Source: Segatella copri
GTDB lineage: Bacteria; Bacteroidota; Bacteroidia; Bacteroidales; Bacteroidaceae
DNA: 64,000 nt
NCBI RefSeq assembly: GCF_019249655.2
Contig: NZ_CP137557.1
Coordinates: forward strand, 3,567,001 to 3,631,000
Reading direction: 5' to 3'
The notes under the pieces were generated by a model, which was not told where the DNA came from, did not search any database, and saw only the letters and a list, made by a program, of their open reading frames with translations. The translations under genes were made by a program, and so were the position numbers. The first letter of the stretch is position 1; the number at the start of each line of letters is the position of its first letter. Below, in pieces: positions 1-64,000 of this stretch.

Positions 1-1186
1 CTTCACGCAATGGACAGACCTTGCATTTGTCCACATCAAAATAATAGGTAATGCTGGAGTTTCTGTGACGCTTGTCATTTTTGCGATTATTCATCTCTTT
101 CCATTTCGCCAGATGCCCTGCTGGGCAGACGTACAGATCTGCATCCTTGTTGTATTCAAAAGGGAGTTTGTTTGTTCGATTACCGTCAATTACAGAGCTT
201 AAACGAGCAGAGAGGCGCATATTGTTTTCCTTTGCCATTTTGAGATTCTCCTTGCTGGAATATGCCTTATCTGCTACTATGGAATCAACTTCCATTCCTG
301 CTTCCTCTGTCTTTTTTATCAATTCCGGCAATTGCTGTCCATCACCCTTCTCGCCGGAGGTGACGGTAGCTGCGGTGATAATTCTCTCATCGCTCATAGC
401 TATATGCGTCTTATAGCCAAAGAATGAAGAATGCGCTGTTTTATGTCCTGTACGGGCATCTTCATCTTTTGATATTACGCCTCGGGTCTCTGCATCGGAA
501 ATGGTTTCTTTCAGCATGTTAAGACGTTCCTTGACTGCAGGCATATTGGCAGTTGCAGCGTCAGCTTCTACTGTTGCAACTATTGTTTTGGCAGCAGTCA
601 TGATAGAAGAATACTTCTTTTCTTTTGGAAGCTCAGGCAATTCCATGCTGTCATCTACAGAATCAACGACCTTGATTACGTCCTTGCAATAATACTCCAA
701 ACTCTTTGCTGCACTGATAGGGTTGGAACGAGAATGCGTATGGGTTGCATCAACAATGATGGTTCTAGACTTGAGGACACCAGCTTCTATAGCAATAGAA
801 ACAGTCTTCTTGATGAGAAGATCCAACAGGTCCATATCCTTCAGGCGAAGTCGACGGAATTTGGTCAAGGAACTAGGATTAATCAGATTAGTCTCCTCAG
901 GAGTTAATCCCAAGAAGTACTTAAACGACATATCATAGCGAGTACGTTCAACAACATCAACATCCGATATGTTATAGATTACCTTTAAAAGAAGATACTT
1001 AAACATACGGATAGGACTCTCTGCTGTACGACCATTGTCATGACAATACTTGTCCTGCAATTCCTGGTATACGAAACTAAAGTCCACCAGGTCAGTAATC
1101 TGGCGGAGCAGGTTGTCTTTTGGGATAATCAAGTCATACAAACTTGAATAATCACTGAATGATATGGTCTGTTGTTGCTCTAGCAT
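1..1186 (-). CDS. IS1182/IS5-type DDE transposase, C-terminus cut by window edge
   Basis: Reading leftward from ATG at 1184-1186 the frame stays open to the window edge, giving 395 residues of a transposase. The N-terminus (MLEQQQTISFSDYSSLYDL) and the cysteine-containing region near the window edge (YVCPAGHLAKW, CKVCPL) resemble IS1182/IS5-group transposases. The DDE fold is supported by VDATHTHSRSN (Asp near residue 145) and VADKAYSS (Asp near residue 306); the final catalytic Glu should lie outside the window. A perfect Bacteroidetes-type promoter precedes the gene. It is unrelated in sequence to the second transposase at 12250-13938, so it is a different element. The right end of the element was not defined; no convincing terminal repeat was found between the gene and the M16 gene. 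The call as a transposase is firm, the exact family less so. Confidence 0.85.
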   Translation of the reverse strand, partial: MLEQQQTISFSDYSSLYDLIIPKDNLLRQITDLVDFSFVYQELQDKYCHDNGRTAESPIRMFKYLLLKVIYNISDVDVVERTRYDMSFKYFLGLTPEETNLINPSSLTKFRRLRLKDMDLLDLLIKKTVSIAIEAGVLKSRTIIVDATHTHSRSNPISAAKSLEYYCKDVIKVVDSVDDSMELPELPKEKKYSSIMTAAKTIVATVEADAATANMPAVKERLNMLKETISDAETRGVISKDEDARTGHKTAHSSFFGYKTHIAMSDERIITAATVTSGEKGDGQQLPELIKKTEEAGMEVDSIVADKAYSSKENLKMAKENNMRLSARLSSVIDGNRTNKLPFEYNKDADLYVCPAGHLAKWKEMNNRKNDKRHRNSSITYYFDVDKCKVCPLRE

Positions 1187-1204
1187 AATCCTTGTATTTT
1201 CCTA

Positions 1205-1235
1205 CAAAGATACAAAAAATATTGCACATATGCAA
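1205..1235 (-). promoter_or_regulatory. Promoter of the partial transposase
   Basis: On the minus strand a TTG (1233-1235) is followed after 20 bp by TATCTTTG (1205-1212), matching the Bacteroidetes -33/-7 consensus. The -7 box lies 18 bp before the ATG, so the leader would be very short. Confidence 0.6.
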
Positions 1236-1394
1236 CTTTTGGGTACACTATTTCAAAGATCGAATGTTAAACTAACATAACCAATGAAGGGACTTTTTCA
1301 GTGCCCTCCCTGGGCTAGGAGCTTCTGCCCTTACAGGGCGTGTGGGGCAATGGCTTCTGCTTTTTGCTTTTTGCTTTGCTTTCTGTTTCAAGAA

Positions 1395-2768
1395 CTACTT
1401 GAAAATCAGGGTGGTGAGCCTGTCTTTATCAAACAGTTCCTGAGCCACGGCTTGAATCTGGGCGGCGGTAATCTCATCCACCTGCTCGTAGAGGCGGTCA
1501 ACGTTCTTCTCCCAGCCATAGTGCAGGAAGCTCTTGCCGAAGTCGAGGGCGAAGTTCTCGCGGTTGTCGCAAGCCACGCCTATCTGGCCCTTTATCTGCT
1601 TCTTGGCGGCCTTGAGCTGGGCGTCGCTCAATGGTTTCTGCATGAACTTATCCAGCTCCTTGCGAACCAGGCGGAGGCAGCGCTTCACGTCGTGCTCATC
1701 GCAGCCGAAATAGATGCTCCAGGTGCCCGTGTCTCCATAGGAAACCATCGTGCTTTCTACGGTGTAAACCAAGCCGTTGTGCTCTCTGAGGGCGAGGTTC
1801 AGTTTGGCGTTCATGCCAGGTCCTCCCAGCATATTATTAAGCAGATAGAGCGGCATTCGGCGGTCGTCGTTCACATCGTAAGCCCGGGTTCCAATCATCA
1901 CATGAGCCTGATGGGTATTCTTCTGCATCACAATCGTTTGCCCGGCAGGCGAACCCATCGGATCCATCGACCCCATCGAATCTATCGCTCCCCTAGAAAT
2001 CTGCGTCATCTGCGGAGCCTGCGACATCTGCGTAATCTCAGAATCCCGTGCCCCCGCGAATCCCGTGTCTCCCGTTTCTCCCGAGAAATCTGCGTCATCT
2101 GCGAAATCTGCGTGACAACCCTTCTCAGCAAGCTTGCCCGAACTATCATCTGTGAGCGCCTTCCCGATAAGCTTCACCAGTTTCTTGAAATCAATATCCC
2201 CATAAGCGAAGAATATCGCATTATCCGGCCGGTAAAGCTTCCTTGTGAAGCGCAGCGCATCCTCCGTCTTGAAAGCCCGAACCTGCTCGGCTGTGCCCAG
2301 AATATTATGCCCCAGCGGCGAACCCTTGAAGAGGATATTCTCGAACTCATCATATATCAGTTCGGCTGGCGAATCATTATAGCTCTCTATCTCATCGCAG
2401 ATTACCTCCACCTCCTTATCTATCTCCGCCTGCGGATAAACCGAGTGGAAGACGATGTCGGAAAGCAAATCCACGGCTCTTGCGATGTGCTCCTTCAGGA
2501 TGGCAGAGTAATACACCGTGCCCTCCTTGTTGGTGTAGGCATTCAGGTCGCCGCCCACACTCTCCAGACAGTTGAGAATGTGCCAGGCTTTTCTGCGTTC
2601 GGTGCCCTTGAAGGTGACGTGCTCGCAGAAATGAGCCAAGCCCTCTTCGCCCGGCTCCTCGTTGCGGGTGCCGGCATTTATCTGGTAGCCGCAATACACC
2701 ACCTTGCTGTCCGATGGCAGGTGGATGATGCGGAGTCCGTTGTCTAATGTATAAGTATTGTATTTCAT
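1395..2768 (-). CDS. M16 family zinc metallopeptidase (pitrilysin/processing-peptidase type)
   Basis: 457 residues from the ATG at 2766-2768, chosen because the frame extends 24 codons further upstream only through a promoter. The inverted zinc motif HFCEH is at residues 46-50 and the third ligand is Glu126, exactly 76 residues on (EVICDEIESY), so the catalytic half is intact. The C-terminal inactive half of an M16 fold follows, with R/Y-rich substrate-site residues. Between the two halves, residues about 218-272, sits a low-complexity acidic, Gly/Ser/Met-rich linker that does not look like the family and is encoded by imperfect repeats of AATCTGCG-type DNA. No signal peptide is seen, so it is probably cytoplasmic and likely degrades peptides; the substrate is unknown. 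It diverges from the PfkB gene with back-to-back promoters. Confidence 0.88.
   Translation of the reverse strand: MKYNTYTLDNGLRIIHLPSDSKVVYCGYQINAGTRNEEPGEEGLAHFCEHVTFKGTERRKAWHILNCLESVGGDLNAYTNKEGTVYYSAILKEHIARAVDLLSDIVFHSVYPQAEIDKEVEVICDEIESYNDSPAELIYDEFENILFKGSPLGHNILGTAEQVRAFKTEDALRFTRKLYRPDNAIFFAYGDIDFKKLVKLIGKALTDDSSGKLAEKGCHADFADDADFSGETGDTGFAGARDSEITQMSQAPQMTQISRGAIDSMGSMDPMGSPAGQTIVMQKNTHQAHVMIGTRAYDVNDDRRMPLYLLNNMLGGPGMNAKLNLALREHNGLVYTVESTMVSYGDTGTWSIYFGCDEHDVKRCLRLVRKELDKFMQKPLSDAQLKAAKKQIKGQIGVACDNRENFALDFGKSFLHYGWEKNVDRLYEQVDEITAAQIQAVAQELFDKDRLTTLIFK
1953..2117 (-). repeat. In-frame repeat expansion inside the M16 gene
   Basis: This stretch carries several imperfect copies of AAATCTGCGTCATCTGCG-like DNA on the plus strand, plus ATCGACCCCATCGAA-type duplications. 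It encodes the Asp/Gly/Met-rich linker of the M16 protein and preserves the frame. A related motif (TCTGTGTAAATCTGTGAAAT) occurs in an intergenic region at 28608-28633, so it resembles a dispersed short repeat. Confidence 0.65.
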
Positions 2769-2777
2769 TTCAAGGTG

Positions 2778-2809
2778 CAAAGTTACATTGAAAATGTAAT
2801 TTATCCAAA
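2778..2809 (-). promoter_or_regulatory. Promoter of the M16 peptidase gene
   Basis: Minus-strand TTTG (2806-2809) and TAACTTTG (2778-2785) are separated by 20 bp, matching the Bacteroidetes -33/-7 arrangement, 10 bp before the ATG. Confidence 0.6.
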
Positions 2810-2824
2810 ATATTGAGCATTTAT

Positions 2825-2855
2825 TTTGCATTATCGCCAAAAAGACTTATCTTTG
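2825..2855 (+). promoter_or_regulatory. Promoter of the PfkB kinase / flavodiiron operon
   Basis: TTTG (2825-2828) and TATCTTTG (2848-2855) are separated by 19 bp, 32 bp before the ATG at 2888. It is arranged back to back with the M16 promoter. Confidence 0.65.
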
Positions 2856-2887
2856 TCCCCAAAAAAATATAAAAGAGACATAAAACA

Positions 2888-3823
2888 ATGCGTAAGGTTA
2901 TAGGAATAGGAGAGACCGTGCTTGACATCATCTTCAAGAACGGCAAGCCGATAGAGGCAGTACCGGGTGGCTCATCGTTCAATGCAGTCATCTCGTTGGG
3001 ACGTTCGGGCGTGAACGCTTCGTTTATCAGCGAGGCGGGCAACGACCGTATTGGTGAGTATGTGATTCAGTTTCTGAGAGATAACGGCGTGAATGCCGAC
3101 AATGTGAGCATCTTTCCGGAATCGAAGTCGCCGCTCTCGCTGGCGTTCCTCGACGAGAACAACAATGCCGACTACATCTTCTACAAGGACCATCCCCACG
3201 ACCAGCTGGAGTTTGCCACTCCCGAAATCAATCCTGGCGACATCGTGCTCTTCGGTTCGTTCTTCGCCCTGAATCCGGTGGTTCGTCCTCAGGTGGCCGG
3301 TTTCCTGGAGTACGCCAAGAATCACGGTGCCATCCTCTATTACGACATCAACTTCCGTGCTTCTCATCAGAATGAGATCATGAAGATTACGCCTAATCTG
3401 ATAGAGAACCTGGAGCACGCCGATTTTGTGCGTGGCAGCCACGAGGACTTCGGAATCCTCTACAAGAAACCGGAGGCAGACAAGGTGTATAATGCCGAAA
3501 TCAGTTTCTACTGCAAGAAGTTTATCTGCACCCAGGGCGCTGAGCCTGTGGAGGTGAGAGCCGAGAACGGCTTTGCCAAGAGTTATCCTTCGGAGAAGAT
3601 GAAGCCGGTGAGCACCATCGGAGCCGGCGATAACTTCAATGCCGGTTTCGTATTCGGACTGATCAAGGATGGAATCACCCGCGAGGATATCGACCGTGGC
3701 TTATCTGAGGCACAATGGGATAGCCTCCTGAAGAGTGCCCAGGAGTTCTCCACCGAATGCTGCAAGGACATATACAATTATGTTTCCAAGGAATTTGGAG
3801 AGCAAAAGAAGAAGGAATTATAA
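2888..3823 (+). CDS. PfkB-family carbohydrate kinase (fructokinase-like)
   Basis: 311 residues, the usual length for the ribokinase/PfkB family. These enzymes phosphorylate sugars or nucleosides with ATP in the cytoplasm. The N-terminal Gly-Gly motif (VPGGSSFNAVISLGRSG) and the C-terminal anion-hole/catalytic motif STIGAGDNFNAGF, with the catalytic Asp in GAGD, are both present. The overall sequence resembles Bacteroidales fructokinase-like proteins, but substrate cannot be read from sequence. It is followed after 13 bp by the flavodiiron gene, so the two are probably co-transcribed. The pairing of a sugar kinase with an oxygen-reducing flavoprotein has no obvious metabolic logic. Confidence 0.85.
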   Translation: MRKVIGIGETVLDIIFKNGKPIEAVPGGSSFNAVISLGRSGVNASFISEAGNDRIGEYVIQFLRDNGVNADNVSIFPESKSPLSLAFLDENNNADYIFYKDHPHDQLEFATPEINPGDIVLFGSFFALNPVVRPQVAGFLEYAKNHGAILYYDINFRASHQNEIMKITPNLIENLEHADFVRGSHEDFGILYKKPEADKVYNAEISFYCKKFICTQGAEPVEVRAENGFAKSYPSEKMKPVSTIGAGDNFNAGFVFGLIKDGITREDIDRGLSEAQWDSLLKSAQEFSTECCKDIYNYVSKEFGEQKKKEL

Positions 3824-3836
3824 AAATATATAGATT

Positions 3837-5024
3837 ATGACTGAGATTACAAACAAGATTTATTACGTAGGCGTTAACGACCGCAACAAGCATCGTTTCG
3901 AGGGCCTCTGGCCTTTGCCTAATGGAGTGAGCTACAACTCTTATATCATTGACGATGAGAAGGTAGCGCTGGTAGATACAGTAGAGGTAGATTTCTTCAC
4001 CCAGTTCCTGGAGAACATCCACGAGGTGATTGGCGACCGCGAAATCGATTACCTCATCATCAACCACATGGAACCTGACCACAGCGGCTCCATCGCCCTC
4101 ATCAAGAAATATTACCCTAACATCAAGATTGTGGGCAACAAGAAGACCCTGGGAATGCTGGAAGGCTTCTATGGCGTAACTGATGATGTGGTAGAGGTGA
4201 AGAATGGCGAAACCCTCTCTCTGGGCAACCACGAGCTGAGCTTCGTTCTCATCCCTATGGTTCACTGGCCAGAGACCATGGTAACCCTCGATGCAAAGAA
4301 CAAGGTGCTCTTCTCGGGCGATGCGTTCGGCTGCTTCGGTGCGCTGAACGGCGGCATCATCGATACGGAAATCAACTGCGAGACTTTCTGGCTGGAGATG
4401 GTTCGCTACTACTCAAACATTGTGGGTAAGTATGGAATCCCTGTTCAGAATGCCTTGAAGAAGTTGGCTGGCGTGGAGCTGGATTACATCTGCTCAACCC
4501 ATGGTCCGGTTTGGCACGAGCATATTGAGAAGGTTATCGGCATGTATGATAAGATGTCGAAGTACGAGACGGAGCCGGGCTTGGTTATCTGCTACGGCAC
4601 CATGTACGGCAACACCGAGCGTATGGCTGAAATCATCGCCCGTGCAGCAAGCAAGGCTGGCGTGAAGAACATCGTAATGTACAACATCTCGAAGACTCAC
4701 CACAGCTACATCCTGCGCGACATCTTCCGCTACAAGGGTCTCATCGTGGGTGCTCCAACCTACAATGCCGGTCTTTATCACGAGATGGAGGTTCTCCTCT
4801 CCGAGCTTGCCAATAAGGACGTCAAGAACCACCTTCTTGGCTGGTACGGCTCTCATTGCTGGGCAAGCAAGGCTGTGGCTAAGATTCAGGAGTGGAACGA
4901 AACCAAGCTCCACTATGAGCCAGTGGGCGAGCCGGTGGATATGAAGCAGGCGATTACTCCAGAGGTAAAGGCGCAGTGCGAGGCTCTGGGTAAGGCGATG
5001 GCTGAGAAGCTGCTGGCGGAATAA
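3837..5024 (+). CDS. Flavodiiron protein (A-type flavoprotein, O2/NO reductase)
   Basis: 395 residues with the two-domain build of class A flavodiiron proteins. The N-terminal metallo-beta-lactamase-like half holds the diiron ligands H77-x-E79-x-D81-H82 (NHMEPDHSG), then MVHWPET, SGDAFG and STHGPVWH. A flavodoxin domain begins near residue 248 (ICYGTMYGNTERMAE), binding FMN. These cytoplasmic enzymes reduce O2 to water (or NO to N2O) with electrons from rubredoxin or similar carriers, protecting anaerobes from oxygen exposure. There is no fused rubredoxin or flavin-reductase domain. It follows the PfkB gene by 13 bp. Confidence 0.93.
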   Translation: MTEITNKIYYVGVNDRNKHRFEGLWPLPNGVSYNSYIIDDEKVALVDTVEVDFFTQFLENIHEVIGDREIDYLIINHMEPDHSGSIALIKKYYPNIKIVGNKKTLGMLEGFYGVTDDVVEVKNGETLSLGNHELSFVLIPMVHWPETMVTLDAKNKVLFSGDAFGCFGALNGGIIDTEINCETFWLEMVRYYSNIVGKYGIPVQNALKKLAGVELDYICSTHGPVWHEHIEKVIGMYDKMSKYETEPGLVICYGTMYGNTERMAEIIARAASKAGVKNIVMYNISKTHHSYILRDIFRYKGLIVGAPTYNAGLYHEMEVLLSELANKDVKNHLLGWYGSHCWASKAVAKIQEWNETKLHYEPVGEPVDMKQAITPEVKAQCEALGKAMAEKLLAE

Positions 5025-5036
5025 AATCAGAATCTA

Positions 5037-5116
5037 TTCATTCCGAATGAAAGGTTTCGGGAGAAAGTATTCGTTCGGAATGAAAGATTTCTGAAAAATT
5101 GTTCATCCTGAATGAA
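5037..5116. repeat. Three palindromic 15-bp repeats at 32-33 bp spacing
   Basis: TTCATTCCGAATGAA (5037-5051, a perfect palindrome around one base), TTCGTTCGGAATGAA (5070-5084) and TTCATCCTGAATGAA (5102-5116) are each followed by an AAAGRTTT-type run. The periods are 33 and 32 bp, three helical turns, so all sites face the same side of the DNA. The array ends 17 bp before the -33 element of the AAA ATPase gene, a position suited to an operator. Confidence 0.7.
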
Positions 5117-5133
5117 AGATTTTCGGCTTTTTC

Positions 5134-5164
5134 TTGCTGCTTTCAGATATTTTTCTTATTTTTG
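5134..5164 (+). promoter_or_regulatory. Promoter of the AAA/DUF4143 ATPase gene at 5191
   Basis: TTG (5134-5136) and TATTTTTG (5157-5164) are separated by 20 bp, directly downstream of the triple palindrome and 26 bp before the ATG. Confidence 0.55.
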
Positions 5165-5190
5165 CCCACAAATCATAAAATAGTGGAGCA

Positions 5191-6441
5191 ATGAAAGAAC
5201 TGTTGAAACGAATTATATTTGAGCAGCAGGAAAACTGCAAGCATCTTATGCAGGATGCTATCCCTCGACACATAGAAGAGGAATGGCTTACCACCACGGA
5301 AATCCTTATCATAACTGGTGTAAGACGATGTGGAAAGTCGGTGTTGCTGCAGCAACTGCGTGATAAGTTGGAGGAGAAAGATTTCTTCTTCAATTTTGAC
5401 GATGAGCGTCTTGTAAACTTTAAGCTTGAAGATTTTGCAACCTTGCAGGAATGCTTCTTTGAGCTTTTCGGTGAGCAGCACACCTATTACTTTGATGAGA
5501 TTCAAAACATTGCGGGTTGGGAAACCTTTGTCAGACGTCTTTACAATGAAGGCAATAAGGTGGTGGTGACAGGATCCAATGCCCGGATGCTGAGCAAGGA
5601 GATGGGCACTCACCTCACAGGGCGTTATATCTCTGTGGAGGTTTATCCTTTCTCTTTTGCCGAATACCTGCAGCTGGAGCATATTGAGCCTTCGCAGAAA
5701 GATTTCTATCTGATGGCGAGTCGTTCCAAACTGTTGGGACATTTCCGTGATTTCTTGGAGAGGGGTGGTTTCCCGAAGTATCTTCAGACGGGTTCCGTCA
5801 GTTACCTGTCCTCACTTTATGAGAGCATTATCTTCCGGGATGTGATGGCTCGCAATGGTCTTACAAACGACAAGGAAATTAAAGAACTTGCATTTTATCT
5901 TGCCAGCAATGCCACCAAGCGTGTTACCTATAACTCGCTGGGAAAGATAGTGGGCATTCGCCATCCCGAAACTATCAAGAACTATCTGGAATATATTCAG
6001 CAAACCTACATGATATTCCAGTTGTTGAAGTATGCTCCATCGGTAAAGACCCAGATGTTGAGCCCGAAGAAGGTGTATTTTATAGATAATGCCATCATCA
6101 GCAGGATGGGTTTCAATGTCACGGATAACAATGGTGTAAAACTGGAGAATGCCGTTTTCATCGAATTGCTGCGAAGGGGTTACGACTTGTTCTACCATGC
6201 CGACAAGAAAGAGTGCGACTTTGTGGTGAGAGAAGGTGTAAGGATTACCCAGGCTTACCAGGTTACGGTGAAGATGGATGATGAGAAGACTCGCAAGCGT
6301 GAAATAGAGGGCTTGCAAGAGGCGATGGAAATCTATGATTTGTCTGAGGGTTACATCATTACGCTGAATGAGAAAGAGGAGCTTACCGTGGATGGTAAGG
6401 CGGTGCATATAATTCCTGCTTGGGAATGGATGCTGAAGTAA
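5191..6441 (+). CDS. Orphan AAA ATPase of the AAA_14/DUF4143 type
   Basis: 416 residues. The N-terminal P-loop ATPase has Walker A in ITGVRRCGKSVLLQQL, Walker B in TYYFDEIQNIAGWE and a sensor-like VVVTGSNARMLS; a winged-helix/DUF4143 C-terminal region follows (YLQTGSV, NGLTNDKEIKEL, ENAVFIELLRRG, ECDFVVREG). The last part, ECDFVVREG with later KM residues, resembles the degenerate PD-(D/E)XK fold commonly found at the end of these proteins. The family is highly multiplied in Bacteroidales and its role is not established; links to DNA repair, defence or competition are speculative. It stands alone, behind three evenly spaced palindromes, and ends near a dispersed hairpin repeat. Confidence 0.85.
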   Translation: MKELLKRIIFEQQENCKHLMQDAIPRHIEEEWLTTTEILIITGVRRCGKSVLLQQLRDKLEEKDFFFNFDDERLVNFKLEDFATLQECFFELFGEQHTYYFDEIQNIAGWETFVRRLYNEGNKVVVTGSNARMLSKEMGTHLTGRYISVEVYPFSFAEYLQLEHIEPSQKDFYLMASRSKLLGHFRDFLERGGFPKYLQTGSVSYLSSLYESIIFRDVMARNGLTNDKEIKELAFYLASNATKRVTYNSLGKIVGIRHPETIKNYLEYIQQTYMIFQLLKYAPSVKTQMLSPKKVYFIDNAIISRMGFNVTDNNGVKLENAVFIELLRRGYDLFYHADKKECDFVVREGVRITQAYQVTVKMDDEKTRKREIEGLQEAMEIYDLSEGYIITLNEKEELTVDGKAVHIIPAWEWMLK

Positions 6442-6481
6442 TTTTCTTTTTGAGCGGGAAGGTGATAAGAAATAAAGTTTC

Positions 6482-6540
6482 AGAGCGGAAGAACAACTGG
6501 GGTTAACAGAGTTAACAGTTAACAGTTGTTTTTCCGCTCT
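6482..6540. repeat. Dispersed hairpin repeat, copy 1 (complete)
   Basis: Arms AGAGCGGAA (start) and TTCCGCTCT (end), inner arms ACAACTG/CAGTTGT, and a core of three TTAACAG units. It sits between the convergent ATPase and LOG genes and ends in a T-rich run, so it can serve as a bidirectional terminator. Other copies are at 8662, 12091/14141 and 23490. Confidence 0.7.
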
Positions 6541-6623
6541 TTCTTTTGTTTCTGAGTATTTCGTTTATAGGCTTCTATTCCTTCCTTAATATCAAAAATG
6601 TGCAAGTTTGCCGAAAAATCATA

Positions 6624-7163
6624 TTAATGGGAATTTTCAACTATCACCTTTAACTCTTCCAGGTTATCCGCTACTTCTATCACATCTCGCCAATTGCCAC
6701 GAATCATGCTTTTCTCTGCCATATCGTCCAAAAGGGCGATGGTGGAGTTCCAGAAGCCTTTCATGTTGTAGAGAATCATCATCTTGTGGTGGTAGCCGAT
6801 GGTGTGGGCGGCGGCGATGGTGAAGATTTCATCCAGGGTGCCGATGCCGCCAGGAAGGGCTACGAAGATGTCGCTCTGGGCAAGCATCAGGTCCTTGCGG
6901 TCGCTGAGATTATCACACGGAATCTCGATGTCGAGGTCAGGGAAGGTTCTGCCGCCTCGCTCTACAAGCGTAGGAACCACACCGATGGTTCTGCCGCCAT
7001 TCGCCTTCACCGCCTTGCCGATGCAATCCATCAGACCAGAGTTGCAGCCGCCGAAAACCAGGTCGTGGCCGTTTTCTGCCATCCACTTTCCCATCTCTTC
7101 AGTCATCGTGAAGAAGTCGGGGTCGATATTCTTATTTGCTGAACAAAAAACTGCTATTTTCAT
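6624..7163 (-). CDS. LOG-family nucleotide phosphoribohydrolase
   Basis: 179 residues, the standard length for LOG (lonely guy) proteins. The Rossmann-like fold is indicated by VFGGCNSGLMDCIGKAV and the signature PGGIGTLDEIFT (PGGxGTxxE), whose Arg/Glu neighbours form the active site. Characterised members release the free base from nucleoside 5'-monophosphates (cytokinin riboside monophosphates or AMP-like substrates). In a gut bacterium the natural substrate is not known. The gene is monocistronic and converges with the ATPase gene across the hairpin repeat; its start is next to the 22-bp tandem repeats. Confidence 0.88.
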   Translation of the reverse strand: MKIAVFCSANKNIDPDFFTMTEEMGKWMAENGHDLVFGGCNSGLMDCIGKAVKANGGRTIGVVPTLVERGGRTFPDLDIEIPCDNLSDRKDLMLAQSDIFVALPGGIGTLDEIFTIAAAHTIGYHHKMMILYNMKGFWNSTIALLDDMAEKSMIRGNWRDVIEVADNLEELKVIVENSH

Positions 7164-7182
7164 GTCTTTATTTTCTATTTGA

Positions 7183-7270
7183 TGATGTTTTATCTGTTGT
7201 TTATTGATGTTTTATCTGTTGTTTATTGATGTTTTATCTTCTATTTGATGATGTTTTATCCGTTATTTAT
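7183..7270. repeat. Four tandem 22-bp repeats between divergent genes
   Basis: Units starting at 7183, 7205, 7227 and 7249 share TGATGTTTTATC followed by a variable GTTGTTTAT-like half. The array fills the space between the LOG gene start (7163) and the esterase promoter (7335). It could hold repeated regulator sites or simply be slippage-prone DNA. Confidence 0.75.
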
Positions 7271-7334
7271 AGATGTTTAGGCAAAGGTACGCAAAAATTT
7301 CGAGATTATTGGGCTCTTTTTGCGGATAATTTCT

Positions 7335-7342
7335 TAATTTTG
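7335..7342 (+). promoter_or_regulatory. -7 box of the esterase gene
   Basis: TAATTTTG fits TAnnTTTG, 69 bp before the chosen ATG at 7412. A TTTG at 7319 is too close to be a normal -33 element, so this is a partial promoter call. Confidence 0.4.
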
Positions 7343-7411
7343 CAAACTATAACTAATCTTATAAACAGGAAGATAGATTTCTTCTCGACAAATTATAAAC
7401 AGAAAGATAGA

Positions 7412-8662
7412 ATGAAAAGGATTATCACATATAGTATTATTGCATTGTTGCAGGCGTCGGTGGCGCTTGCTCAGACCTCTGTATCGCTTGCACAAACCCC
7501 TGTGTCGCATGCGCAAACCCCTTCGAAGCCGAAGCTTCAGAAGCGAGAGAAGTATGAATGGCAGGGAGAGATTCCTACCTATGTAGAAACGCTGAAGAAG
7601 GAACTGACGTATCCGATGGCTTGGGGAAACAGTCCGATTAAGAACTTCAAAAAATGGAAGAAGGCGGCAAGAGCGAAGGTGTTTGAATGTATGATGACGT
7701 CTCCGAAAGCGGCTGCGGCTTGGGATATGGAAGTATTGGGCGAGGAACGGAGAGACGGATATAAGGCGCAGAAAATCGCCTTTAATATCAACGCCTATTC
7801 CCGAATTACGGCTTATCTCCTGATTCCGGATGGCAAGGGCCCGTTCCCAACAGTCAATGCGCTTCATGATCATGGTGCTCATCTCTTTATAGGAAAGGAG
7901 AAGATGATTCGTCCTTTCTTTACTCCGGAAGAGAAAGATGCTCCGGAGAAGCAGGCGCTCTGTCAGGAGATTCTTGATGATGCAGATGCGTGGGCAAAAC
8001 AGCTTTACGATAATCAGTATGTGGGCGATTATCTGGCGAAACATGGCTACGTGGTCTTTTCTGCAGATGCTCCGATGTGGGGAGAACGAGGCCGGAAGGA
8101 AGGCGTGGATAGAAACAAATACGACCTGATAGCCGGCAACATGATGATGCTGGGTAGAGACCTCTCTGCCTTCATGACTTACGATGATATTTCCAGCACC
8201 GAGTTCCTGGCTTCGCTGCCGATGGTGGATGCGAAGCGTATCGGATGCGTAGGCTGTTCGATGGGAGCCTATCGTTCGTGGATGCTCTCGGCTTTATCGG
8301 ATAGAATCAAGGCGGGTGCTTCCATCTGCTGGATGATTACCACCGATGTTCAACTTACCCGGAGATTCGGAAGAAAGGAAAATGGCGGCTTTGCGAATTG
8401 CATCCCGGGGTTGAGGCAATATCTCGACTATCCTCACATCGCCTCCCTCGCTTGTCCGAAGCCGATGCTCTTCATCAATGGCACAAAAGACAAGCTCTTC
8501 CCTGTACCTGGTGTAAAAGATGCTTTCACCGAAATGCACAAGGTTTGGAAGAGTCAGGGGGCTGATAATCTGCTTGATACGGAGCTTTGGGATATTCCTC
8601 ATTCCTGCGGCTTGAAGGCGCAGGAGAAAATGCTGGAGTTTCTGGATAAGAATTTGAAATAG
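7412..8662 (+). CDS. Secreted alpha/beta-hydrolase, acetyl-xylan-esterase/dienelactone-hydrolase-like
   Basis: 416 residues from the ATG at 7412, chosen because a typical signal peptide (MKRIITYSIIALLQASVALAQ) starts there; the frame extends upstream but through the promoter. The nucleophile elbow is GCSMGAYRSW (GxSxG), with Asp in FINGTKDKLFP and His in DIPHSCG completing a plausible triad. A preceding segment (YLLIPDGKGPFPTVNALHDHG) matches hydrolases that deacetylate plant polysaccharides or related esters. Just after the signal peptide the sequence VALAQ / TSVSLAQ / TPVSHAQ repeats three times, each ending in a possible signal-peptidase site. Likely periplasmic. The actual ester substrate is unknown. 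Confidence 0.8.
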   Translation: MKRIITYSIIALLQASVALAQTSVSLAQTPVSHAQTPSKPKLQKREKYEWQGEIPTYVETLKKELTYPMAWGNSPIKNFKKWKKAARAKVFECMMTSPKAAAAWDMEVLGEERRDGYKAQKIAFNINAYSRITAYLLIPDGKGPFPTVNALHDHGAHLFIGKEKMIRPFFTPEEKDAPEKQALCQEILDDADAWAKQLYDNQYVGDYLAKHGYVVFSADAPMWGERGRKEGVDRNKYDLIAGNMMMLGRDLSAFMTYDDISSTEFLASLPMVDAKRIGCVGCSMGAYRSWMLSALSDRIKAGASICWMITTDVQLTRRFGRKENGGFANCIPGLRQYLDYPHIASLACPKPMLFINGTKDKLFPVPGVKDAFTEMHKVWKSQGADNLLDTELWDIPHSCGLKAQEKMLEFLDKNLK

Positions 8663-8697
8663 GGGTTAACAGAGTTAACAGTTAACAGCTGTTTTTC
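8662..8697. repeat. Dispersed hairpin repeat, copy 2 (left arm missing)
   Basis: GGGGTTAACAGAGTTAACAG and the following CAGCTGTTTTT match the core and right side of copy 1, but the AGAGCGGAA left arm is absent and the right arm is degraded. It begins within the esterase stop codon. Confidence 0.6.
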
Positions 8698-8720
8698 TGT
8701 ACCTTCTCCTCTTAAATATC

Positions 8721-8773
8721 AAAAGTCTACTACGCTAACGCCATTTTTTAAGGGGTTAGCGTAGTAGACTTTT
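8721..8773. terminator. Long perfect-stem bidirectional terminator
   Basis: AAAAGTCTACTACGCTAAC pairs with GTTAGCGTAGTAGACTTTT (19 bp, then one mismatch and two more pairs) around an A/T loop. T-runs flank both sides. It follows the esterase gene. Confidence 0.8.
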
Positions 8774-8810
8774 GTATTTTTACTTGTGTACTTATTCCAT
8801 TATTCCCGAT

Positions 8811-8975
8811 TATGCGGCTTGGTTAATCAGGCGCAGGGAGTTGTTCAGGCAAGCTACAGGAACGAAGAAGACTCTCCATTTAACAATGATAACTTCGTAT
8901 GGTGTAGAGCATAATGCTGGTTGGCAAAACATTCAGAACGAGGTGGTGCTGGATGATTTGTTCAAAGTAGAATAG
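8811..8975 (+). pseudogene. C-terminal remnant of an AAA/DUF234-type ATPase gene
   Basis: The reading frame ends in KTLHLTMITSYGVEHNAGW, then QNIQNEVVLDDLF and a stop. This closely matches the last 45 or so residues of the intact ATPase at 33477-34898 (AIHLTMVTTYGVAHNAYW, SEVVADDLF). Nothing upstream in the window encodes the rest of the protein; the terminator hairpin lies directly before it. This is the tail of a deleted gene. Confidence 0.75.
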
Positions 8976-9040
8976 ATAAAGGGCTTTTGTGGCTGTTTGT
9001 GTGCCTTCACACAACAGAATCTTTATGTTTCTTGAAAAAA

Positions 9041-9071
9041 ATAATCGGAAATGATACGACTTTCCGATTAT
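9041..9071. terminator. Hairpin just upstream of a promoter
   Basis: ATAATCGGAAA and TTTCCGATTAT form an 11-bp stem with T-runs outside. It can end transcription from the left. It lies 6 bp before a -7 box, so it could also act as an operator. Confidence 0.6.
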
Positions 9072-9077
9072 TTTCAT

Positions 9078-9085
9078 TACCTTTG
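9078..9085 (+). promoter_or_regulatory. -7 box ahead of the long leader region
   Basis: TACCTTTG fits TAnnTTTG. No clear -33 element is visible because the hairpin occupies that position. Transcription from here would give a leader of over 400 nt before the DUF2971 gene. Confidence 0.4.
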
Positions 9086-9508
9086 CACGCAGATACCCGT
9101 TCGCTCACGCCGAGTTGATGCTTTTCTTCCTTTTTAAAGGGGAGATGGTTGAGACGAGGACTTGGGAGGGTAGAGGTATCATACATAATATTAAAGTGCG
9201 TTTACTATGCGCTTAGTTCTTGATGAACAGAAACCTGGCAGTTTCAGAATCTTATCAAAGACTATGCAACGGTAGATGCTCTCGGGATGTGTATATTCAC
9301 ATCTCTGTACTGATGTGGCACCCTACGCAAGTAGGGTGTCCAATTCGGTATAGGGATAAGTGTATCATATCGGCGTGGGCTTCGATGTTGTTCGTTTCGA
9401 TAAGATGGGCTTGCCAGGGCCTCTGTTCATGAAGCGAGCAACGGGCAAGTTCACGCTTTCTTTTTATTGTGTATAAACCAGTTGTTTCACATTATAAAAA
9501 GTTAGATT
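9086..9508 (+). other. 423-bp non-coding stretch with several small hairpins
   Basis: No credible gene is seen. Local inverted repeats include GATGTG/CACATC near 9284-9303 and CACCCTA/TAGGGTG near 9330-9350. The region lies between a -7 box and the DUF2971 ATG. It may be a structured leader RNA or the debris of a lost gene; the sequence alone does not decide. Confidence 0.35.
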
Positions 9509-10315
9509 ATGGTACAGTCCAAATTTACAAATCAAATATTGCACTTTACAAGTTACGATGTCTTAAAGAGCATCATAAAAAATGACGGATTGCATTTTTG
9601 GGCAAGCCGTTATGATTGTATGAATGATTCTCTAGAATATAAGTGGTTGTATGAGCCGTTGAAAGAGAAAATAACCAAAAATAATATAACTCTTAAAGGG
9701 CAAGTAGATTCTTTGTATGAGCTATTCCCTTATGTTGTTTCTTTCTCTGAAGCATCTGATACTAAATACTTATGGGAAAAATATGGTAAAAATGGAAATG
9801 GGGTGTGCCTGGTCATGAATAGAAAAATAATGCTACCAACTGATGAACAATTTGCGAAAGAAGGTGACTATTTGGCATCTGTTAGATATGCGACAGAGCA
9901 AAATAAGATGGCAAAACTGGCAGAGGTTACATTAGAATATCGTAAGGAGGGCTATGGGACGGCTAATATTAGTGAAGAGTTTGTTGATGAGATTGCCTGT
10001 TGTCCTTTTGTGAAATGTGAAGAATGGAGCAAAGAGGAAGAGGTGCGCTATGTAAGAATACGTGAGCGCAATATGCAAGTTTCATGTTCAGAGAACGGAG
10101 TGTATTTTTCTTATCCACAGGATAAAAAATGTGTAAAGTATCGTGATAATAATGGCAAGCAAGTTCCTTATTTAGACATAGTTTTCTCAAAGTTGTCTTT
10201 GGAAGGAATTCTGATAGGCAAACAATTAAATTTTGAAACAACAGAAAAGACAATAAAAACTTTATTGCAGCAAATAGGTTATAAGAATATATCTGTAGAA
10301 CAATTAATGTATTAA
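9509..10315 (+). CDS. DUF2971 family protein
   Basis: 268 residues. The pattern LHFTSYDVLKSIIKNDGLHF, then FWASRYDCMNDSLE, YVVSFSEASD, WEKYGKNGNGVCL and EEWSKEEEVRYVR is typical of DUF2971, in which a conserved F.S..D....W..Y motif recurs. No function is established for the family; its fold has been suggested to resemble enzymes acting on nucleotides, which I cannot test here. AT-rich, with few optimal codons compared with the core genes nearby, suggesting acquisition. It precedes the leucine-rich repeat gene by 17 bp, so they may be co-transcribed. Confidence 0.75.
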   Translation: MVQSKFTNQILHFTSYDVLKSIIKNDGLHFWASRYDCMNDSLEYKWLYEPLKEKITKNNITLKGQVDSLYELFPYVVSFSEASDTKYLWEKYGKNGNGVCLVMNRKIMLPTDEQFAKEGDYLASVRYATEQNKMAKLAEVTLEYRKEGYGTANISEEFVDEIACCPFVKCEEWSKEEEVRYVRIRERNMQVSCSENGVYFSYPQDKKCVKYRDNNGKQVPYLDIVFSKLSLEGILIGKQLNFETTEKTIKTLLQQIGYKNISVEQLMY

Positions 10316-10332
10316 CAAATAAATAGAAGAAT

Positions 10333-11781
10333 ATGAGAACAATTACTTTTAAAGGGCTGTTTTTAACAGCGGTATTTATGTTGCTTGGTTGTTTAGCAAT
10401 TCAGGCTGCAGATGGTGGCTTGATTACCAAACAGATTACAATCAAGCTGGATAAGGCTGGTACTTTATCTGGTAAAATTGGTTATAACAAAAAACGTCAG
10501 ATTACTAATCTTAAGATTGTTGGTGAGATAAATGGAAGTGATTTGCAATTTGTTCGTGAGATGGCAGGAGTAAATTTTTACGGTGGACCTGTTGAAGGAA
10601 ATCTATCTGTATTAGATTTGTCTGAAGCGAAAATAATAAAAGGAGGTTCTTTTTATTATTCCCCAAGTGGCTCTTATGATAAATATTATACAACAGATGA
10701 TACCATCGGTAGTTATACATTTTATGAATGCAGAAATTTGAAGAGTTTAAAACTCCCTTCTGGTGTTACCGAAATAGGCTCTTCCGCCTTTGAGGACTGT
10801 AGAGATTTGACAAGTTTGACCATCCCTTCTGGTGTTACCGAGATAGGCTCTTCCGCCTTTAAGGGCTGTACTGATTTAACTAGTTTATCCCTCCCTTCTG
10901 GTATTACCGAGATAGGCTCTTTAACCTTTTATGGCTGTACTGGTTTAACTAGTTTATCCCTCCCTTCTGGTGTTACCGAGATAGGCTCTTCCGCCTTTGA
11001 GGGCTGTACTGGTTTAACTAGTTTATCCCTCCCTTCTGGTGTTACCGAAATAGGCTCTTCCGCCTTTGAGGACTGTAGAGGTTTGACAAGTTTGTCCCTC
11101 CCTTCTGGTATTACCGAGATAGGCTCTTTAACCTTTTATGGCTGTACTGGTTTAACTAGTTTATCCCTCCCTTCTGGTGTTACCGAAATAGGCTCTGCCG
11201 CCTTTAGTGGCTGTACTGGTTTAACTAGTTTATCCCTCCCTTCTAGTATTACCGAGATAGACTTTTACGCTTTTAAGGGCTGTACTGGTTTAAAAGATGT
11301 TAGCTTTTATATTAATGGTGATTTTGAGACATATTTGACAAAAGATCATCCTTGTATAGAGGTTGGTTGTGGTATTAAATATTATCTGAATGATGAAGAA
11401 ATTACAAGTATAGTGGTGCCATCTAGTGTAACTACTTTAGGTATGTATGCTTTCCAAAGATGCTCGAACTTACTGTCTGTATATGTTAGCTGGCCAACTC
11501 CGATTTCTGCTTACAAGACTTTTAGTGAAACAAATTTAGGAAAATGTACTCTATATGTTCCACAAGGAACAGAACAAGACTATTGGCTTGCTAATGTTTG
11601 GGGCGATTTTGGAAAGATAGTAGAGTTCGATGCAACTGGCATTGATAAGGTTACAACCTCAAATGATGCCAAGGAACTCTCTCGCTATTCTGTAAATGGT
11701 CAGCGATTGTCTGCTCCAGCCAAGGGATTGAACATCGTTAAGTATAGTGATGGTAGTGTGAAGAAAGTTGTTGTTCAATAA
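10333..11781 (+). CDS. BspA-like leucine-rich repeat surface protein (LRR_5)
   Basis: 482 residues with an N-terminal signal peptide (FLTAVFMLLGCLAIQA). Cys20 gives a weak lipobox-like site, but cleavage after AIQA is also possible. Residues about 134-318 hold eight 23-residue repeats of the form LTSLSLPSGVTEIGSSAFEG followed by CTG, the Treponema/BspA type of leucine-rich repeat involved in adhesion in characterised relatives. A short LRR-like pair follows (SIVVPSSVTTLGMYAF). The C-terminus (RYSVNGQRLSAP, GLNIVKYSDGSVKKVVV) resembles a type IX secretion sorting tail, so surface display is likely. Confidence 0.85.
   Translation: MRTITFKGLFLTAVFMLLGCLAIQAADGGLITKQITIKLDKAGTLSGKIGYNKKRQITNLKIVGEINGSDLQFVREMAGVNFYGGPVEGNLSVLDLSEAKIIKGGSFYYSPSGSYDKYYTTDDTIGSYTFYECRNLKSLKLPSGVTEIGSSAFEDCRDLTSLTIPSGVTEIGSSAFKGCTDLTSLSLPSGITEIGSLTFYGCTGLTSLSLPSGVTEIGSSAFEGCTGLTSLSLPSGVTEIGSSAFEDCRGLTSLSLPSGITEIGSLTFYGCTGLTSLSLPSGVTEIGSAAFSGCTGLTSLSLPSSITEIDFYAFKGCTGLKDVSFYINGDFETYLTKDHPCIEVGCGIKYYLNDEEITSIVVPSSVTTLGMYAFQRCSNLLSVYVSWPTPISAYKTFSETNLGKCTLYVPQGTEQDYWLANVWGDFGKIVEFDATGIDKVTTSNDAKELSRYSVNGQRLSAPAKGLNIVKYSDGSVKKVVVQ
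10735..11286 (+). repeat. Eight 69-bp DNA repeats encoding the LRR units
   Basis: Unit borders recur every 69 bp (TTTAACTAGTTTATCCCTCC marks many). Units 3 and 6 encode identical residues (GITEIGSLTFYGCTG), and units 4, 5 and 7 differ at a few positions, which indicates recent duplication and gene conversion. Confidence 0.85.
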
Positions 11782-11791
11782 ATGACGACAG

Positions 11792-11837
11792 GCATCTTGT
11801 GATGCTATATGGGAGCACTGTGGCTTACTAGGTGCTC
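11792..11837 (+). other. Two small hairpins in the leader of a decayed gene
   Basis: GCATC/GATGC (11792-11805) and GAGCAC/GTGCTC (11813-11837) lie upstream of the decayed start at 11901. They look like a structured 5' leader left behind. Confidence 0.35.
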
Positions 11838-11900
11838 TGCCGCATAGATACCGTAGGCAGGTGAAGACCTATTTTAAACTAACCCTAAAAAGCGAAGACA

Positions 11901-11975
11901 ATGAAAAAGTCAACGTAGATTAAGGTACTTTTGTTGGTGGTCTTAATGCTGATATTTAGTTTGGAGGCTTACTAA
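11901..11975 (+). pseudogene. Decayed start of a secreted-protein gene
   Basis: ATG AAA AAG TCA ACG is followed by TAG, then codons for IKVLLLVVLMLIFSLEAY and TAA. The hydrophobic run is a signal peptide with a stop codon inserted after residue 5. Nothing of a mature protein follows before the terminator at 11990, so it is a gene fragment. Confidence 0.5.
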
Positions 11976-11989
11976 CAGAAGCTTTCATT

Positions 11990-12015
11990 GGGGCACGAGT
12001 AATCGTGCCCTTTTT
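11990..12015 (+). terminator. Intrinsic terminator
   Basis: GGGCACGA and TCGTGCCC form an 8-bp GC-rich stem around GTAA, followed by TTTTT. Confidence 0.85.
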
Positions 12016-12090
12016 CATTCTTTCCTTAGTACAAACATTTTAAATTAGTGATTTTAGAATAACTAACTGAGAAATTACTAAAAATAAAAA

Positions 12091-12112
12091 AGAGCGGAAG
12101 AACAACCGGGGG
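12091..12112. repeat. Dispersed hairpin repeat, copy 3, left half (split by IS)
   Basis: AGAGCGGAAGAACAAC followed by a G-run matches the left arm of copy 1. The matching right half resumes at 14141 after the insertion sequence. Confidence 0.8.
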
Positions 12113-12200
12113 AGGCCGTCCGAAAACTTAATTAGGGAAGCAAACAACTGAATTGGGCATTTTTCTTTTGCTCTTTATAGTTAATTAACTTCGTATCTTC

Positions 12201-12229
12201 TTGATTCTCAATTATTTTATGTATCTTTG
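12201..12229 (+). promoter_or_regulatory. Promoter of the IS transposase
   Basis: TTG (12201-12203) and TATCTTTG (12222-12229), 18 bp apart, within the left end of the element, 20 bp before the ATG. Confidence 0.5.
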
Positions 12230-12249
12230 TAGTAAAAAACAAGAAAGAT

Positions 12250-13938
12250 ATGGCATATAAAAAAGGACAAGATAGACGACAGAGGGTTCTTTTCCCTGAT
12301 TGCATTGACGAGTATGTAGAGGCTGACGCCCCTGTTCGCTTGTTTGATGCTTTTGTCGATAATCTCAAAATGGATGAACTGGGATTCGTCCGCAGTACTC
12401 CTGCAGAGACAGGTACTCCTGGATATGATCCTCGCGATCTCCTCAAACTCTATATTTATGGTTACTTCTATCAGGTACGTTCCTCTCGCAAACTTGCTCG
12501 TGAGTGCAAGTGTAACGTAGAGGTAATGTGGCTGCTCAACAAGCTGACTCCTGACTTTCGTACAATCTCCGATTTCCGCAAGGACAACAAGAAGGCTATT
12601 ACTAAAGTTTTTAAAGAGTTCAACAAGTTTTGTATGGGACTGAAGCTCTTTTCCAAGTCGTACATCTCTATTGATGGAAGCAAGTTTAAGGCTGTAAATG
12701 CTAAAGACAACAACCTTACTCTAAGCAAACTCGATGACCGAATCAAGCGTCTTGATGAACATATTTCAATCTATATGGAAGAACTTGAAGCATACGATCA
12801 TGAGGAAGGACGCAGGCTCTCTAAAGATGAGTTGCAACGTAAGCTTGATGTTTGCAAGGAGCGCAAGGAACGCTATGAGGGATACCGTGATACACTTGAG
12901 AAAAGTGGTGAAAGCCAGATTTCCTTAACCGATCCTGATTCCCGACTAATGAAAGCCAACGAAGGCTTTTGTGTCGGTTATAATGTGCAAACTGCAGTTG
13001 ATGCGGAGAGCCATATGATAGCAGGCTTCCTGGTAACCAACAGTCCAACAGACCATGGTCAGCTTACAAGCGTAGCATCTGAGGTGAAAGCCGATTATGG
13101 TGTTGACGTTCTTGAATCAACTGCAGACAAGGGGTACGAGTGTCCCGAGGATCATGCAGATGCATTGGCTAATGGTATCGTACCAAATGTCATCCAACGT
13201 GATGGCAGCTGCACGGAGCAGGTTCAGTTTGACTATAACGAAGCTACCATAACTGACGAACAAAAGTCAAGTACTAATCCAGAAGATTTGAAGGCATGTC
13301 TTGAAGCAGCAGTCATACCGGAAGCCTACAAGGATTTTTTAACCGATGCACAGATTGTAGAGGTCAAGGAGTACACTTCTGATGTAGCAGAGTCTGCTGT
13401 ACTGAAGATGACTCCCGGGCAGATGCGTGCCAAGGCTCTTGAAGGATACTTCGTGAGGGATGCCGAACGCAATCTTGTCTATTGTCCGCAAGGAGAAATC
13501 CTGAGGCAAAAGTCTATCAAAAGAAACGGTATGATCCGCTATTGCAACAAGCTTGCATGTAAAAAATGCAAGTGCAAGTGTACCATCCAGAAGTTCAAGG
13601 AGGCAGACTTCAACAAAGACACCTTGATAAAGGCAACCGAAGCAAAACGCAAGCAACTCAAAGAAGAGAATAAGGACAAGCCAAAACCTCCAAGAATGAA
13701 GATCGTGAAGAAGGTTGTCCGTTACGTTTTACATCTAGATCAGAACAAGATGGACAATCGCAAATGCCTCTCCGAGCATCCTTTTGGAACCATGAAGCGA
13801 GCACTTGGGCAATACTACTTTTTACTGAAAGGCAAACTGAAAGTAACTGCTGAGATGGGTCTCTTTTGCCTATCTTATAACCTTCGTCGTGCCATATCTC
13901 TCAAAGGTGTACCTGCTTTGATTGCTTCTCTTGGATAA
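12250..13938 (+). CDS. IS1182-family transposase
   Basis: 562 residues, the length expected for IS1182 transposases. The N-terminal DUF772-like region reads FVRSTPAETGTPGYDPRDLL and KLYIYGYFY; a helical insert rich in charged residues (about 155-215) follows. The DDE residues are supported by YISIDGSKFKA, ESTADKGYEC and SEHPFGTMKRALG. A Cys cluster (CNKLACKKCKCKC) near residue 440 may bind zinc. No frameshift or internal stop is seen, so the element may still be active. Confidence 0.92.
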   Translation: MAYKKGQDRRQRVLFPDCIDEYVEADAPVRLFDAFVDNLKMDELGFVRSTPAETGTPGYDPRDLLKLYIYGYFYQVRSSRKLARECKCNVEVMWLLNKLTPDFRTISDFRKDNKKAITKVFKEFNKFCMGLKLFSKSYISIDGSKFKAVNAKDNNLTLSKLDDRIKRLDEHISIYMEELEAYDHEEGRRLSKDELQRKLDVCKERKERYEGYRDTLEKSGESQISLTDPDSRLMKANEGFCVGYNVQTAVDAESHMIAGFLVTNSPTDHGQLTSVASEVKADYGVDVLESTADKGYECPEDHADALANGIVPNVIQRDGSCTEQVQFDYNEATITDEQKSSTNPEDLKACLEAAVIPEAYKDFLTDAQIVEVKEYTSDVAESAVLKMTPGQMRAKALEGYFVRDAERNLVYCPQGEILRQKSIKRNGMIRYCNKLACKKCKCKCTIQKFKEADFNKDTLIKATEAKRKQLKEENKDKPKPPRMKIVKKVVRYVLHLDQNKMDNRKCLSEHPFGTMKRALGQYYFLLKGKLKVTAEMGLFCLSYNLRRAISLKGVPALIASLG

Positions 13939-14140
13939 TGACCTGTAGGGATCAATACCATCGAAAAACACGCTCTATTAGTGTTCATATCGGCCATTTT
14001 AAGCCCTTATGACGAATTGTTTAACATAAACTAAAATTTTAAGATGAAAAAAGATATGCCCTTAGAGGGACTTAGGTGGAGTCGTGATAGCGGTTCTGCC
14101 CTCTATGATACACCCCAAAACGGCCGTTCTCGGACGGGCT

Positions 14141-14184
14141 GGGGGGTTAACAGAGTTAACAGTTAACAGTTGTTTTTCCGCTCT
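14141..14184. repeat. Dispersed hairpin repeat, copy 3, right half
   Basis: A G-run, TTAACAGAGTTAACAGTTAA and CAGTTGTTTTTCCGCTCT match the right side of copy 1. Joined to 12091-12112 it rebuilds a full copy, showing that the IS entered an existing repeat. Confidence 0.8.
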
Positions 14185-14197
14185 TTTCAATATGATT

Positions 14198-15754
14198 TTA
14201 CCACAATTCTGCTGGCGACAGATCCTTGTCCTTTCTGCCCATCAGATAGTAATCGGCAAGGAACTGAAGGTTTGCCTGGGTAATCTTCAAGCCTGCCTCC
14301 TTTACGTATCGGCTGGTGAAGAGGTTGGCATCAGGCAACATGTTGTTGTCTATCAGCTTGCACACAATCTCGTAAGGGAATGGGCGACCGTTGCCGCTGA
14401 TGATGTTGAAACCATCAACCTCCGCACGCTCAGCGTTGTAATATGGATTCTCTGGAGCTGCAATGCAATGAGCCATACCGAAACAGATATTGATGCCCGT
14501 ATATGGACTTCCGCAAACGATGATTCCCTTCTCGTATTTTGGAGGAAACTTGATGTTGGCTGGTAATTCGAAACCTATCTCCTGCAAGAACTCCTTCAGG
14601 GTCTTGACATCCTCCAGGAAGATGAACTTATCCCCGAAATCCTTCGCCTTGAGCAGGTTGTAATCGTGGATAGGCTGCTTGCGGTTCAGGCGGTCTTTCT
14701 CAGCCTCAATCTGCTCCTTGTTCTCCTCGTAAGGAGGGTTCAGTAAGGCACCCGTCTGCCACCAGTCACCACCGAAGTAGAAGAGGTTGGTAACAATCAG
14801 CTGTTCGCCGCTGAGGAATGCGCTCGCATCCTCGATGTTGGTAGAATCCTTGCGCACTCTGAGCAGATTCTCTTCTTCCTTCGCATCATATACATCTTTC
14901 AGATAGAAGAAGTTATCATCCTCCTTGATCATCTTAAAGGCACGGGTGCTCTTGTAGTCGATGTCTGTCCAGAGCTTGTGGGCAGGATGATGTTCGCTCA
15001 CCTTGGCAAGCCATTCGGCAGAGGTGAGGGCGAGCAGGTTGTTGCGGCTGTTCATCGTCTGTTCTATCTGGATAGAGTAGGCGATGATGTCGTTGAAGCC
15101 CTGTGGAGAGTGGGCGAGGCGCTCCAGCTCCATCTGAAGGCGGAATCGGTTGCCCACGTTGAAGTAGCAGCCATAGTGGAACCAGGCGAGTGCATCGCGA
15201 TATTCATAGAACTTATCCTCATCGGTAGGCAGTTCGCAGAGGAACTCATAGAGGCGGTCGTTCTCTGGTGCCGTTTCATACTCCTTGTCGAGCACATTGT
15301 AGGCAAGCTTTGCTGCCAGCTCTACGGTGCTGAAGAGGAAAGGCACGGCTCCCTGCACATGACTGCTCTGCTGGTAATGATGCCAGCAGAGGAACTTGAT
15401 GTCGGCAAAGTTGATTTCGTCCGGGTCGTATGGAGGCATATTTTCGTTCAGGGTATTCTGGATGAAATCGTCCTCGTTCTCATAGAAAGGGATGTAGGAG
15501 CCGTAGCGCTTCTTGCATTCGGCAGTAAAGGTCTTCCAGATGCAGGTGCCTGAGATGATGTCCTCGAAGTAGCCGGCTATGCTGAGTGCAAGCTGCTTGG
15601 CTTCCTCCACGTTTGGAAACTGGTGGGTGAAGCATGCCTCGTCAAGGGCGTGATATATTTCGTTGGCAAGTTCTGTGTAGTACTGGTCAACGTCGTTTGG
15701 TTTCTCGTATGGATGCATTGCCATCCACTCTTGGGTGAAAATTACCTTTTTCAT
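14198..15754 (-). CDS. Uncharacterised protein, DUF3843-like
   Basis: 518 residues with no signal peptide or membrane segment. The start (EWMAMHPYEKPNDVDQYYTE) resembles the DUF3843 family of Bacteroidales, in which a tryptophan and an HPY motif are followed by an LANEIY-type helix. The middle part is helical and rich in aromatic and acidic residues (WHHYQQSSHVQGAVPFLFS, WFHYGCYFNVGN). The final third (GIIVCGSPYTGINICFGMAH, NPYYN) looks like a separate domain. Function unknown. It is transcribed divergently from the DEAD-box helicase gene with its own -7 box, and its 3' end abuts the hairpin repeat. Confidence 0.6.
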   Translation of the reverse strand: MKKVIFTQEWMAMHPYEKPNDVDQYYTELANEIYHALDEACFTHQFPNVEEAKQLALSIAGYFEDIISGTCIWKTFTAECKKRYGSYIPFYENEDDFIQNTLNENMPPYDPDEINFADIKFLCWHHYQQSSHVQGAVPFLFSTVELAAKLAYNVLDKEYETAPENDRLYEFLCELPTDEDKFYEYRDALAWFHYGCYFNVGNRFRLQMELERLAHSPQGFNDIIAYSIQIEQTMNSRNNLLALTSAEWLAKVSEHHPAHKLWTDIDYKSTRAFKMIKEDDNFFYLKDVYDAKEEENLLRVRKDSTNIEDASAFLSGEQLIVTNLFYFGGDWWQTGALLNPPYEENKEQIEAEKDRLNRKQPIHDYNLLKAKDFGDKFIFLEDVKTLKEFLQEIGFELPANIKFPPKYEKGIIVCGSPYTGINICFGMAHCIAAPENPYYNAERAEVDGFNIISGNGRPFPYEIVCKLIDNNMLPDANLFTSRYVKEAGLKITQANLQFLADYYLMGRKDKDLSPAELW

Positions 15755-15892
15755 ATCGTTTGATTCTTTGTTGTTTCGAGGTTATAACGGATGCATCGTA
15801 TAGGTGCGAGGGTCGTTATTCTCGTTGTTTGTTATTATCAATTGTTAGTCGTTCGGCATAGAATGTCGCCCGATTTATCTGTAAAGATAATG

Positions 15893-15900
15893 CAAAGATA
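15893..15900 (-). promoter_or_regulatory. -7 box of the DUF3843-like gene
   Basis: Minus-strand TATCTTTG, 138 bp before the ATG at 15754. No clear -33 element. Confidence 0.45.
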
Positions 15901-15943
15901 ATGATTTCTGCGCAAAAAATGCAAGAAACTCGCATTTTTTTCG

Positions 15944-15951
15944 TATCTTTG
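15944..15951 (+). promoter_or_regulatory. -7 box of the DEAD-box helicase gene
   Basis: TATCTTTGC, giving a leader of about 130 nt before the TTG start codon. No clear -33 element. Confidence 0.5.
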
Positions 15952-15963
15952 CACCCGAATTTA

Positions 15964-16054
15964 GGCAATCTTAATAAAAGCGTATGATTGCCGCAAGCGT
16001 TTCGGAAGGATTTTGCACCCTAATTCATGGCTGGGAGGGTGAATTCGGCCTTCC
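15964..16054 (+). promoter_or_regulatory. Two-hairpin 5' leader of the DEAD-box helicase mRNA
   Basis: Hairpin 1: GGCAATC (15964-15970) with GATTGCC (15986-15992). Hairpin 2 is nested: GGAAGG (16004-16009) with CCTTCC (16049-16054), and inside it CACCCT (16016-16021) with AGGGTG (16036-16041). The leader ends 33 nt before the TTG start. Such leaders on helicase genes often respond to cold or helicase level; here that is inference. Confidence 0.55.
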
Positions 16055-16087
16055 ATTTTGATTATAATGAATTAAGGTTAAAAAGAT

Positions 16088-18037
16088 TTGAAGACATTTG
16101 AAGAATTGGGCGTGAGCGAGGAGATTCGCCGTGCCATCGAAGAGCTTGGATTTGAGAATCCAATGCCAGTTCAGGAAGAAGTTATCCCATATTTGCTTGG
16201 TAATAAGAACGACGTGATTGCGTTGGCGCAGACCGGTACGGGTAAGACTGCATCTTACGGTATTCCGGTTATCCAGAAAACTGATGCCAGCAGCAAGCAG
16301 ACACAGGCTATCATCCTCAGTCCTACACGTGAGCTCTGCCTCCAGATAGCTGACGATTTGAACAGTTTTGCCAAGTACATCGACGGTTTGCATATTGCCG
16401 CAGTTTATGGCGGTACCGACATCGGAAGCCAGATTCGCACCCTGAAGCATGGTGTGCAGATTATCGTGGCTACCCCTGGCCGTCTGCTCGATTTGATTAA
16501 TCGTGGCGTGGCTCAGTTGGAGCACGTGAACAATGTGGTGCTTGATGAGGCTGACGAGATGCTGAACATGGGCTTCTCTGAGAGCATCAATTCCATCTTT
16601 GAGAACGTACCTGAGGATAGAAACACCCTGCTCTTCTCGGCTACCATGAGCAAGGACATCGAGAAGATTGCCCTCAACTACCTGCACGACCACAAGGAAA
16701 TCGTAGTGGGTTCGCGCAACGAGGGTGCTGAGCATGTAAACCACATCTACTATCTGGTAAATGCCAAGGACAAGTATCTCGCCCTGAAGCGCGTGGTGGA
16801 TTTCTATCCACGCATCTTTGCGATTATCTTCTGCCGCACCAAGCTGGAGACTCAGGATATTGCAGATAAGCTGATTAAGGATGGTTATAATGCTGAGGCG
16901 CTGCACGGCGACTTGAGTCAGCAGCAGCGTGACCTCACCATGCAGAAGTTCCGCAACCATACCGTTCAGTTCCTGGTGGCTACCGATGTGGCTGCTCGTG
17001 GTCTAGACGTAGATGATCTGACTCACGTTATCAACTATGGTTTGCCTGATGATGTGGCAAGTTACACCCATCGAAGCGGCCGTACCGGTCGTGCCGGAAA
17101 GAAGGGAACATCCATCTCTATCATCCATACCAGAGAGAAGTTCAAGGTTCGCCAGATAGAGAAGCAGATTGGCAAGGAGTTCGTGGACGGCGTATTGCCT
17201 ACCCCAGAGGAAATCTGCAAGAAGCAGCTCTTCAAGACCATGGACGACATCATGAAGACCGATGTGGATGAGGATCAGATTGAACCATACATGGCTGAAA
17301 TCAACCGCCAGTTTGAGTACATCGACAAGGAGGACATCATCAAGAAGATGGTAACCATCACCTTCGGTAAGTTCCTCGATTACTATAAGAACGCTCCTGA
17401 GATTATCAAGCCAGAAACCGGCAAGGGTTCCCGTGGCGGTGAGGGTCGTGGAAGCCGTGGCGAGGGTCGTGGCAAGGTTTCCAATGGTCGCAGAAAGCAT
17501 GAGACAGAGGCTGGTTTCAAGCGCCTGTTCATCAACCTGGGTAAGGCTGATGGTTTCTATCCGGGCGAAATCATGCAGTATCTGAACAAGCACGTGAAGG
17601 GTCGTCAGGAGGTGGGTCACATCGACCTGCTGAGTAAGTTTGCCTACATCGAGGTGCCTGAGGAGGATGCTAAGCGCGTGATGAAGGCATTGAACGGTAC
17701 TGAGTACAAGGGTAGAACCGTGAGATGTAACGATGCTGATGAGGAAGGTCATGGCAGAGCAGCCCGCGGCGGACGCGATTCTGAGAGCCGTGGCGGCCGT
17801 TCTTCTGAAAGAGGAGGTCGTGGCCGCAGAGGTTCTTCTGATGATTCTCGTGATGCTCGTGGAAAGGGAGGACGTGGAAGCCGTGGCGAATCTCGTGGCG
17901 GAAGAAAATCACGCAGCCAGGAGGATACAGGCGATTGGCGCCAGTTCTTCCAGAACAACGACAACGTGAAGTTTAAGGGCGAGGAGCCAAACTTCGAGGA
18001 AGAAGGTTGGGCTCGCCGTAGACCTAAGAAGAAGTAA
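16088..18037 (+). CDS. DEAD-box RNA helicase with DbpA-type RNA-binding domain and RG-rich tail (DeaD/CsdA-like)
   Basis: 649 residues. The start is TTG at 16088: an in-frame TAA lies 9 bp upstream and the first residues (KTFEELGVSEEIRRAIEELG) match the family start. Motifs in order: AQTGTGKT (Walker A), PTRELCLQ, DEAD, SAT, and HRSGRTGRAGKKG (motif VI). A DbpA-like RNA-binding domain spans about residues 475-550 (KRLFINLGKADGFYPGEI), framed by two Gly/Arg/Ser-rich segments, the second very long. It likely unwinds RNA in ribosome assembly and at low temperature. Monocistronic, with a structured leader and a terminator. Confidence 0.93.
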   Translation: MKTFEELGVSEEIRRAIEELGFENPMPVQEEVIPYLLGNKNDVIALAQTGTGKTASYGIPVIQKTDASSKQTQAIILSPTRELCLQIADDLNSFAKYIDGLHIAAVYGGTDIGSQIRTLKHGVQIIVATPGRLLDLINRGVAQLEHVNNVVLDEADEMLNMGFSESINSIFENVPEDRNTLLFSATMSKDIEKIALNYLHDHKEIVVGSRNEGAEHVNHIYYLVNAKDKYLALKRVVDFYPRIFAIIFCRTKLETQDIADKLIKDGYNAEALHGDLSQQQRDLTMQKFRNHTVQFLVATDVAARGLDVDDLTHVINYGLPDDVASYTHRSGRTGRAGKKGTSISIIHTREKFKVRQIEKQIGKEFVDGVLPTPEEICKKQLFKTMDDIMKTDVDEDQIEPYMAEINRQFEYIDKEDIIKKMVTITFGKFLDYYKNAPEIIKPETGKGSRGGEGRGSRGEGRGKVSNGRRKHETEAGFKRLFINLGKADGFYPGEIMQYLNKHVKGRQEVGHIDLLSKFAYIEVPEEDAKRVMKALNGTEYKGRTVRCNDADEEGHGRAARGGRDSESRGGRSSERGGRGRRGSSDDSRDARGKGGRGSRGESRGGRKSRSQEDTGDWRQFFQNNDNVKFKGEEPNFEEEGWARRRPKKK

Positions 18038-18104
18038 AGCATAGCATGATGAAGTAAAGTAAATGTCAAGAAAGTAATATTAAAATAATAAAATAACAAA
18101 CAAA

Positions 18105-18144
18105 GATAGGTGGAAAAGCAAATCGCAATTACACCTATCCTTTT
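18105..18144 (+). terminator. Terminator after the DEAD-box helicase gene
   Basis: GATAGGTG (18105-18112) pairs with CACCTATC (18132-18139), followed by CTTTT. Confidence 0.6.
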
Positions 18145-18158
18145 AATGCTTATAGTCT

Positions 18159-19395
18159 ATGAAAAAAAAACTTTTATTTACACATCGTTAGTCTGTTTTT
18201 GCTGTTTTCTACATCTTGTAGTGGTGATGACACAAACAATGTCAGTCCAGTCTTAGAGGGAATGAGTCCTGAGAATTTTCCCGTTCTCGATGGATCTGAT
18301 TCTACGGAACCATTGAGAGATATATTGATGTGCCGAATTTTTGGTTTTCAATACAAATGGGAAAGATATAGCCCTTTCCTGCAAGATCCAACTAGAGCAA
18401 AGCAAGAAGTACGCCCAGTTTATGCTTGTTCTGACAGTCAACGTGCATTGATAGAAAAGAAAATGCAAAAGTCAAACACGCATCAATCATATATGAATTT
18501 GATAGATGGAAAGGTTGAACTTGTAATTGCCGCTAGAGCAGCTTCGCGTGATGAAAATAAATACGCTCGGGACAATAATGTTGCATTGATAGAAAAACCG
18601 ATAGCTAAGGATGCTTTAACTTTTATGGTTAATAACTCTAATCCTATAGAATGTCTATCTGTGGAGTAAATAAGAAAAATATATACAGGAGATATCACTA
18701 ATTGGCAAGAGGTTGGTGGAGAAGATATGCTTATAACTCCTTATGTGCGTAATAGAAACTCTGGTAGTCAAGAAAAATTTGAAACAATGGTAATGGATGG
18801 GCTAGAAATCAAAAAGTTTCCAGAGTGGCATATGGGAACAACTATGGAAACTCCTTATTTCCAAATAGAAAATGACAGGAGTGGAATTGCGTTTACTCCA
18901 TATTATTATTATAGCGTAATTGTTGGCTATGGAAGTACAAAGGCTATCGGTATAGAAGGGGTTAGCATGATTAAGGAGAATATATATAATGATACTTATC
19001 CATATGTAACTAATATTTATGCTTCTATTCGAGCCGATATAGACAAGAGCTCTACTGCTTATAAAATTTTTGAATTTCTGACTAGTGACAAAGGGCAATC
19101 AGTTGTAGAGGAAAGTGGTTACATCCCTCTTCATAAATCTTCTACAGGGATAAGTAAGCAAACAAATGACGGAAAAATAGAAGTTTCTTATTTGCATGGT
19201 AATATTGCAGTTAAGTGTGATGAATGTTTACAAAAGATACAAGTATTTGATTTGAATGGAACAAAGGTCTTTTCCAAAAGTGTAAATGATAAATTCATAA
19301 AAATTCATCACCATCTGAGTGGGGTATTTGTGATTTCATTATTTTTTGATAATGGATCTTCTTATATAAAAAAGATAATATGTAGTGGAAAGTAA
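18159..19395 (+). pseudogene. Broken PstS-like substrate-binding lipoprotein gene
   Basis: ATG at 18159 is followed by nine A residues. With eight A's the frame would continue into a perfect lipoprotein signal (hydrophobic run then FSTSC, Cys as lipid anchor, then SGDD). As written it hits TAG after ten codons. A second lesion is the TAA at 18667-18669, in frame with both flanking coding blocks (ending SVE, resuming IRKIYTGDITNW). The encoded product is a PstS/phosphate-binding-like protein: VYACSDSQRA, IYTGDITNWQEVGG, RNRNSGSQE, FEFLTSDKGQ. The C-terminus (IQVFDLNGTKVFS, LSGVFVISLFF) resembles a type IX sorting tail. Two independent lesions make it a pseudogene. Confidence 0.75.
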
Positions 19396-19455
19396 TGTCG
19401 AGTCAGCACAATCATCTTTGCACTTGCTGTGGCTTTTTTCTTCAAAAATTATATT

Positions 19456-19511
19456 TTGCGGTAAAAATACAGCAATTTCTTTGGTAAATTGCGGTATTTT
19501 TACCGCAATTT
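19456..19511. promoter_or_regulatory. Competing inverted repeats upstream of the second AAA ATPase gene
   Basis: TTGCGGTAAAAATA (19456-19469) can pair with TATTTTTACCGCAA (19495-19508) over 14 bp. The same right arm can instead pair with AAATTGCGGTA (19486-19496) via TACCGCAATTT (19501-19511), 11 bp. The two structures exclude each other, as in attenuators. They lie directly before the -7 box, so the elements could also be operator sites or a terminator for the upstream pseudogene. Confidence 0.6.
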
Positions 19512-19514
19512 TTG

Positions 19515-19522
19515 TATATTTG
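19515..19522 (+). promoter_or_regulatory. -7 box of the AAA/DUF4143 ATPase gene at 19553
   Basis: TATATTTG fits TAnnTTTG; the -33 position is occupied by the inverted repeat. Confidence 0.5.
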
Positions 19523-19552
19523 CAGCCGTAAACATCAAATAAGGCAAGAAAT

Positions 19553-20725
19553 ATGGAATTATTGAAGCAACTTTCAGACAATCTTATCAAGCGTACCGAT
19601 ACTCGATACCTACGATATATGTATCATCAGATTCCTTGGTCGAATCGGATGACAGCTCTTGTTGGACCTCGTGGAGTCGGCAAGACAACACTCCTTTTGC
19701 AGTATATCAAATTGAATCTTCAGATGAAAGATACTCTCTATGTGAGTGCGGAATCCATCTATTTCGCTAATCATACTCTCTTTGAAACTGCAATGAAGTT
19801 TAGCCAACTTGGAGGCAAGCATCTTTTTATCGATGAAATACATAAATATAAGGGATGGGCTACAGAACTTAAGATGATATACGATAATCTGCCAACCTTG
19901 CAAGTGGTATTTACCGGTTCTTCTGTGCTTGATATTTATAAAGGTACAGCAGATTTAAGCCGACGAGTACTGGTCTTTACGATGCAAGGCTTGTCTTTTC
20001 GTGAATACATCGGTATGGAAAAGGGCATAGACATTCCTGTCTCTACATTGGAACAAATCGTAAATAATGAAGTCGTGTTGCCGGAGGAGATAGAGCATCC
20101 GTTGGCATTGTTTAATGAATATCTGCGCAAGGGCTACTATCCTTTTTCAAAGGATGAGGGCTATAGGATGCGACTGAATCAAGTGGTGAGTATGACTTTG
20201 GAGACGGATATTCCACAATATGCCAATTATACGGTGATGGTGTCCAGAAAATTGAAGGAATTGATGCAGGTAATAGCTGATAGTGTGCCTTTCAAGCCAA
20301 ACATGAGTACCATTGCTACAACTATCAAGGTAGATCGCAATAATCTGCCCGATTACTTCGAACTGATGGAGCGTGCAGGTTTGATAGCCCAACTTCACGA
20401 GTCCACAGGAGGTGTGCGTGGTTTGGGCAAGGTAGAAAAGGTGTATCTTGATAATACCAACCTCTCCTTTGCTCTCTCTTCTTCGGTGCCTGATATTGGC
20501 AATCAACGAGAGACTTTCTTTTTTAATCAGATGCGTGTGAATCATGCTGTCTTCAATTCTCCAATCTCTGATTTCCAGATAGAAGACAAGACTTTTGAGA
20601 TTGGTGGTAAAAAGAAAGGTCAGAAGCAGATTTCTGAGGCTAAAGAGGGATATGTTGTGAAGGATGATATAGAGACAGGCATGGGCAATGTTATTCCTCT
20701 CTGGGCTTTTGGTATGAACTATTAG
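19553..20725 (+). CDS. Second orphan AAA ATPase (AAA_14/DUF4143 type)
   Basis: 390 residues. Walker A is GPRGVGKTTLLLQ, Walker B LFIDEIHKYKGWA, followed by VVFTGSSVLDIYKGTADLSRR with a sensor-type Ser and an Arg finger candidate. The DUF4143-like C-terminal half contains TLETDIPQYANYT, a winged-helix segment (STIATTIKVDRNNLPDYFEL) and VYLDNTNLSFAL. The PD-(D/E)XK-like end is present (FEIGGKKKGQ, then EAKEGYVVKDDIE). It is a paralogue, not a copy, of the ATPase at 5191. The GH2 gene follows after 14 bp, so read-through transcription is likely. Confidence 0.85.
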   Translation: MELLKQLSDNLIKRTDTRYLRYMYHQIPWSNRMTALVGPRGVGKTTLLLQYIKLNLQMKDTLYVSAESIYFANHTLFETAMKFSQLGGKHLFIDEIHKYKGWATELKMIYDNLPTLQVVFTGSSVLDIYKGTADLSRRVLVFTMQGLSFREYIGMEKGIDIPVSTLEQIVNNEVVLPEEIEHPLALFNEYLRKGYYPFSKDEGYRMRLNQVVSMTLETDIPQYANYTVMVSRKLKELMQVIADSVPFKPNMSTIATTIKVDRNNLPDYFELMERAGLIAQLHESTGGVRGLGKVEKVYLDNTNLSFALSSSVPDIGNQRETFFFNQMRVNHAVFNSPISDFQIEDKTFEIGGKKKGQKQISEAKEGYVVKDDIETGMGNVIPLWAFGMNY

Positions 20726-20739
20726 ACAATTATAAGCAA

Positions 20740-23466
20740 ATGAAGAAATCTATTCTTATCGCTTGTCTGGGACTGGTAAGTCTGGGCTTGCAAGCACAGA
20801 GCATTTCGCTCGCTGGTGAATGGAATGTAGAGTTGGGAAAGAGCGGTAGTGCTTTTGCCAAGGGTAAGCGTGCCTCGCAAGGTGAGGTGAAGCGTGCCAT
20901 CCTCCCAGGCACCATCGACACGAACCATCTGGGATTCGCTCCGAAAGATACGATGGAAACAACGCATCTTACGAGGCTCTATGCCTATAAAGGAGCTGCT
21001 AGATATTCCAGAACCATCAATATCCCGAAGGATTGGAAGAAGAAGCCGGTAGAACTCTTCCTGGAGCGTACTCGACCGACATGGGTGTATGTGGATGGAG
21101 AACTGGTGGATTCCTGCAACTTCATCTCTACTCCCCAGCGCTATCTTCTGCCAAAGAAGGTGAAGCCGGGCAAGCATCTCCTGGAAATCGTGGTGGATAA
21201 TGGAAGAGGTGTGCCGGATCAGGTTTACGGCTCCAGTCATGCTTATACAGAAGATACGCAGACCAACTGGAATGGAATTATCGGAAGGATAGAACTCCAG
21301 CTAGCCAGCTCAGTAGAGAGCAAATCTGCAGAAACTCTAACAGGAGCAGTCCCTAGCCGTTCTGTAGTTTCTCCTTCAGCCCTTCAGATGCCTGATTTCG
21401 CCAAGGATTTTCATATCAAGGGCGCTCACTTCTACGCCAATGGCCATAGGATATTTCTCCGTGGCAAGCACGATGCAGCTGTATGGCTGCTGACGGGACA
21501 TGTGGAAATGAGCGTGGAAGGCTGGATGAAGTATCTCGGAACCTGCAAGGAGTATGGAATCAACCATGTGCGCTTTCATTCCTGGTGCCCACCGGAGGCG
21601 GCTTTCGTGGCAGCGGACAGTCTGGGAATCTATCTTCAGCCGGAGCTTCCTTTCTGGGGCTCTTTTGATAAGAAGGATGAAAGGCTGATGGCGTTCCTGC
21701 ATCAGGAAGGCGAGAACATCCTCAGAGAATATGGTCATCATCCTTCTTTCAGAATGATGGCACTGGGTAATGAACTCTGGGGCGACATCGACAAGATGAA
21801 GGAGTTTGTGGATGATTTCCGCAAGATTGCGCCCGATAAATACTATACCTTCGGAAGTAATTACTATCTCGGTTATCAGGGAATAAAAGAAGGAATGGAT
21901 TACTTCACCACTTGCCGCATTGGAGGCGAGGGATGGGGCAAATACAATACTCATACCCGTGGTTCCTTCTCGTTTGCCGATGCCTACGATGGAGGAATGA
22001 TCAATCATTTCCATCCTAATTCTACGATGAATTTTGATGAGGCTTGCGATAAGGCAGGAATCCCAATCATCTCTCACGAAACAGGCCAGTTTCAGACCTA
22101 TCCTGATTATCGGGAAATGAAGAAATACACCGGAGTGCTTCATCCTTATAACCTCGAAGTGTTCCGCCGTCGTCTGGCTGCAGCCGGAATGCTCTCGCAG
22201 GCAGATGATTTCCACAAGGCTTCGGGCTTATGGAGCGTGAAACTCTATAAAGCCGATATAGAGATGGATTTGAGAACCCGGAATATGGCGGGCTTCCAAC
22301 TGCTCGACATTCAGGATTATCCCGGTCAGGGAAGTGCTTTCGTAGGCATCCTGGATGCGTTTATGGAGAGTAAGGGAATCACTACACCCGAGGAATGGCG
22401 CCAGTGGTGTTCGCCTGTGGTTCCTCTGTTGGAAATGAAGAAGTTCTGTTTCGAGGATGGCGAGAAGATTCAGGCAAAGGTAAAGGTAGCCAATTATGGC
22501 GGTTCTTCGCTGAAGGGCAAGAAACTGAAATGGCATCTGGCTGCCGAGAACGGATTGTTCTGTATGGATGATGGAACTTTCAGTACCAAGGATGGTGAAG
22601 TGAGAAAGAATATGGGCGACTTGATGGCTGAGGATGAGGGTGTATTGAACATCTTTTCATACGATGAAGGTTTGGTGGATGTGGGTGAACTGAATGGTGT
22701 TTTCCACGTGCAGAAACCTACCAAGCTGCTTCTTACATTAAACATTGAAGGAACAGAGGCGAGAAACTCCTACGAACTTTGGGTTTATCCGAAGAAGACG
22801 TTGGAAAAGAAGGGCGTCATCATAGCCAAGGATTTGAATCAAGAAGTGGTGAAAGTCTTGGAAAATGGTGGAAAGGTGCTTTGGATGCCTACGGCTTCCA
22901 GCCATTTTGTGGCTGCCGATGATACGCTTTCGCAGGCAGATAATGCTACTCCTTATACTGTTGGCGGACTCTTCCAGACCGATTACTGGAACTATCGCAT
23001 GTTCAAGACCATCTGCGAGAACAACAAGAAGAAGGTTTCTCCAGGAACTCTGGGCATTCTGACGAATCCGGAACATCCGATATTCAAGGGATTCCCTACG
23101 GAAATGCACACCAACTGGCAATGGTTCCCGGTTATTAAGGAATCGCATCCGCTGGTGCTTGACAACTTCGCCAAGGATTATCGCCCGATTGTTCAGGTGA
23201 TAGATAATATTGAGCGGAATCATAAGTTGGGTTTGGTGATGGAATGGAAGGTGGGAGCCGGAAAGCTTCTCGTCTGCATGAGTGATTTGGAAAAGGCTGC
23301 CAAATATCCGGAAGGCAAGGCTTTCTATCAGAGTGTAATTGATTATATGCGCTCTGCCGATTTCAATCCATCTGCAGAAATAACGGTGGATGAATTGAAA
23401 AAGAAACTCGCCGAGAAGCCTCGTCAGGTTTCATTGAAGGAGCTGAATAATATCTCGCAATATTAG
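20740..23466 (+). CDS. Secreted glycoside hydrolase family 2 enzyme
   Basis: 908 residues with a signal peptide ending LGLQAQ. The GH2 order is visible: sugar-binding jelly roll (residues about 25-190: SLAGEWNVELG, YSRTINIP, FLERTRPTWVYVDG), immunoglobulin-like middle, and TIM barrel with FLRGKHDAAVW, GINHVRFHSWCPPEAAF, the acid/base Glu345 in LGNELWG and the probable nucleophile Glu447 in ISHETGQ. A long C-terminal part (residues about 560-908) is beta-rich with a GATase-like closing segment. Likely a periplasmic exo-glycosidase (beta-galactosidase, glucuronidase or related); substrate unknown. It follows the ATPase gene by 14 bp. Confidence 0.88.
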   Translation: MKKSILIACLGLVSLGLQAQSISLAGEWNVELGKSGSAFAKGKRASQGEVKRAILPGTIDTNHLGFAPKDTMETTHLTRLYAYKGAARYSRTINIPKDWKKKPVELFLERTRPTWVYVDGELVDSCNFISTPQRYLLPKKVKPGKHLLEIVVDNGRGVPDQVYGSSHAYTEDTQTNWNGIIGRIELQLASSVESKSAETLTGAVPSRSVVSPSALQMPDFAKDFHIKGAHFYANGHRIFLRGKHDAAVWLLTGHVEMSVEGWMKYLGTCKEYGINHVRFHSWCPPEAAFVAADSLGIYLQPELPFWGSFDKKDERLMAFLHQEGENILREYGHHPSFRMMALGNELWGDIDKMKEFVDDFRKIAPDKYYTFGSNYYLGYQGIKEGMDYFTTCRIGGEGWGKYNTHTRGSFSFADAYDGGMINHFHPNSTMNFDEACDKAGIPIISHETGQFQTYPDYREMKKYTGVLHPYNLEVFRRRLAAAGMLSQADDFHKASGLWSVKLYKADIEMDLRTRNMAGFQLLDIQDYPGQGSAFVGILDAFMESKGITTPEEWRQWCSPVVPLLEMKKFCFEDGEKIQAKVKVANYGGSSLKGKKLKWHLAAENGLFCMDDGTFSTKDGEVRKNMGDLMAEDEGVLNIFSYDEGLVDVGELNGVFHVQKPTKLLLTLNIEGTEARNSYELWVYPKKTLEKKGVIIAKDLNQEVVKVLENGGKVLWMPTASSHFVAADDTLSQADNATPYTVGGLFQTDYWNYRMFKTICENNKKKVSPGTLGILTNPEHPIFKGFPTEMHTNWQWFPVIKESHPLVLDNFAKDYRPIVQVIDNIERNHKLGLVMEWKVGAGKLLVCMSDLEKAAKYPEGKAFYQSVIDYMRSADFNPSAEITVDELKKKLAEKPRQVSLKELNNISQY

Positions 23467-23489
23467 TTGCGAACCTATGAGAAAAAGTA

Positions 23490-23544
23490 AGAGCGGAAAG
23501 CCAGGAGTTAACAGGTTAACAGTTAACAGCTGATTTTCCGCTCT
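23490..23544. repeat. Dispersed hairpin repeat, copy 4 (complete)
   Basis: AGAGCGGAAA and TTTCCGCTCT form perfect outer arms; the core holds TTAACAG units and CAGCTG. It separates the convergent GH2 and S46 peptidase genes and is probably used as a terminator by both. Confidence 0.75.
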
Positions 23545-23619
23545 TTTCATATTATCCTGAGACTAATCTTTAGCCCAGGATAAACCATTCTATCATCTCT
23601 GTTGATTCAGAGATAGGAA

Positions 23620-25761
23620 TTACTTCGCATTGATCTCCTTCAAGAGGCGGTCTGCGTGTCCCCACTTATCCATCAGGTAGAGCACGTAGCGGATGTCCAC
23701 ACCGATGCAGCGAGCCAGGCGCTTGTCGAAGTTGATGTCAGAGCTGAGGCTGTCCCAGTTGCCATCGAAGGCAAGACCAATCAACTCACCCTTGCCGTTG
23801 AACATAGGGCTACCAGAGTTACCACCGGTAATATCGTTGTTGGTGAGGAAGCAGAGCTGCATCTTGCCAGTCGTCTTATCCTGATACTTGCCGAAATCCT
23901 TCTCAGAGAGAAGCTCGTGCATGATAGGCTCAGCGTAGTAATCGATGACCTTATCGCCCTGCTTCATCTTCTCAACGAGGCTCTCGGCTGTGGTATAATA
24001 GCCAGATGGCTTGCCACCGAGGTCGAAACCGCCTACCTGACCGTAGCTCAATCGCATGGTGAAGTTGGCGTCGCTGTAGTGAGGCATGTCTTCCTCCATA
24101 CGGAGTTTGGCAGCACAGAGATACTTCTCCTGCTCGGCGATGCTGTCGTTGATGCTGCCCATCTGAGCAGCGAAATCTGCAAATACATCGTTCAGATCCA
24201 TACCGAAGCTTACGCCTGGATCCTTCTCATATCCTTTCTTGTTGAAATAGAGCTTGGCGCCCTTCTTCATGATGAGCGACTTCTCCCAGAGATAATCCAC
24301 ATACTTGGCGTAGTCGCCGCCAAACTCAGCGTCGATGGTCTTGTAGAACTTAGGCAACCATTTTGCATCTACGTGCTCCTTGTAGTTCTTCAAGAGGGTA
24401 GCGAGCACTTCCTTATCGAGCGCCATATCCCATTCTGCAGAGTTATCTTCAAACTCATGATACTGCTTCTTCTTGTTCTTCTCAGGACCCTTCACCTCCA
24501 TGTTGGTCTGGAGCTTGATGGCACGGGTAGAGAACTCAATGTTGCTTCTTCTGGTGAAAGATTCAGAGAAGTTGGTCCAGGCATACTTCACGTCTGCGCT
24601 CTCCTTGTAGAGCTTGGCGAGCTTGTCGAAATCTACCTTGTGGGCAAGATCGTTGGCTGCCTTGGCTGTATCCTGCCAAGCACGGAGACGGGTTTCGTAC
24701 TCACGTTTCAGATTTACGATGCCGATAGAGTCGATACACTTGTTCATACCGAGGGCATTCTTCCAGTAGTTGGCAGAGCTGGCATACTTGCTGTCGTACT
24801 TGATGCGGACTGCCTCGTCGGCACGCATGTGCTTCTGCATTACCTCCTGCTTTACGCCACGAACCTGGGCACGAGGCGCATTCTCAGCATCGCGCATGGT
24901 CTGGATTCCGTAGCTTGAAAGATAGCGCTCTGTGCTGCCTGGGTAACCCATGGTCATCGCATAGTCGCCATCCTTGTAACCCTGGAGAGAAACCTGTGCC
25001 CAACGCTTTGGATGATAAGGCACATTGTCCTTGCTGTAGGCAGCAGGACCATTGGTCTTAGGGTCGGCATAGATGCGGAATACAGAGAAGTCGCAGGTCT
25101 GGCGAGGCCACATCCAGTTGTCTGTATCGCCACCAAACTTACCCATAGACTTTGGTACGGTGAAAACCAGACGCAGGTCGGTGAAGTCGCGATAGGTAGT
25201 AGCGTACCACTTGTTGCCCTCGTAGAAAGGCTGAACGGTGATATGGAGGGTAGAATCGTTCTTCTTAGCCTCTTTAGTCATCTCGTTCTCCAGAGAATCG
25301 ATGAGTTCATCGCGCTTCTTGTTGTCGAGTTTCTCGTATCCGAGGCTCATCACCTTATCGGTTACATCCTTCTGTTCAACCATAAAGCTGACGAACATAT
25401 TCTCGTTAGGCAATTCCTCTGCGTAAGATTTAGCAAAGAAACCATTGAGCATATAGTCGTGCTCCACGGTAGAGTGGCTTCTGATAGCCTCGAAACCGCA
25501 ATGGTGGTTGGTAAATACCAGACCGTCTGGAGAAACGACTACGCCCGAGCAATAGCCGGAGAAGTTAACCACAGCATTCTTCAAGGCATTCTCGCCGTTG
25601 TAGAGCTGGTCGTAAGTCATACTGAAGCCTTCGCGCTGCATCATCTCATACACAGCGTTAGGCAAGTTGTAAATCGTCCACATTCCCTCGTCAGCGTGAG
25701 CGGTGTTGATTCCGCAGAACGCCATGATAGAGGCGATAAGGACCGTTGCTTTTTTCTTCAT
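23620..25761 (-). CDS. S46 family dipeptidyl-peptidase, DPP7-like
   Basis: 713 residues with a signal peptide (ending NTAHA). The chymotrypsin-like catalytic residues are His in TNHHCG (residues 86-87), Asp in CDFSVFR, and Ser649 in GNSGSP. The specificity position 18 residues after the Ser is Gly (AFDGNW), as in DPP7 enzymes that prefer hydrophobic P1 residues; DPP11 enzymes, which prefer Asp/Glu, have Arg there. Such periplasmic enzymes release dipeptides for asaccharolytic growth. Close relatives usually read PRHTGDFS; here it is PRQTCDFS, a small deviation next to the catalytic Asp. No operon partners. Confidence 0.9.
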   Translation of the reverse strand: MKKKATVLIASIMAFCGINTAHADEGMWTIYNLPNAVYEMMQREGFSMTYDQLYNGENALKNAVVNFSGYCSGVVVSPDGLVFTNHHCGFEAIRSHSTVEHDYMLNGFFAKSYAEELPNENMFVSFMVEQKDVTDKVMSLGYEKLDNKKRDELIDSLENEMTKEAKKNDSTLHITVQPFYEGNKWYATTYRDFTDLRLVFTVPKSMGKFGGDTDNWMWPRQTCDFSVFRIYADPKTNGPAAYSKDNVPYHPKRWAQVSLQGYKDGDYAMTMGYPGSTERYLSSYGIQTMRDAENAPRAQVRGVKQEVMQKHMRADEAVRIKYDSKYASSANYWKNALGMNKCIDSIGIVNLKREYETRLRAWQDTAKAANDLAHKVDFDKLAKLYKESADVKYAWTNFSESFTRRSNIEFSTRAIKLQTNMEVKGPEKNKKKQYHEFEDNSAEWDMALDKEVLATLLKNYKEHVDAKWLPKFYKTIDAEFGGDYAKYVDYLWEKSLIMKKGAKLYFNKKGYEKDPGVSFGMDLNDVFADFAAQMGSINDSIAEQEKYLCAAKLRMEEDMPHYSDANFTMRLSYGQVGGFDLGGKPSGYYTTAESLVEKMKQGDKVIDYYAEPIMHELLSEKDFGKYQDKTTGKMQLCFLTNNDITGGNSGSPMFNGKGELIGLAFDGNWDSLSSDINFDKRLARCIGVDIRYVLYLMDKWGHADRLLKEINAK

Positions 25762-25794
25762 TACTTGTTTTTGTTTTCTATTTTTATTATGATG

Positions 25795-26240
25795 TTATTT
25801 ATTCTTTTTCTCATACCCTTCTTTCCAAGTCTTTGCCAGCTCTGTCATTCGATATTGCTGGCGTGGATGTCTTGGGGTGTTTGGGTATTTCCTTTCAATA
25901 GCTTTTTCTGAGAGGGCAGCGTTTAAATATAGTTCACTAAAACTTTTTCTGTCCTTTAGTCCGATTGCACCCATAATTTCCGCAGATGTCATATATTCAT
26001 CGTTAAAGGATAGAATAAGAGTCTCCACATGTTGACTGAACTTGTGGGGTACTTGAGGATAGCTTGCGGGATACTTGTGGGGTACCTATTCTTGGTTGCT
26101 CTTTCCAATCATCAGTCGGCCGGATATGCAAATATCTGTTCTTGAGAACCCAACCATCTTTTAGGAGTAAGTTTCTGAAGAAACGAACCAGGTAGATAGG
26201 AGAGTAATCTATGCCTTTCTGAATGTTTCGATAGTTGGCA
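25795..26240 (-). pseudogene. Frameshifted C-terminal remnant of a Fic-type or related regulator protein
   Basis: Reading leftward, one frame encodes YSPIYLVRFFRNLLLKDGW, RPTDDWKEQPRIGTPQV and then stops. A second frame continues HVETLILSFNDEYMTSAEI, GLKDRKSFSELYLNAAL and RYRMTELAKTW. The joined product resembles the winged-helix tail of Bacteroidales Fic/AAA_4 proteins, with Pro-Gln-Val spacer repeats between the halves. The N-terminal enzymatic domain is missing. A frameshift within the spacer and the missing front make this a remnant. Confidence 0.65.
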
Positions 26241-26276
26241 CGAACTATCTTTATTCATAGATGTAATGCTTGATAT

Positions 26277-26438
26277 TTAACTTTGCGATTTTGACTCCCT
26301 TGCAAGCCGTCGTTCCCGCAAGCGCTTGAATTGAGCTAAGCACTCCTCCAGCGAAAGCGGATGCTCTCGCCAATAAGCCATGCTCTTTTGCATTTGGGCA
26401 TTGACTTTCTTGTGATAATCGTTCAGTTGTATCTCCAT
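26277..26438 (-). CDS. Small hypothetical protein, 53 residues
   Basis: ATG at 26436-26438 gives MEIQLNDYHKKVNAQMQKSM, then YWREHPLSLEECLAQFKRLR and ERRLARESKSQS. It is strongly helical and charged, with no hydrophobic segment. A -7 box (26475-26482) lies 37 bp upstream. Its frame is preferred over an overlapping one that starts 4 bp earlier because that frame encodes a compositionally odd peptide. Function unknown. Confidence 0.5.
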   Translation of the reverse strand: MEIQLNDYHKKVNAQMQKSMAYWREHPLSLEECLAQFKRLRERRLARESKSQS

Positions 26439-26474
26439 CCATTTATGTATTATATTGTTAGAATATTACGTTTG

Positions 26475-26482
26475 CAAAGTTA
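26475..26482 (-). promoter_or_regulatory. -7 box of the 53-residue gene
   Basis: Minus-strand TAACTTTG fits TAnnTTTG. Confidence 0.45.
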
Positions 26483-26485
26483 CGA

Positions 26486-27028
26486 CTATTTCCCGAATTT
26501 TCCAAGGCTTCGCTTGATTTTCTTCATAATTTGCCTTTTTGCTGATAATAATCCTGGGGGTAGAACCTCTTGCTCCAGCATATCCAATGCCATTCTTAAC
26601 TCTTCGAGGAGTTCGGGATAGTACTTCATCTGCTCGTAGGCGAGCTTCATGCAGTAGCAGCGGATGGCGTAGGGCTGGGAACAGGCGGTAATCTTGGCAA
26701 TGCAGAAATCGATGAAATCGGAGCGGAGTGATTCTTCCTCGAAAGGCTGACGGAGAAGAAGATGGAGCATCAGGCGGCGCTTGGTCTCATTCTTCTCTAC
26801 GAGAACTCTATCTATCAGTTCGTCATGCTTCTGAAAGAGCCACGGGTTGTTGGCTTCATCGAAATGGGTTAAAGCCCAAAGCGCATTGAACGATACACGG
26901 TCGTTTTCATCGAAGGTGAGTTGGTAAAGCTCTTCCTTTAAACAATTATTCTCTTTGCCTTGCGTTTGAAGGCAAAGAGAATAAATATCGTTCACACTTA
27001 ATCTGTTTAGGAGTTGATTCCTCATCAT
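26486..27028 (-). CDS. Helical-repeat (HEAT-like) hypothetical protein
   Basis: 180 residues, all-helical in appearance, soluble, no signal. Segments such as DENDRVSFNALWALTHF and FIDFCIAKITACSQPYAIR look like HEAT/armadillo repeats of Bacteroidales proteins of unknown function. Two Met codons begin the protein; either may be used. It lies 50 bp downstream of the flippase gene on the same strand and may be co-transcribed with it. Confidence 0.55.
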   Translation of the reverse strand: MMRNQLLNRLSVNDIYSLCLQTQGKENNCLKEELYQLTFDENDRVSFNALWALTHFDEANNPWLFQKHDELIDRVLVEKNETKRRLMLHLLLRQPFEEESLRSDFIDFCIAKITACSQPYAIRCYCMKLAYEQMKYYPELLEELRMALDMLEQEVLPPGLLSAKRQIMKKIKRSLGKFGK

Positions 27029-27078
27029 TTCAGTTCTTATAACTTCTTGTTTCAGCTCTTATAATTTCATAAGATGCT

Positions 27079-28542
27079 TTACTTTCTAAAGAACTTACCC
27101 ACCACCGGCAGACTCTTCAATGGGAAATCCTTCTTCACGAGATATGCGGCGAAGATGAGGATGAGCACCGTGTTGATGAGGCAGGCAATTCCACTGGAGA
27201 AGTATCTGTTAGCCTCGGTCATTCCTGCGAAGAGGATGAGGGCGAGAACCACATAAATCATAATCTCCTTCACCGGATAGTTGATAGGATACTTCTTCTG
27301 ACCCACGAAGTAGGAGAGAAGCATGGCTGTTCCATAACCTGCGAAACCAGCCCAGGCACAGGCAATGTAACCATAGATAGGTACGAAGATAACGTTGATG
27401 GCAATCAATACCGCACAACCGATGCCCGAGAAGTAAGCACCCCAGATGGTCTTGTCAATGAGCTTGTACCAGAAACTGAGGTTAAAATATACTCCCATCA
27501 TGATTTCGGCAGCCATTACGATAGGCACTACCTTCAAACCATCCCAGTAGTCGCGACCGATGATGTGGCGCAATACATCCAGATAGCCTACCACCACCAG
27601 GAAAGCCAAGAGGGTGAAGATGACGAAATATTTCATCGCCGAAGCGTAAGTCTGTCGGTTGTCCTTATCCTTCGCTTTGCCGAATACGAACGGCTCGTAA
27701 GCATAGCGGAAAGCCTGGGTAATCATCGCCATGATCATCGCAATCTTGCTGGCTGCTCCGTAGATTCCGAGCTGTGCATGCGCATCGCCCTTCTCATAGA
27801 TGTAAGGGAAGAGAATCTTATCGGCTGTCTGGTTCAGAATACCGGCAATACCGAGTACGAGGATAGGCCAACTGTAGCCCATCATCTTCCTGATGAGTAC
27901 CTTGCATTCGCTCCAGGAGCATTTCTCGCCCATGAATCCTTCCTTCAGTTCCTTGTAGAAACAGAAGGTGATGGAAGCGGTGCAAACCAGGTTGATGTAG
28001 AATGCATAACCCACATCGTGACCATCCATGATGACGTAGTAAATCAGGTTGAGCGCAATGTTCAGACCGATGAAGAGCAACTTGAAGGCGGCAAACTTCA
28101 ATGGGCGCTTCTTGTATCTGAGGTAAGCGAACGGAATGCACTGGAAGGCATCAATAGCCACGGTTACGAACATGGTCCATACATAAGCCGGATGGTCGGC
28201 GTAGCCCATCGCTTCGCTCAAAGGCGTGATGAAGAGGAATACCAGGGCGATGAAGAGTAGGGAAGTGAAGCCCACCATGCTCAATACCGTGTGATAAACC
28301 TTTTCTGAGTTTTCTCCCTCCTTGTTGACAAAACGGAAGAAGGTAGTCTCCATTCCGTAGGTCAGGATAACGAGGAGTAACGCCGTATAGGCGTACATAT
28401 TGGTGATGACACCATAACCACCACTGGCGGCGCTGATCTTAGCCGTATAGAGTGGTACAAGCAGATAGTTCAGGAATCTGCCGATGATACTGCTCAAACC
28501 ATAGATGGCGGTATCCTTTGCGAGTGATTTTAAACTTGCCAT
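27079..28542 (-). CDS. Polysaccharide flippase (Wzx/MATE-type, MurJ-superfamily)
   Basis: 487 residues with about 14 hydrophobic helices, starting TAIYGLSSIIGRFLNYLLVP, characteristic of the polysaccharide biosynthesis/flippase family. Charged residues occur within helices (TFFRFV, KIAMIMAMITQAFRYAYEPF). These proteins move lipid-linked oligosaccharides across the inner membrane. No glycosyltransferases are near, so it does not belong to a visible capsule cluster. It is the middle gene of a same-strand group with the SpmA-SpmB fusion upstream and the HEAT-like gene downstream. Confidence 0.88.
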   Translation of the reverse strand: MASLKSLAKDTAIYGLSSIIGRFLNYLLVPLYTAKISAASGGYGVITNMYAYTALLLVILTYGMETTFFRFVNKEGENSEKVYHTVLSMVGFTSLLFIALVFLFITPLSEAMGYADHPAYVWTMFVTVAIDAFQCIPFAYLRYKKRPLKFAAFKLLFIGLNIALNLIYYVIMDGHDVGYAFYINLVCTASITFCFYKELKEGFMGEKCSWSECKVLIRKMMGYSWPILVLGIAGILNQTADKILFPYIYEKGDAHAQLGIYGAASKIAMIMAMITQAFRYAYEPFVFGKAKDKDNRQTYASAMKYFVIFTLLAFLVVVGYLDVLRHIIGRDYWDGLKVVPIVMAAEIMMGVYFNLSFWYKLIDKTIWGAYFSGIGCAVLIAINVIFVPIYGYIACAWAGFAGYGTAMLLSYFVGQKKYPINYPVKEIMIYVVLALILFAGMTEANRYFSSGIACLINTVLILIFAAYLVKKDFPLKSLPVVGKFFRK

Positions 28543-28607
28543 TATCTTTCTTAATGTTGAATGTTAAGTATTAAATGTTAAATTGGGCTTGCGCCGTCAT
28601 TCAAAGA

Positions 28608-28633
28608 TTATCTGTGTAAATCTGTGAAATCTG
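28608..28633. repeat. Short imperfect repeat TCTGTG-AAATCTGTG
   Basis: Three units of a 9-10 bp motif lie between the SpmA-SpmB and flippase genes. The motif resembles that of the in-gene expansion at 1953-2117. Confidence 0.5.
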
Positions 28634-28643
28634 TGGGAGACTC

Positions 28644-29873
28644 TTATCCGAAGAATAAATATGCAATGGCGATTGCTGCGATGACTCCTGCCAAATCGGC
28701 GAGCAAGCCGCAAGCCACAGCGTGGCGGGTATTCCTGATGCTTACGCTTCCGAAATATACAGCCAATATATAGAAGGTGGTGTCGGTGGAACCCTGGAAG
28801 ATGCAGCTCAATCTGCCCACAAACGAATCAGGACCATAGTTCTTCATCGCCTCCAGCATCATGCCTCGTGCACCACTTCCCGATAGCGGTTTCATGATGG
28901 CGGTAGGCAGGGCGCCTACGAAATCGGCATTCAAGCCGCATTGTTCTACCGACCACGAAATGCCTTGAATCACCATATCCATCGCTCCCGAAGCACGGAA
29001 CACGCCGATGCCCACAAGGATAGCTACGAGATAAGGGATAATCTTCACCGCAGTAGTAAAACCTTCCTTCGCTCCCTCGATAAATGCATCATATACATTC
29101 ACCTTCTTCCAGAAACCAGCCAGGATGAAACAGAGGATGATGCCCAGGAGAATCATGTTAGAAGCCAGGGTGGTAACCGTGTTCATCGTATCCTTGTCCA
29201 TCTGTCCGAATCCCCAGATGATGATGCCTACGAAGGCGCACATTCCCAACAGAGTAGCGAGCAATGCCGGCTGCAGGATGTTGATGCGCTGCCAGAGCGA
29301 AGTGATGATGATTCCGGCAAGCGTAGCCACGAGCGTAGCCATCAGGATAGGGATGAAGACATCCGTAGGCTGGGCTGCACCATAGGAGGCACGGAAGGCG
29401 AGGATGGTGGTAGGGATGATGGTGAGTCCTGAGGTGTTCAGAACCAGGAACATAATCATCGGGTTCGTTGCCGTATCCTTCTTCGTGTTGAGTTCCTGCA
29501 TCTGCTGCATCGCCTTCAATCCGGTAGGCGTTGCCGCATTATCGAGTCCCAGCATGTTCGAAGCGATATTCATGAAGATGCTTCCCATCACCGGATGGTT
29601 CTTCGGAATATCGGGGAAGAGACGGGTGAAGACCGGGCTGAGTGCTCGGGCCAACACATTCACTACTCCCGCCTTCTCTCCAATCTTCATGATGCCAAGC
29701 CAGAGGGCGAGCACGCCCGTAAGTCCGAGAGAAATCTCGAAGGCATTCTTGGAAGAATCGAAGGTGGAATCTACAATCTTCTGGAAGATAGTCGTATCTC
29801 CCATTGCCAATCCGATGAGTGCGAAGATGAACGCAATCACGAAAAATGCTATCCAAATGTAATTTAAAACCAT
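28644..29873 (-). CDS. SpmA-SpmB fusion, nucleoside-recognition (Gate) membrane protein
   Basis: 409 residues, about ten membrane helices. The N-terminal half matches SpmA (LALWLGIMKIGEKAGVV, PKNHPVMGSIFMNIASNMLG, DNAATPTGLKAM) and the C-terminal half SpmB (NVYDAFIEGAKEGFTTAVKI, GALPTAIMKPLSGSGARG, STDTTFYILAVYFGSV). In spore formers these are separate spore-maturation proteins; fused versions are common in non-sporulating bacteria, with an unestablished transport role. It heads the same-strand group with the flippase gene, with a -7 box upstream. Confidence 0.9.
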   Translation of the reverse strand: MVLNYIWIAFFVIAFIFALIGLAMGDTTIFQKIVDSTFDSSKNAFEISLGLTGVLALWLGIMKIGEKAGVVNVLARALSPVFTRLFPDIPKNHPVMGSIFMNIASNMLGLDNAATPTGLKAMQQMQELNTKKDTATNPMIMFLVLNTSGLTIIPTTILAFRASYGAAQPTDVFIPILMATLVATLAGIIITSLWQRINILQPALLATLLGMCAFVGIIIWGFGQMDKDTMNTVTTLASNMILLGIILCFILAGFWKKVNVYDAFIEGAKEGFTTAVKIIPYLVAILVGIGVFRASGAMDMVIQGISWSVEQCGLNADFVGALPTAIMKPLSGSGARGMMLEAMKNYGPDSFVGRLSCIFQGSTDTTFYILAVYFGSVSIRNTRHAVACGLLADLAGVIAAIAIAYLFFG

Positions 29874-29952
29874 ATAATCTGAATAATCTGATGCTGCGAC
29901 CTAAGAATCGCACATTCTCTTATTAATTAATGTAATATTTCTAAAACGGCTG

Positions 29953-29960
29953 CAAAATTA
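29953..29960 (-). promoter_or_regulatory. -7 box of the SpmA-SpmB gene
   Basis: Minus-strand TAATTTTG fits TAnnTTTG, 79 bp before the ATG. Confidence 0.4.
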
Positions 29961-30034
29961 CAATAATTTTCTTGTTTAGCGATGCTTTTATACTTTTTTA
30001 ATCTCCCTTTTTATCTGCTTTCAGAAAATGGTAT

Positions 30035-30042
30035 TATCTTTG
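30035..30042 (+). promoter_or_regulatory. -7 box of the CDF transporter gene
   Basis: TATCTTTG, 83 bp before the ATG at 30126; no clear -33 element. Confidence 0.5.
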
Positions 30043-30125
30043 CGCCCCAAATTCTAAAAAACAGTAAGTAGATTTATACAAAAACATTATTGAGGAAGCA
30101 AAGGACTTCTGTTATATTTTATAAA

Positions 30126-31037
30126 ATGGATAGAGTAAAGGAAGTATATAAGGTGACGATAGCGGGAAGCATCATCAATGTGGTGCTGCTCGTACTGAAG
30201 TTTGCTGCAGGTATTCTCGGACATTCTGCAGCCATGATAGCGGATGCCATCCATTCGCTTACCGATTTCGCCACCGATGTGGTGGTATTGGTATTCGTAA
30301 AACTGGGCAATAAGCCAAAGGATAAGGACCATGATTATGGTCATGGCAAATACGAGACGCTTGCCACAGCCATCATCGGCATTTCGCTTTTTGTGGTGGG
30401 TGTGATGATCTGCTATTCGGGCGTAACCAAGACTTATCGTGCCATCTGCGGCGAGACACTCCAGCAGCCGGGCGTTGTAGCCTTGATTGCAGCCATCGTA
30501 AGTATCGTGATGAAGGAGTGGGCTTATCAGTTTACGGTTAAAGCCGGAAGAAAATATCATTCCGAGGCTGTAGTGGCAAATGCCTGGCATCATCGTAGCG
30601 ATGCTTTATCGAGTATCGGAACGATGTTCGGTATTGGTGGCGCCATCATCCTGGGAGAAAAATGGGCGGTGCTCGATCCGCTTGCAGCCATCATCGTGAG
30701 TGCCTTCATCATCAAGGCTGCCTGGGGACTGGTGATGCAGTCTGTGAAAGAACTGACGGATGCCAGTCTTCCGGAAACGGAGGAAGATGAAATCCTGAAG
30801 ATTGCAAATGAAGAGCAGGGAGTAGGAGAGATTCATAACCTGCGTACCCGTCGCATCGGAAACAAGATTGCGGTAGAGATGCACATCCGCATGCCGGGCT
30901 CTCTTTCGCTTTATGAGGCTCATGAGCATGCTACTCATATCGAAACAAAACTGAAGCAGCACTTCGGCGCAGATACCCATGTGGGAATCCATCTCGAACC
31001 GATTAAAGTGAATGGAAAATATCAGAAACCGGAATAA
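30126..31037 (+). CDS. Cation diffusion facilitator family transporter
   Basis: 303 residues from ATG at 30126. An in-frame TTG 36 bp earlier gives a less typical N-terminus, so the ATG is preferred. Six membrane helices hold the metal sites: AMIADAIHSLTDFATD in helix 2 and NAWHHRSDALSS in helix 5, with HDYGHGKYET in the loop between. The C-terminal cytoplasmic domain (HNLRTRRIGNKIAVEMHI, THVGIHLEP) is the usual metal-sensing fold. It probably exports Zn, Fe or Mn by proton antiport; the metal is not readable. Ends in a terminator shared with the TonB receptor gene. Confidence 0.92.
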   Translation: MDRVKEVYKVTIAGSIINVVLLVLKFAAGILGHSAAMIADAIHSLTDFATDVVVLVFVKLGNKPKDKDHDYGHGKYETLATAIIGISLFVVGVMICYSGVTKTYRAICGETLQQPGVVALIAAIVSIVMKEWAYQFTVKAGRKYHSEAVVANAWHHRSDALSSIGTMFGIGGAIILGEKWAVLDPLAAIIVSAFIIKAAWGLVMQSVKELTDASLPETEEDEILKIANEEQGVGEIHNLRTRRIGNKIAVEMHIRMPGSLSLYEAHEHATHIETKLKQHFGADTHVGIHLEPIKVNGKYQKPE

Positions 31038-31041
31038 ACGG

Positions 31042-31080
31042 AAAAAGTCTTCAAGCCATTTTGGCTTGAAGACTTTTTTT
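31042..31080. terminator. Bidirectional terminator between convergent genes
   Basis: AAAAAGTCTTCAAGCC and GGCTTGAAGACTTTTT form a 16-bp stem around a 5-nt loop, with T-runs on both strands. Confidence 0.9.
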
Positions 31081-31084
31081 TATA

Positions 31085-33142
31085 TTACCAGCCGAGATTT
31101 ACGCTGGCTCCTGCCATAATCCACAAACCTGGCTGCTTAACGGCTGTGAGGTCGTAATAGCGGTGGCAAGTGATGTTGTCGGCTTTCACGAAGATATTGT
31201 ATTTCTTCTCATCCCACATCAGCTTGCAATCCACCTTGGTGTATGGATGATAGCCATTCATTCTCTGTTGCCATCTTACGCTCCACGATGCTGAAAGCTT
31301 GTTCCAGATCTGATGATCCAAACCGAATACTGCCTTGTGCTTCAGATACTCCAATGCATAGAGTGATTTCAGGATGTTGGTCTCGGTCTTATGATCTTGA
31401 TAGATGTAAGCATAACCCAACTTGATGCGGGTAATGAAACTGTTTGGTACCAACTCTCTCATATAGATGGTTGCATCCACGTTGTAGCCCATGTTGTTGA
31501 GCTTTCCGATGTTCATTACGTGATACTTGCTGTCGTTCTGCTCGGTCACGGAAGTCTGAACCCAGTCAATCATGTTGGTGCCGTGTGCGTAGAATCCGCT
31601 TACGGTTGCGGCAAAACCAGCCTGGCGATATTGAGAGCCTACCTTGAAGGTTGAGTTTTTCTCTGGATTCAGATTGATGTCGCCCTGCTGCACCACATTA
31701 CTTATATATAAGTCGGTGTAGGTAGGCATTCTCAGAGCCTTGTTCCAGGATGCGTAGAACTTCCAGTTGTCGTTAGGACGATAACTCATATCTACACCAG
31801 GATAGAAACGGAAGTCGTTGTCAAGACCTGTATTCTTGTTGGCCAAGACACCAGCCGACAAGGTGAAGCCGCCGAAGATGAAGTTGTGCTCCAACATGAT
31901 GTTGGTGTTGGTGCGCTCACCCTTTCGGGTATATTGACGGTCGGAACCAGAGATGTCCTTATAGTCTTTCTCTGCGAGTTCCTCGCCCAATGCAGTAGAG
32001 TAGATGCACTCTTTGCTGATATCGAAGCCCACTGCAGTCTTACCCAAAGCCCAAGCCACGTTGGCATTCAGTCCACCACCATAAACATCTAGGTCGTGAT
32101 AGTTCTCGCCAGCCTTGGCTCCAGCCATACCGCGAATCAGCTGATAGTGATCCTTGAAATTGTTATAATAGAATTGAGGCGCAATCTCCCAGGTCTTCTC
32201 CTGGTTGTGCAGACTCAGGTTGAGAGAAGCCATACCGTGGTCTGTCTTCTCATATTGGTTGTTGTATTTGGCGCTGTAGAAAGTGTTGGCACCGTAACTC
32301 TGGGTAGCAATACCCACCTGGGCGATGATGTCGAAACGCTGGTCGTAAGAGAGCGAGAGATTGCCGTAGCCCTGTCCCTTCTCGAAGTCGCTGTTGTCTG
32401 TGCCACCATCCGAGCGCTTGTAGCCTCCGCTTGCGGAATAAGCCTGAGTCCACTTGCCCGTTTCAAAAGCCGTCTGCACACGTCCCTGTGCTCCGAAACT
32501 TCCAAAGCTTCCGCCTTCTACACTTGCAGATACTCCATCATTCTTTGCCTTCTTGGTCACGATATTGATGGCACCATTAAAGGCTGAAGTTCCGAATACG
32601 CGCGATGCTGCCCCCTCGAGCACTTCGATGTGGTCGATGTCGGCAAGAGCTACAGGAAAATCAGAAGCATTGTGACCAGTCTGTGGATTGGAAATGTTGA
32701 CACCATTCAGGAGAATGGTAATCTGGTCGAAGGTTCCACCATTGATGGAGATATCCGTCTGAACACCAAAGCCACCACGCTGACGGACATCCACGCCGGT
32801 AGCTAATTTCAATACATCGTTGATCGTCTGTGCAGCCGCACGATGAATATCGTCGCGGGTAATGACAGACACAATCTTAGGTGACTGCTCTACAGTCATC
32901 GGCGCACGAGATCCGGTAACGCTCACCGCATCTAGCTCGTAAGCCTTTCCACCCTTGTAGAGGGTAGAATCAACCTTGGCTCCCTCTGTGCTTACGCCTG
33001 CTGCCTTAGCATGGCTCAGGGTAGCAACGCTGAGAGCACCAACAAGTACCTCTCTTCCCAAAACTGCGAAGAGGGCGTATCTCTTGTTAGAGAATCGGTT
33101 GAACTTCAAGCTGTTGCGCTTGTTGAAAATTGTTTTGTACAT
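31085..33142 (-). CDS. TonB-dependent outer-membrane receptor
   Basis: 685 residues. The plug domain contains a TonB-box-like ELDAVSVTGSRAP, then IVSVITRDDIHRAAAQTIND, TGVDVRQRGGFG and VLEGAASRVFGTSAFNGAIN, as in siderophore and vitamin B12 receptors. A 22-strand barrel follows, ending in the aromatic GASVNLGW, but the overall length is short for the family. The N-terminus has a long basic run (MYKTIFNKRNSLKFNRFSNK) before the hydrophobic signal (GALSVATLSHAKA), reminiscent of extended signal regions. No SusD partner or ligand genes are adjacent. The ligand is unknown. Confidence 0.88.
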   Translation of the reverse strand: MYKTIFNKRNSLKFNRFSNKRYALFAVLGREVLVGALSVATLSHAKAAGVSTEGAKVDSTLYKGGKAYELDAVSVTGSRAPMTVEQSPKIVSVITRDDIHRAAAQTINDVLKLATGVDVRQRGGFGVQTDISINGGTFDQITILLNGVNISNPQTGHNASDFPVALADIDHIEVLEGAASRVFGTSAFNGAINIVTKKAKNDGVSASVEGGSFGSFGAQGRVQTAFETGKWTQAYSASGGYKRSDGGTDNSDFEKGQGYGNLSLSYDQRFDIIAQVGIATQSYGANTFYSAKYNNQYEKTDHGMASLNLSLHNQEKTWEIAPQFYYNNFKDHYQLIRGMAGAKAGENYHDLDVYGGGLNANVAWALGKTAVGFDISKECIYSTALGEELAEKDYKDISGSDRQYTRKGERTNTNIMLEHNFIFGGFTLSAGVLANKNTGLDNDFRFYPGVDMSYRPNDNWKFYASWNKALRMPTYTDLYISNVVQQGDINLNPEKNSTFKVGSQYRQAGFAATVSGFYAHGTNMIDWVQTSVTEQNDSKYHVMNIGKLNNMGYNVDATIYMRELVPNSFITRIKLGYAYIYQDHKTETNILKSLYALEYLKHKAVFGLDHQIWNKLSASWSVRWQQRMNGYHPYTKVDCKLMWDEKKYNIFVKADNITCHRYYDLTAVKQPGLWIMAGASVNLGW

Positions 33143-33212
33143 TAAATAAAATGTTTATAAATGAATAATAAATCGAAGCCGCAAGCCTGCTCGGTTTTCG
33201 GCATTCGGGCTG

Positions 33213-33243
33213 CAAAGGTACTGCCTTTTCTCGAAATGACAAA
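33213..33243 (-). promoter_or_regulatory. Promoter of the TonB receptor gene
   Basis: Minus-strand TTTG (33240-33243) and TACCTTTG (33213-33220), 19 bp apart, 70 bp before the ATG. Confidence 0.65.
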
Positions 33244-33314
33244 GTAAAATGTGATTTATTTTAATCCTGCATGTAAAGATTTAATTTAAATCAAGAGTGG
33301 TTGGCGTGCTATAC

Positions 33315-33403
33315 TTGGCGGAAAATGGGGTTAAAAAGGCGTTTTCCGCCAATTATAAGTGCATACTTGGCGGAATGTGGGTTAAAAAATGTATTTTCCG
33401 CCA
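33315..33403. repeat. Two tandem 52-bp hairpin units upstream of the third ATPase gene
   Basis: Unit 1 has arms TTGGCGGAAAA (33315-33325) and TTTTCCGCCAA (33342-33352); unit 2 has TTGGCGGAA (33367-33375) and TTTTCCGCCA (33394-33403). Both loops contain GGGTTAAAAA, and ATAC precedes each unit. The array lies 21 bp before the -7 box. Confidence 0.8.
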
Positions 33404-33423
33404 GTTATACCGATAGTTTTTAT

Positions 33424-33431
33424 TATCTTTG
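33424..33431 (+). promoter_or_regulatory. -7 box of the ATPase gene at 33477
   Basis: TATCTTTG, 45 bp before the ATG; the -33 zone borders the second hairpin. Confidence 0.5.
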
Positions 33432-33476
33432 CCCCTAGTTTAATAAGTAGAATCATCAATTAGGGAGGATTATAAT

Positions 33477-34898
33477 ATGTTGATAGGCAGAAAGAAACAG
33501 CAGGCTGAGTTGCTGGAAGCTTATAATTCCGATGACTCAAGATTCGTTGCGTTGTATGGAAGAAGACGTGTGGGAAAGACTTATCTCATCAAACAGACGT
33601 TTAAGGATAAGTTTACTTTTTCTCATTCCGGTCTTGCTAATGGGTCTTTGCAAGAGCAACTGTATGGTTGGCGTTCTTCTTTAGAGAACGCAGGATATGT
33701 TGCGCCTTCTACCCCCAAGCATTGGCTGGAGGCTTTCGATATGTTGAAGGAGCTTATTCGCCAGTCATCAGCGAAAAAGAAAGTTGTTTTCATCGACGAA
33801 ATGCCTTGGATGGATACGCCTAGGTCTAAGTTTGTCACGGCTTTGGAGTTCTTCTGGAATGGATGGGCTGCCATGCGAGACGACATCCTGCTCATTATTT
33901 GCGGTTCTGCCACATCCTGGATTATCAATAAGATCTTCAGGAATCATGGCGGACTTCATAATCGTGTGAACTATCAGATATTCCTGGAGCCTTTCACCCT
34001 TCACGAGTGTGAGGAATATAGCGAGGCTATGGGCTTGGCTTATTCTCGATATGATTTGCTGGAAGCCTATATGGTGATGGGTGGTGTTCCCTATTATTGG
34101 TCTTTGATGCAGAAGGGCAGAAGTTTGGCACAGAATATAGATGCTCTTTTCTTTGCACCTCAGGGGCTTTTGCATTATGAGTTCAGGGAGTTGTATGATT
34201 CTCTCTTCCGTAATTCTGATAAATATATAGATGTGGTGAGTATCTTGGGGAAGAAGTTAGGCGGAATGCGTAGAGAGGAGATTGTGTCTGGTCTGGGAAT
34301 TGCGGATAATGGCAATCTTTCCCGAATCTTGGAAGATTTGGAGCATTGTGGCTTTATCGTCCGTACCAATGCCTATGGTGCCAGGAAATATAATGCCATC
34401 TATCGCCTGATGGATAATTTCTCTTTGTTCTTCTTGAAGTTCATGCAGGAGAACAAAACTGATGATCCTTCGTTCTGGTCTCACAATTATACTTCGCCTC
34501 TCCGGTATTCGTGGTGCGGCTTGGCTTTCGAGCGGGTATGTTTCCAGCATATTCCTCAAATCAAGCAGGCGCTTGGCATTTCGGGCGTTGTTACCAATAC
34601 GTATTCCTGGCAGGTGAAAGATGATCCGGTTTATGGTGCAGGAGCGCAGATTGATATGCTGATAGAGCGAGCCGATAATACGGTTAATATCTGCGAGATG
34701 AAGTTCTCGCAGAATGAGTTTGTGATAGATAAGGATTACGATGCAGTTCTTCGTCACAAGCTCTCCCGCTTTGGTGCTTCCGTTTCTCATCGTAAGGCGA
34801 TTCATCTTACGATGGTTACCACTTATGGGGTAGCTCATAATGCCTATTGGAATAGAGTGCAGAGCGAGGTTGTGGCAGATGATCTGTTTTGTGAATAA
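33477..34898 (+). CDS. Orphan AAA ATPase with DUF234-type C-terminus
   Basis: 473 residues. Walker A is GRRRVGKTYLIKQ, Walker B VVFIDEMPWMDTP, followed by LLIICGSATSWI (sensor). A winged-helix segment (GMRREEIVSGLGIADNGNLS) precedes a PD-(D/E)XK-like domain (GAQIDMLIERADN, ICEMKFS: Asp and Glu-x-Lys), the DUF234 arrangement. These archaeal-type ATPases are abundant in Bacteroidetes, with unknown function. The tail KAIHLTMVTTYGVAHNAYW matches the remnant at 8811-8975. A tandem-hairpin array lies upstream and no partner gene is near. Confidence 0.87.
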   Translation: MLIGRKKQQAELLEAYNSDDSRFVALYGRRRVGKTYLIKQTFKDKFTFSHSGLANGSLQEQLYGWRSSLENAGYVAPSTPKHWLEAFDMLKELIRQSSAKKKVVFIDEMPWMDTPRSKFVTALEFFWNGWAAMRDDILLIICGSATSWIINKIFRNHGGLHNRVNYQIFLEPFTLHECEEYSEAMGLAYSRYDLLEAYMVMGGVPYYWSLMQKGRSLAQNIDALFFAPQGLLHYEFRELYDSLFRNSDKYIDVVSILGKKLGGMRREEIVSGLGIADNGNLSRILEDLEHCGFIVRTNAYGARKYNAIYRLMDNFSLFFLKFMQENKTDDPSFWSHNYTSPLRYSWCGLAFERVCFQHIPQIKQALGISGVVTNTYSWQVKDDPVYGAGAQIDMLIERADNTVNICEMKFSQNEFVIDKDYDAVLRHKLSRFGASVSHRKAIHLTMVTTYGVAHNAYWNRVQSEVVADDLFCE

Positions 34899-34961
34899 TT
34901 GTAAAAATGGGCGATTTCGATATTTTCTGATAGAAACATTCGCTTTTTCAGATTATTCTTG

Positions 34962-34969
34962 TATCTTTG
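34962..34969 (+). promoter_or_regulatory. -7 box of the flavin reductase / clpS operon
   Basis: TATCTTTG, giving a leader of about 90 nt before the ATG at 35067. Confidence 0.5.
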
Positions 34970-35066
34970 CAGGTGATATGCGGTGTTAGGCGATGAATTG
35001 GCATGGCTTTTGTTGAATGCTGCTTTATTTCATTAATTAAAATATACAGAGAAAGGAAAAGATAAA

Positions 35067-35573
35067 ATGGAGAAAATCAACGTAAAAGAACTGAATGATA
35101 ATGTCTTCGAGACTATTGGTAAGGAATGGATGCTGGTTTGCGCCGGCAACAAGGATAAGTTCAATATGATGACGGCTTCCTGGGGTTGCCTGGGATGGCT
35201 CTGGAACAAGCCGGTGGCTGTGGTATTTATCCGCCCGGAACGCTACACCCACGGCATCATCGAGGAGAATGAATTCATGACCCTCTCTTTCCTCGGCAAT
35301 AGCGAGGAGGCTCGAAAGATATATAACTTCTGCGGTTCTAAGAGTGGACGTGATTTCGATAAGGCAAAGGAAACAGGATTGACTCCTGTGGAGACCGATA
35401 ACGGCAGCATTGGCTTTGAGCAGTCACGACTCACCCTGGAATGCCGCAAACTCTATAAGGACAATATGACGGCAGAGAAGTTCCTCGATAAGGACCTGCT
35501 GCAGTGGTATGGTGCCAAGGGCGGATTCCACGATGTCTATGTCGTGGAGATTACCAATGCTTATACAAAGTAA
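35067..35573 (+). CDS. Flavin reductase-like FMN-binding protein (flavoredoxin)
   Basis: 168 residues. The split-barrel FMN-binding fold is supported by MMTASWGCLGWLWNKPVAVV, then FIRPERYTHGIIEENEFMTL with RPERYT contacting the flavin, and SKSGRDFDK. These proteins reduce flavins or carry electrons. Located 10 bp before clpS on the same strand, so it is probably the first gene of the transcript, although it has no known link to the N-degron pathway. Confidence 0.85.
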   Translation: MEKINVKELNDNVFETIGKEWMLVCAGNKDKFNMMTASWGCLGWLWNKPVAVVFIRPERYTHGIIEENEFMTLSFLGNSEEARKIYNFCGSKSGRDFDKAKETGLTPVETDNGSIGFEQSRLTLECRKLYKDNMTAEKFLDKDLLQWYGAKGGFHDVYVVEITNAYTK

Positions 35574-35583
35574 TAATTAAAAT

Positions 35584-35886
35584 ATGGCTCAAGAACAGAC
35601 AGCAATTCGTGAACGCCAGAAAACCAGGCTCAAGGAGCCGGGGCGTTACGTGGTGATGATGTTCAACGATGACTTCACACCGATGGATTTCGTGGTGGAT
35701 ATCCTCGAAACCATCTTCTTCAAGTCGCAGGCTGAGGCTGAAGCAATCATGCTCAAGGTTCATCACGAGGAGAAAGCCGTGGTGGGTACCTACAGCTACG
35801 ACATTGCCAAGAGCAAAGTGGAAAAAGCGATGGAGAAAGCCCGTACGCAGAAATATCCGCTGAAGCTCACTTATATGCCAGAATGA
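35584..35886 (+). CDS. clpS: ClpS, ClpA adaptor of the N-degron pathway
   Basis: 100 residues, the usual size. The conserved core is present: MMFNDDFTPMDFVVDILETI, then IMLKVHHEEKAVVGTYSYDI and AKSKVEKA. ClpS binds proteins with destabilising N-terminal residues (Leu, Phe, Tyr, Trp) and delivers them to ClpA-ClpP. The next genes encode ClpA and Aat, so all three steps of the pathway are side by side. A small GGGGG/CCCCC hairpin (35888-35907) sits between clpS and clpA. Confidence 0.93.
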   Translation: MAQEQTAIRERQKTRLKEPGRYVVMMFNDDFTPMDFVVDILETIFFKSQAEAEAIMLKVHHEEKAVVGTYSYDIAKSKVEKAMEKARTQKYPLKLTYMPE

Positions 35887-35951
35887 TAGGGGGCTTTTCA
35901 AAACCCCCGATTCAAGTTTTAAATCCCGAATAAAGAAAGGAAAAGAATAGA

Positions 35952-38237
35952 ATGGACAGTATGGGATTAACCCGATATATGAGTGTCTTGATGGACGATG
36001 CCATGAAGCAGGCCCGGTTCTTCGATCATGAGTTTGTGATGCCGGAGCACATGCTTCTGTCATTGCTCCGCCAGTATGCCTTCTGCCAGGCTTTGCAGGA
36101 GGAAGGCGTGGATAGTCTTAAGATGCACGAAGACTTGGTGGGATGGCTCGCCAAGCAGGAGCGTGTGCCTGAAAATATCAAGTATCTGCCGGAGCCTTCG
36201 TCGCTCTTCAAGACCATGTTTGGAACGGCATGCGCCTTGGCTGCTGCCGCTGATAGAAAACTTGTGAATGTGCCTCATTTCGTGCAGGCGATGTTTGGCT
36301 TGCAGAACTCAGAAGCCGCTTACCTGTTGTGCAAGAACGTAGGCGACCGTCAGGGCGAATTCCTGGCGAGTGTGGATAGCTATTATCCGCTGGAAAATGA
36401 ACCAGGTGATGAAACCCTAATGATGGGTGATGGCTACGATGAGGATGACTATGATAACGATTATGATGATGACGAAGAGGAGGGAAGAAGCCGACAGCCT
36501 CAGGATTGGCACCAGTTGGTTACCTGTATCTCTGATCAGGTGGAGGAGCACAATCCGCTCATCGGCAGAGAACAGGAACTGGATAGAACCATTCAGGTGC
36601 TCTGTCGTGCAGAAAAAAACAATCCGCTTCACATCGGCGAACCGGGCGTAGGTAAAACCGCCCTGGTTTATGGTCTTGCCAAACTCATCAACGAGAATCA
36701 GGTGCCTGATCGTCTCAAGGGAGCACGCATCTATGGCATGGACATGGGACAGATGCTTGCCGGCGCCCAGTATCGTGGCGATTTCGAAAAGCGTATCAAG
36801 ATGGTGATGGAGGGAGCCGCCAAGGAAGGCAATACCATCATCTATATTGATGAGATTCATAATATGATAGGTGCAGGTCGTGGCTCTGATGGTGGACCTG
36901 ATGCTTCCAATATGCTGAAGCAGTATCTGGAGGCAGGCGACATCCGATTCATCGGTTCTACTACCTACGAGGAGTTCAACCGCTATATGGCTCAGAGCAA
37001 GGGCATCGTGCGCCGCTTCCAGCAGATTGACATCAAGGAACCTACCGAGGAGGAAGCTATCAGAATCCTGGAGGGCTTGCAGTATAAATACAATAAGTTC
37101 CACAACGTAACCTATCGCAAGGACGCCCTGGAGTATGCCGTTCGTGCCAGTGCCAAATACATCAGCAACCGCTGTCTGCCTGATAAGGCCATCGACCTGA
37201 TGGATGAGGCGGGTGCTTATCTGGAGGTGCATCCTGTGGAATATCGCCAGCGTTCTTATGTAACCAAGGCTATTATCCAGCAGATTCTTACCAAGGTCTG
37301 CAAGATAGATGCGGCTGCCATCAAGGACGAAAACAATGATTCTCTGGCTACACTCCGCCAGCGCATACTCGACAAGATTTATGGTCAGGATAAGGCTGTG
37401 GATAAGGTGGTTGAGGCTGTGATGATGGCGAAGGCAGGACTGGTGGATGATGACAAGCCGATGGCTTCGCTGCTCTTCGTGGGTCCTACGGGTGTAGGTA
37501 AAACCGAGGTGGTCCGTGTGCTGGCTAAGGAACTCGGCATCGAACTGGTGCGCTTCGATATGAGTGAATACACCGAGAAGCATACCGTGGCTAAGCTCAT
37601 CGGTTCGCCTGCCGGATACGTGGGTTATGAAGATGGAGGTCTCCTTACCGATGCCATCCGCAAGACACCAAACTGCGTGCTCCTGCTCGATGAGATTGAG
37701 AAGGCGCATAGCGACATCTACAACATCCTGCTTCAGGTGATGGACTATGCCCGATTGACCGACAACAAGGGTCAGAAGGCAGATTTCAGAAACGTAATCC
37801 TCGTGATGACTTCCAATGCCGGAGCGCAGTATGCATCCCAGGCAAGCGTAGGTTTCGGCGGTAATGTAACCCGTGGCGAGGCGATGTTGGCTCAGGTAAA
37901 GAAGACCTTCAAGCCAGAGTTCATCAACCGACTTTCCGACACTGTGGTGTTTAACGATATGGATAAGCACATGGCAGAACTGATTCTTGCCAAGAAGCTT
38001 CGTCAGCTCGATGCAAAGTTGGCAGCAAAGGGAGTTTCTATTACGCTTACCGATGCGGCAAGAGAGAAGATTCTGGAGTGGGGCTTTACCAAGGAATATG
38101 GAGCCCGCGAGATGGATCGTGTCATCGGCAACCGCCTGAAGCCAATCCTGATGAAGGCGCTGCTCTTCGGCAAGCTCAAGAAGGCAGGCAAGGGCTGCGT
38201 AGATTTCGATGGTAAGGAACTGGTGGTTAATTATTAG
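35952..38237 (+). CDS. clpA: ClpA-type AAA+ unfoldase
   Basis: 761 residues. Order: N-domain (residues 1-150), a strongly acidic Asp/Glu/Tyr linker (about 157-178: GYDEDDYDNDYDDDEEEG), AAA module D1 with Walker A GEPGVGKT near residue 230, and D2 with GPTGVGKT near 510. The C-terminal region carries a ClpP-binding-loop candidate ASVGFGGN, equivalent to the IGF/IGL loop. No M-domain is present, so it is ClpA rather than ClpB/ClpC. ClpA unfolds substrates for ClpP; the acidic linker is longer than I expect for this family. clpP is not in the window. Confidence 0.93.
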   Translation: MDSMGLTRYMSVLMDDAMKQARFFDHEFVMPEHMLLSLLRQYAFCQALQEEGVDSLKMHEDLVGWLAKQERVPENIKYLPEPSSLFKTMFGTACALAAAADRKLVNVPHFVQAMFGLQNSEAAYLLCKNVGDRQGEFLASVDSYYPLENEPGDETLMMGDGYDEDDYDNDYDDDEEEGRSRQPQDWHQLVTCISDQVEEHNPLIGREQELDRTIQVLCRAEKNNPLHIGEPGVGKTALVYGLAKLINENQVPDRLKGARIYGMDMGQMLAGAQYRGDFEKRIKMVMEGAAKEGNTIIYIDEIHNMIGAGRGSDGGPDASNMLKQYLEAGDIRFIGSTTYEEFNRYMAQSKGIVRRFQQIDIKEPTEEEAIRILEGLQYKYNKFHNVTYRKDALEYAVRASAKYISNRCLPDKAIDLMDEAGAYLEVHPVEYRQRSYVTKAIIQQILTKVCKIDAAAIKDENNDSLATLRQRILDKIYGQDKAVDKVVEAVMMAKAGLVDDDKPMASLLFVGPTGVGKTEVVRVLAKELGIELVRFDMSEYTEKHTVAKLIGSPAGYVGYEDGGLLTDAIRKTPNCVLLLDEIEKAHSDIYNILLQVMDYARLTDNKGQKADFRNVILVMTSNAGAQYASQASVGFGGNVTRGEAMLAQVKKTFKPEFINRLSDTVVFNDMDKHMAELILAKKLRQLDAKLAAKGVSITLTDAAREKILEWGFTKEYGAREMDRVIGNRLKPILMKALLFGKLKKAGKGCVDFDGKELVVNY

Positions 38238-38243
38238 GAAGCT

Positions 38244-38909
38244 ATGATATTACAGATAGATGAAAATGCGGAAGAGATTTATTTTCCCGATCCGCATTAC
38301 GGCGATGACGACGGATGTTTTGCGATAGGTGGCGACTTGAGCATCGACCGCCTGCTGCTGGCTTACAGCAATGGCATCTTTCCCTGGTATAGCTTTCGCG
38401 ACCAGCCGGAGATACTCTGGTTCTGTCCGATGAAGCGCTTCGTCATCTTCCCGGACGAAATCCACGTCAGTCATTCCATGAGAACCTTGCTGAGAAAGAA
38501 CCGATACAGCGTGGGAATCAACGAGGATTTCGATGCTGTGATTCGTGCCTGCAGCAAGACCAATGGCCGTTATGAGGAAGAGGGTGCCTGGTTGGGTGAA
38601 AACATTATTCAGGCATTCACCGCCCTTCATGAGCAGGGCTTTGCAGCAAGCGTGGAAGTATGGGATAATGAAACTGGTGAGTTGGTGGGCGGACTTTATG
38701 GCGTCACCATCGGCAAGGTCTTCATTGGCGAGAGCATGTTCTCCAAGGTTCCGTCGGGTTCAAAGATAGCCCTCATCTTCCTGGCTAATTATCTGCAGGA
38801 GCATGGAGGCAAGATGATAGATTGCCAGTTGGAAACCCCGCATCTCAAGTCGATGGGTGGCAGATATATTTCCTACGAGGAATATATGGAAATCATGAAT
38901 GATGATTAG
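38244..38909 (+). CDS. aat: Leucyl/phenylalanyl-tRNA-protein transferase (Aat)
   Basis: 221 residues. Family motifs are present: FPDPHYGDDDGCFAIGGDL, NGIFPWYSF, PEILWFCPMKRFVIFP, WLGENIIQAFTALHEQG, VEVWDNETGELVGGLYGVTI, ESMFSKVPSGSKIAL. Aat attaches Leu or Phe to proteins beginning with Arg or Lys, creating substrates for ClpS-ClpA. The gene starts 6 bp after clpA, completing a compact N-degron operon. Confidence 0.95.
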   Translation: MILQIDENAEEIYFPDPHYGDDDGCFAIGGDLSIDRLLLAYSNGIFPWYSFRDQPEILWFCPMKRFVIFPDEIHVSHSMRTLLRKNRYSVGINEDFDAVIRACSKTNGRYEEEGAWLGENIIQAFTALHEQGFAASVEVWDNETGELVGGLYGVTIGKVFIGESMFSKVPSGSKIALIFLANYLQEHGGKMIDCQLETPHLKSMGGRYISYEEYMEIMNDD

Positions 38910-39003
38910 GAAAATCATGCATGAAAGAATATAATCATGCATGAAGAATATAATCTGCAAGAAAGAATAAAAGAGTTTCTCTTTTGAAGAGGAAATAAAT
39001 AAT

Positions 39004-39040
39004 AAAGGCTAGGTTCCCGATTCTGGGAAACCTAGCCTTT
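39004..39040. terminator. Bidirectional terminator between aat and the phosphatase gene
   Basis: AAAGGCTAGGTTCCC and GGGAAACCTAGCCTTT form a near-perfect 15-bp stem; convergent genes flank it. Repeats of AATCATGCATGAA lie just before, at 38913-38945. Confidence 0.85.
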
Positions 39041-39047
39041 GTTGTGT

Positions 39048-40658
39048 TTAGAATATCGGTGTGCCGATGCAGCCGTTAGGTGCCTGAATATGCAGCATCG
39101 CACAAACGGTGGCGGCAATATCCGTCATATAGTGAGGCTGGGCGCTCTCGCCGTGCTGGATGCCCCAACCCATAAACAGGCAAGGAATATGGATATCGTA
39201 TGGATTCCATGCTCCGTGGGTAGTTCCCTTGCTGCTGTAATAATCGTAGTGACCTGGCTTCAGTACTATCTGGACGCTTCCGCTGCGCTCACGGTTGTAG
39301 CCGTTGATGGCACGGAACTTCAGCTCTGCAGGAATGCTCTCTGTGGAGGTCTTCTCCATATCGAAGGCATAGTGCACATCCTTGTCTTTCTTCAATCTAT
39401 CTACCACAGCCTGCTTGATGGCTGCGTAATCCAAACCGAGTTCTTCAATGGTATCTGTGTTGAAGAACACCTGGTAGTTCATGATAGTCTTCACGAGATT
39501 CTTGTCGGTATTGAACTTAGCTTTCAGAATCTGATTCAGCTCTTCTACCAATCCTTTTTTGTTCCAGATGCCGGCAGGGATTCGCTGATCTTGCAGGAAG
39601 GTGGCATTGTTCACACCTCCATGGTCGGCGGTGAGGAAGGTGAGATAATTTCCCTTGCCTACGGTCTGGTCGAGATAAGCGAAGAAATCAGCCAGAGCCT
39701 TATCAAGTCTAAGATAGCAGTCTTCTGTTTCTATAGCGTTCACGCCCACCTGATGACCGATGTAATCGGTGCTTGAACAGCTGATGGTCAGCAGGTCGGT
39801 ATCTGTGTTTCTACCCAGGTTCTCGCCCTCGATGGCAGCCTTGGCAATATCGAAGGTCAGGTTGCAGCCGAATGGGGTGTTGCGGAGAATCTTGTAGCCA
39901 TGCTTCTTGTATAAGGCTGGCAAGTCGAGTGGCAATACCGCCTTCTCGCCCTCAGCGATACCGTTCTCATAGTTGTTGTCATCGCTGGTGCTCTCCTTAT
40001 AGGAATCGATAGGGTAGAGCGTCTCCCATTTCTTGGAAAGATACTTGTTAGGCAGTTTTTGCTTGTTGAACTTGTTCACCCACTCTGGCAGTTTTTCCAT
40101 ATAGAATGTGCTGGTGATGAACTTGCCCGATTTATCATCAAACCAGTAAGCGCCATTGGCGTGATGACCGGCAGGGAGGATGGAAGCTCTGTCTTTCAAG
40201 GCCACGCCCACCACCTTAGAGCGGTTGTTGGTAGCCAGACGGAGTTCATCGCCGATGGTAGTTACCCACAGATTGCGAGGCGACATCTTGCCCGCCTTGC
40301 TATCAGAGCCCACAGGGTTTACGGTATCATCAGCAGTACAGTACACAACCTTTCCATCCTTCACGAAGTTATTTCCGGCGATTCCGTGGATAGAAGGCAC
40401 GGAACCGGTCCAGATAGAAGAGTGACCGATGGCTGTAACCGAAGGGATATAAGGAATCTTGCAGTTTTCCACGCTGAATCCTTCGCCGAGCATTCTCTTG
40501 AATCCGCCTTCGCCGTAGCGGGCGTAGTAGCGATAGAGGTAATCCCATCGCATCTGGTCGATTACAATGCCTACAACGAGCTTAGGTCGTTGAGGCTGAG
40601 CCTGTGCGATGCCGCAGAAGCAGCAGAGCACGAAGATGAGTTTAAAAATCTTATTCAT
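39048..40658 (-). CDS. PafA-type alkaline phosphatase (phosphatase/phosphodiesterase superfamily)
   Basis: 536 residues from the ATG at 40656-40658, where a signal peptide (MNKIFKLIFVLCCFCGIAQA) begins; an upstream in-frame ATG adds 8 residues and is less likely. The metal and catalytic residues of Bacteroidetes PafA are recognisable: Asp34 (VIDQMRWDY), the nucleophile Thr75 (PSVTAIGHSS), Lys155-x-Arg157 (ALKDRAS), SCSSTDYIGH, LTADHGG and GTTHGAWNPYD. The Thr nucleophile and the K-x-R pair indicate a monoesterase. PafA enzymes are periplasmic and release phosphate from diverse esters. Confidence 0.9.
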   Translation of the reverse strand: MNKIFKLIFVLCCFCGIAQAQPQRPKLVVGIVIDQMRWDYLYRYYARYGEGGFKRMLGEGFSVENCKIPYIPSVTAIGHSSIWTGSVPSIHGIAGNNFVKDGKVVYCTADDTVNPVGSDSKAGKMSPRNLWVTTIGDELRLATNNRSKVVGVALKDRASILPAGHHANGAYWFDDKSGKFITSTFYMEKLPEWVNKFNKQKLPNKYLSKKWETLYPIDSYKESTSDDNNYENGIAEGEKAVLPLDLPALYKKHGYKILRNTPFGCNLTFDIAKAAIEGENLGRNTDTDLLTISCSSTDYIGHQVGVNAIETEDCYLRLDKALADFFAYLDQTVGKGNYLTFLTADHGGVNNATFLQDQRIPAGIWNKKGLVEELNQILKAKFNTDKNLVKTIMNYQVFFNTDTIEELGLDYAAIKQAVVDRLKKDKDVHYAFDMEKTSTESIPAELKFRAINGYNRERSGSVQIVLKPGHYDYYSSKGTTHGAWNPYDIHIPCLFMGWGIQHGESAQPHYMTDIAATVCAMLHIQAPNGCIGTPIF

Positions 40659-40734
40659 TTCTCTATATGTTATTTGATACATCTATATCTGATATAGATA
40701 GATTGTAAATTGTAATATGTTTTAAATACGCTTG

Positions 40735-40742
40735 CAAAGATA
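40735..40742 (-). promoter_or_regulatory. -7 box of the PafA-like gene
   Basis: Minus-strand TATCTTTG, 77 bp before the ATG. Confidence 0.45.
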
Positions 40743-41118
40743 CAATTTATTTTGGGATAAAACAATAAAAACAGAAGAAAATGGAGTTTGGTATCGAAAA
40801 GTAAGGCAGAAAGAAATGATGAAGCCAAGTTGTTACATAGTCTCTTTTTTTGTTACAAAGTAAAACTACGGAACAGCCTGCTGGCGAACACTCAAAAGAG
40901 AAAAAACTCTATGATTGAAAAAAAAACTCCTGAAGGAGTGAACTTTTCAGATTTTATTTGTACTTTTGCCATGTCATTCAGTATTTTACTATTTTTTAGC
41001 AACACTAGGATAAGTGAATTTACTGATGTGGCAATATTCTGAATAACTTTAGGTTGTTCAGCTGCTTGTGAAAATATAGAGTTTATAGTGTTGTGGAAAT
41101 TATTTAAATAATAAAGTC
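40743..41118 (+). other. 376-bp intergenic region
   Basis: No convincing gene. It contains a small A-flanked hairpin ACTCC-TGAA-GGAGT at 40926-40939 and a -7 box TACTTTTG at 40961-40968 that could drive the gene at 41119 with a leader of about 140 nt. Confidence 0.45.
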
Positions 41119-41982
41119 ATGAAGGGGAGAACTATAAAAAAAGTATTTTTGTTGGTGCTTTTGTTGGTATCATCAGTTGCTGTTGAGGGAAAAGAAGATG
41201 TAGAAATTATAGGGAGAGATATGGATAGTACGGGCTTGGTATCTTTCTACACAGGACATGATTTTTATATCAGTGGTGCTGATGCTGCGTATCTGGATCA
41301 TATATGTTGGAAGTATATCTTGCCATCAAGTGATGGGAAAGAGAATGTTGTCTTTCAAAAAAGTGACACGAAAGATTTCTCTATCCCACAAATAGATGAT
41401 GTCAGTAAGTATCATATCAATATCAATGGTGATATTGATGCCAAGATAGTTTTAGAGGGAGAGGTGAGAGGACAGAAAATATCTTGTGTTTATAATTTGA
41501 CTCTGGAATTAAAGCCTAGAATCAAAAGTGTAAAGGTGGTGAAAATCGTTAGTAATATGCCAAAGTACGATTCTTATGATGTGTATTATGATGTTGAATA
41601 TGTTGGTAGTGATGAATTGTTTATCAGTGTAGAAGAGGAATATGGCGGTGGTATGTCAAGTCAGATAATCAAAGAGCCGTTTTATGCTCATGTTAAATCA
41701 GAATATATCACAGCTCCTTATTATGCTTGGATACATATTTCGGCAGAGAACAAATATGGTAAGGATGTATATACTTTAGAGCTACCTCCATATGGCAATG
41801 TTGCTGGAATAAATAACTTGCAGTTAGATGACAAGCATTTTATTGTTAGGGATTTGTATGGTAATCGTAAACTTTCGACAAATAGCTTTAGCAGTTTACA
41901 GAGTTTACCTGCTGGTGTGTATCTGGTGGAAGTTTATTCTGGCAAGACAAGAATAAAGACTATAAAGTTTTATAGGAAATGA
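41119..41982 (+). CDS. Secreted protein of unknown function with type IX-like C-terminal tail
   Basis: 287 residues with a signal peptide (KKVFLLVLLLVSSVAVEG). The body is beta-rich with aromatic residues (HDFYISGADAAYLDHICWKY, VYYDVEYVGSDELF), resembling immunoglobulin-like modules. The last 75 residues (HFIVRDLYGNRKLST, LPAGVYLVEVYSGKTRIKTI) match a type A T9SS sorting/Por-secretion tail, so surface attachment or release is likely. AT-rich relative to the housekeeping genes; probably recently acquired. The function is not recognised. Confidence 0.6.
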   Translation: MKGRTIKKVFLLVLLLVSSVAVEGKEDVEIIGRDMDSTGLVSFYTGHDFYISGADAAYLDHICWKYILPSSDGKENVVFQKSDTKDFSIPQIDDVSKYHININGDIDAKIVLEGEVRGQKISCVYNLTLELKPRIKSVKVVKIVSNMPKYDSYDVYYDVEYVGSDELFISVEEEYGGGMSSQIIKEPFYAHVKSEYITAPYYAWIHISAENKYGKDVYTLELPPYGNVAGINNLQLDDKHFIVRDLYGNRKLSTNSFSSLQSLPAGVYLVEVYSGKTRIKTIKFYRK

Positions 41983-42023
41983 AACAATAGGGAGTGTTAT
42001 TAAATTTTTTACTATTAGTTTAA

Positions 42024-42407
42024 ATGCTGTATTTCAAATTAGAATATCAATATTCCATAGCTCAAAAAGCCACCTTTTGGGAAAAGATAATAGATAGATT
42101 ATTGTCTCATTTCGTGCCAATGGCTAACCCTACATTAGAGGAAAATCTTGACTACGTTAAAGAATGGAACTTAGAGTATGATGACGTAGAAGAATATACG
42201 AATAGGGAAGTTGGTGTGGCAGAAAATGGCTTGGTGGTATTCAAAGCTCCCTTTGAAGAAAACTGGGGGTATTGGTGTGATAATGACATGACTATGGATG
42301 ATTATCGAAATCTCAATATTCATGCAATATCAAAGGAAGCGTTTGAGAAACTTTGGAACGAAGAGGTACAACTTCCTTTTGGGACAGAATCAAATATTTC
42401 TAAGTAA
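42024..42407 (+). CDS. Hypothetical protein, 127 residues
   Basis: No family recognised. The sequence is acidic and rich in Trp and Tyr (YVKEWNLEYDDVEEYTNREV, ENWGYWCDNDMTMDDYRN), soluble, without signal or membrane segment. Its stop is 1 bp before the next ATG (42409), so the two genes are almost certainly translated together. An acidic small protein next to a helical-repeat protein could be an immunity-like or adaptor pair, but this is only a guess. Confidence 0.5.
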   Translation: MLYFKLEYQYSIAQKATFWEKIIDRLLSHFVPMANPTLEENLDYVKEWNLEYDDVEEYTNREVGVAENGLVVFKAPFEENWGYWCDNDMTMDDYRNLNIHAISKEAFEKLWNEEVQLPFGTESNISK

Positions 42408-42408
42408 G

Positions 42409-43368
42409 ATGGATAAATTGATAGAACTTATAAAGAGTAATTCCTTCTCAGCAGCAGAAAAGCTGTTGAGAAAGAAACTTGCTTTGTCACCAAATAACTG
42501 CTATTTGTTGACTCAACTTGCAAATGTCCTATGGAACAGATGCAAAGATAAGGAAGCTTTGTCTTATGCCGATAAAGCAAAAGAGGTATGCCCTGTTATG
42601 CCTCTCTTGAATTATACTCGTGGCAGAATCTTTTGGTCATTAGAAAAATATGAGCAATCCATAGAAGAGTGGGATGTTGTTTTAAATATGACTATTGAGG
42701 AGGTTGCGGAAAATGGCTATGGTGTCAGATGGGCAAAGTCTGTCATCAATGATTCCAGATATTATAAGGCAGATTGTCTCTATCACCTTTTTAAAGATAA
42801 GGAGGCCTTGGCTCTAATGGAAGAGCATTTGTCACACCGAGGAAAAGGTATTGAAAGTGATTTCTCCAAAAAGGAAGCTATTCTTTTCTGTAAAGTATTG
42901 AAGTATAGTCATCCAAGGACTGTTGCAAAAGCCTCAGATATAGGATATGCTTCTGAATCTCAGCGGAATCGAATCTTGAAAAGAATAGACGCTTTGGAAG
43001 AGAGTAACAATAAGGAGAAACTGGTGCGCTATCTTCGTGTCATTTGCAAGCGTTATTCCAAAGAGTATTATTTGAAGACGATTCTTTCCGAGACCTATAA
43101 GGTTATTGGGGACAAGGCAGGTTGCTTAACTTATGCAAAAGCAGCTTTTGAGCAAGAACCCAATGACCCTCTTGTTAAGTATGACTATGCTGTTGCGTTG
43201 ATGTTTAACGGTTTATCTGAAGATGCTCTTTTGCAGTTTAAAGAATTTGTTGCGTTAGGGCTAGATTATATCGCATTCTCCGAACATGGTGAAGGAGTAA
43301 GATGGGCAAAGAAACTTTTGCGGAATACGCAAAAACAAATAGACCAAATTCAAGCAAACCTGCAATGA
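42409..43368 (+). CDS. TPR-containing protein
   Basis: 319 residues from the ATG at 42409, which follows the previous stop by 1 bp; an earlier in-frame start would lie inside the upstream gene. Tetratricopeptide-like helices are visible: AAEKLLRKKLALSPNNCYLL, ALSYADKAKEVCPVMPLLNY, and AKAAFEQEPNDPLVKYDYAV. A repeated VRWAKSVINDSRYYKAD and VRWAKKLLRNTQ pattern is unusual. No signal peptide. TPR proteins are scaffolds; the partner is unknown. Confidence 0.65.
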   Translation: MDKLIELIKSNSFSAAEKLLRKKLALSPNNCYLLTQLANVLWNRCKDKEALSYADKAKEVCPVMPLLNYTRGRIFWSLEKYEQSIEEWDVVLNMTIEEVAENGYGVRWAKSVINDSRYYKADCLYHLFKDKEALALMEEHLSHRGKGIESDFSKKEAILFCKVLKYSHPRTVAKASDIGYASESQRNRILKRIDALEESNNKEKLVRYLRVICKRYSKEYYLKTILSETYKVIGDKAGCLTYAKAAFEQEPNDPLVKYDYAVALMFNGLSEDALLQFKEFVALGLDYIAFSEHGEGVRWAKKLLRNTQKQIDQIQANLQ

Positions 43369-43389
43369 AAAAAGCAAATGTTTTTACTC

Positions 43390-43651
43390 TATTTTTACAA
43401 AACAGCTGGTGAACAAGCTAGTGAACAAGTTCAAATATTAGTAAATGCAATTCATGAAAATGTGTATTCTATGTTTGATATACAGCGTAGGTTAAACATT
43501 TCTAGCAGAAGGTATGTATTGGTAGAAACGCTGCTCCCTGCCATTTGTGCAAGGATATGTTTTGCGAGCATACCCAGACAAACCTCGACAGTTCGAAATA
43601 ATTCTTCCCTTAAAGGAATTACTTTCTACCTTTAAGGGAAAATGTTTCTAG
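43390..43651 (+). pseudogene. Second frameshifted Fic-type C-terminal remnant
   Basis: One frame encodes GEQASEQVQILVNAIHENV, DIQRRLNISSRRYVLVETLL and then runs off into an unrelated tail. The next frame continues GYVLRAYPDKPRQFEIILPL to a TAG at 43649. The combined product resembles the C-terminal winged-helix region of Fic/AAA_4 proteins with GEQxSEQV spacers. It lacks any enzymatic domain. It is directly followed by the palindromic array. Confidence 0.6.
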
Positions 43652-43654
43652 AGT

Positions 43655-43762
43655 TAGTAGAAAGTTTCGTTCAGCGACGTTGAATGTCCGTTCAGCGACG
43701 TTGAATGTAGGTTCGGCGACGTTGAATGTAGGTTCAACGACGTTGAACGGAACTTTCTTCTA
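43655..43762. repeat. Palindromic array: four 21-bp repeats inside a 19-bp inverted repeat
   Basis: Units start at 43668, 43689, 43710 and 43731 with consensus GTTCAGCGACGTTGAATGT; the last reads GTTCAACGACGTTGAAC, a perfect palindrome around one base. The whole set is framed by TAGTAGAAAGTTTCGTTCA (43655-43673) and its near-complement (43744-43762, two mismatches). The array could form one long hairpin or bind a repeated regulator. Confidence 0.85.
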
Positions 43763-43912
43763 GTCTTAAAAACAATTTCGACCTATATGGTTGAAAATCC
43801 TCCTATAATAAATTCGATATTACACTCCGATGGAATGGCAAGAGCCAGCAATAGTTCTTGCCCATTTATTGCAATGCTTTCATCCATAACCATTGCATGT
43901 TTCCCAAAAACG
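43763..43912. other. Short non-coding gap
   Basis: Nothing gene-like. The DNA becomes similar to the other tRNA locus from about 43897 onward. Confidence 0.4.
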
Positions 43913-43947
43913 AAAAAAGCAGTTAAGCGATTTCTGCTTAACTGCTT
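43913..43947 (-). terminator. Terminator of the disrupted tRNA copy
   Basis: Minus-strand AAGCAGTTAAGC and its complement form a 12-bp stem followed by a T-run. It is identical to the terminator of the intact tRNA (48306-48340). Confidence 0.85.
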
Positions 43948-43958
43948 GATTTTCAGCG

Positions 43959-44065
43959 TGGACCAGCTAGGGCTTGAACCTAGGACCTCCAGATTATGAG
44001 TCTGTTGCCAAGCCTTACTAACTCCTGCGGGCTTAGCAAGGTGCAACCAACTGAGCTACAAGTCT
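43959..44065 (-). pseudogene. tRNA-Met(CAT)-like sequence with 36-nt D-arm replacement
   Basis: Compared with the intact 74-nt tRNA at 48352-48425, this copy is 107 nt. The anticodon arm (CTCATAA loop), variable loop, T-arm and 3' acceptor strand are identical. Position 1 is A instead of G, breaking the first acceptor pair. In the D-loop, after GTTGGTT, AGA is replaced by a 36-nt insert that contains CCTTGCTAA and TTAGTAAGG, a 9-bp stem with one wobble. The second half of the D-stem is thereby lost. It is therefore probably a pseudo-tRNA, although its terminator is intact. Confidence 0.8.
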
Positions 44066-44215
44066 TTTTATGCTATTTGCCAACCAGTTAATGAACACTG
44101 ATAGAATGAAATTAGTCAACAATGAGTCAACAATCATCCTTTTTGCTTGGGTACAATAGTTATGTACTTTGCAAATAATATTGGGATTCATTTTATAGAG
44201 AGAACCCCATCTCTC

Positions 44216-44338
44216 TTATAATTCTTCAAGAAGACTATCTAAGGATTGAAGTCGCTTCTTACCCTCGATATGGTCTTTCACTTCTTGAAGTGCTCCACGA
44301 AGTTCCGTTGTGATGTCTTGTCTCTTGTATTCTGTCAT
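44216..44338 (-). CDS. 40-residue antitoxin-like peptide
   Basis: ATG at 44336-44338 gives MTEYKRQDITTELRGALQEV, then KDHIEGKKRLQSLDSLLEEL and a stop. It resembles the C-terminal toxin-neutralising helix of Bacteroidales type II antitoxins, but no DNA-binding domain and no toxin gene follow on this strand. It has a good promoter and an operator-like palindrome overlapping the -33 site. It could be an orphan antitoxin or the tail of a deleted operon. Confidence 0.55.
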   Translation of the reverse strand: MTEYKRQDITTELRGALQEVKDHIEGKKRLQSLDSLLEEL

Positions 44339-44363
44339 ATTGATATATGTTGGTGTATGGCTG

Positions 44364-44410
44364 CAAAGATAATGCTTTTATTTGATTTGGCAACCATTTT
44401 GGTAACCAAA
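44364..44410 (-). promoter_or_regulatory. Promoter with overlapping palindrome (operator candidate)
   Basis: Minus-strand TTG (44391-44393) and TATCTTTG (44364-44371) are 19 bp apart. The imperfect palindrome TTTGGCAACC...GGTAACCAAA (44386-44410) overlaps the -33 element. Autoregulation is common in antitoxin genes. Confidence 0.6.
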
Positions 44411-44492
44411 TTTTTGTTTTTATGGATAATTAGCTAAAAAATAAAGCCAACCTCCATATGATGGTAGAAGTTGGCCAAATAGGTACGATATT

Positions 44493-45581
44493 TTAAAAAT
44501 CTTTTAGGTTGAGTATCATTTCTTGCCCAACTCTTTGTTTGATAAGAATTTCGGCTTGATATGCTTTTTTGTCTTTTATGCTATTTAATTCATAATATGC
44601 CTTGTTTGAATGTATTATGGTAAAATCAAGTTTCGTTAGGTCTGTTGCTGTAGAACCAATTTGAGCATCTTTTGCCAACGTGTTTGTATTTGCAAAATAA
44701 ACATTTGGCATTAAAGCTATTATAGGATTTATTTCTAATATGATAGGAGTTAAACCTGTGGCTGTCATAGAAGAGTACATCATCGGGTGCCCTTTTACGA
44801 GGCTCAATCTGACATAATCGCTAATTCCCATTTCTTTGTCATAATATCGAGACCTTTCACTACTAGCGTATTTAGGTCTTATTCCTTTTTTGTGTAATTC
44901 ATCTGCCGAAAGTAGTCCATATCTTTTTATAGATTCAATATTGTTCTTATCTGTGAAATGATAGAACTTTGTAATATTGTTTCTCTTTAATATTTCGAAA
45001 ATTTCTGAGAAATCAGATTTGAAATTTACAGTTTGTTGAAGCTTTTTAGCATCATGAAGTGTTACAGAAAAATTATTTTCTTGTAAATCCTTTGGAAAAT
45101 ATAAGTTTTGAAAAACTAGACTGCACTTTAAAATATAAGAGCGTGCAACGGTATAAGAACCTTCGATATAAATGCGCTTAAACCATTGTTGTGGGATATA
45201 ATCTATATTGTTATTGTTGCAAAATGCTTTAAACTCAGAATCGTTAGAAAAACAATGTAAACTATTGTTGGGAATTTGAAAAATGCTTTTTATGTATCGG
45301 TACATTAAATATCTGATATTTTCTATAGGCTTTGGAAAGAAAACAAAATCGGGGTTTGGAATAACCCCAAGAATAGCAAGATGCTCTGCTAGACCTTCTT
45401 GGTTTAATCCTAATAAGTTGTTTTCATAAGCATTTTGCCTTGAAGATACTTCCATCTCAAAGTAAATATCTTCGTTTATGCTAAACTCTGCTGCTAAGAA
45501 GTTTCCGATAGGTGCTATATAGGCAGTATGAGTTAAAAAGCTTAGTTGTTCTGCTGTATTTTTATCGATAATATTTTGCAT
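44493..45581 (-). CDS. DarT-like ADP-ribosyltransferase with unfamiliar N-terminal half
   Basis: 362 residues. The C-terminal part (about 200-360) has the pattern of DarT (DUF4433) DNA ADP-ribosyltransferases: FYHFTDKNNIESIKRYGLLS (206-225), DYVRLSLVKGHPMMYSSM (255-272), TPIILEINP, VYFANTNTLAKDA and YQAEILI, where Glu344 matches the catalytic Glu of DarT. DarT modifies thymidine in single-stranded DNA and is controlled by the macrodomain protein DarG. Residues 1-200 match nothing I recognise. No macrodomain gene is adjacent; instead a 153-residue unknown protein is encoded 69 bp upstream. Very AT-rich, suggesting transfer. Confidence 0.7.
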   Translation of the reverse strand: MQNIIDKNTAEQLSFLTHTAYIAPIGNFLAAEFSINEDIYFEMEVSSRQNAYENNLLGLNQEGLAEHLAILGVIPNPDFVFFPKPIENIRYLMYRYIKSIFQIPNNSLHCFSNDSEFKAFCNNNNIDYIPQQWFKRIYIEGSYTVARSYILKCSLVFQNLYFPKDLQENNFSVTLHDAKKLQQTVNFKSDFSEIFEILKRNNITKFYHFTDKNNIESIKRYGLLSADELHKKGIRPKYASSERSRYYDKEMGISDYVRLSLVKGHPMMYSSMTATGLTPIILEINPIIALMPNVYFANTNTLAKDAQIGSTATDLTKLDFTIIHSNKAYYELNSIKDKKAYQAEILIKQRVGQEMILNLKDF

Positions 45582-45650
45582 TTTATTTATTTTTGTTTAT
45601 AATTTATAGGGCTAAATAGAATCAGCCCTATAAAAAAATATCGTTATTTG

Positions 45651-46112
45651 TTATTCGAAGTTCCATGTTCCTATTCCTGTCCAAGCATCATTTAGAGGAC
45701 TTATAAAACAATGTATTCTTTGTGCAGTTCTAACATAAAGTTCGTACATGAAACCATGTCCGTTATTTTCCATAATTTTCCCCATCTTATAGATAAAGCG
45801 TCCGATGTAGATTACACGAGGGTCTGGAACACTTTTCTCTGTTAATGGGTCTTTTACATAGAATGGTGTTTGGTTTGGTTTATGTTCCCATTCTGGAATC
45901 AGGGGACTGCCTTTGTAACCAACTTGGCCGATAATCTTAGTTGAATCTAACTGTTCTTCCCCAATAAGAGCAAGTAATGTTGCAATTTTATCTAAAAATA
46001 TGTCAACAGTCATGTCTGTAGCTAAAAGTTTTTGGATATATGCTTCAACCTCTTTAGCTGTTTGAGGAATTTGTGGAACTTGTTTTTTCCCTGTAAATTC
46101 TTCAAGTGTCAT
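45651..46112 (-). CDS. Unknown 153-residue protein upstream of the DarT-like gene
   Basis: No family recognised. The N-terminal third is Pro/Gln-rich then helical (KKQVPQIPQTAKEVEAYIQK), and the C-terminal part is aromatic and Gly-rich (VIYIGRFIYKMGKIMENNGH, HCFISPLNDAWTGIGTWNFE). It lacks macrodomain features such as a GDI/GVAGAI-type motif. It lies on the same strand, 69 bp ahead of the DarT-like gene, and shares its AT-rich composition, so the two are probably one unit. An antitoxin or immunity role is inferred from position only. Confidence 0.5.
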   Translation of the reverse strand: MTLEEFTGKKQVPQIPQTAKEVEAYIQKLLATDMTVDIFLDKIATLLALIGEEQLDSTKIIGQVGYKGSPLIPEWEHKPNQTPFYVKDPLTEKSVPDPRVIYIGRFIYKMGKIMENNGHGFMYELYVRTAQRIHCFISPLNDAWTGIGTWNFE

Positions 46113-46525
46113 ATTGTTACGTTGCCTTTATATCCCCACCAGATAGGCTTTTATTGATAGTTGTTTTCAACACATAAAGAAAGGAGCATGGGGACTATTG
46201 AGTATTACTGACATAAAGCTCTGGACTGCTTGCAAAATAGTAACAGACAATAGCCCATGCTCCATGTGTTATATATATGGGTATATATATGCGACATGAA
46301 AGCATGAGCACCTTGAACTGCCATCTCATTTTGCATCGAATTGTCCAGATTCTATGTCGAGATAACTTCAAACGCTCATTCTAAATATGTACTTCTACTC
46401 CTTGTAGAATTGGTGCAAATTTAGCAATAATTGTTTGATTGACCAAGGATTTGTCAGTCTTTCTTCTAATATTTGTTGAGATTTAACATTTCAAGTTGTT
46501 TTTTCTTGGCTATAATTTAGTTGAG
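46113..46525. other. 413-bp intergenic region
   Basis: Contains the structured RNA candidate (46169-46270) and a following AT-rich stretch with TATATATATGGGTATATATA (46271-46290). No protein gene is credible. Confidence 0.5.
46169..46270. ncRNA. Candidate structured RNA, about 100 nt
   Basis: Nested arms: AACACAT (46169-46175) with ATGTGTT (46264-46270); GGAGCATGGG (46183-46192) with CCCATGCTCC (46254-46263); then ATTG/CAAT and TATTACT/AGTAACA further in. The stem has asymmetric bulges and an apical loop of about 25 nt, unlike a simple terminator. Strand is uncertain because both strands fold. Confidence 0.45.
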
Positions 46526-46575
46526 AAAGCAATAGGGGCATGCCGTATCAAGTAACGACATGCCCCTATTGCTTT
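46526..46575. terminator. Long-stem terminator after the AAA/PD-(D/E)XK gene
   Basis: AAAGCAATAGGGGCATG pairs with CATGCCCCTATTGCTTT over 17 bp around a 16-nt loop. It overlaps the last bases of the gene at 46574. Confidence 0.85.
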
Positions 46576-48157
46576 ATACTTCATTTACCATTTCCCAATC
46601 CAAAACGCCTTTGCCTTCTTCGTTTAGTTCTATGCCTAAGCCTACTACCTCTCGCTTGTCGGCCTTGAAAGGCTCTAGGTATTGTCGGTCTTGAATTTGC
46701 TTGATGGCAGCTTCCTTGCCTCCATTGTTTCTTAACTTCAGTTCTATTATATAGATGTGATGAGTTGTTTTGACAACGAGGTCGATTCTGCCAGTAGAAA
46801 GCATGTGCTCTACTTCCACCTTCAAACCGATGGCATTCAAGATGGTACTGATAATCAGTCGGTAACGCTCTTCCATATCCATGGATGCCAACTTTTTGTT
46901 GCTGTAAGGCACATCGGCAACCAATGCTTTGAGTGCTTTCATCGCTTTATCTAGCTCTTTGCATTCCAGATATTGGTACAACTGCGCTTGCAGAGATTGC
47001 GTATCAGCCTCTTGTCGCATGGTCAATGCCGGCAGTACGCATTCGTATAGCGCCTGTTTTACCTCTTCATTTGGGAAGCCTAAGTGATAGACATTTCCTA
47101 CGCACGATTTAATGGTGAGATAACCTGATTGATATAAGAAGAGTTCTGGACCTCCACCAGTAACATCGGAAGTCTCCAATGTGTTGCGGAGAATCATGCA
47201 ATCCTCAAAGTCAGGTAGGCGCAACTCTGCATCCTTGATGAACTTCGGCAGCATGGATGTGGCTCCTGATGATGCCCAATAACTGTTGAGATCCTGGGTG
47301 TCAAGCGCATTGATAAGGCTGAAAGGATTGTAGATGTCAACCATGTTTCGGCGACTGAAATGGTAACCGTCGTAGTAGTCCTTCAGCTTGTCGTGGGTTT
47401 CCTGCAAAGTCCATCCGTTCGCCTCTGCCATTTTTTCAAGTTCAGGCTTGAAGTTCTCTTTTATTTCCTCTTCAGTGATGCCGCAGATGGCTGCATATTC
47501 TGGGAGGAAACTGATGTTGGTTAAATTGTTGAGCACAGAGAAAAGGGAAATCTGCGTAAACTTGGTGATGCCCGTGATAAAGACCAGACGCTCGTATTCA
47601 TCATCGGCCTTTAAAATGGCAAAGACTTCACGATATACCTCGGTGCATGCTTCGTGTTCCGGGGTTTTCCAAGAGTGCTGGAGTGGAGAGTCATATTCGT
47701 CGATAAGGATGGCAACCTTCAAGCCCGTCTGTTTGTATGCCGTCGTAATGATGGCATCAAAGCGGTCGGCAAGTTTGGCTGTAGAATCGGGAGTGATGGA
47801 ATACTTCTCCTCGTAGTATCCGAATCGCAGATTCAGGTACGAACGCAAGGTTTCTGCATTGGCTCCTCCACGGCTCATGTCGAGTCGAATCACAGGATAT
47901 GCTTTCCAATCCTTCTCCAAGTCCATAATTTTGAGTCCTTCGAAGAGTTCTTTTCTTCCTTCGAAGTAACATTGTAGCGTATCAACGAGCACAGACTTTC
48001 CGAATCGGCGAGGGCGGCTCAAGTAATTATACTGTTTGCCTTTGTTCGCCAATTTCCAAATGATGTCAGTCTTATCAACATAGAGATAGTTTTCTTCTCT
48101 TATCTTGTTGAAAGATTGTATGCCTGTAGGCAGCTTTCTGTATTCATTGTTTGCCAT
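46574..48157 (-). CDS. AAA-ATPase-like / PD-(D/E)XK nuclease-fold protein (DUF1703 type)
   Basis: 527 residues from the ATG at 48155-48157, which has a strong AAAGGAG Shine-Dalgarno. A frame extension into the tRNA region is not used. N-terminal AAA_ATPase-like region: LPTGIQSFNKIREENYLYVD, RPRRFGKSVLVDTLQ (Walker A) and AILIDEYDSPLQ (Walker B). The C-terminal DUF1703/PDDEXK_9 domain has GRIDLVVKTTHHIYIIELKL (Asp, Glu-x-Lys). A widespread Bacteroidetes family with no established function. A related protein is encoded at 62738. Confidence 0.88.
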   Translation of the reverse strand: MANNEYRKLPTGIQSFNKIREENYLYVDKTDIIWKLANKGKQYNYLSRPRRFGKSVLVDTLQCYFEGRKELFEGLKIMDLEKDWKAYPVIRLDMSRGGANAETLRSYLNLRFGYYEEKYSITPDSTAKLADRFDAIITTAYKQTGLKVAILIDEYDSPLQHSWKTPEHEACTEVYREVFAILKADDEYERLVFITGITKFTQISLFSVLNNLTNISFLPEYAAICGITEEEIKENFKPELEKMAEANGWTLQETHDKLKDYYDGYHFSRRNMVDIYNPFSLINALDTQDLNSYWASSGATSMLPKFIKDAELRLPDFEDCMILRNTLETSDVTGGGPELFLYQSGYLTIKSCVGNVYHLGFPNEEVKQALYECVLPALTMRQEADTQSLQAQLYQYLECKELDKAMKALKALVADVPYSNKKLASMDMEERYRLIISTILNAIGLKVEVEHMLSTGRIDLVVKTTHHIYIIELKLRNNGGKEAAIKQIQDRQYLEPFKADKREVVGLGIELNEEGKGVLDWEMVNEV

Positions 48158-48184
48158 AATCCTTTCTCCTTTTTTAATATGGCA

Positions 48185-48192
48185 CAAAGATA
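48185..48192 (-). promoter_or_regulatory. -7 box of the AAA/PD-(D/E)XK gene
   Basis: Minus-strand TATCTTTG, 28 bp before the ATG. Confidence 0.5.
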
Positions 48193-48305
48193 CGGCAAAT
48201 AATTGAAACCACCAAATTTTGAAAGAGGAATTACGATGTTGCTCTTTGAAGATGCATTCTTTCTGCATGCTTGAATTCGTAGTTTCAGGCATGTTTCCTA
48301 AAACG

Positions 48306-48340
48306 AAAAAAGCAGTTAAGCGATTTCTGCTTAACTGCTT
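48306..48340 (-). terminator. Terminator of tRNA-Met
   Basis: Minus-strand 12-bp stem AAGCAGTTAAGC with its complement and a T-run, 12 bp beyond the tRNA. Confidence 0.9.
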
Positions 48341-48351
48341 GATTTCCAACG

Positions 48352-48425
48352 TGGACCAGCTAGGGCTTGAACCTAGGACCTCCAGATTATGAGTCTGTTG
48401 CTCTAACCAACTGAGCTACAAGTCC
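48352..48425 (-). tRNA. tRNA with CAT anticodon (Met; Ile2 possible)
   Basis: 74 nt folding into a cloverleaf: acceptor GGACTTG/CTGGTCC (one T-T mismatch, one G-T), D-arm GCTC/GAGC, anticodon loop CTCATAA, T-arm CTAGG-TTCAAGC-CCTAG, discriminator A. CCA is not encoded. The first pair is G-C, so it is not an initiator-type C-A mismatch. Elongator Met is likelier than lysidine-modified Ile. Confidence 0.92.
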
Positions 48426-48521
48426 ATTGAATTTCTATCAAATTCGAGTGCAAAGATACTAGATTTTAGGCAAATAACCAAATAAAATCTTAAAAATTTT
48501 CTTAGAATCAGAAAAATACTG

Positions 48522-48529
48522 TATCTTTG
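48522..48529 (+). promoter_or_regulatory. -7 box of the P-type ATPase gene
   Basis: TATCTTTG, so transcription would start near 48536. This rules out the ATG at 48540 and favours the one at 48603. Confidence 0.6.
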
Positions 48530-48602
48530 CACCAAATTTATGTGCGCACACGTGCGTATGTACTTATTAAATGTACAAAAAGAAAAGTATTTCTATTCAG
48601 AA

Positions 48603-51242
48603 ATGGACATAGACAAAAACAAAAGAATCGGTCTTACCGACGAACAAGTAAAACAGAGTAGGCAACAGCATGGCAAAAACGTGCTCACCCCTCCTCAACG
48701 TACCTCATTATGGAAACTGTATTTGGATAAGTTTCGCGATCCGATTATCCAGATACTCCTCGTTGCGGCTTTCGTTTCCCTTATCCTCGCTTTCATCGAA
48801 AAGAATTTCATGGAGACCATCGGTATCTTCGTGGCTGTTTTCCTGGCTACTACCGTGGGCTTCTATTTTGAGCGTGATGCGGCTAAGAAGTTTAATCTGC
48901 TCACGGCACTCAGCGAAGAGCAGCCGGTAAAGGTGCGCCGCAATGGTAAGGTGATGGAGATTCCTCGCCACGATGTGGTGGTGGGAGATGTGGTACTCGT
49001 GGAAGTGGGCGACGAGGTGCCTGCCGATGGCGAACTCATCGTCTGCAACGACCTGCAGATGAATGAATCTACCCTGACGGGCGAACCCGTTACTGAGAAA
49101 TCTCTGGAAGGCGGTGGCGATGGAGCCTATCCTCGCAACATCATCCTCCGTTCTACCATGGTGATGAATGGTAGGGGCGAGTTCGTGGTTACTTCCGTGG
49201 GCGATGCTACCGAGATTGGTAAGGTGGCGAAGAAATCTACCGAACAGACTTCGGTGGAGACACCGCTTCACATGCAGCTCGATAAGTTGGCGAAGATGAT
49301 TTCCAAGGTGGGCTCCGTGGTATCTGTGGCAGCCTTCTTCATTTTCCTGATTCACGATATCCTCACCAATCCGGCATGGGGCGGCAAGGATTATTTCTAT
49401 ATGGCAGAAATCGTGCTGAACTATTTCATGATGGCTGTTACCCTGATTGTGATGGCGGTGCCGGAGGGATTGCCGATGGCAATTACCCTTTCTCTGGCGC
49501 TCAACATGCGAAGAATGCTGAAGTCGAACAATCTGGTGCGCAAGCTCCATGCCTGCGAAACCATGGGTGCCGTTACCGTGATTTGTACCGATAAAACCGG
49601 TACGCTTACCCAGAACAAGATGCAGGTGAGCGCCCTGGAACTCAAGCAGGGTGATGAGGCGCTGCTCGATACTGCCATCGCCCTCAACTCTACAGCCGAG
49701 TTGAATGACGGCAAACCTATCGGAAATCCTACCGAGTCGGCTCTCCTGCTCTGGCTCGATGCCCAGGGCAAGGATTATGAAGAACTCCGCAAGCAGGTGA
49801 ACGTGCTCAAGCAGTTGCCTTTCTCTACCGAGAGGAAGATGATGGCAACCTTGGCAGAAGTTGATGGCGAAACCTATCTCTTCGTAAAGGGTGCGCCTGA
49901 AATCGTGATGAAGAAATGCATCATCGAGGATAGAATGAAGAAACAGACTGCCGAAGAACTCGACGAGTGGCAGCATAAGGCGATGAGAACCCTGGCGTTC
50001 GCCTATAAGAAGGTAGAAGCTTCTATCATGAGAACTTCCAGAACCTCTACTGCCGAAGTGGTAGCACTTCTCGATGCCAACGACCTTCAGCTGCAAGCCA
50101 TTGCTGCCATTGCCGACCCTATCCGTCCGGATGTTCCTGCCGCCGTGCAGGAGTGCCGTCATGCGGGTATCGAAGTAAAGGTGGTTACGGGTGATACGGC
50201 TGCCACCGCCTTGGAGATAGGCAAGCAGATAGGTGTCTTCGAAGATGAACCTGAGAATATCGGAGCAGATGGCTCTCTGACCTCGCTCGACCAGCAGATG
50301 ATTACGGGCGAACAGTGGGAGGCTCTTTCTGATGAAGAGGCTTACGAACGGGCAAAGGATATCCGTGTGATGAGCCGTGCCCGTCCTACCGATAAGCAGC
50401 GACTGGTGGCCATGCTCCAGAAGCGTGGCGAGGTGGTTGCCGTAACAGGTGATGGTACCAACGATGCTCCGGCGCTTCACTATGCCCACGTGGGCTTGTC
50501 GCTGGGTTCGGGAACTTCCGTGGCTAAGGAGGCTTCGGATATGACCCTGCTCGACGATTCCTTCAAGTCTATCGCCAACGCCGTGATGTGGGGACGTTCG
50601 CTCTATCGCAACCTGCAGCGCTTCCTCTTCTTCCAGTTGGTAGTAAACGTGGCAGCCCTCCTGCTGGTGCTTGGTGGCTCAGTCATCGGAACCGAGATGC
50701 CTTTGACGGTTACTCAGATTCTCTGGGTGAACCTTATCATGGATACCTTCGCAGCCCTGGCGCTTGCCTCATTGCCTCCATCTCACGAGGTGATGAAGGA
50801 GAAACCACGCAAGGCATCCGATTTCATCATCAACAAGAGCATCGGTTTCGGTATTCTGTTCTGCGGCATCGTCTTCTTCCTCGTGATGTTTGCCCTGCTG
50901 GTTTACTGTGAGCGCAGAGGCAAGGGTGGAGTAGATGTGCATGAACTGACCATGTTCTTCACCACCTTCGTGATGATCCAGTTCTGGAACCTCTTCAATG
51001 CCAAGGCGCTGATGAGTCATCACACCGCCTTCCGCCATTTCCTGAAGGATAGGGGAATGATTCTGGTGCTTGTACTGGTCTTGGTGGGTCAGTGGATTAT
51101 CGTCACCTTTGGTGGCGAAATGTTCCGCACCACACCATTGTCGCTCCACGAGTGGCTGCTCATCATCGGTTCCACCTCTGTTGTGCTCTGGGTGGGCGAG
51201 CTGTGGAGAGCTTTTAAGAGAATGATAGCAAAGAGAAGATAG
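48603..51242 (+). CDS. Calcium-type P-type ATPase (cation transporter)
   Basis: 879 residues from ATG 48603. Motifs in order: actuator LTGEPV, membrane VMAVPEGLPMAITLSL with the P-E-G-L cation-site helix, phosphorylation site DKTGTLTQNKM (Asp near 330), nucleotide-binding KGAPEIV, hinge VTGDGTNDAPAL and C-terminal helices IFCG-like plus NLIMDTFAALALA. The pattern matches eukaryote-like PMCA/SERCA relatives of bacteria, probably exporting Ca2+. The next gene (ribF) starts 1 bp after the stop, so they share a transcript. Confidence 0.92.
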   Translation: MDIDKNKRIGLTDEQVKQSRQQHGKNVLTPPQRTSLWKLYLDKFRDPIIQILLVAAFVSLILAFIEKNFMETIGIFVAVFLATTVGFYFERDAAKKFNLLTALSEEQPVKVRRNGKVMEIPRHDVVVGDVVLVEVGDEVPADGELIVCNDLQMNESTLTGEPVTEKSLEGGGDGAYPRNIILRSTMVMNGRGEFVVTSVGDATEIGKVAKKSTEQTSVETPLHMQLDKLAKMISKVGSVVSVAAFFIFLIHDILTNPAWGGKDYFYMAEIVLNYFMMAVTLIVMAVPEGLPMAITLSLALNMRRMLKSNNLVRKLHACETMGAVTVICTDKTGTLTQNKMQVSALELKQGDEALLDTAIALNSTAELNDGKPIGNPTESALLLWLDAQGKDYEELRKQVNVLKQLPFSTERKMMATLAEVDGETYLFVKGAPEIVMKKCIIEDRMKKQTAEELDEWQHKAMRTLAFAYKKVEASIMRTSRTSTAEVVALLDANDLQLQAIAAIADPIRPDVPAAVQECRHAGIEVKVVTGDTAATALEIGKQIGVFEDEPENIGADGSLTSLDQQMITGEQWEALSDEEAYERAKDIRVMSRARPTDKQRLVAMLQKRGEVVAVTGDGTNDAPALHYAHVGLSLGSGTSVAKEASDMTLLDDSFKSIANAVMWGRSLYRNLQRFLFFQLVVNVAALLLVLGGSVIGTEMPLTVTQILWVNLIMDTFAALALASLPPSHEVMKEKPRKASDFIINKSIGFGILFCGIVFFLVMFALLVYCERRGKGGVDVHELTMFFTTFVMIQFWNLFNAKALMSHHTAFRHFLKDRGMILVLVLVLVGQWIIVTFGGEMFRTTPLSLHEWLLIIGSTSVVLWVGELWRAFKRMIAKRR

Positions 51243-51243
51243 A

Positions 51244-52182
51244 ATGAATACAATACATTATAACGATACCGTGCAGTTGCCGCCATGTGTGGCAACCATT
51301 GGTTTCTTCGACGGGGTGCATCGTGGACATCAGTTCCTGATTCATCATCTCGTAGAGACAGCACGAAAGGATGGCTTGCAATCCACCGTCATCACCTTCG
51401 ATGCGCATCCCCGCAAGGTTTTGCAGGCGGATTATCAGCCAGAGATGCTGAGTACGCTCGATTCCAAGCTACTGCTGCTTTCGAAGACGGAAGTGGATAA
51501 TGCCGTGGTGCTGCATTTCGACAAGGCGATGGCTGCGATGTCGGCAAGAGAGTTTATGCAGCAGGTGCTCCACGACCATCTCAACGTAAGGAAACTCTTC
51601 ATCGGCTACGATCATCGCTTCGGTCACAACCGCGAGGAGACTTTCGAAGATTACGTGCGCTATGGCAAGGAGATGGGCATCGAGGTAATCAGGAACGAAG
51701 CCTTCCAGATAGATGGCATCAACATCTCTTCTTCCGTGATCCGCTCTTTGCTGAAAGAGGGAGAAGTGGAGATGGCAGCCCAGTGCCTCGGTTTTCCTTA
51801 TACCATCATCGGAAAGGTGGTGAACGGATTCCATGAAGGCAGAAAGCTCGGTTTCCCTACAGCCAATCTTGACATCTCGCACTTCGGACAGATGATTCCT
51901 GCCCCTGGCGTCTATGCTGTAAAGGTGAGACTGGAGAACTCGGTGGTATGGAAACGGGGAATGATGAACGTGGGCAACCGTCCAACCTTCAATGGCAAGC
52001 AGATAACGCTGGAGACGCATATCTTCAATTTCGATGGCGACATCTACGACCAGCTCCTGCTCGTAGGCTTCATGAAGCGGATAAGGGGCGAACGGAAGTT
52101 TGACGGTCCCGAGGAGTTGGCGGCGCAACTGAAGGTGGATGAGCAGACCGTGCTGGATCTCTTCGAAAAGGAAGCGGAATGA
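51244..52182 (+). CDS. ribF: Bifunctional riboflavin kinase / FAD synthetase RibF
   Basis: 312 residues. The N-terminal nucleotidyltransferase domain has ATIGFFDGVHRGHQFLI and ISSSVIRSLLKEG; the C-terminal flavokinase domain has GKVVNGFHEGRKLGFPTANL and RPTFNGKQITLETHIF. It makes FMN and FAD in the cytoplasm. Coupled to the upstream ATPase gene with 1 bp between them, a fortuitous-looking operon. Confidence 0.95.
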   Translation: MNTIHYNDTVQLPPCVATIGFFDGVHRGHQFLIHHLVETARKDGLQSTVITFDAHPRKVLQADYQPEMLSTLDSKLLLLSKTEVDNAVVLHFDKAMAAMSAREFMQQVLHDHLNVRKLFIGYDHRFGHNREETFEDYVRYGKEMGIEVIRNEAFQIDGINISSSVIRSLLKEGEVEMAAQCLGFPYTIIGKVVNGFHEGRKLGFPTANLDISHFGQMIPAPGVYAVKVRLENSVVWKRGMMNVGNRPTFNGKQITLETHIFNFDGDIYDQLLLVGFMKRIRGERKFDGPEELAAQLKVDEQTVLDLFEKEAE

Positions 52183-52233
52183 TAGCAGGAATGCTATTAA
52201 CTATAAAACAGTTAATTATAAACTATAAAAGCA

Positions 52234-53067
52234 ATGGCAAAGATTAATTTAAAGAGAGGTTTGACGGATGTAGTCCTCTACCTTATTATATTTATAGTAG
52301 TACAAATCATCATGATGTATGCCGGTGCAGGAATCTGGGCAGGCATCAAGGGTGAAGGTTATCAGGCAACGCTTCTGGCTGCAAATACGGGCGGTAACGC
52401 CATTCTTACGGCGCTTGTTTCGGTGTTCAGCAGTGTCATCACCCTCATCATCTTCCTGAAGACGAAGTGGACGCCGCTTACCCGCGGTTATCTGCTTTCC
52501 AAGCCTTGGGGCACGCTTCTCTGGGTGGTATTGTTCTCCCTGGGAACCATCATCCCCCTGTCGTTCCTCTATGAGCAGCTGTGCATTGAGATGGATGAGA
52601 ATACTCAGCAGATAATCACCTCGATGATGAAGGAGCCTTGGGGCTATGTGGCAGTCGGCATTCTGGCGCCTCTTGCCGAAGAGGTAGTATTCCGTGGAGC
52701 CATCCTTCGCACCCTGCTGGGCATCATGAGCAAGAAGAACCATTGGGTAGCCATCATCATCTCTGCAGCGTTGTTTGGTTTGGCTCATTTTAACGCGGCA
52801 CAGTTTATCAATGCCCTTCTGATGGGCTTGCTTCTGGGATGGATGTATTATCGCACCGGCAGTCTTGTTCCGGGCATCCTGCTCCACTGGATAAATAATA
52901 CGATGGCGTATGTACTTACCAATATCATGCCGCAGAGCGACGGCAAGCTCATCGACCTTTTCCATGGCGATGAGAAGACTGTATATTACGCCGTAGGCTT
53001 CTCTCTCTGCATCATGATTCCAAGCTTTATACAGATGATTATCAGATTAAAGAAAGCAAAGGCATAA
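52234..53067 (+). CDS. CPBP-family intramembrane metalloprotease (CAAX protease-like)
   Basis: 277 residues, 7-8 membrane helices. Motif 1 is LAEEVVFRGAILRTL (EExxxR) and motif 2 FGLAHFNAAQFINALLMGLL (F...H). A third His-containing segment, GILLHWINNTMA, completes the catalytic set. The role in Bacteroidetes is unknown; relatives act in bacteriocin immunity or membrane-protein processing. Likely follows ribF in the transcript (51 bp gap) and ends in a terminator. Confidence 0.9.
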   Translation: MAKINLKRGLTDVVLYLIIFIVVQIIMMYAGAGIWAGIKGEGYQATLLAANTGGNAILTALVSVFSSVITLIIFLKTKWTPLTRGYLLSKPWGTLLWVVLFSLGTIIPLSFLYEQLCIEMDENTQQIITSMMKEPWGYVAVGILAPLAEEVVFRGAILRTLLGIMSKKNHWVAIIISAALFGLAHFNAAQFINALLMGLLLGWMYYRTGSLVPGILLHWINNTMAYVLTNIMPQSDGKLIDLFHGDEKTVYYAVGFSLCIMIPSFIQMIIRLKKAKA

Positions 53068-53076
53068 CACAATAAA

Positions 53077-53112
53077 GGCTGCTCCTTCATCACTGAGGGG
53101 GCAGCCGTTTTC
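53077..53112 (+). terminator. Terminator after the CPBP protease gene
   Basis: GGCTGC-CC and GG-GGCAGCC form a stem with one mismatch, followed by GTTTTCTTT. Confidence 0.75.
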
Positions 53113-53144
53113 TTTATATATATCAACGTAGATTGTAAGTAGAA

Positions 53145-54599
53145 TTATTTGCTGAATGTAATGTTATCCACGTGGTCGTTTACGTAGATATTCGCCATAT
53201 CTGCAGTCTTGTACCATTTTGGCTTTCCTGGCATGTCATCCGAAATCACCTTGCCGTTGATGGTGAAGTTCTCGAAACGGATGTTCTTCACCTTGCGGCT
53301 CTCGTCGTAACCGGCGATGATGCCCATGTTGGGAGCTTCTCCGGTATAGGCGATGTTGCGCAGGGTAATATCCTCGATGCCTCTGCCTGGAGCAGAACAG
53401 TACTTTTTGTTGAAGCATACGCGCATGTTGAAGAGCATACCCTTGCGGATATTGTCGATGCGGAAGTTCTGGAAGGTGACACCCTTTACCAGGATGTTGT
53501 CGCCATTGTTGATGCCGATGCAGCCCTGATAGTCTATCTGGTTCTCGGCATGCTCCAGGATGTCGATGTTATCGTAGAGCACGTTGATGATGTCTTCGTT
53601 CTCTGGAGTCTCGCTGTGCAAGCCTATCATGATAGGATGCGCCACGTCTGCCCACATGACGAAATCCTTGATGGTGATGTTCTTGCAACCGCCATGATAG
53701 TTCTTGCGGGTGCAGTAGATGGTGGAGCAGTCGTCGCTGGTACGTGCAAAGAGATGTTCCTGGTAGATGTTGTTGCTGGCAAAGATGTTGAAACCATCGC
53801 CCCAGCCATACCAACTCATCACCTTGGCATTCTTTACGGTTACGGAATCGCTGCCGCCGATAGGCAACTGGGTGGTGAGAGGACCGTCGATATAGACGTT
53901 CTTGCTGTATCTCACCATAATACCCTCGTGGTGTCCTGGCATCACGATGCCATGACCGAGAATCTTGACATCTCTTGAGCCGTAGGTGGATAGCCAACCC
54001 TTGATGACGGCTCCGTTATCTATGAAAACTGTCTTGCCTGATGCAATGTGAATAGAATCGCCCTTGAAATCGTGAACGCCTGGGCCGAAATACATCAGAT
54101 CTTTTTTCTTTTTTACCTTAGGTTTTTCTAAAATGTTGTCTGCGAAGATTTGGAGATTCTGGTAGATGTTGCCGTTGATTTCTACGGAGAGGTAGCGAGG
54201 GCGGTCGAGAGAGAATGTCAATGTATTGCCCTCTTGCTTAGCCTCAATTCCATAGGAGTTAGGACGAACCTTGAAACTCTTGATATCCTGAGCAATGCTC
54301 TTTACCTGTATTTCAACTTTACCTTCGAATTCAAACTTAGCTACGGATGTGACCTCTACATTGTGCTTGGCATCAGCCACTCTATCCACCTTGAAGGCGT
54401 AGGTATCGATGTCCTGCCATTCGCCGCCACTGGTGCGGGCTTGTACTTTAAAGTCATTTTTCAGTTCTATGCCTGCCGGAGCCTTGCTTACCACCAGTCT
54501 ATCCTTGGCAACAGAAGTGAGGGATGCAAGTCCCAAGGCGAGTATCATGAATGTTCTATTCAATAGAGACATACTCTTTATAAGAGATATTCTTTTCAT
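53145..54599 (-). CDS. Secreted right-handed beta-helix glycoside hydrolase (GH28/GH49-like)
   Basis: 484 residues with a signal peptide (MSLLNRTFMILALGLASLTSVAK); ATG at 54599 or the Met ten codons on may be used. A beta-sandwich lead (residues about 35-160) is followed by a beta-helix: YFGPGVHDFKGDSIHIASGK, TVFIDNGAVIKG, GHGIVMPGHHEGIMVRYSKN, and paired Asp residues in ARTSDDCSTIY. These features resemble GH49 (dextranase-like) and GH28 (polygalacturonase-like) enzymes. The exact substrate is not determinable. It converges on the CPBP gene and diverges from the hybrid regulator. Confidence 0.75.
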   Translation of the reverse strand: MKRISLIKSMSLLNRTFMILALGLASLTSVAKDRLVVSKAPAGIELKNDFKVQARTSGGEWQDIDTYAFKVDRVADAKHNVEVTSVAKFEFEGKVEIQVKSIAQDIKSFKVRPNSYGIEAKQEGNTLTFSLDRPRYLSVEINGNIYQNLQIFADNILEKPKVKKKKDLMYFGPGVHDFKGDSIHIASGKTVFIDNGAVIKGWLSTYGSRDVKILGHGIVMPGHHEGIMVRYSKNVYIDGPLTTQLPIGGSDSVTVKNAKVMSWYGWGDGFNIFASNNIYQEHLFARTSDDCSTIYCTRKNYHGGCKNITIKDFVMWADVAHPIMIGLHSETPENEDIINVLYDNIDILEHAENQIDYQGCIGINNGDNILVKGVTFQNFRIDNIRKGMLFNMRVCFNKKYCSAPGRGIEDITLRNIAYTGEAPNMGIIAGYDESRKVKNIRFENFTINGKVISDDMPGKPKWYKTADMANIYVNDHVDNITFSK

Positions 54600-54706
54600 A
54601 AAAGCTATATTTTATAATGAATCATTTATTTTATACATCTGTTACGCATAACTTGGAAGATATACTTATGAGAAAACGGAAAAAACTGATTTTTCTTTTC
54701 TTTTTC

Positions 54707-54737
54707 TTGGCTTAGTTGTTAAAAACTTGTATCTTTG
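54707..54737 (+). promoter_or_regulatory. Promoter of the hybrid two-component regulator gene
   Basis: TTG (54707-54709) and TATCTTTG (54730-54737) are separated by 20 bp. The leader to the ATG at 54845 is about 100 nt and contains direct repeats of ACAAACGATAC (near 54783-54804). Confidence 0.65.
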
Positions 54738-54844
54738 CATCGCTTTTACCATCATAAGGCAGAACAACCTATACCGTTTAATGACAAACGATACAAACGA
54801 TACGAATGATAAATGATGGAATAACAAACAAAACGAATAACAGG

Positions 54845-57800
54845 ATGAAAGCATTGCGTCTATATATTATATTCATAGTACTTTTCGTTAGCCATCTCCT
54901 GGCTAGCGCCCAGTCTTCTTTTCGCCTCATCAATACGAGCCAAGGATTGCCGGATGATGAGGTGAAGGCCCTCTTTTGGACTTCTGATGGCAGATTGGGC
55001 GTGCGAACATCTTCCAGTCTTTCTTTTTTCGATGGCTGCACCTTCCATTCGGTTTCTCCGATGGGCGATGAGGCTTATGCTGCCGATTATGTATCGGCGC
55101 TATCCACGGCGTATGTGGATGCCAGGCAGCGGGTATGGATCAAGGAACTGGGAAAGTTTCTCGTGTTCGATTTGACGAAGGATGCCTACGTGCGGGATGT
55201 CAAGGGGCTGCTGGCTTCGATGGGCATCAGGGAGAGAGTTCGTGATTTCTTCATCGATTCGGCTAAGAATCTTTGGTTTGTCACTGCATCGGGAAAGATG
55301 CTGATGGTGAAAGCGTCTGAATTGGGAGAAGCTGAAACTCCATGCCGGCAGATAAAGATAAGAACCAAAGGATTGCGTGATGTCTGCAACTTTAAGGGAA
55401 ACCACTGGTTCCTTTATTCTGATGGTTGGGTGAAGGGGATGAATGCCTCCATGACCAAGACGATTTCTGCCGAGCAGGTTTGGCAGGGAGAGGTGCCTGC
55501 TCGCGATTTCATGCAGTTTGCACAGAACAAGCATCAGTTTTGGCTGATGTGGAACCACGGCGTGGCTTCCTATCAGCCTTCTTTATCAGCCAATCATCAA
55601 CCTTCTTTATCAGCCAATCATCAATCTTCTGTATCAGTTACCCATCATTGGCAGCATCGGTATGAGAATGAGGCGGCAGCGTTGGTTGCGCTCAGCATCG
55701 CAGAAGATGGAACGGCGTATGCCAGCATCCGACAGGCGGGTCTTCTGACCATCGCTTCCAATGGCAAAACCTCTCTTCTTTCTGAAATTCATACCTTGGA
55801 TGGCGAGACCTTGATAGATGATATCCAGGGAATCGCCTGTAGTAGAGGTAATCTGCTGCTCGGATTATGGAGCAAGGGACTCTGTCTCTATCATCCCAAC
55901 ATGCAGCAGTTTGCCTATTCCCCTTTTGTAGCTATGGGTCTGAAAATGAACGGCTATCGCATCAACGATTTGCCGAATGGCTTGCCGTTGCTATCTTCTG
56001 ATAAAGGCTTGTTTGCCTTGGATGCCCTGAATCATCAGGCTTCTCCTATCTCTATGGGTGGTTCCGATATTATCAGAAGCATGATGGATAGCAAGGGAAG
56101 AATCTGGGCAGGAAGTTTCCGCCAGGGATTGTTCCTGCGGGAGAACGGGACCATTCATCACTTCATGCAGGGTGGCATTCCTGCCAGAGACATTAACTAC
56201 GACATCGTGCGTGGATTTCTGGAAGACAGCCAGCATCGCATCTGGGTGAATTATCATGGAGGCATCGGATGCTTTGATGAACAGAACAGGCGAATCGTGC
56301 CTTTGAAAAACAAGGCGCTGGAGAAATATAAGGTGGTCAACGACTTTAAGGAGGATAGCCGGCATCGCATCTGGGTGGCAGCCACTCAAGGCTTGTTCGT
56401 GTATTCGCCAACTACCCGGCGTGCCCTTTTCCCAAAGGATTTGGTAGATGATGAGGCTACGCAGATGAAGCTCAACGGACCTTGCAAGGCTTTGCTCATC
56501 GACTGTCAGGGCTGGGTATGGGTAGGTACGCTCAACGGGCTTTTCGTCATCAATCCCAAGGATAAGTCCTCTCGCTTTTTCGGAAAGGCGGAGGGAATGC
56601 CTAACGAGATGATTAATGGAATGATAGAAGACCGATATGGCAATGTATGGGTTACAACGCCAAATGGTCTTTGCCGGTTCCAGCGCCTGCAGGATGGCGA
56701 ACTGAAGCTGATGGTATTCGATAGTCAGAACAAATTGGGAAAGAGTAATTTCGGCTGGATGACTATGGGGCATCTGGCAGGGGGTAACCTGTTCTTCGGT
56801 ACGCAGGATGGATACTACATCGTGAATCCTGCCGATGTGAGGGAGATGAAATACACGGGTCATCCTATCTTTACTTCTCTCTGGGTGAACAATCAGGAGG
56901 TATCACCGGGCAAGGAGATAGATGGCAGAACCATTCTGACTTCTACTTTATCCGCCACCGGTCAGCTGATATTGAAGCATCAAGAGAACTTCATCACCAT
57001 CCTCTTCTCGGGTCTGAATTTCGACATGCCTACTCACACCTATTATAAATATAGGCTCAAGGGATTGAGCGATAGATGGGTGGAAATCAATCCGCAGGAT
57101 GGAGTGGGCAGGGCAAGCTTTACCGACCTGGCTCCGGGCAGTTATGAACTGGAGGTTTATTCTGCCGGTTTCGACAAGGTGTGGAGCAAGCAGCCTGCTA
57201 CGCTGCTGATAGAGGTACAGCCACCTTTGTGGGCCACCTGGTGGGCAAAGCTTATCTATTTCTTACTTTTTGTAGCCATTCTGGTTTGGGGATTCCGCTG
57301 GAAGATGGAGCAGAACCGCAGGCGTATGGAAGATGAGAAATATAAGGAGCTGGAGGAAATGAAATACCGCTTCTTCACCAACATCAGTCATGAATTCCGC
57401 ACCTTGCTTACGCTTATCATCACGCCTATAGGAAGTATCCTGAAGCGTACCGAAGATGGCGAGACTCGTGCCCAGCTTAACGATGTGAGCAGGAATGCAG
57501 GCGACTTGCTGCAACTGGTGAACCAGCTTCTCGATTTCCGGAAGATGGAGATGAACGGCGAACGCCTGAACCTGCAGAGTGGAAGCCTGAACGAGTTTGT
57601 GCAATATACCACGATGAAGTTTATGCCGCTTGCCGAGCAGAAGAACATCCGTCTGGATTTCTGCGACAAGACCGAGGGCTTGTTTATGTATTTCGACAAG
57701 GATAAGTTGGGCAAGATATTGACCAATCTACTCTCTAATGCCTTGAAGTTTACGAAGGCAGGTGGAAAGGTAAGTGTCTGTCTGGAGAAGTGTATCCAGG

Positions 57801-58894
57801 ATAGCAGGAAATATGCTCATATCGTAGTAGAGGATACGGGCTGTGGCATTTCGAAGGAAGACCAGGCGCATGTCTTCGAACGTTTCTATCGCACGGAGCA
57901 GGAGCCTAGTTTGCGCCAGGTGGGTTCGGGCATCGGATTGAATATGGTGTATGAATACATCAAGCTGCACGAAGGTAAGGTTTCGCTGGAGAGTGAAGAG
58001 GGCAAGGGCTCACGGTTTATCGTGGATATCCCTGCCGACCTGAAGCGGGTAGTGCGGCAGGAGGCCTCTGAGGAGAACCGCATGGCAGCACCGGTGATGG
58101 CTGATGTTGTGGATGGTGCCGTAGGTGTGCAAACATCCAGGAAGATAGAGAAGACCGTGTTGGTTGTTGAGGATAATGAAGACTTCTGCCATTTCCTCTC
58201 TCAAGAGTTGAGCCGTATATATAACAAGGTGATGACGGCAAAGGACGGAATAGAAGGGGCCATGATGGCTGAGGCAGAGAACCCTGACATCATAGTAAGT
58301 GATGTGATGATGCCAAGGATGAGCGGTACGGATATGTGTCGCCGCATCAAGGAGAACATCGAGACCTCGCATATCCCTATCATCCTGCTCACGGCATGGA
58401 GCACAGACGAGGGCAGGGCTGCTGGCTATAAGGCGGGAGCCGATGCCTATATCGCCAAGCCTTTCGACATGGAGGTGCTCCTGGCGCGCATCAGCAATCT
58501 GCTGGAAAAGCAGGAGAAGCGCCAGCGAGACTTCTCTCACAGCATCTCGCTTGACCCGAAGACAGTGACCGATTCTTCGCCTGACGAGAAGTTCCTGAAG
58601 GAGATTATCGCCTGCATCGAGAAGAACATCGATAACTCGGAATACACCATCGATTTCTTGGCTGCCGATGTGGTGATGTCGAGAATGAGTCTCTATAGAA
58701 AGATGAAATCCCTGACGGGACAGACACCTGCTGATTTCATCCGAATGGTGAGATTGAAGACGGCAGCAAAGCTCCTGAAAGAGGAGAAATGCAATGTCTC
58801 GGAGGCTTGTTATCGCACAGGTTTTGCTTCTCCGCAGAACTTCGCCAAGCATTTCAAGGAGATGTTTGGCGTATTGCCATCGCAGTATTCTTAA
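54845..58894 (+). CDS. Hybrid two-component system sensor/regulator (HTCS)
   Basis: 1349 residues from ATG 54845 (signal peptide ending LLASAQ; an upstream in-frame ATG lacks one). Periplasmic part: Reg_prop two-component propellers (DGRLGVRTSSSLSFFDG, KGRIWAGSFRQGLFLR, RYGNVWVTTPNGLC), then a Y_Y_Y domain and a membrane helix near 805-815. Cytoplasmic part: HisKA (NISHEFRTLLTL, His near 847), HATPase, receiver domain (VVEDNEDF, phosphoacceptor Asp in VSDVMMPRMSG) and an AraC-type HTH (about 1250-1349). Such proteins sense oligosaccharides and switch on degradation loci. Residues about 242-268 hold a three-fold QPSLSANH repeat. Confidence 0.94.
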   Translation: MKALRLYIIFIVLFVSHLLASAQSSFRLINTSQGLPDDEVKALFWTSDGRLGVRTSSSLSFFDGCTFHSVSPMGDEAYAADYVSALSTAYVDARQRVWIKELGKFLVFDLTKDAYVRDVKGLLASMGIRERVRDFFIDSAKNLWFVTASGKMLMVKASELGEAETPCRQIKIRTKGLRDVCNFKGNHWFLYSDGWVKGMNASMTKTISAEQVWQGEVPARDFMQFAQNKHQFWLMWNHGVASYQPSLSANHQPSLSANHQSSVSVTHHWQHRYENEAAALVALSIAEDGTAYASIRQAGLLTIASNGKTSLLSEIHTLDGETLIDDIQGIACSRGNLLLGLWSKGLCLYHPNMQQFAYSPFVAMGLKMNGYRINDLPNGLPLLSSDKGLFALDALNHQASPISMGGSDIIRSMMDSKGRIWAGSFRQGLFLRENGTIHHFMQGGIPARDINYDIVRGFLEDSQHRIWVNYHGGIGCFDEQNRRIVPLKNKALEKYKVVNDFKEDSRHRIWVAATQGLFVYSPTTRRALFPKDLVDDEATQMKLNGPCKALLIDCQGWVWVGTLNGLFVINPKDKSSRFFGKAEGMPNEMINGMIEDRYGNVWVTTPNGLCRFQRLQDGELKLMVFDSQNKLGKSNFGWMTMGHLAGGNLFFGTQDGYYIVNPADVREMKYTGHPIFTSLWVNNQEVSPGKEIDGRTILTSTLSATGQLILKHQENFITILFSGLNFDMPTHTYYKYRLKGLSDRWVEINPQDGVGRASFTDLAPGSYELEVYSAGFDKVWSKQPATLLIEVQPPLWATWWAKLIYFLLFVAILVWGFRWKMEQNRRRMEDEKYKELEEMKYRFFTNISHEFRTLLTLIITPIGSILKRTEDGETRAQLNDVSRNAGDLLQLVNQLLDFRKMEMNGERLNLQSGSLNEFVQYTTMKFMPLAEQKNIRLDFCDKTEGLFMYFDKDKLGKILTNLLSNALKFTKAGGKVSVCLEKCIQDSRKYAHIVVEDTGCGISKEDQAHVFERFYRTEQEPSLRQVGSGIGLNMVYEYIKLHEGKVSLESEEGKGSRFIVDIPADLKRVVRQEASEENRMAAPVMADVVDGAVGVQTSRKIEKTVLVVEDNEDFCHFLSQELSRIYNKVMTAKDGIEGAMMAEAENPDIIVSDVMMPRMSGTDMCRRIKENIETSHIPIILLTAWSTDEGRAAGYKAGADAYIAKPFDMEVLLARISNLLEKQEKRQRDFSHSISLDPKTVTDSSPDEKFLKEIIACIEKNIDNSEYTIDFLAADVVMSRMSLYRKMKSLTGQTPADFIRMVRLKTAAKLLKEEKCNVSEACYRTGFASPQNFAKHFKEMFGVLPSQYS
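55570..55645 (+). repeat. Tandem 24-bp expansion in the HTCS propeller region
   Basis: CAGCCTTCTTTATCAGCCAA-type units repeat nearly exactly (two close, one diverged), adding QPSLSANH / QPSLSANH / QSSVSVTH to a loop of the propeller domain. Confidence 0.7.
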
Positions 58895-58999
58895 GAGAAG
58901 AGGCGTTGTAAGTATTTGATAATCAGCTATAGCGTAAATTTGGTACGTTTCACATATATCGTTGGTACGTTTGGTACATCTGCTTTTAAAGGTTTGTAT

Positions 59000-59007
59000 T
59001 ACCTTTG
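59000..59007 (+). promoter_or_regulatory. -7 box of the ECF sigma gene
   Basis: TACCTTTG, 30 bp before the ATG at 59038. Two TTGGTACGTTT repeats (near 58940 and 58962) lie upstream and could be a regulator site. Confidence 0.5.
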
Positions 59008-59037
59008 CAGCAGAAATCAAACAACTATCAAACGATT

Positions 59038-59553
59038 ATGGAACAGTCAACTCATAACCAGGCGCAAATAATCGCCGCCTTTTATACCGTTCATCAGAAT
59101 GAACTCGTCAACTTCGCCACTTCCCGCTTGGGTAATCGCGAGGAGGCAGAAGATCTTGTACAGGATGCTTTCTTCAAGCTGATGACCTTTGAAGGTATCA
59201 TCAACGAGGCAACCATCAAGTCGTTTGCCTATACCATCACAGCCAACAAGGTGAAGGACCTTCTCCGCCGTCGCATCTTCCGTCATAAGATGGAGGAGAA
59301 TGCCAAGTATGAGATGGAACTCCAGCACTCTCATGTAGAGCGCATGACAGAGTATCATGATACCCTGCGCATGGTGAATGACAGTATGGCAAGATTGTCT
59401 CCAGCTTGTGCCAAGGTATATCGCATGAGTCTCATTGAGGATATGACAGCTGGCGACATTGCTCAGGAGATGAATGTCTCCAAGCGCACCGTGGAGTCTC
59501 AGCTCTTCACCTCTCGCAAGCAGGTGAGGGCCATGCTGAGCATGGCGATGTAA
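59038..59553 (+). CDS. ECF-type RNA polymerase sigma factor
   Basis: 171 residues from the ATG at 59038; an earlier in-frame start overlaps the promoter. The sigma-2 region is FATSRLGNREEAEDLVQDAF and FFKLMTFEG; the sigma-4 region is DMTAGDIAQEMNVSKRTVES with its helix-turn-helix. No FecR-type anti-sigma gene is next to it. The last bases of its stop overlap an ATG in TAATG, and the alginate-lyase-like gene follows at 60 bp, so it probably shares a transcript with it. Confidence 0.9.
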   Translation: MEQSTHNQAQIIAAFYTVHQNELVNFATSRLGNREEAEDLVQDAFFKLMTFEGIINEATIKSFAYTITANKVKDLLRRRIFRHKMEENAKYEMELQHSHVERMTEYHDTLRMVNDSMARLSPACAKVYRMSLIEDMTAGDIAQEMNVSKRTVESQLFTSRKQVRAMLSMAM

Positions 59554-59612
59554 TGTATAATTCAAATTTAACCCACTTTTTAAAGTGGAGTCAACATTTA
59601 AACTTAAAAGCA

Positions 59613-62456
59613 ATGAGAAAATTATCTTTTATTTTTTTGATGTTGGTTGCATTTGTCTTTACTGTCAGTGCCCAACGCACATTCAAGCATCCTGGTAGTA
59701 TCCTGGCTGCTTCAGACTTGGAAAGAATCAAGACTCATGTCAATGCCGGTGACGAGCCTTGGGCTTCGCTTTGGAAAGAGATGCAAGCCGATAATTTCGC
59801 CAAGCCTACTTATACCCCCTATGCTCGTGCAGAGATAGGCGGAAGTAATGGACAGCGTCAACGTGCGGCGCAAGACGCTTATGCTGCCATGATTAATGCC
59901 ATAGAGTGGCATGTAACAGGCAATGAGGCTTATGCCAAGTGTGCAGCAAATATCTTGTCGGCATGGGCTACCACTTTGGAGACCGCCACAGCTGAACTCT
60001 ATCAGTATCCATCTCGTGCCCTGATACTTGCTGCTGAGATGCTCCGCAATACGGATGGTAGTTTTTATCAGGGATGGGAGGCTAAGAACCGTGATCTTTT
60101 CCTTTCTAAGGTGCGTACAGTTCTTTATCCTGCATGCCGCCAGTTCTGCACTTACACAAACTCTCATCCTTCTTGGTACACTCCAGCAGCCTTGGCAGTT
60201 ATTGCTGCCGGTGTATTGCTCGATGATGAGAAGATTTATCAGGAAGGTTATCAGTTGATGTTGGATGAGTCCCATTGGGGCACCATGTTTGGTGGAAGCA
60301 TTGACCCTAGTGGTCAGATGCGAGAGATGGGACGTGACAATGTACATGGTGGACTGACCTTGGGTGACATAGCTCAGGCATGTCTTGTATGTTGGAATCA
60401 GGGCGATGATCTCTTTGGTGCTGGAGACAACCGTCTCCTCAAGGGTATGGAGTATTGGTGTCGATACAACACAGGTCATACTGATGCCCCTTTCGAGCCA
60501 GTTGATTGCAGTGGACTAGATAATATGAGTGGAATCAAGTTCTATTATATTTCAACTCACAACAATGGTTTCCGTCTTCGTCCTGATGCTTGCTGCTTCG
60601 AGGCGGTATATCATCATTACAAGGAAGTGAAAGGAATGGATGACAGCTTGTTCCCTTATCTGACAATGGCAGCTAAATTAGCTCGCCCTGACACACGCAA
60701 TGAATTGTTGGGATATGGCACTCTTTTCTTTACGATAGATGCTGCAGCATCACCTTATTTTACTGAGGTGCCAGCAAAGCCTGTCAACTTGAAGGCAGAG
60801 GATGGATTTAAGAAGATTTGTATTAGCTGGAATCATCCTGTGGGTGAAGATGCCAGGGGATTTGTTGTATATCGTTCTGAGGATGGCAAGAATTTCTCTA
60901 CACTTAAGACCTGGGATTATTATGCCAATAATGAGTATATAGACGAACAGGTGGAAGTGGGGAAAACTTACTATTATAAGGTGAGATTGCTCAATAAGGC
61001 TGGTTACAGCGAGTTTAGCGAGGTGGTCAGTGCTACTGCGCAAGAAGGTAGCGATGCCCTGCCTGCTAGATGGACGTTTGCTCCTATTGGCAATACACTG
61101 GGAGGTTCGCTCTTTACTGCTGCGCAAGATTCAACATTTGCCGTAGGTGGTGCTGGTAAAGACATTGGAGGAACAGCAGACTCTGAGGGGTTTGTATATC
61201 TGAAGATGAAGGGTGATGCCACTCTCACTGTGCGACTGTCTAGTACAGAAGAAGCTTTCTATAAGGTCGGTATTCAGATGCGTTCTACCTTAGGGGCTGG
61301 AGCGCAGAGAGTGGGAATTACGTTAGGCGAAAAGGGATGCCGCATACTTCGCACTTGTACACGTTCTTCTTCAAACGGAAATACTGTTTGGAAGGAAGCT
61401 ACCAATTATGGCAAGGCACCAATGTGGATGCGTATCAAGCGTCAGGGCAAACTCTTTACTACTTACATTAGCCGAGATAATTTAACTTGGCATCAGGTGG
61501 GTGAAAGCATAGTCAGCATGCCTTCTACCTATTATGTGGGAATGGCAAGTTGCTCTGGTAATACTAGCAAGGTGTACCAGGCTGTGTTTGATCATGTGAA
61601 AGTAGAAGGGACGGTATGTGAACCTGGTTCAAAGCCTGCGGCTCCTACTTCATTAGCGGCTTCTTGGCCAGGGGCAAACCATGTGTATCTCTCTTGGAGA
61701 TCTACTACTGATGCGGATAGCTTCTATGTCTATCGTTCTGTTGATAGGAAGTCTTATGAATGTATCGCTAAAACACGTGCCACAAGTTTGGTGGATGAGA
61801 TTAGTGAGAATGGTACATATTATTATAAGGTGTCAGCAAAGAATGACTGGGGTGAAGGTGTCTGCTCTTCAGTTAAGACCGTTACCACTTATGATAGTGA
61901 GAAACTTAATGGAACTATAATCGGATCGGAGGGGTCTTATAAAAATAATTCCTCTCGTACTATTACGGCAGCTTTGGATGGCAATCTCTCCACTTTCTTT
62001 GATGCCAAAAATGAGTCTGGTGACTGGCTGGGATACGATATGGGCGAGGGCAATGCTGCTATGTTGTTATATGTGAAGTATGCTCCTAGAGTGGGCTATG
62101 TCTCTCGAATGGTAGGAGGAAAGATCCAGGTTTCTAACACGGAAGATTTCAAATCTGCTATTACTGTTGCTACGATTGCCTCTGCTCCTGTAGAGAATCA
62201 GCTCACTCTGTTGAGGGCTCCTGCTGGTAAGTTCTATCGTTACATGAGATATATTGGCCCAGATAAAGGCAGTTGCAATGTGGCCGAGATTGAGTTTTAT
62301 GGAGTAAAAAAGACGGTGGAAACTGGCATAGAGAATGTATCAGAATCAAGCAAATCCCTTGTTTCAGGCCGCATCTACAATTTGCAAGGACAAGAGGTCA
62401 AAACAGTAGGAAAGGGCCTGTATATTATCAATGGTAAGAAAGTAGTGGTAAGATAA
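59613..62456 (+). CDS. Multidomain alginate-lyase-like secreted protein
   Basis: 947 residues from the ATG at 59613, where a signal peptide starts (RKLSFIFLMLVAFVFTVSAQ); an overlapping upstream ATG lacks one. Residues about 20-390 match the alginate_lyase superfamily (GRDNVHGGLTLGDIAQACLV, ATSNAEAYAK-like helices). A fibronectin III domain (WNHPVGEDARGFVVYRSEDG), a concanavalin-like beta-sandwich (RWTFAPIGNTLGGSLF), a second fibronectin III and an F5/8-type carbohydrate-binding module (LDGNLSTFFDA) follow, then a T9SS-type tail (GRIYNLQGQEVKTVGKGLYI). Likely a surface enzyme degrading a uronate-containing glycan. The upstream regulator and hydrolase fit a small utilisation locus. Confidence 0.83.
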   Translation: MRKLSFIFLMLVAFVFTVSAQRTFKHPGSILAASDLERIKTHVNAGDEPWASLWKEMQADNFAKPTYTPYARAEIGGSNGQRQRAAQDAYAAMINAIEWHVTGNEAYAKCAANILSAWATTLETATAELYQYPSRALILAAEMLRNTDGSFYQGWEAKNRDLFLSKVRTVLYPACRQFCTYTNSHPSWYTPAALAVIAAGVLLDDEKIYQEGYQLMLDESHWGTMFGGSIDPSGQMREMGRDNVHGGLTLGDIAQACLVCWNQGDDLFGAGDNRLLKGMEYWCRYNTGHTDAPFEPVDCSGLDNMSGIKFYYISTHNNGFRLRPDACCFEAVYHHYKEVKGMDDSLFPYLTMAAKLARPDTRNELLGYGTLFFTIDAAASPYFTEVPAKPVNLKAEDGFKKICISWNHPVGEDARGFVVYRSEDGKNFSTLKTWDYYANNEYIDEQVEVGKTYYYKVRLLNKAGYSEFSEVVSATAQEGSDALPARWTFAPIGNTLGGSLFTAAQDSTFAVGGAGKDIGGTADSEGFVYLKMKGDATLTVRLSSTEEAFYKVGIQMRSTLGAGAQRVGITLGEKGCRILRTCTRSSSNGNTVWKEATNYGKAPMWMRIKRQGKLFTTYISRDNLTWHQVGESIVSMPSTYYVGMASCSGNTSKVYQAVFDHVKVEGTVCEPGSKPAAPTSLAASWPGANHVYLSWRSTTDADSFYVYRSVDRKSYECIAKTRATSLVDEISENGTYYYKVSAKNDWGEGVCSSVKTVTTYDSEKLNGTIIGSEGSYKNNSSRTITAALDGNLSTFFDAKNESGDWLGYDMGEGNAAMLLYVKYAPRVGYVSRMVGGKIQVSNTEDFKSAITVATIASAPVENQLTLLRAPAGKFYRYMRYIGPDKGSCNVAEIEFYGVKKTVETGIENVSESSKSLVSGRIYNLQGQEVKTVGKGLYIINGKKVVVR

Positions 62457-62580
62457 TGCGCAGACATTTTATCATGTTGACAAAACTTGCGTAATTGAAT
62501 TATAATATTGATGCCCTCAATTAGAAAAAACTTCTCGTTTTTCCAGGTTCAGCAGGTTGCCATATTCCACCTTCACCCAT

Positions 62581-62619
62581 AGGTAACTACTCAGCCCCCC
62601 AGGGCATGGGTAGTTACCT
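62581..62619. terminator. Hairpin between the lyase-like gene and the AAA gene
   Basis: AGGTAACTAC and GTAGTTACCT form a 10-bp stem with CCC/GGG continuing inside. No clear T-run follows, so it is only a probable terminator. The rest of 62457-62737 holds no gene. Confidence 0.45.
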
Positions 62620-62737
62620 TACAGTTGTACAACAGCAAGAATTGCATTGAATTTAGAATTTGATCGAGCGTAAAACTTCGTCTATGTCTGTACACTGTCT
62701 TGCCATTTAGATGCAAAGATAGGCTTCTTTTGTGAAA

Positions 62738-64000
62738 TCACACTTCCTCCATTCTCTTCAGCTCCCAGCCCTCAAATTGCATGATAATCTTATGCAAGGT
62801 GGTGCCTTGTCGGAGAGCCTCTACCCTAGGTGCCTCGGCATATCGCTTGATTTGCTCCACGGCTTCTGCCCATTGTAACTCGGCTTTCGTATGCTTGCCA
62901 TCCTTGCTCATGGCGTTGAACTCGCTCTTTGGCAATATCTTCAGTTCAATGATGTAACAGTGTTTTGTAGGATAATGAGTCAAGTCGGGTAGGAGGAAGA
63001 AGTCGCAATAGCCATGATTTAATTCCAACTCTGGGGCAGTATAATAGTAGCCATTCAGGCTCAGATAAGCCATGAAGAAACCTTGCAGGTTGCGTTCTGC
63101 CTCGATGCCGTCACGAACAGAAGATATCTTGGTGTATGCATCTGCCAAGAACTGAAGTCCATCATGCCATTTGCCATCGTATGCCATGTCATAATAGTAG
63201 GCTTCTAACTGCTCCGTATCGACACTCGCCTTCTCCTCATACAATTCCATCAAGTACTCGTAATACTGTTTGCGAACGTTATTGTTAGGGATGCCAAGTA
63301 TCAAGCGGTCACCCTTCGTTCCCTTGATGGTCAACATACCATAATAGAAGAGCAAACTCACAAACATACGTGGCTTGGTTAACATTCGGGCAGGGAAAGT
63401 CTCTGCAATCTTGCCTATAATTTCGCCATTCTCTATAATGGTGCGAATCACACCTTTGCGGTTGCCATCCAACTTGTCGAGTTGGAGCAACTTCTTCATC
63501 TTGTTGTAATCCGTCTTCGTATTTGGGTCAACCATTTCCTCAGGGCCTTCGCCACTGCTCATATAATTACGGAGAAAATAAAGCACCATGTCACAGTTGA
63601 ACACCTTACTCTGTGTGCCTAATGCTTGTTTAGAGAAGCAATAGTTATCATACCAAGGCTTCATCTCTTGGATGATAGCCTCGACATCGCTATCTGCCGG
63701 AATCCTCCCCACATTCTTATAATAGGTGAACATCTCCCTTACATCCTCTGTAGAGAATCCAAGCATCTGGTTGAATTCCTCCTTGGTGGATATGTGCCAA
63801 CCGATATTGTAGCCACTTGTTACGTCATCCAGCGTCACAGGGCTTACACCCATCATAAAGATGCGCTCAAAGGAACCCTTGAACTTCTTGAAGATATCAC
63901 GATAGAAGCCCTCGGCATGAGTGATAGCCCAATACACATCCTCTCCCTGCTCATTGAGCACGGTGTTGGTAAAGTTGTCATACTCATCGATGATGAGATA
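62738..64000 (-). CDS. AAA-ATPase-like / PD-(D/E)XK protein (DUF1703 type), N-terminus beyond window
   Basis: About 420 residues are present; the frame stays open to the window edge, where LIIDEYDNFTNTVL (Walker B) is read, so the Walker A region lies outside. Following segments (RIFMMGVSPVTLDDVTSGYN, MKPWYDNYCFSK) and the C-terminal domain (GYCDFFLLPDLTHYPTKHCY, IIELKI: Asp, Glu-x-Lys) match the same family as the gene at 46574. The sequences differ widely, so it is a distant paralogue. Function unknown. Confidence 0.85.
   Translation of the reverse strand, partial: YLIIDEYDNFTNTVLNEQGEDVYWAITHAEGFYRDIFKKFKGSFERIFMMGVSPVTLDDVTSGYNIGWHISTKEEFNQMLGFSTEDVREMFTYYKNVGRIPADSDVEAIIQEMKPWYDNYCFSKQALGTQSKVFNCDMVLYFLRNYMSSGEGPEEMVDPNTKTDYNKMKKLLQLDKLDGNRKGVIRTIIENGEIIGKIAETFPARMLTKPRMFVSLLFYYGMLTIKGTKGDRLILGIPNNNVRKQYYEYLMELYEEKASVDTEQLEAYYYDMAYDGKWHDGLQFLADAYTKISSVRDGIEAERNLQGFFMAYLSLNGYYYTAPELELNHGYCDFFLLPDLTHYPTKHCYIIELKILPKSEFNAMSKDGKHTKAELQWAEAVEQIKRYAEAPRVEALRQGTTLHKIIMQFEGWELKRMEEV

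Follow-up and report, generated by a model that had tools for sequence, protein, structure and literature searches.

A conserved DarT-type gene pair of Bacteroidales with a distinct partner protein and toxin N-terminal half

In Segatella copri (assembly GCF_019249655.2, contig NZ_CP137557.1), the stretch of 64,000 nt at positions 3,567,001–3,631,000 of the forward strand (the window) encodes a DarT-like ADP-ribosyltransferase (ART) paired with a small protein of 153 residues. The two genes are a real, conserved DarT-type system, which would work like a DarT toxin-antitoxin system. It is neither DarTG1 nor DarTG2, from which it is set apart by its partner gene and by the N-terminal half (N-half) of its toxin. 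A first-pass annotation made from the sequence alone had pointed to a DarT-like ART with a small upstream protein; that observation is confirmed here, and the interpretation placed on it is supported.

Products of the two genes

The small gene lies 5′ of the toxin gene on the same strand, as first annotated, with 69 nt between them in the window (Table 1). GC content is 33–39% around the pair (2-kb windows, 40 to 47 kb) and at least 43% beyond. Two terminator-like sites were found in the scanned stretch, vs. 1.2 expected from shuffled sequence. A long imperfect inverted repeat (window 46170–46270; –38 kcal/mol, z –6) is present 5′ of the small gene. Public clusters at 99% identity comprise 44 toxin sequences and 23 small-protein sequences.

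Table 1. Positions in the window of the gene pair, its predicted functional residues and neighbouring elements
Feature	Position	Strand	Evidence
Small partner protein, 153 aa (putative antitoxin), first gene of the pair	45651..46112	-	ORF
DarT-like ADP-ribosyltransferase, 362 aa, with novel N-terminal half (putative toxin)	44493..45581	-	ORF; PF14487 E 5.3e-20
N-terminal domain, residues 1-190, strands and helices, no curated family	45012..45581	-	conserved in relatives; structure model
DarT ART core, residues 196-362	44493..44996	-	fold prediction
His208, HFT NAD-binding motif (H17 in E. coli C7 DarT1)	44958..44960	-	34/34 aligned rows, window included
Arg245 (aligned to R52, DarT1)	44847..44849	-	33/34 rows; the other is a gap in truncated P0034
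Met267 (aligned to M71, DarT1)	44781..44783	-	34/34 rows
Asn300, base-coordinating position (N104 DarT1, H119 DarT2)	44682..44684	-	33/34 rows; the other is a gap
Glu344, catalytic glutamate (E152 DarT1, E160 DarT2)	44550..44552	-	33/34 rows; the other is a gap
Stem-loop between the two genes, 13 bp	45603..45634	-	-18.1 kcal/mol, z -4.7
Terminator-like hairpin just 3' of the toxin gene (weak)	44445..44476	-	hairpin scan
Intact tRNA-Met(CAT)	48351..48425	-	ARAGORN
Broken tRNA-Met copy, 36 nt in place of 3, apparently in the D arm	43959..44064	-	repeat comparison

The C-terminal half of the toxin carries the DarT pattern that the first-pass annotation had recognized, both in its Pfam match and in the alignment of its catalytic residues, including the proposed catalytic Glu344, with DarT structures in the PDB. 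The predicted structure contains a DarT ART core, where the annotation had called for one in residues 200–360. The toxin has the DarT (PF14487) features tested, namely the DarT-type ART fold, the Glu, Arg and Met residues and a base-reading residue; the roles of the aligned residues in DarT1 are described in excerpts of PMC11543638. At the base-reading position, Asn also occurs in all 28 other Bacteroidales DarTs that lack a macrodomain, while Ser occurs in four of five macrodomain-linked ones, and alignment with the PDB and Bacteroidales DarTs shows that Asn is not exclusive to DarT1. A degenerate toxin was rejected because the catalytic residues are intact. We predict that this ART would ADP-ribosylate single-stranded DNA and be toxic.

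The N-half had been annotated as resembling nothing familiar, and residues 1–190 indeed have no match to Pfam, NCBIfam or PADLOC models up to E 1; the window toxin has no Pfam match below residue 206. Among 5.8 billion proteins searched, 103 are relatives of the whole toxin; 34 of these (P0001–P0034) have all or part of the N-half, and the remaining 69 align over at most 63% of the toxin, mostly its ART half. The DarT domain is present in all of P0001–P0033, and P0034 is cut short. In these 34 rows, no Pfam family besides DarT and DUF7002 matches more than two members (best E 0.003). Conservation over 11 pairs is slightly lower in the N-half (mean identity 52%) than in the ART half (56%), and a divergent N-half is found at a further locus, L037 (E 5.5e-13). 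Comparison of the N-half profile by hhalign led us to reject a hidden DUF6939 domain (probability 0.0%) and a second ART (probability 0.2% against the ART half). Among P0035–P0103, DarT-like domains are fused to many different regions, including Pfam ankyrin (P0060) and TPR/Sel1-type (P0103) repeats and others without a named domain.

The small protein has nine relatives by single-sequence search and 39 by profile search. The family is marked by a PFHIKDxITxKxVPDPRVxxIG motif and an LxxAWxGIGxW ending, with D88, T91, D97, R99 and W144 invariant in 37 members. These 37 give no convincing Pfam match (four families, one member each, best E 0.01) and no PHROG match at E 0.01. AlphaFold2 gave a best model with pLDDT 85 (64–75 for the other four), and this best model has no clear likeness among solved (PDB) or viral structures. 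No profile similarity to DUF6939 was found by hhalign, and a divergent DUF6939 was rejected (probability 0.2%). A DNA-mimic antitoxin was likewise rejected, the pI of 5–7 in 32 of 37 members being only mildly acidic.

Conservation and genetic setting of the pair

The first-pass annotation had named co-occurrence of the two genes across genomes as a check, and they are found together elsewhere. The small gene on L001, a Muribaculaceae contig, is 45% identical and stops 20 nt short of the toxin gene (52% identical), a gap that cannot hold the 13-bp intergenic stem-loop. Nine of the 34 toxin-family entries have a longest contig identical in size to that of a small-family entry, an indirect sign of linkage, one of these contigs being from Bacteroides (4,246,562 bp); 25 toxin-family and 30 small-family entries are without such a match, and it is seen for none of the 69 other DarT-like entries. 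Finally, among 789 distinct Bacteroidales genomes (397 of the family of L001 and 393 of its order), a single one has the small family, and the same genome alone has the full N-half toxin, with the genes adjacent. A second genome, G113, has the divergent N-half only. Side-by-side conservation, as in a two-gene toxin-antitoxin module, is therefore direct in the window and L001, and indirect in the nine contigs.

Pairwise distances of the small protein and the toxin correlate over 11 linked pairs (r = 0.75 for the N-half and 0.74 for the ART half), with none of 5000 permutations as high. This shows joint inheritance, which does not tell which toxin half is the partner. Small proteins P0132 and P0135 lack the first ~14 residues, and toxins of that clade start ~7–12 residues late. 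This matching shortening hints at contact between the two proteins, in two linked pairs, one of whose toxins (P0033) has an incomplete N-half.

The mobile or defence context proposed in the first-pass annotation is clear in L001, where the pair comes directly after a Mob_Pre relaxase gene. In the window it is suggested by the tRNA-Met duplication, with no recognized mobility gene between its copies. A 108-nt repeat with tRNA-Met, one copy intact and one broken, brackets 44.0–48.4 kb (copies 4.39 kb apart) and encloses a gene with AAA-ATPase_like and PDDEXK_9 domains (window 46574–48349). At window 43655–43765, 21-bp repeat units form a long, almost uninterrupted hairpin (–63 kcal/mol, z –11).

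At L037, the DarT variant comes after HTH, DUF5906 and Toprim-primase genes and a 486-residue protein that is relaxase-like by eye and has no Pfam match. Together with the three small genes that come after it (122, 146 and 126 aa, the third weakly TerB-like), possibly a further partner set, it spans L037:6835–9038. On a Parabacteroides plasmid typed as non-mobilizable, a DarT-DUF6939 pair comes after a similar Toprim primase and an unnamed gene. A phage origin was rejected for both proteins, which have no match in phage records or IMG/VR (the IMG/VR search with the toxin being pattern-based). A plasmid origin of the toxin was also rejected, as its matches, to five plasmid DarTs, are confined to the ART half; for the small protein, a search run with its relative P0124 gave no plasmid match.

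Relation to known DarT systems

DarTG antitoxins are described, in excerpts of PMC11833690, as enzymes that remove the mark and belong to the macrodomain or NADAR family. Excerpts of PMC11543638 likewise have DarT antitoxins removing ADP-ribose, with DarG also binding DarT, and a phage-encoded DarTG antitoxin mimic is named in the title of PMC11481870. The toxin resembles that of DarTG1 (DarT1-NADAR) in its ART core, HFT motif, Arg, Met, Asn and Glu set and Asn at the base-reading position, and the closest PDB DarT is a DarT1 (26% identical over 155 residues, vs. 16–18% for the others). Unlike DarTG1, it has a 190-residue N-terminal domain and a 153-residue upstream partner. The DUF6939 profile has no match in the window or L001, the NADAR-DarT1 and generic NADAR models match neither gene of the pair, and genome G001 has neither DUF6939 nor NADAR-DarT1, its one generic NADAR lying elsewhere in the genome. 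The system also differs from DarTG2 (DarT2-DarG macrodomain). As the first-pass annotation had stated for the adjacent genes, no DarG macrodomain gene is present, and this extends to the whole window and L001 for a profile of three macrodomain proteins. Position 300 is Asn where DarT2 has His, and the toxin scores 31 bits against the 150-bit cut-off of the NCBIfam toxin_DarT model. Because the defining antitoxin of each is absent, we assign the pair to neither DarTG1 nor DarTG2. No description of it was found in the titles and abstract openings returned by searches of the DarT and NADAR literature (including PMC9503650 and PMC5179494).

Genome searches gave 36 DarT-like places outside G001, of which 33 were retrieved and profile-searched. 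DUF6939 adjoins DarT at 22 (L038–L053, L056, L057, L059–L062 and L070), a macrodomain is nearby or fused at five, and neither is found at six (L037, L058, L063–L066), two of which (L063 and L066) are at contig ends. With the ART profile of the N-half family, the DUF6939-linked cores score 127–159 bits in 20 of 22 (86–87 for L052 and L053), and the macrodomain-linked five score 31–49 bits. DUF6939-linked DarTs of L059, L062 and L070 are also N-terminally extended (PF14487 starting at residue 261 in L070), but they keep the NADAR-like gene and their extra regions differ. DUF6939 (PF22075) is weakly similar to Pfam NADAR-DarT1, below the curated cut-off, and hence is probably the NADAR-type antitoxin of these related systems, which would act by removing the mark; no mention of it was found in the literature searched. 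NADAR-DarT1 adjoins DarT on two named plasmids, and DUF6939 on the Parabacteroides plasmid. By eye, 11 of the 13 loci L004–L016 (not L006 and L012) share one gene order: a leucine-rich-repeat-like gene, DUF6939, DarT with a long C-terminal region and a PP2C-phosphatase-like gene. At L024/L058, where neither DUF6939 nor a macrodomain is seen, the DarT-like gene adjoins a C-5 cytosine DNA methylase gene.

The N-half family forms one clade (34 of 34 rows, SH-aLRT 94) in a tree of 137 DarT domains whose root was placed on the five macrodomain-linked members. The clade branches close to the main DUF6939 group, in an unresolved fork with two NADAR-linked DarTs and a single DUF6939-linked one; the tree was built by a quick method, with 46 of 129 inner branches under 80 and several long branches. 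From this placement, a NADAR-type antitoxin is likely to have been the earlier state, absent in the N-half clade. CmdTAC, an mRNA ADP-ribosyltransferase defence system (PMC11618068), also has an ART toxin with partner genes, but its ART is a different one and its genes are three.

Proposed mechanism and its alternatives

A toxin of this kind needs restraint, the small protein is the only linked candidate, and the N-half is a natural docking site. We therefore favour, with somewhat better than even confidence, a DarT1-like toxin on mobile DNA that is held inactive by the 153-residue protein via the N-terminal domain. This reading builds on the observed fold, catalytic residues, clade, conserved pairing and lack of a linked hydrolase; from these we infer the guanine target, toxicity, antitoxin role, N-domain binding and trigger outlined below. 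The two genes would be organized like an operon, as a toxin-antitoxin module carried on mobile DNA in Bacteroidales. Free toxin would transfer ADP-ribose from NAD+ onto a base of single-stranded DNA, most likely guanine, and this mark would stop the cell, or a phage that invades it, from replicating. A mark-erasing hydrolase of NADAR type, either NADAR-DarT1 or DUF6939, would control the related toxins, while in the N-half clade, with its added domain and no linked hydrolase, the small protein, made just before the toxin, would most likely bind through that domain and keep the toxin inactive until it is lost or diverted. DarG, as described in excerpts of PMC11543638, provides a precedent for control by binding plus hydrolysis.

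The first-pass annotation had proposed a new type of antitoxin, should the two proteins act as a toxin-antitoxin pair. That proposal, still conditional on the pair acting so, is strengthened, since 27 of the 33 related loci have DUF6939 or a macrodomain close by and the small protein is unlike DUF6939. The CmdTAC antitoxin is reportedly no hydrolase. We judge the case evenly balanced for a third kind of DarT system, in which a non-hydrolase small protein would bind a dedicated N-terminal domain of a DarT1-like toxin, as a type II-like toxin-antitoxin or phage-sensing pair that works purely by contact between proteins. The small protein could instead be an enzyme, a new ADP-ribosyl hydrolase replacing NADAR function for function, as would befit the mark-removing antitoxins described for DarTG (excerpts of PMC11833690) and the five residues invariant in its family. 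We consider this unlikely, given the missing profile similarity to DUF6939 and the scattered, marginal Pfam matches; a clear PDB fold match was not found either.

It is also improbable, in our view, that the N-terminal domain alone silences the ART core, with the small protein serving as trigger or phage sensor of an effector. The coincidence of the added domain with the missing hydrolase in one clade would suit such an arrangement, as would the many Bacteroidota DarT-like domains fused to varied other regions, but the extended DarTs of L059, L062 and L070 still have DUF6939 alongside. Tight pairing with the small gene first is the order usual for antitoxins and counts against a sensor. That repair or a chromosomal NADAR neutralizes the toxin in trans, with an unrelated role for the small protein, seems very unlikely. 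The generic NADAR of G001 might help in trans, and a sigma70-linked NADAR gave partial rescue from DarT1, but in the same source (PMC11125620, excerpts) YbiA and phage NADAR gave no protection, and the pairing with the small gene extends across divergent lineages.

The analysis yields a 39-member partner family and a defined, testable pair. It also suggests DUF6939 as the likely mark-removing enzyme of related systems in Bacteroidales. If the bound-antitoxin reading is true, DNA-ADP-ribosylating toxins can be restrained without reversal of their mark. The antitoxin could then not reverse damage already done, as would suit an abortive defence against phage.
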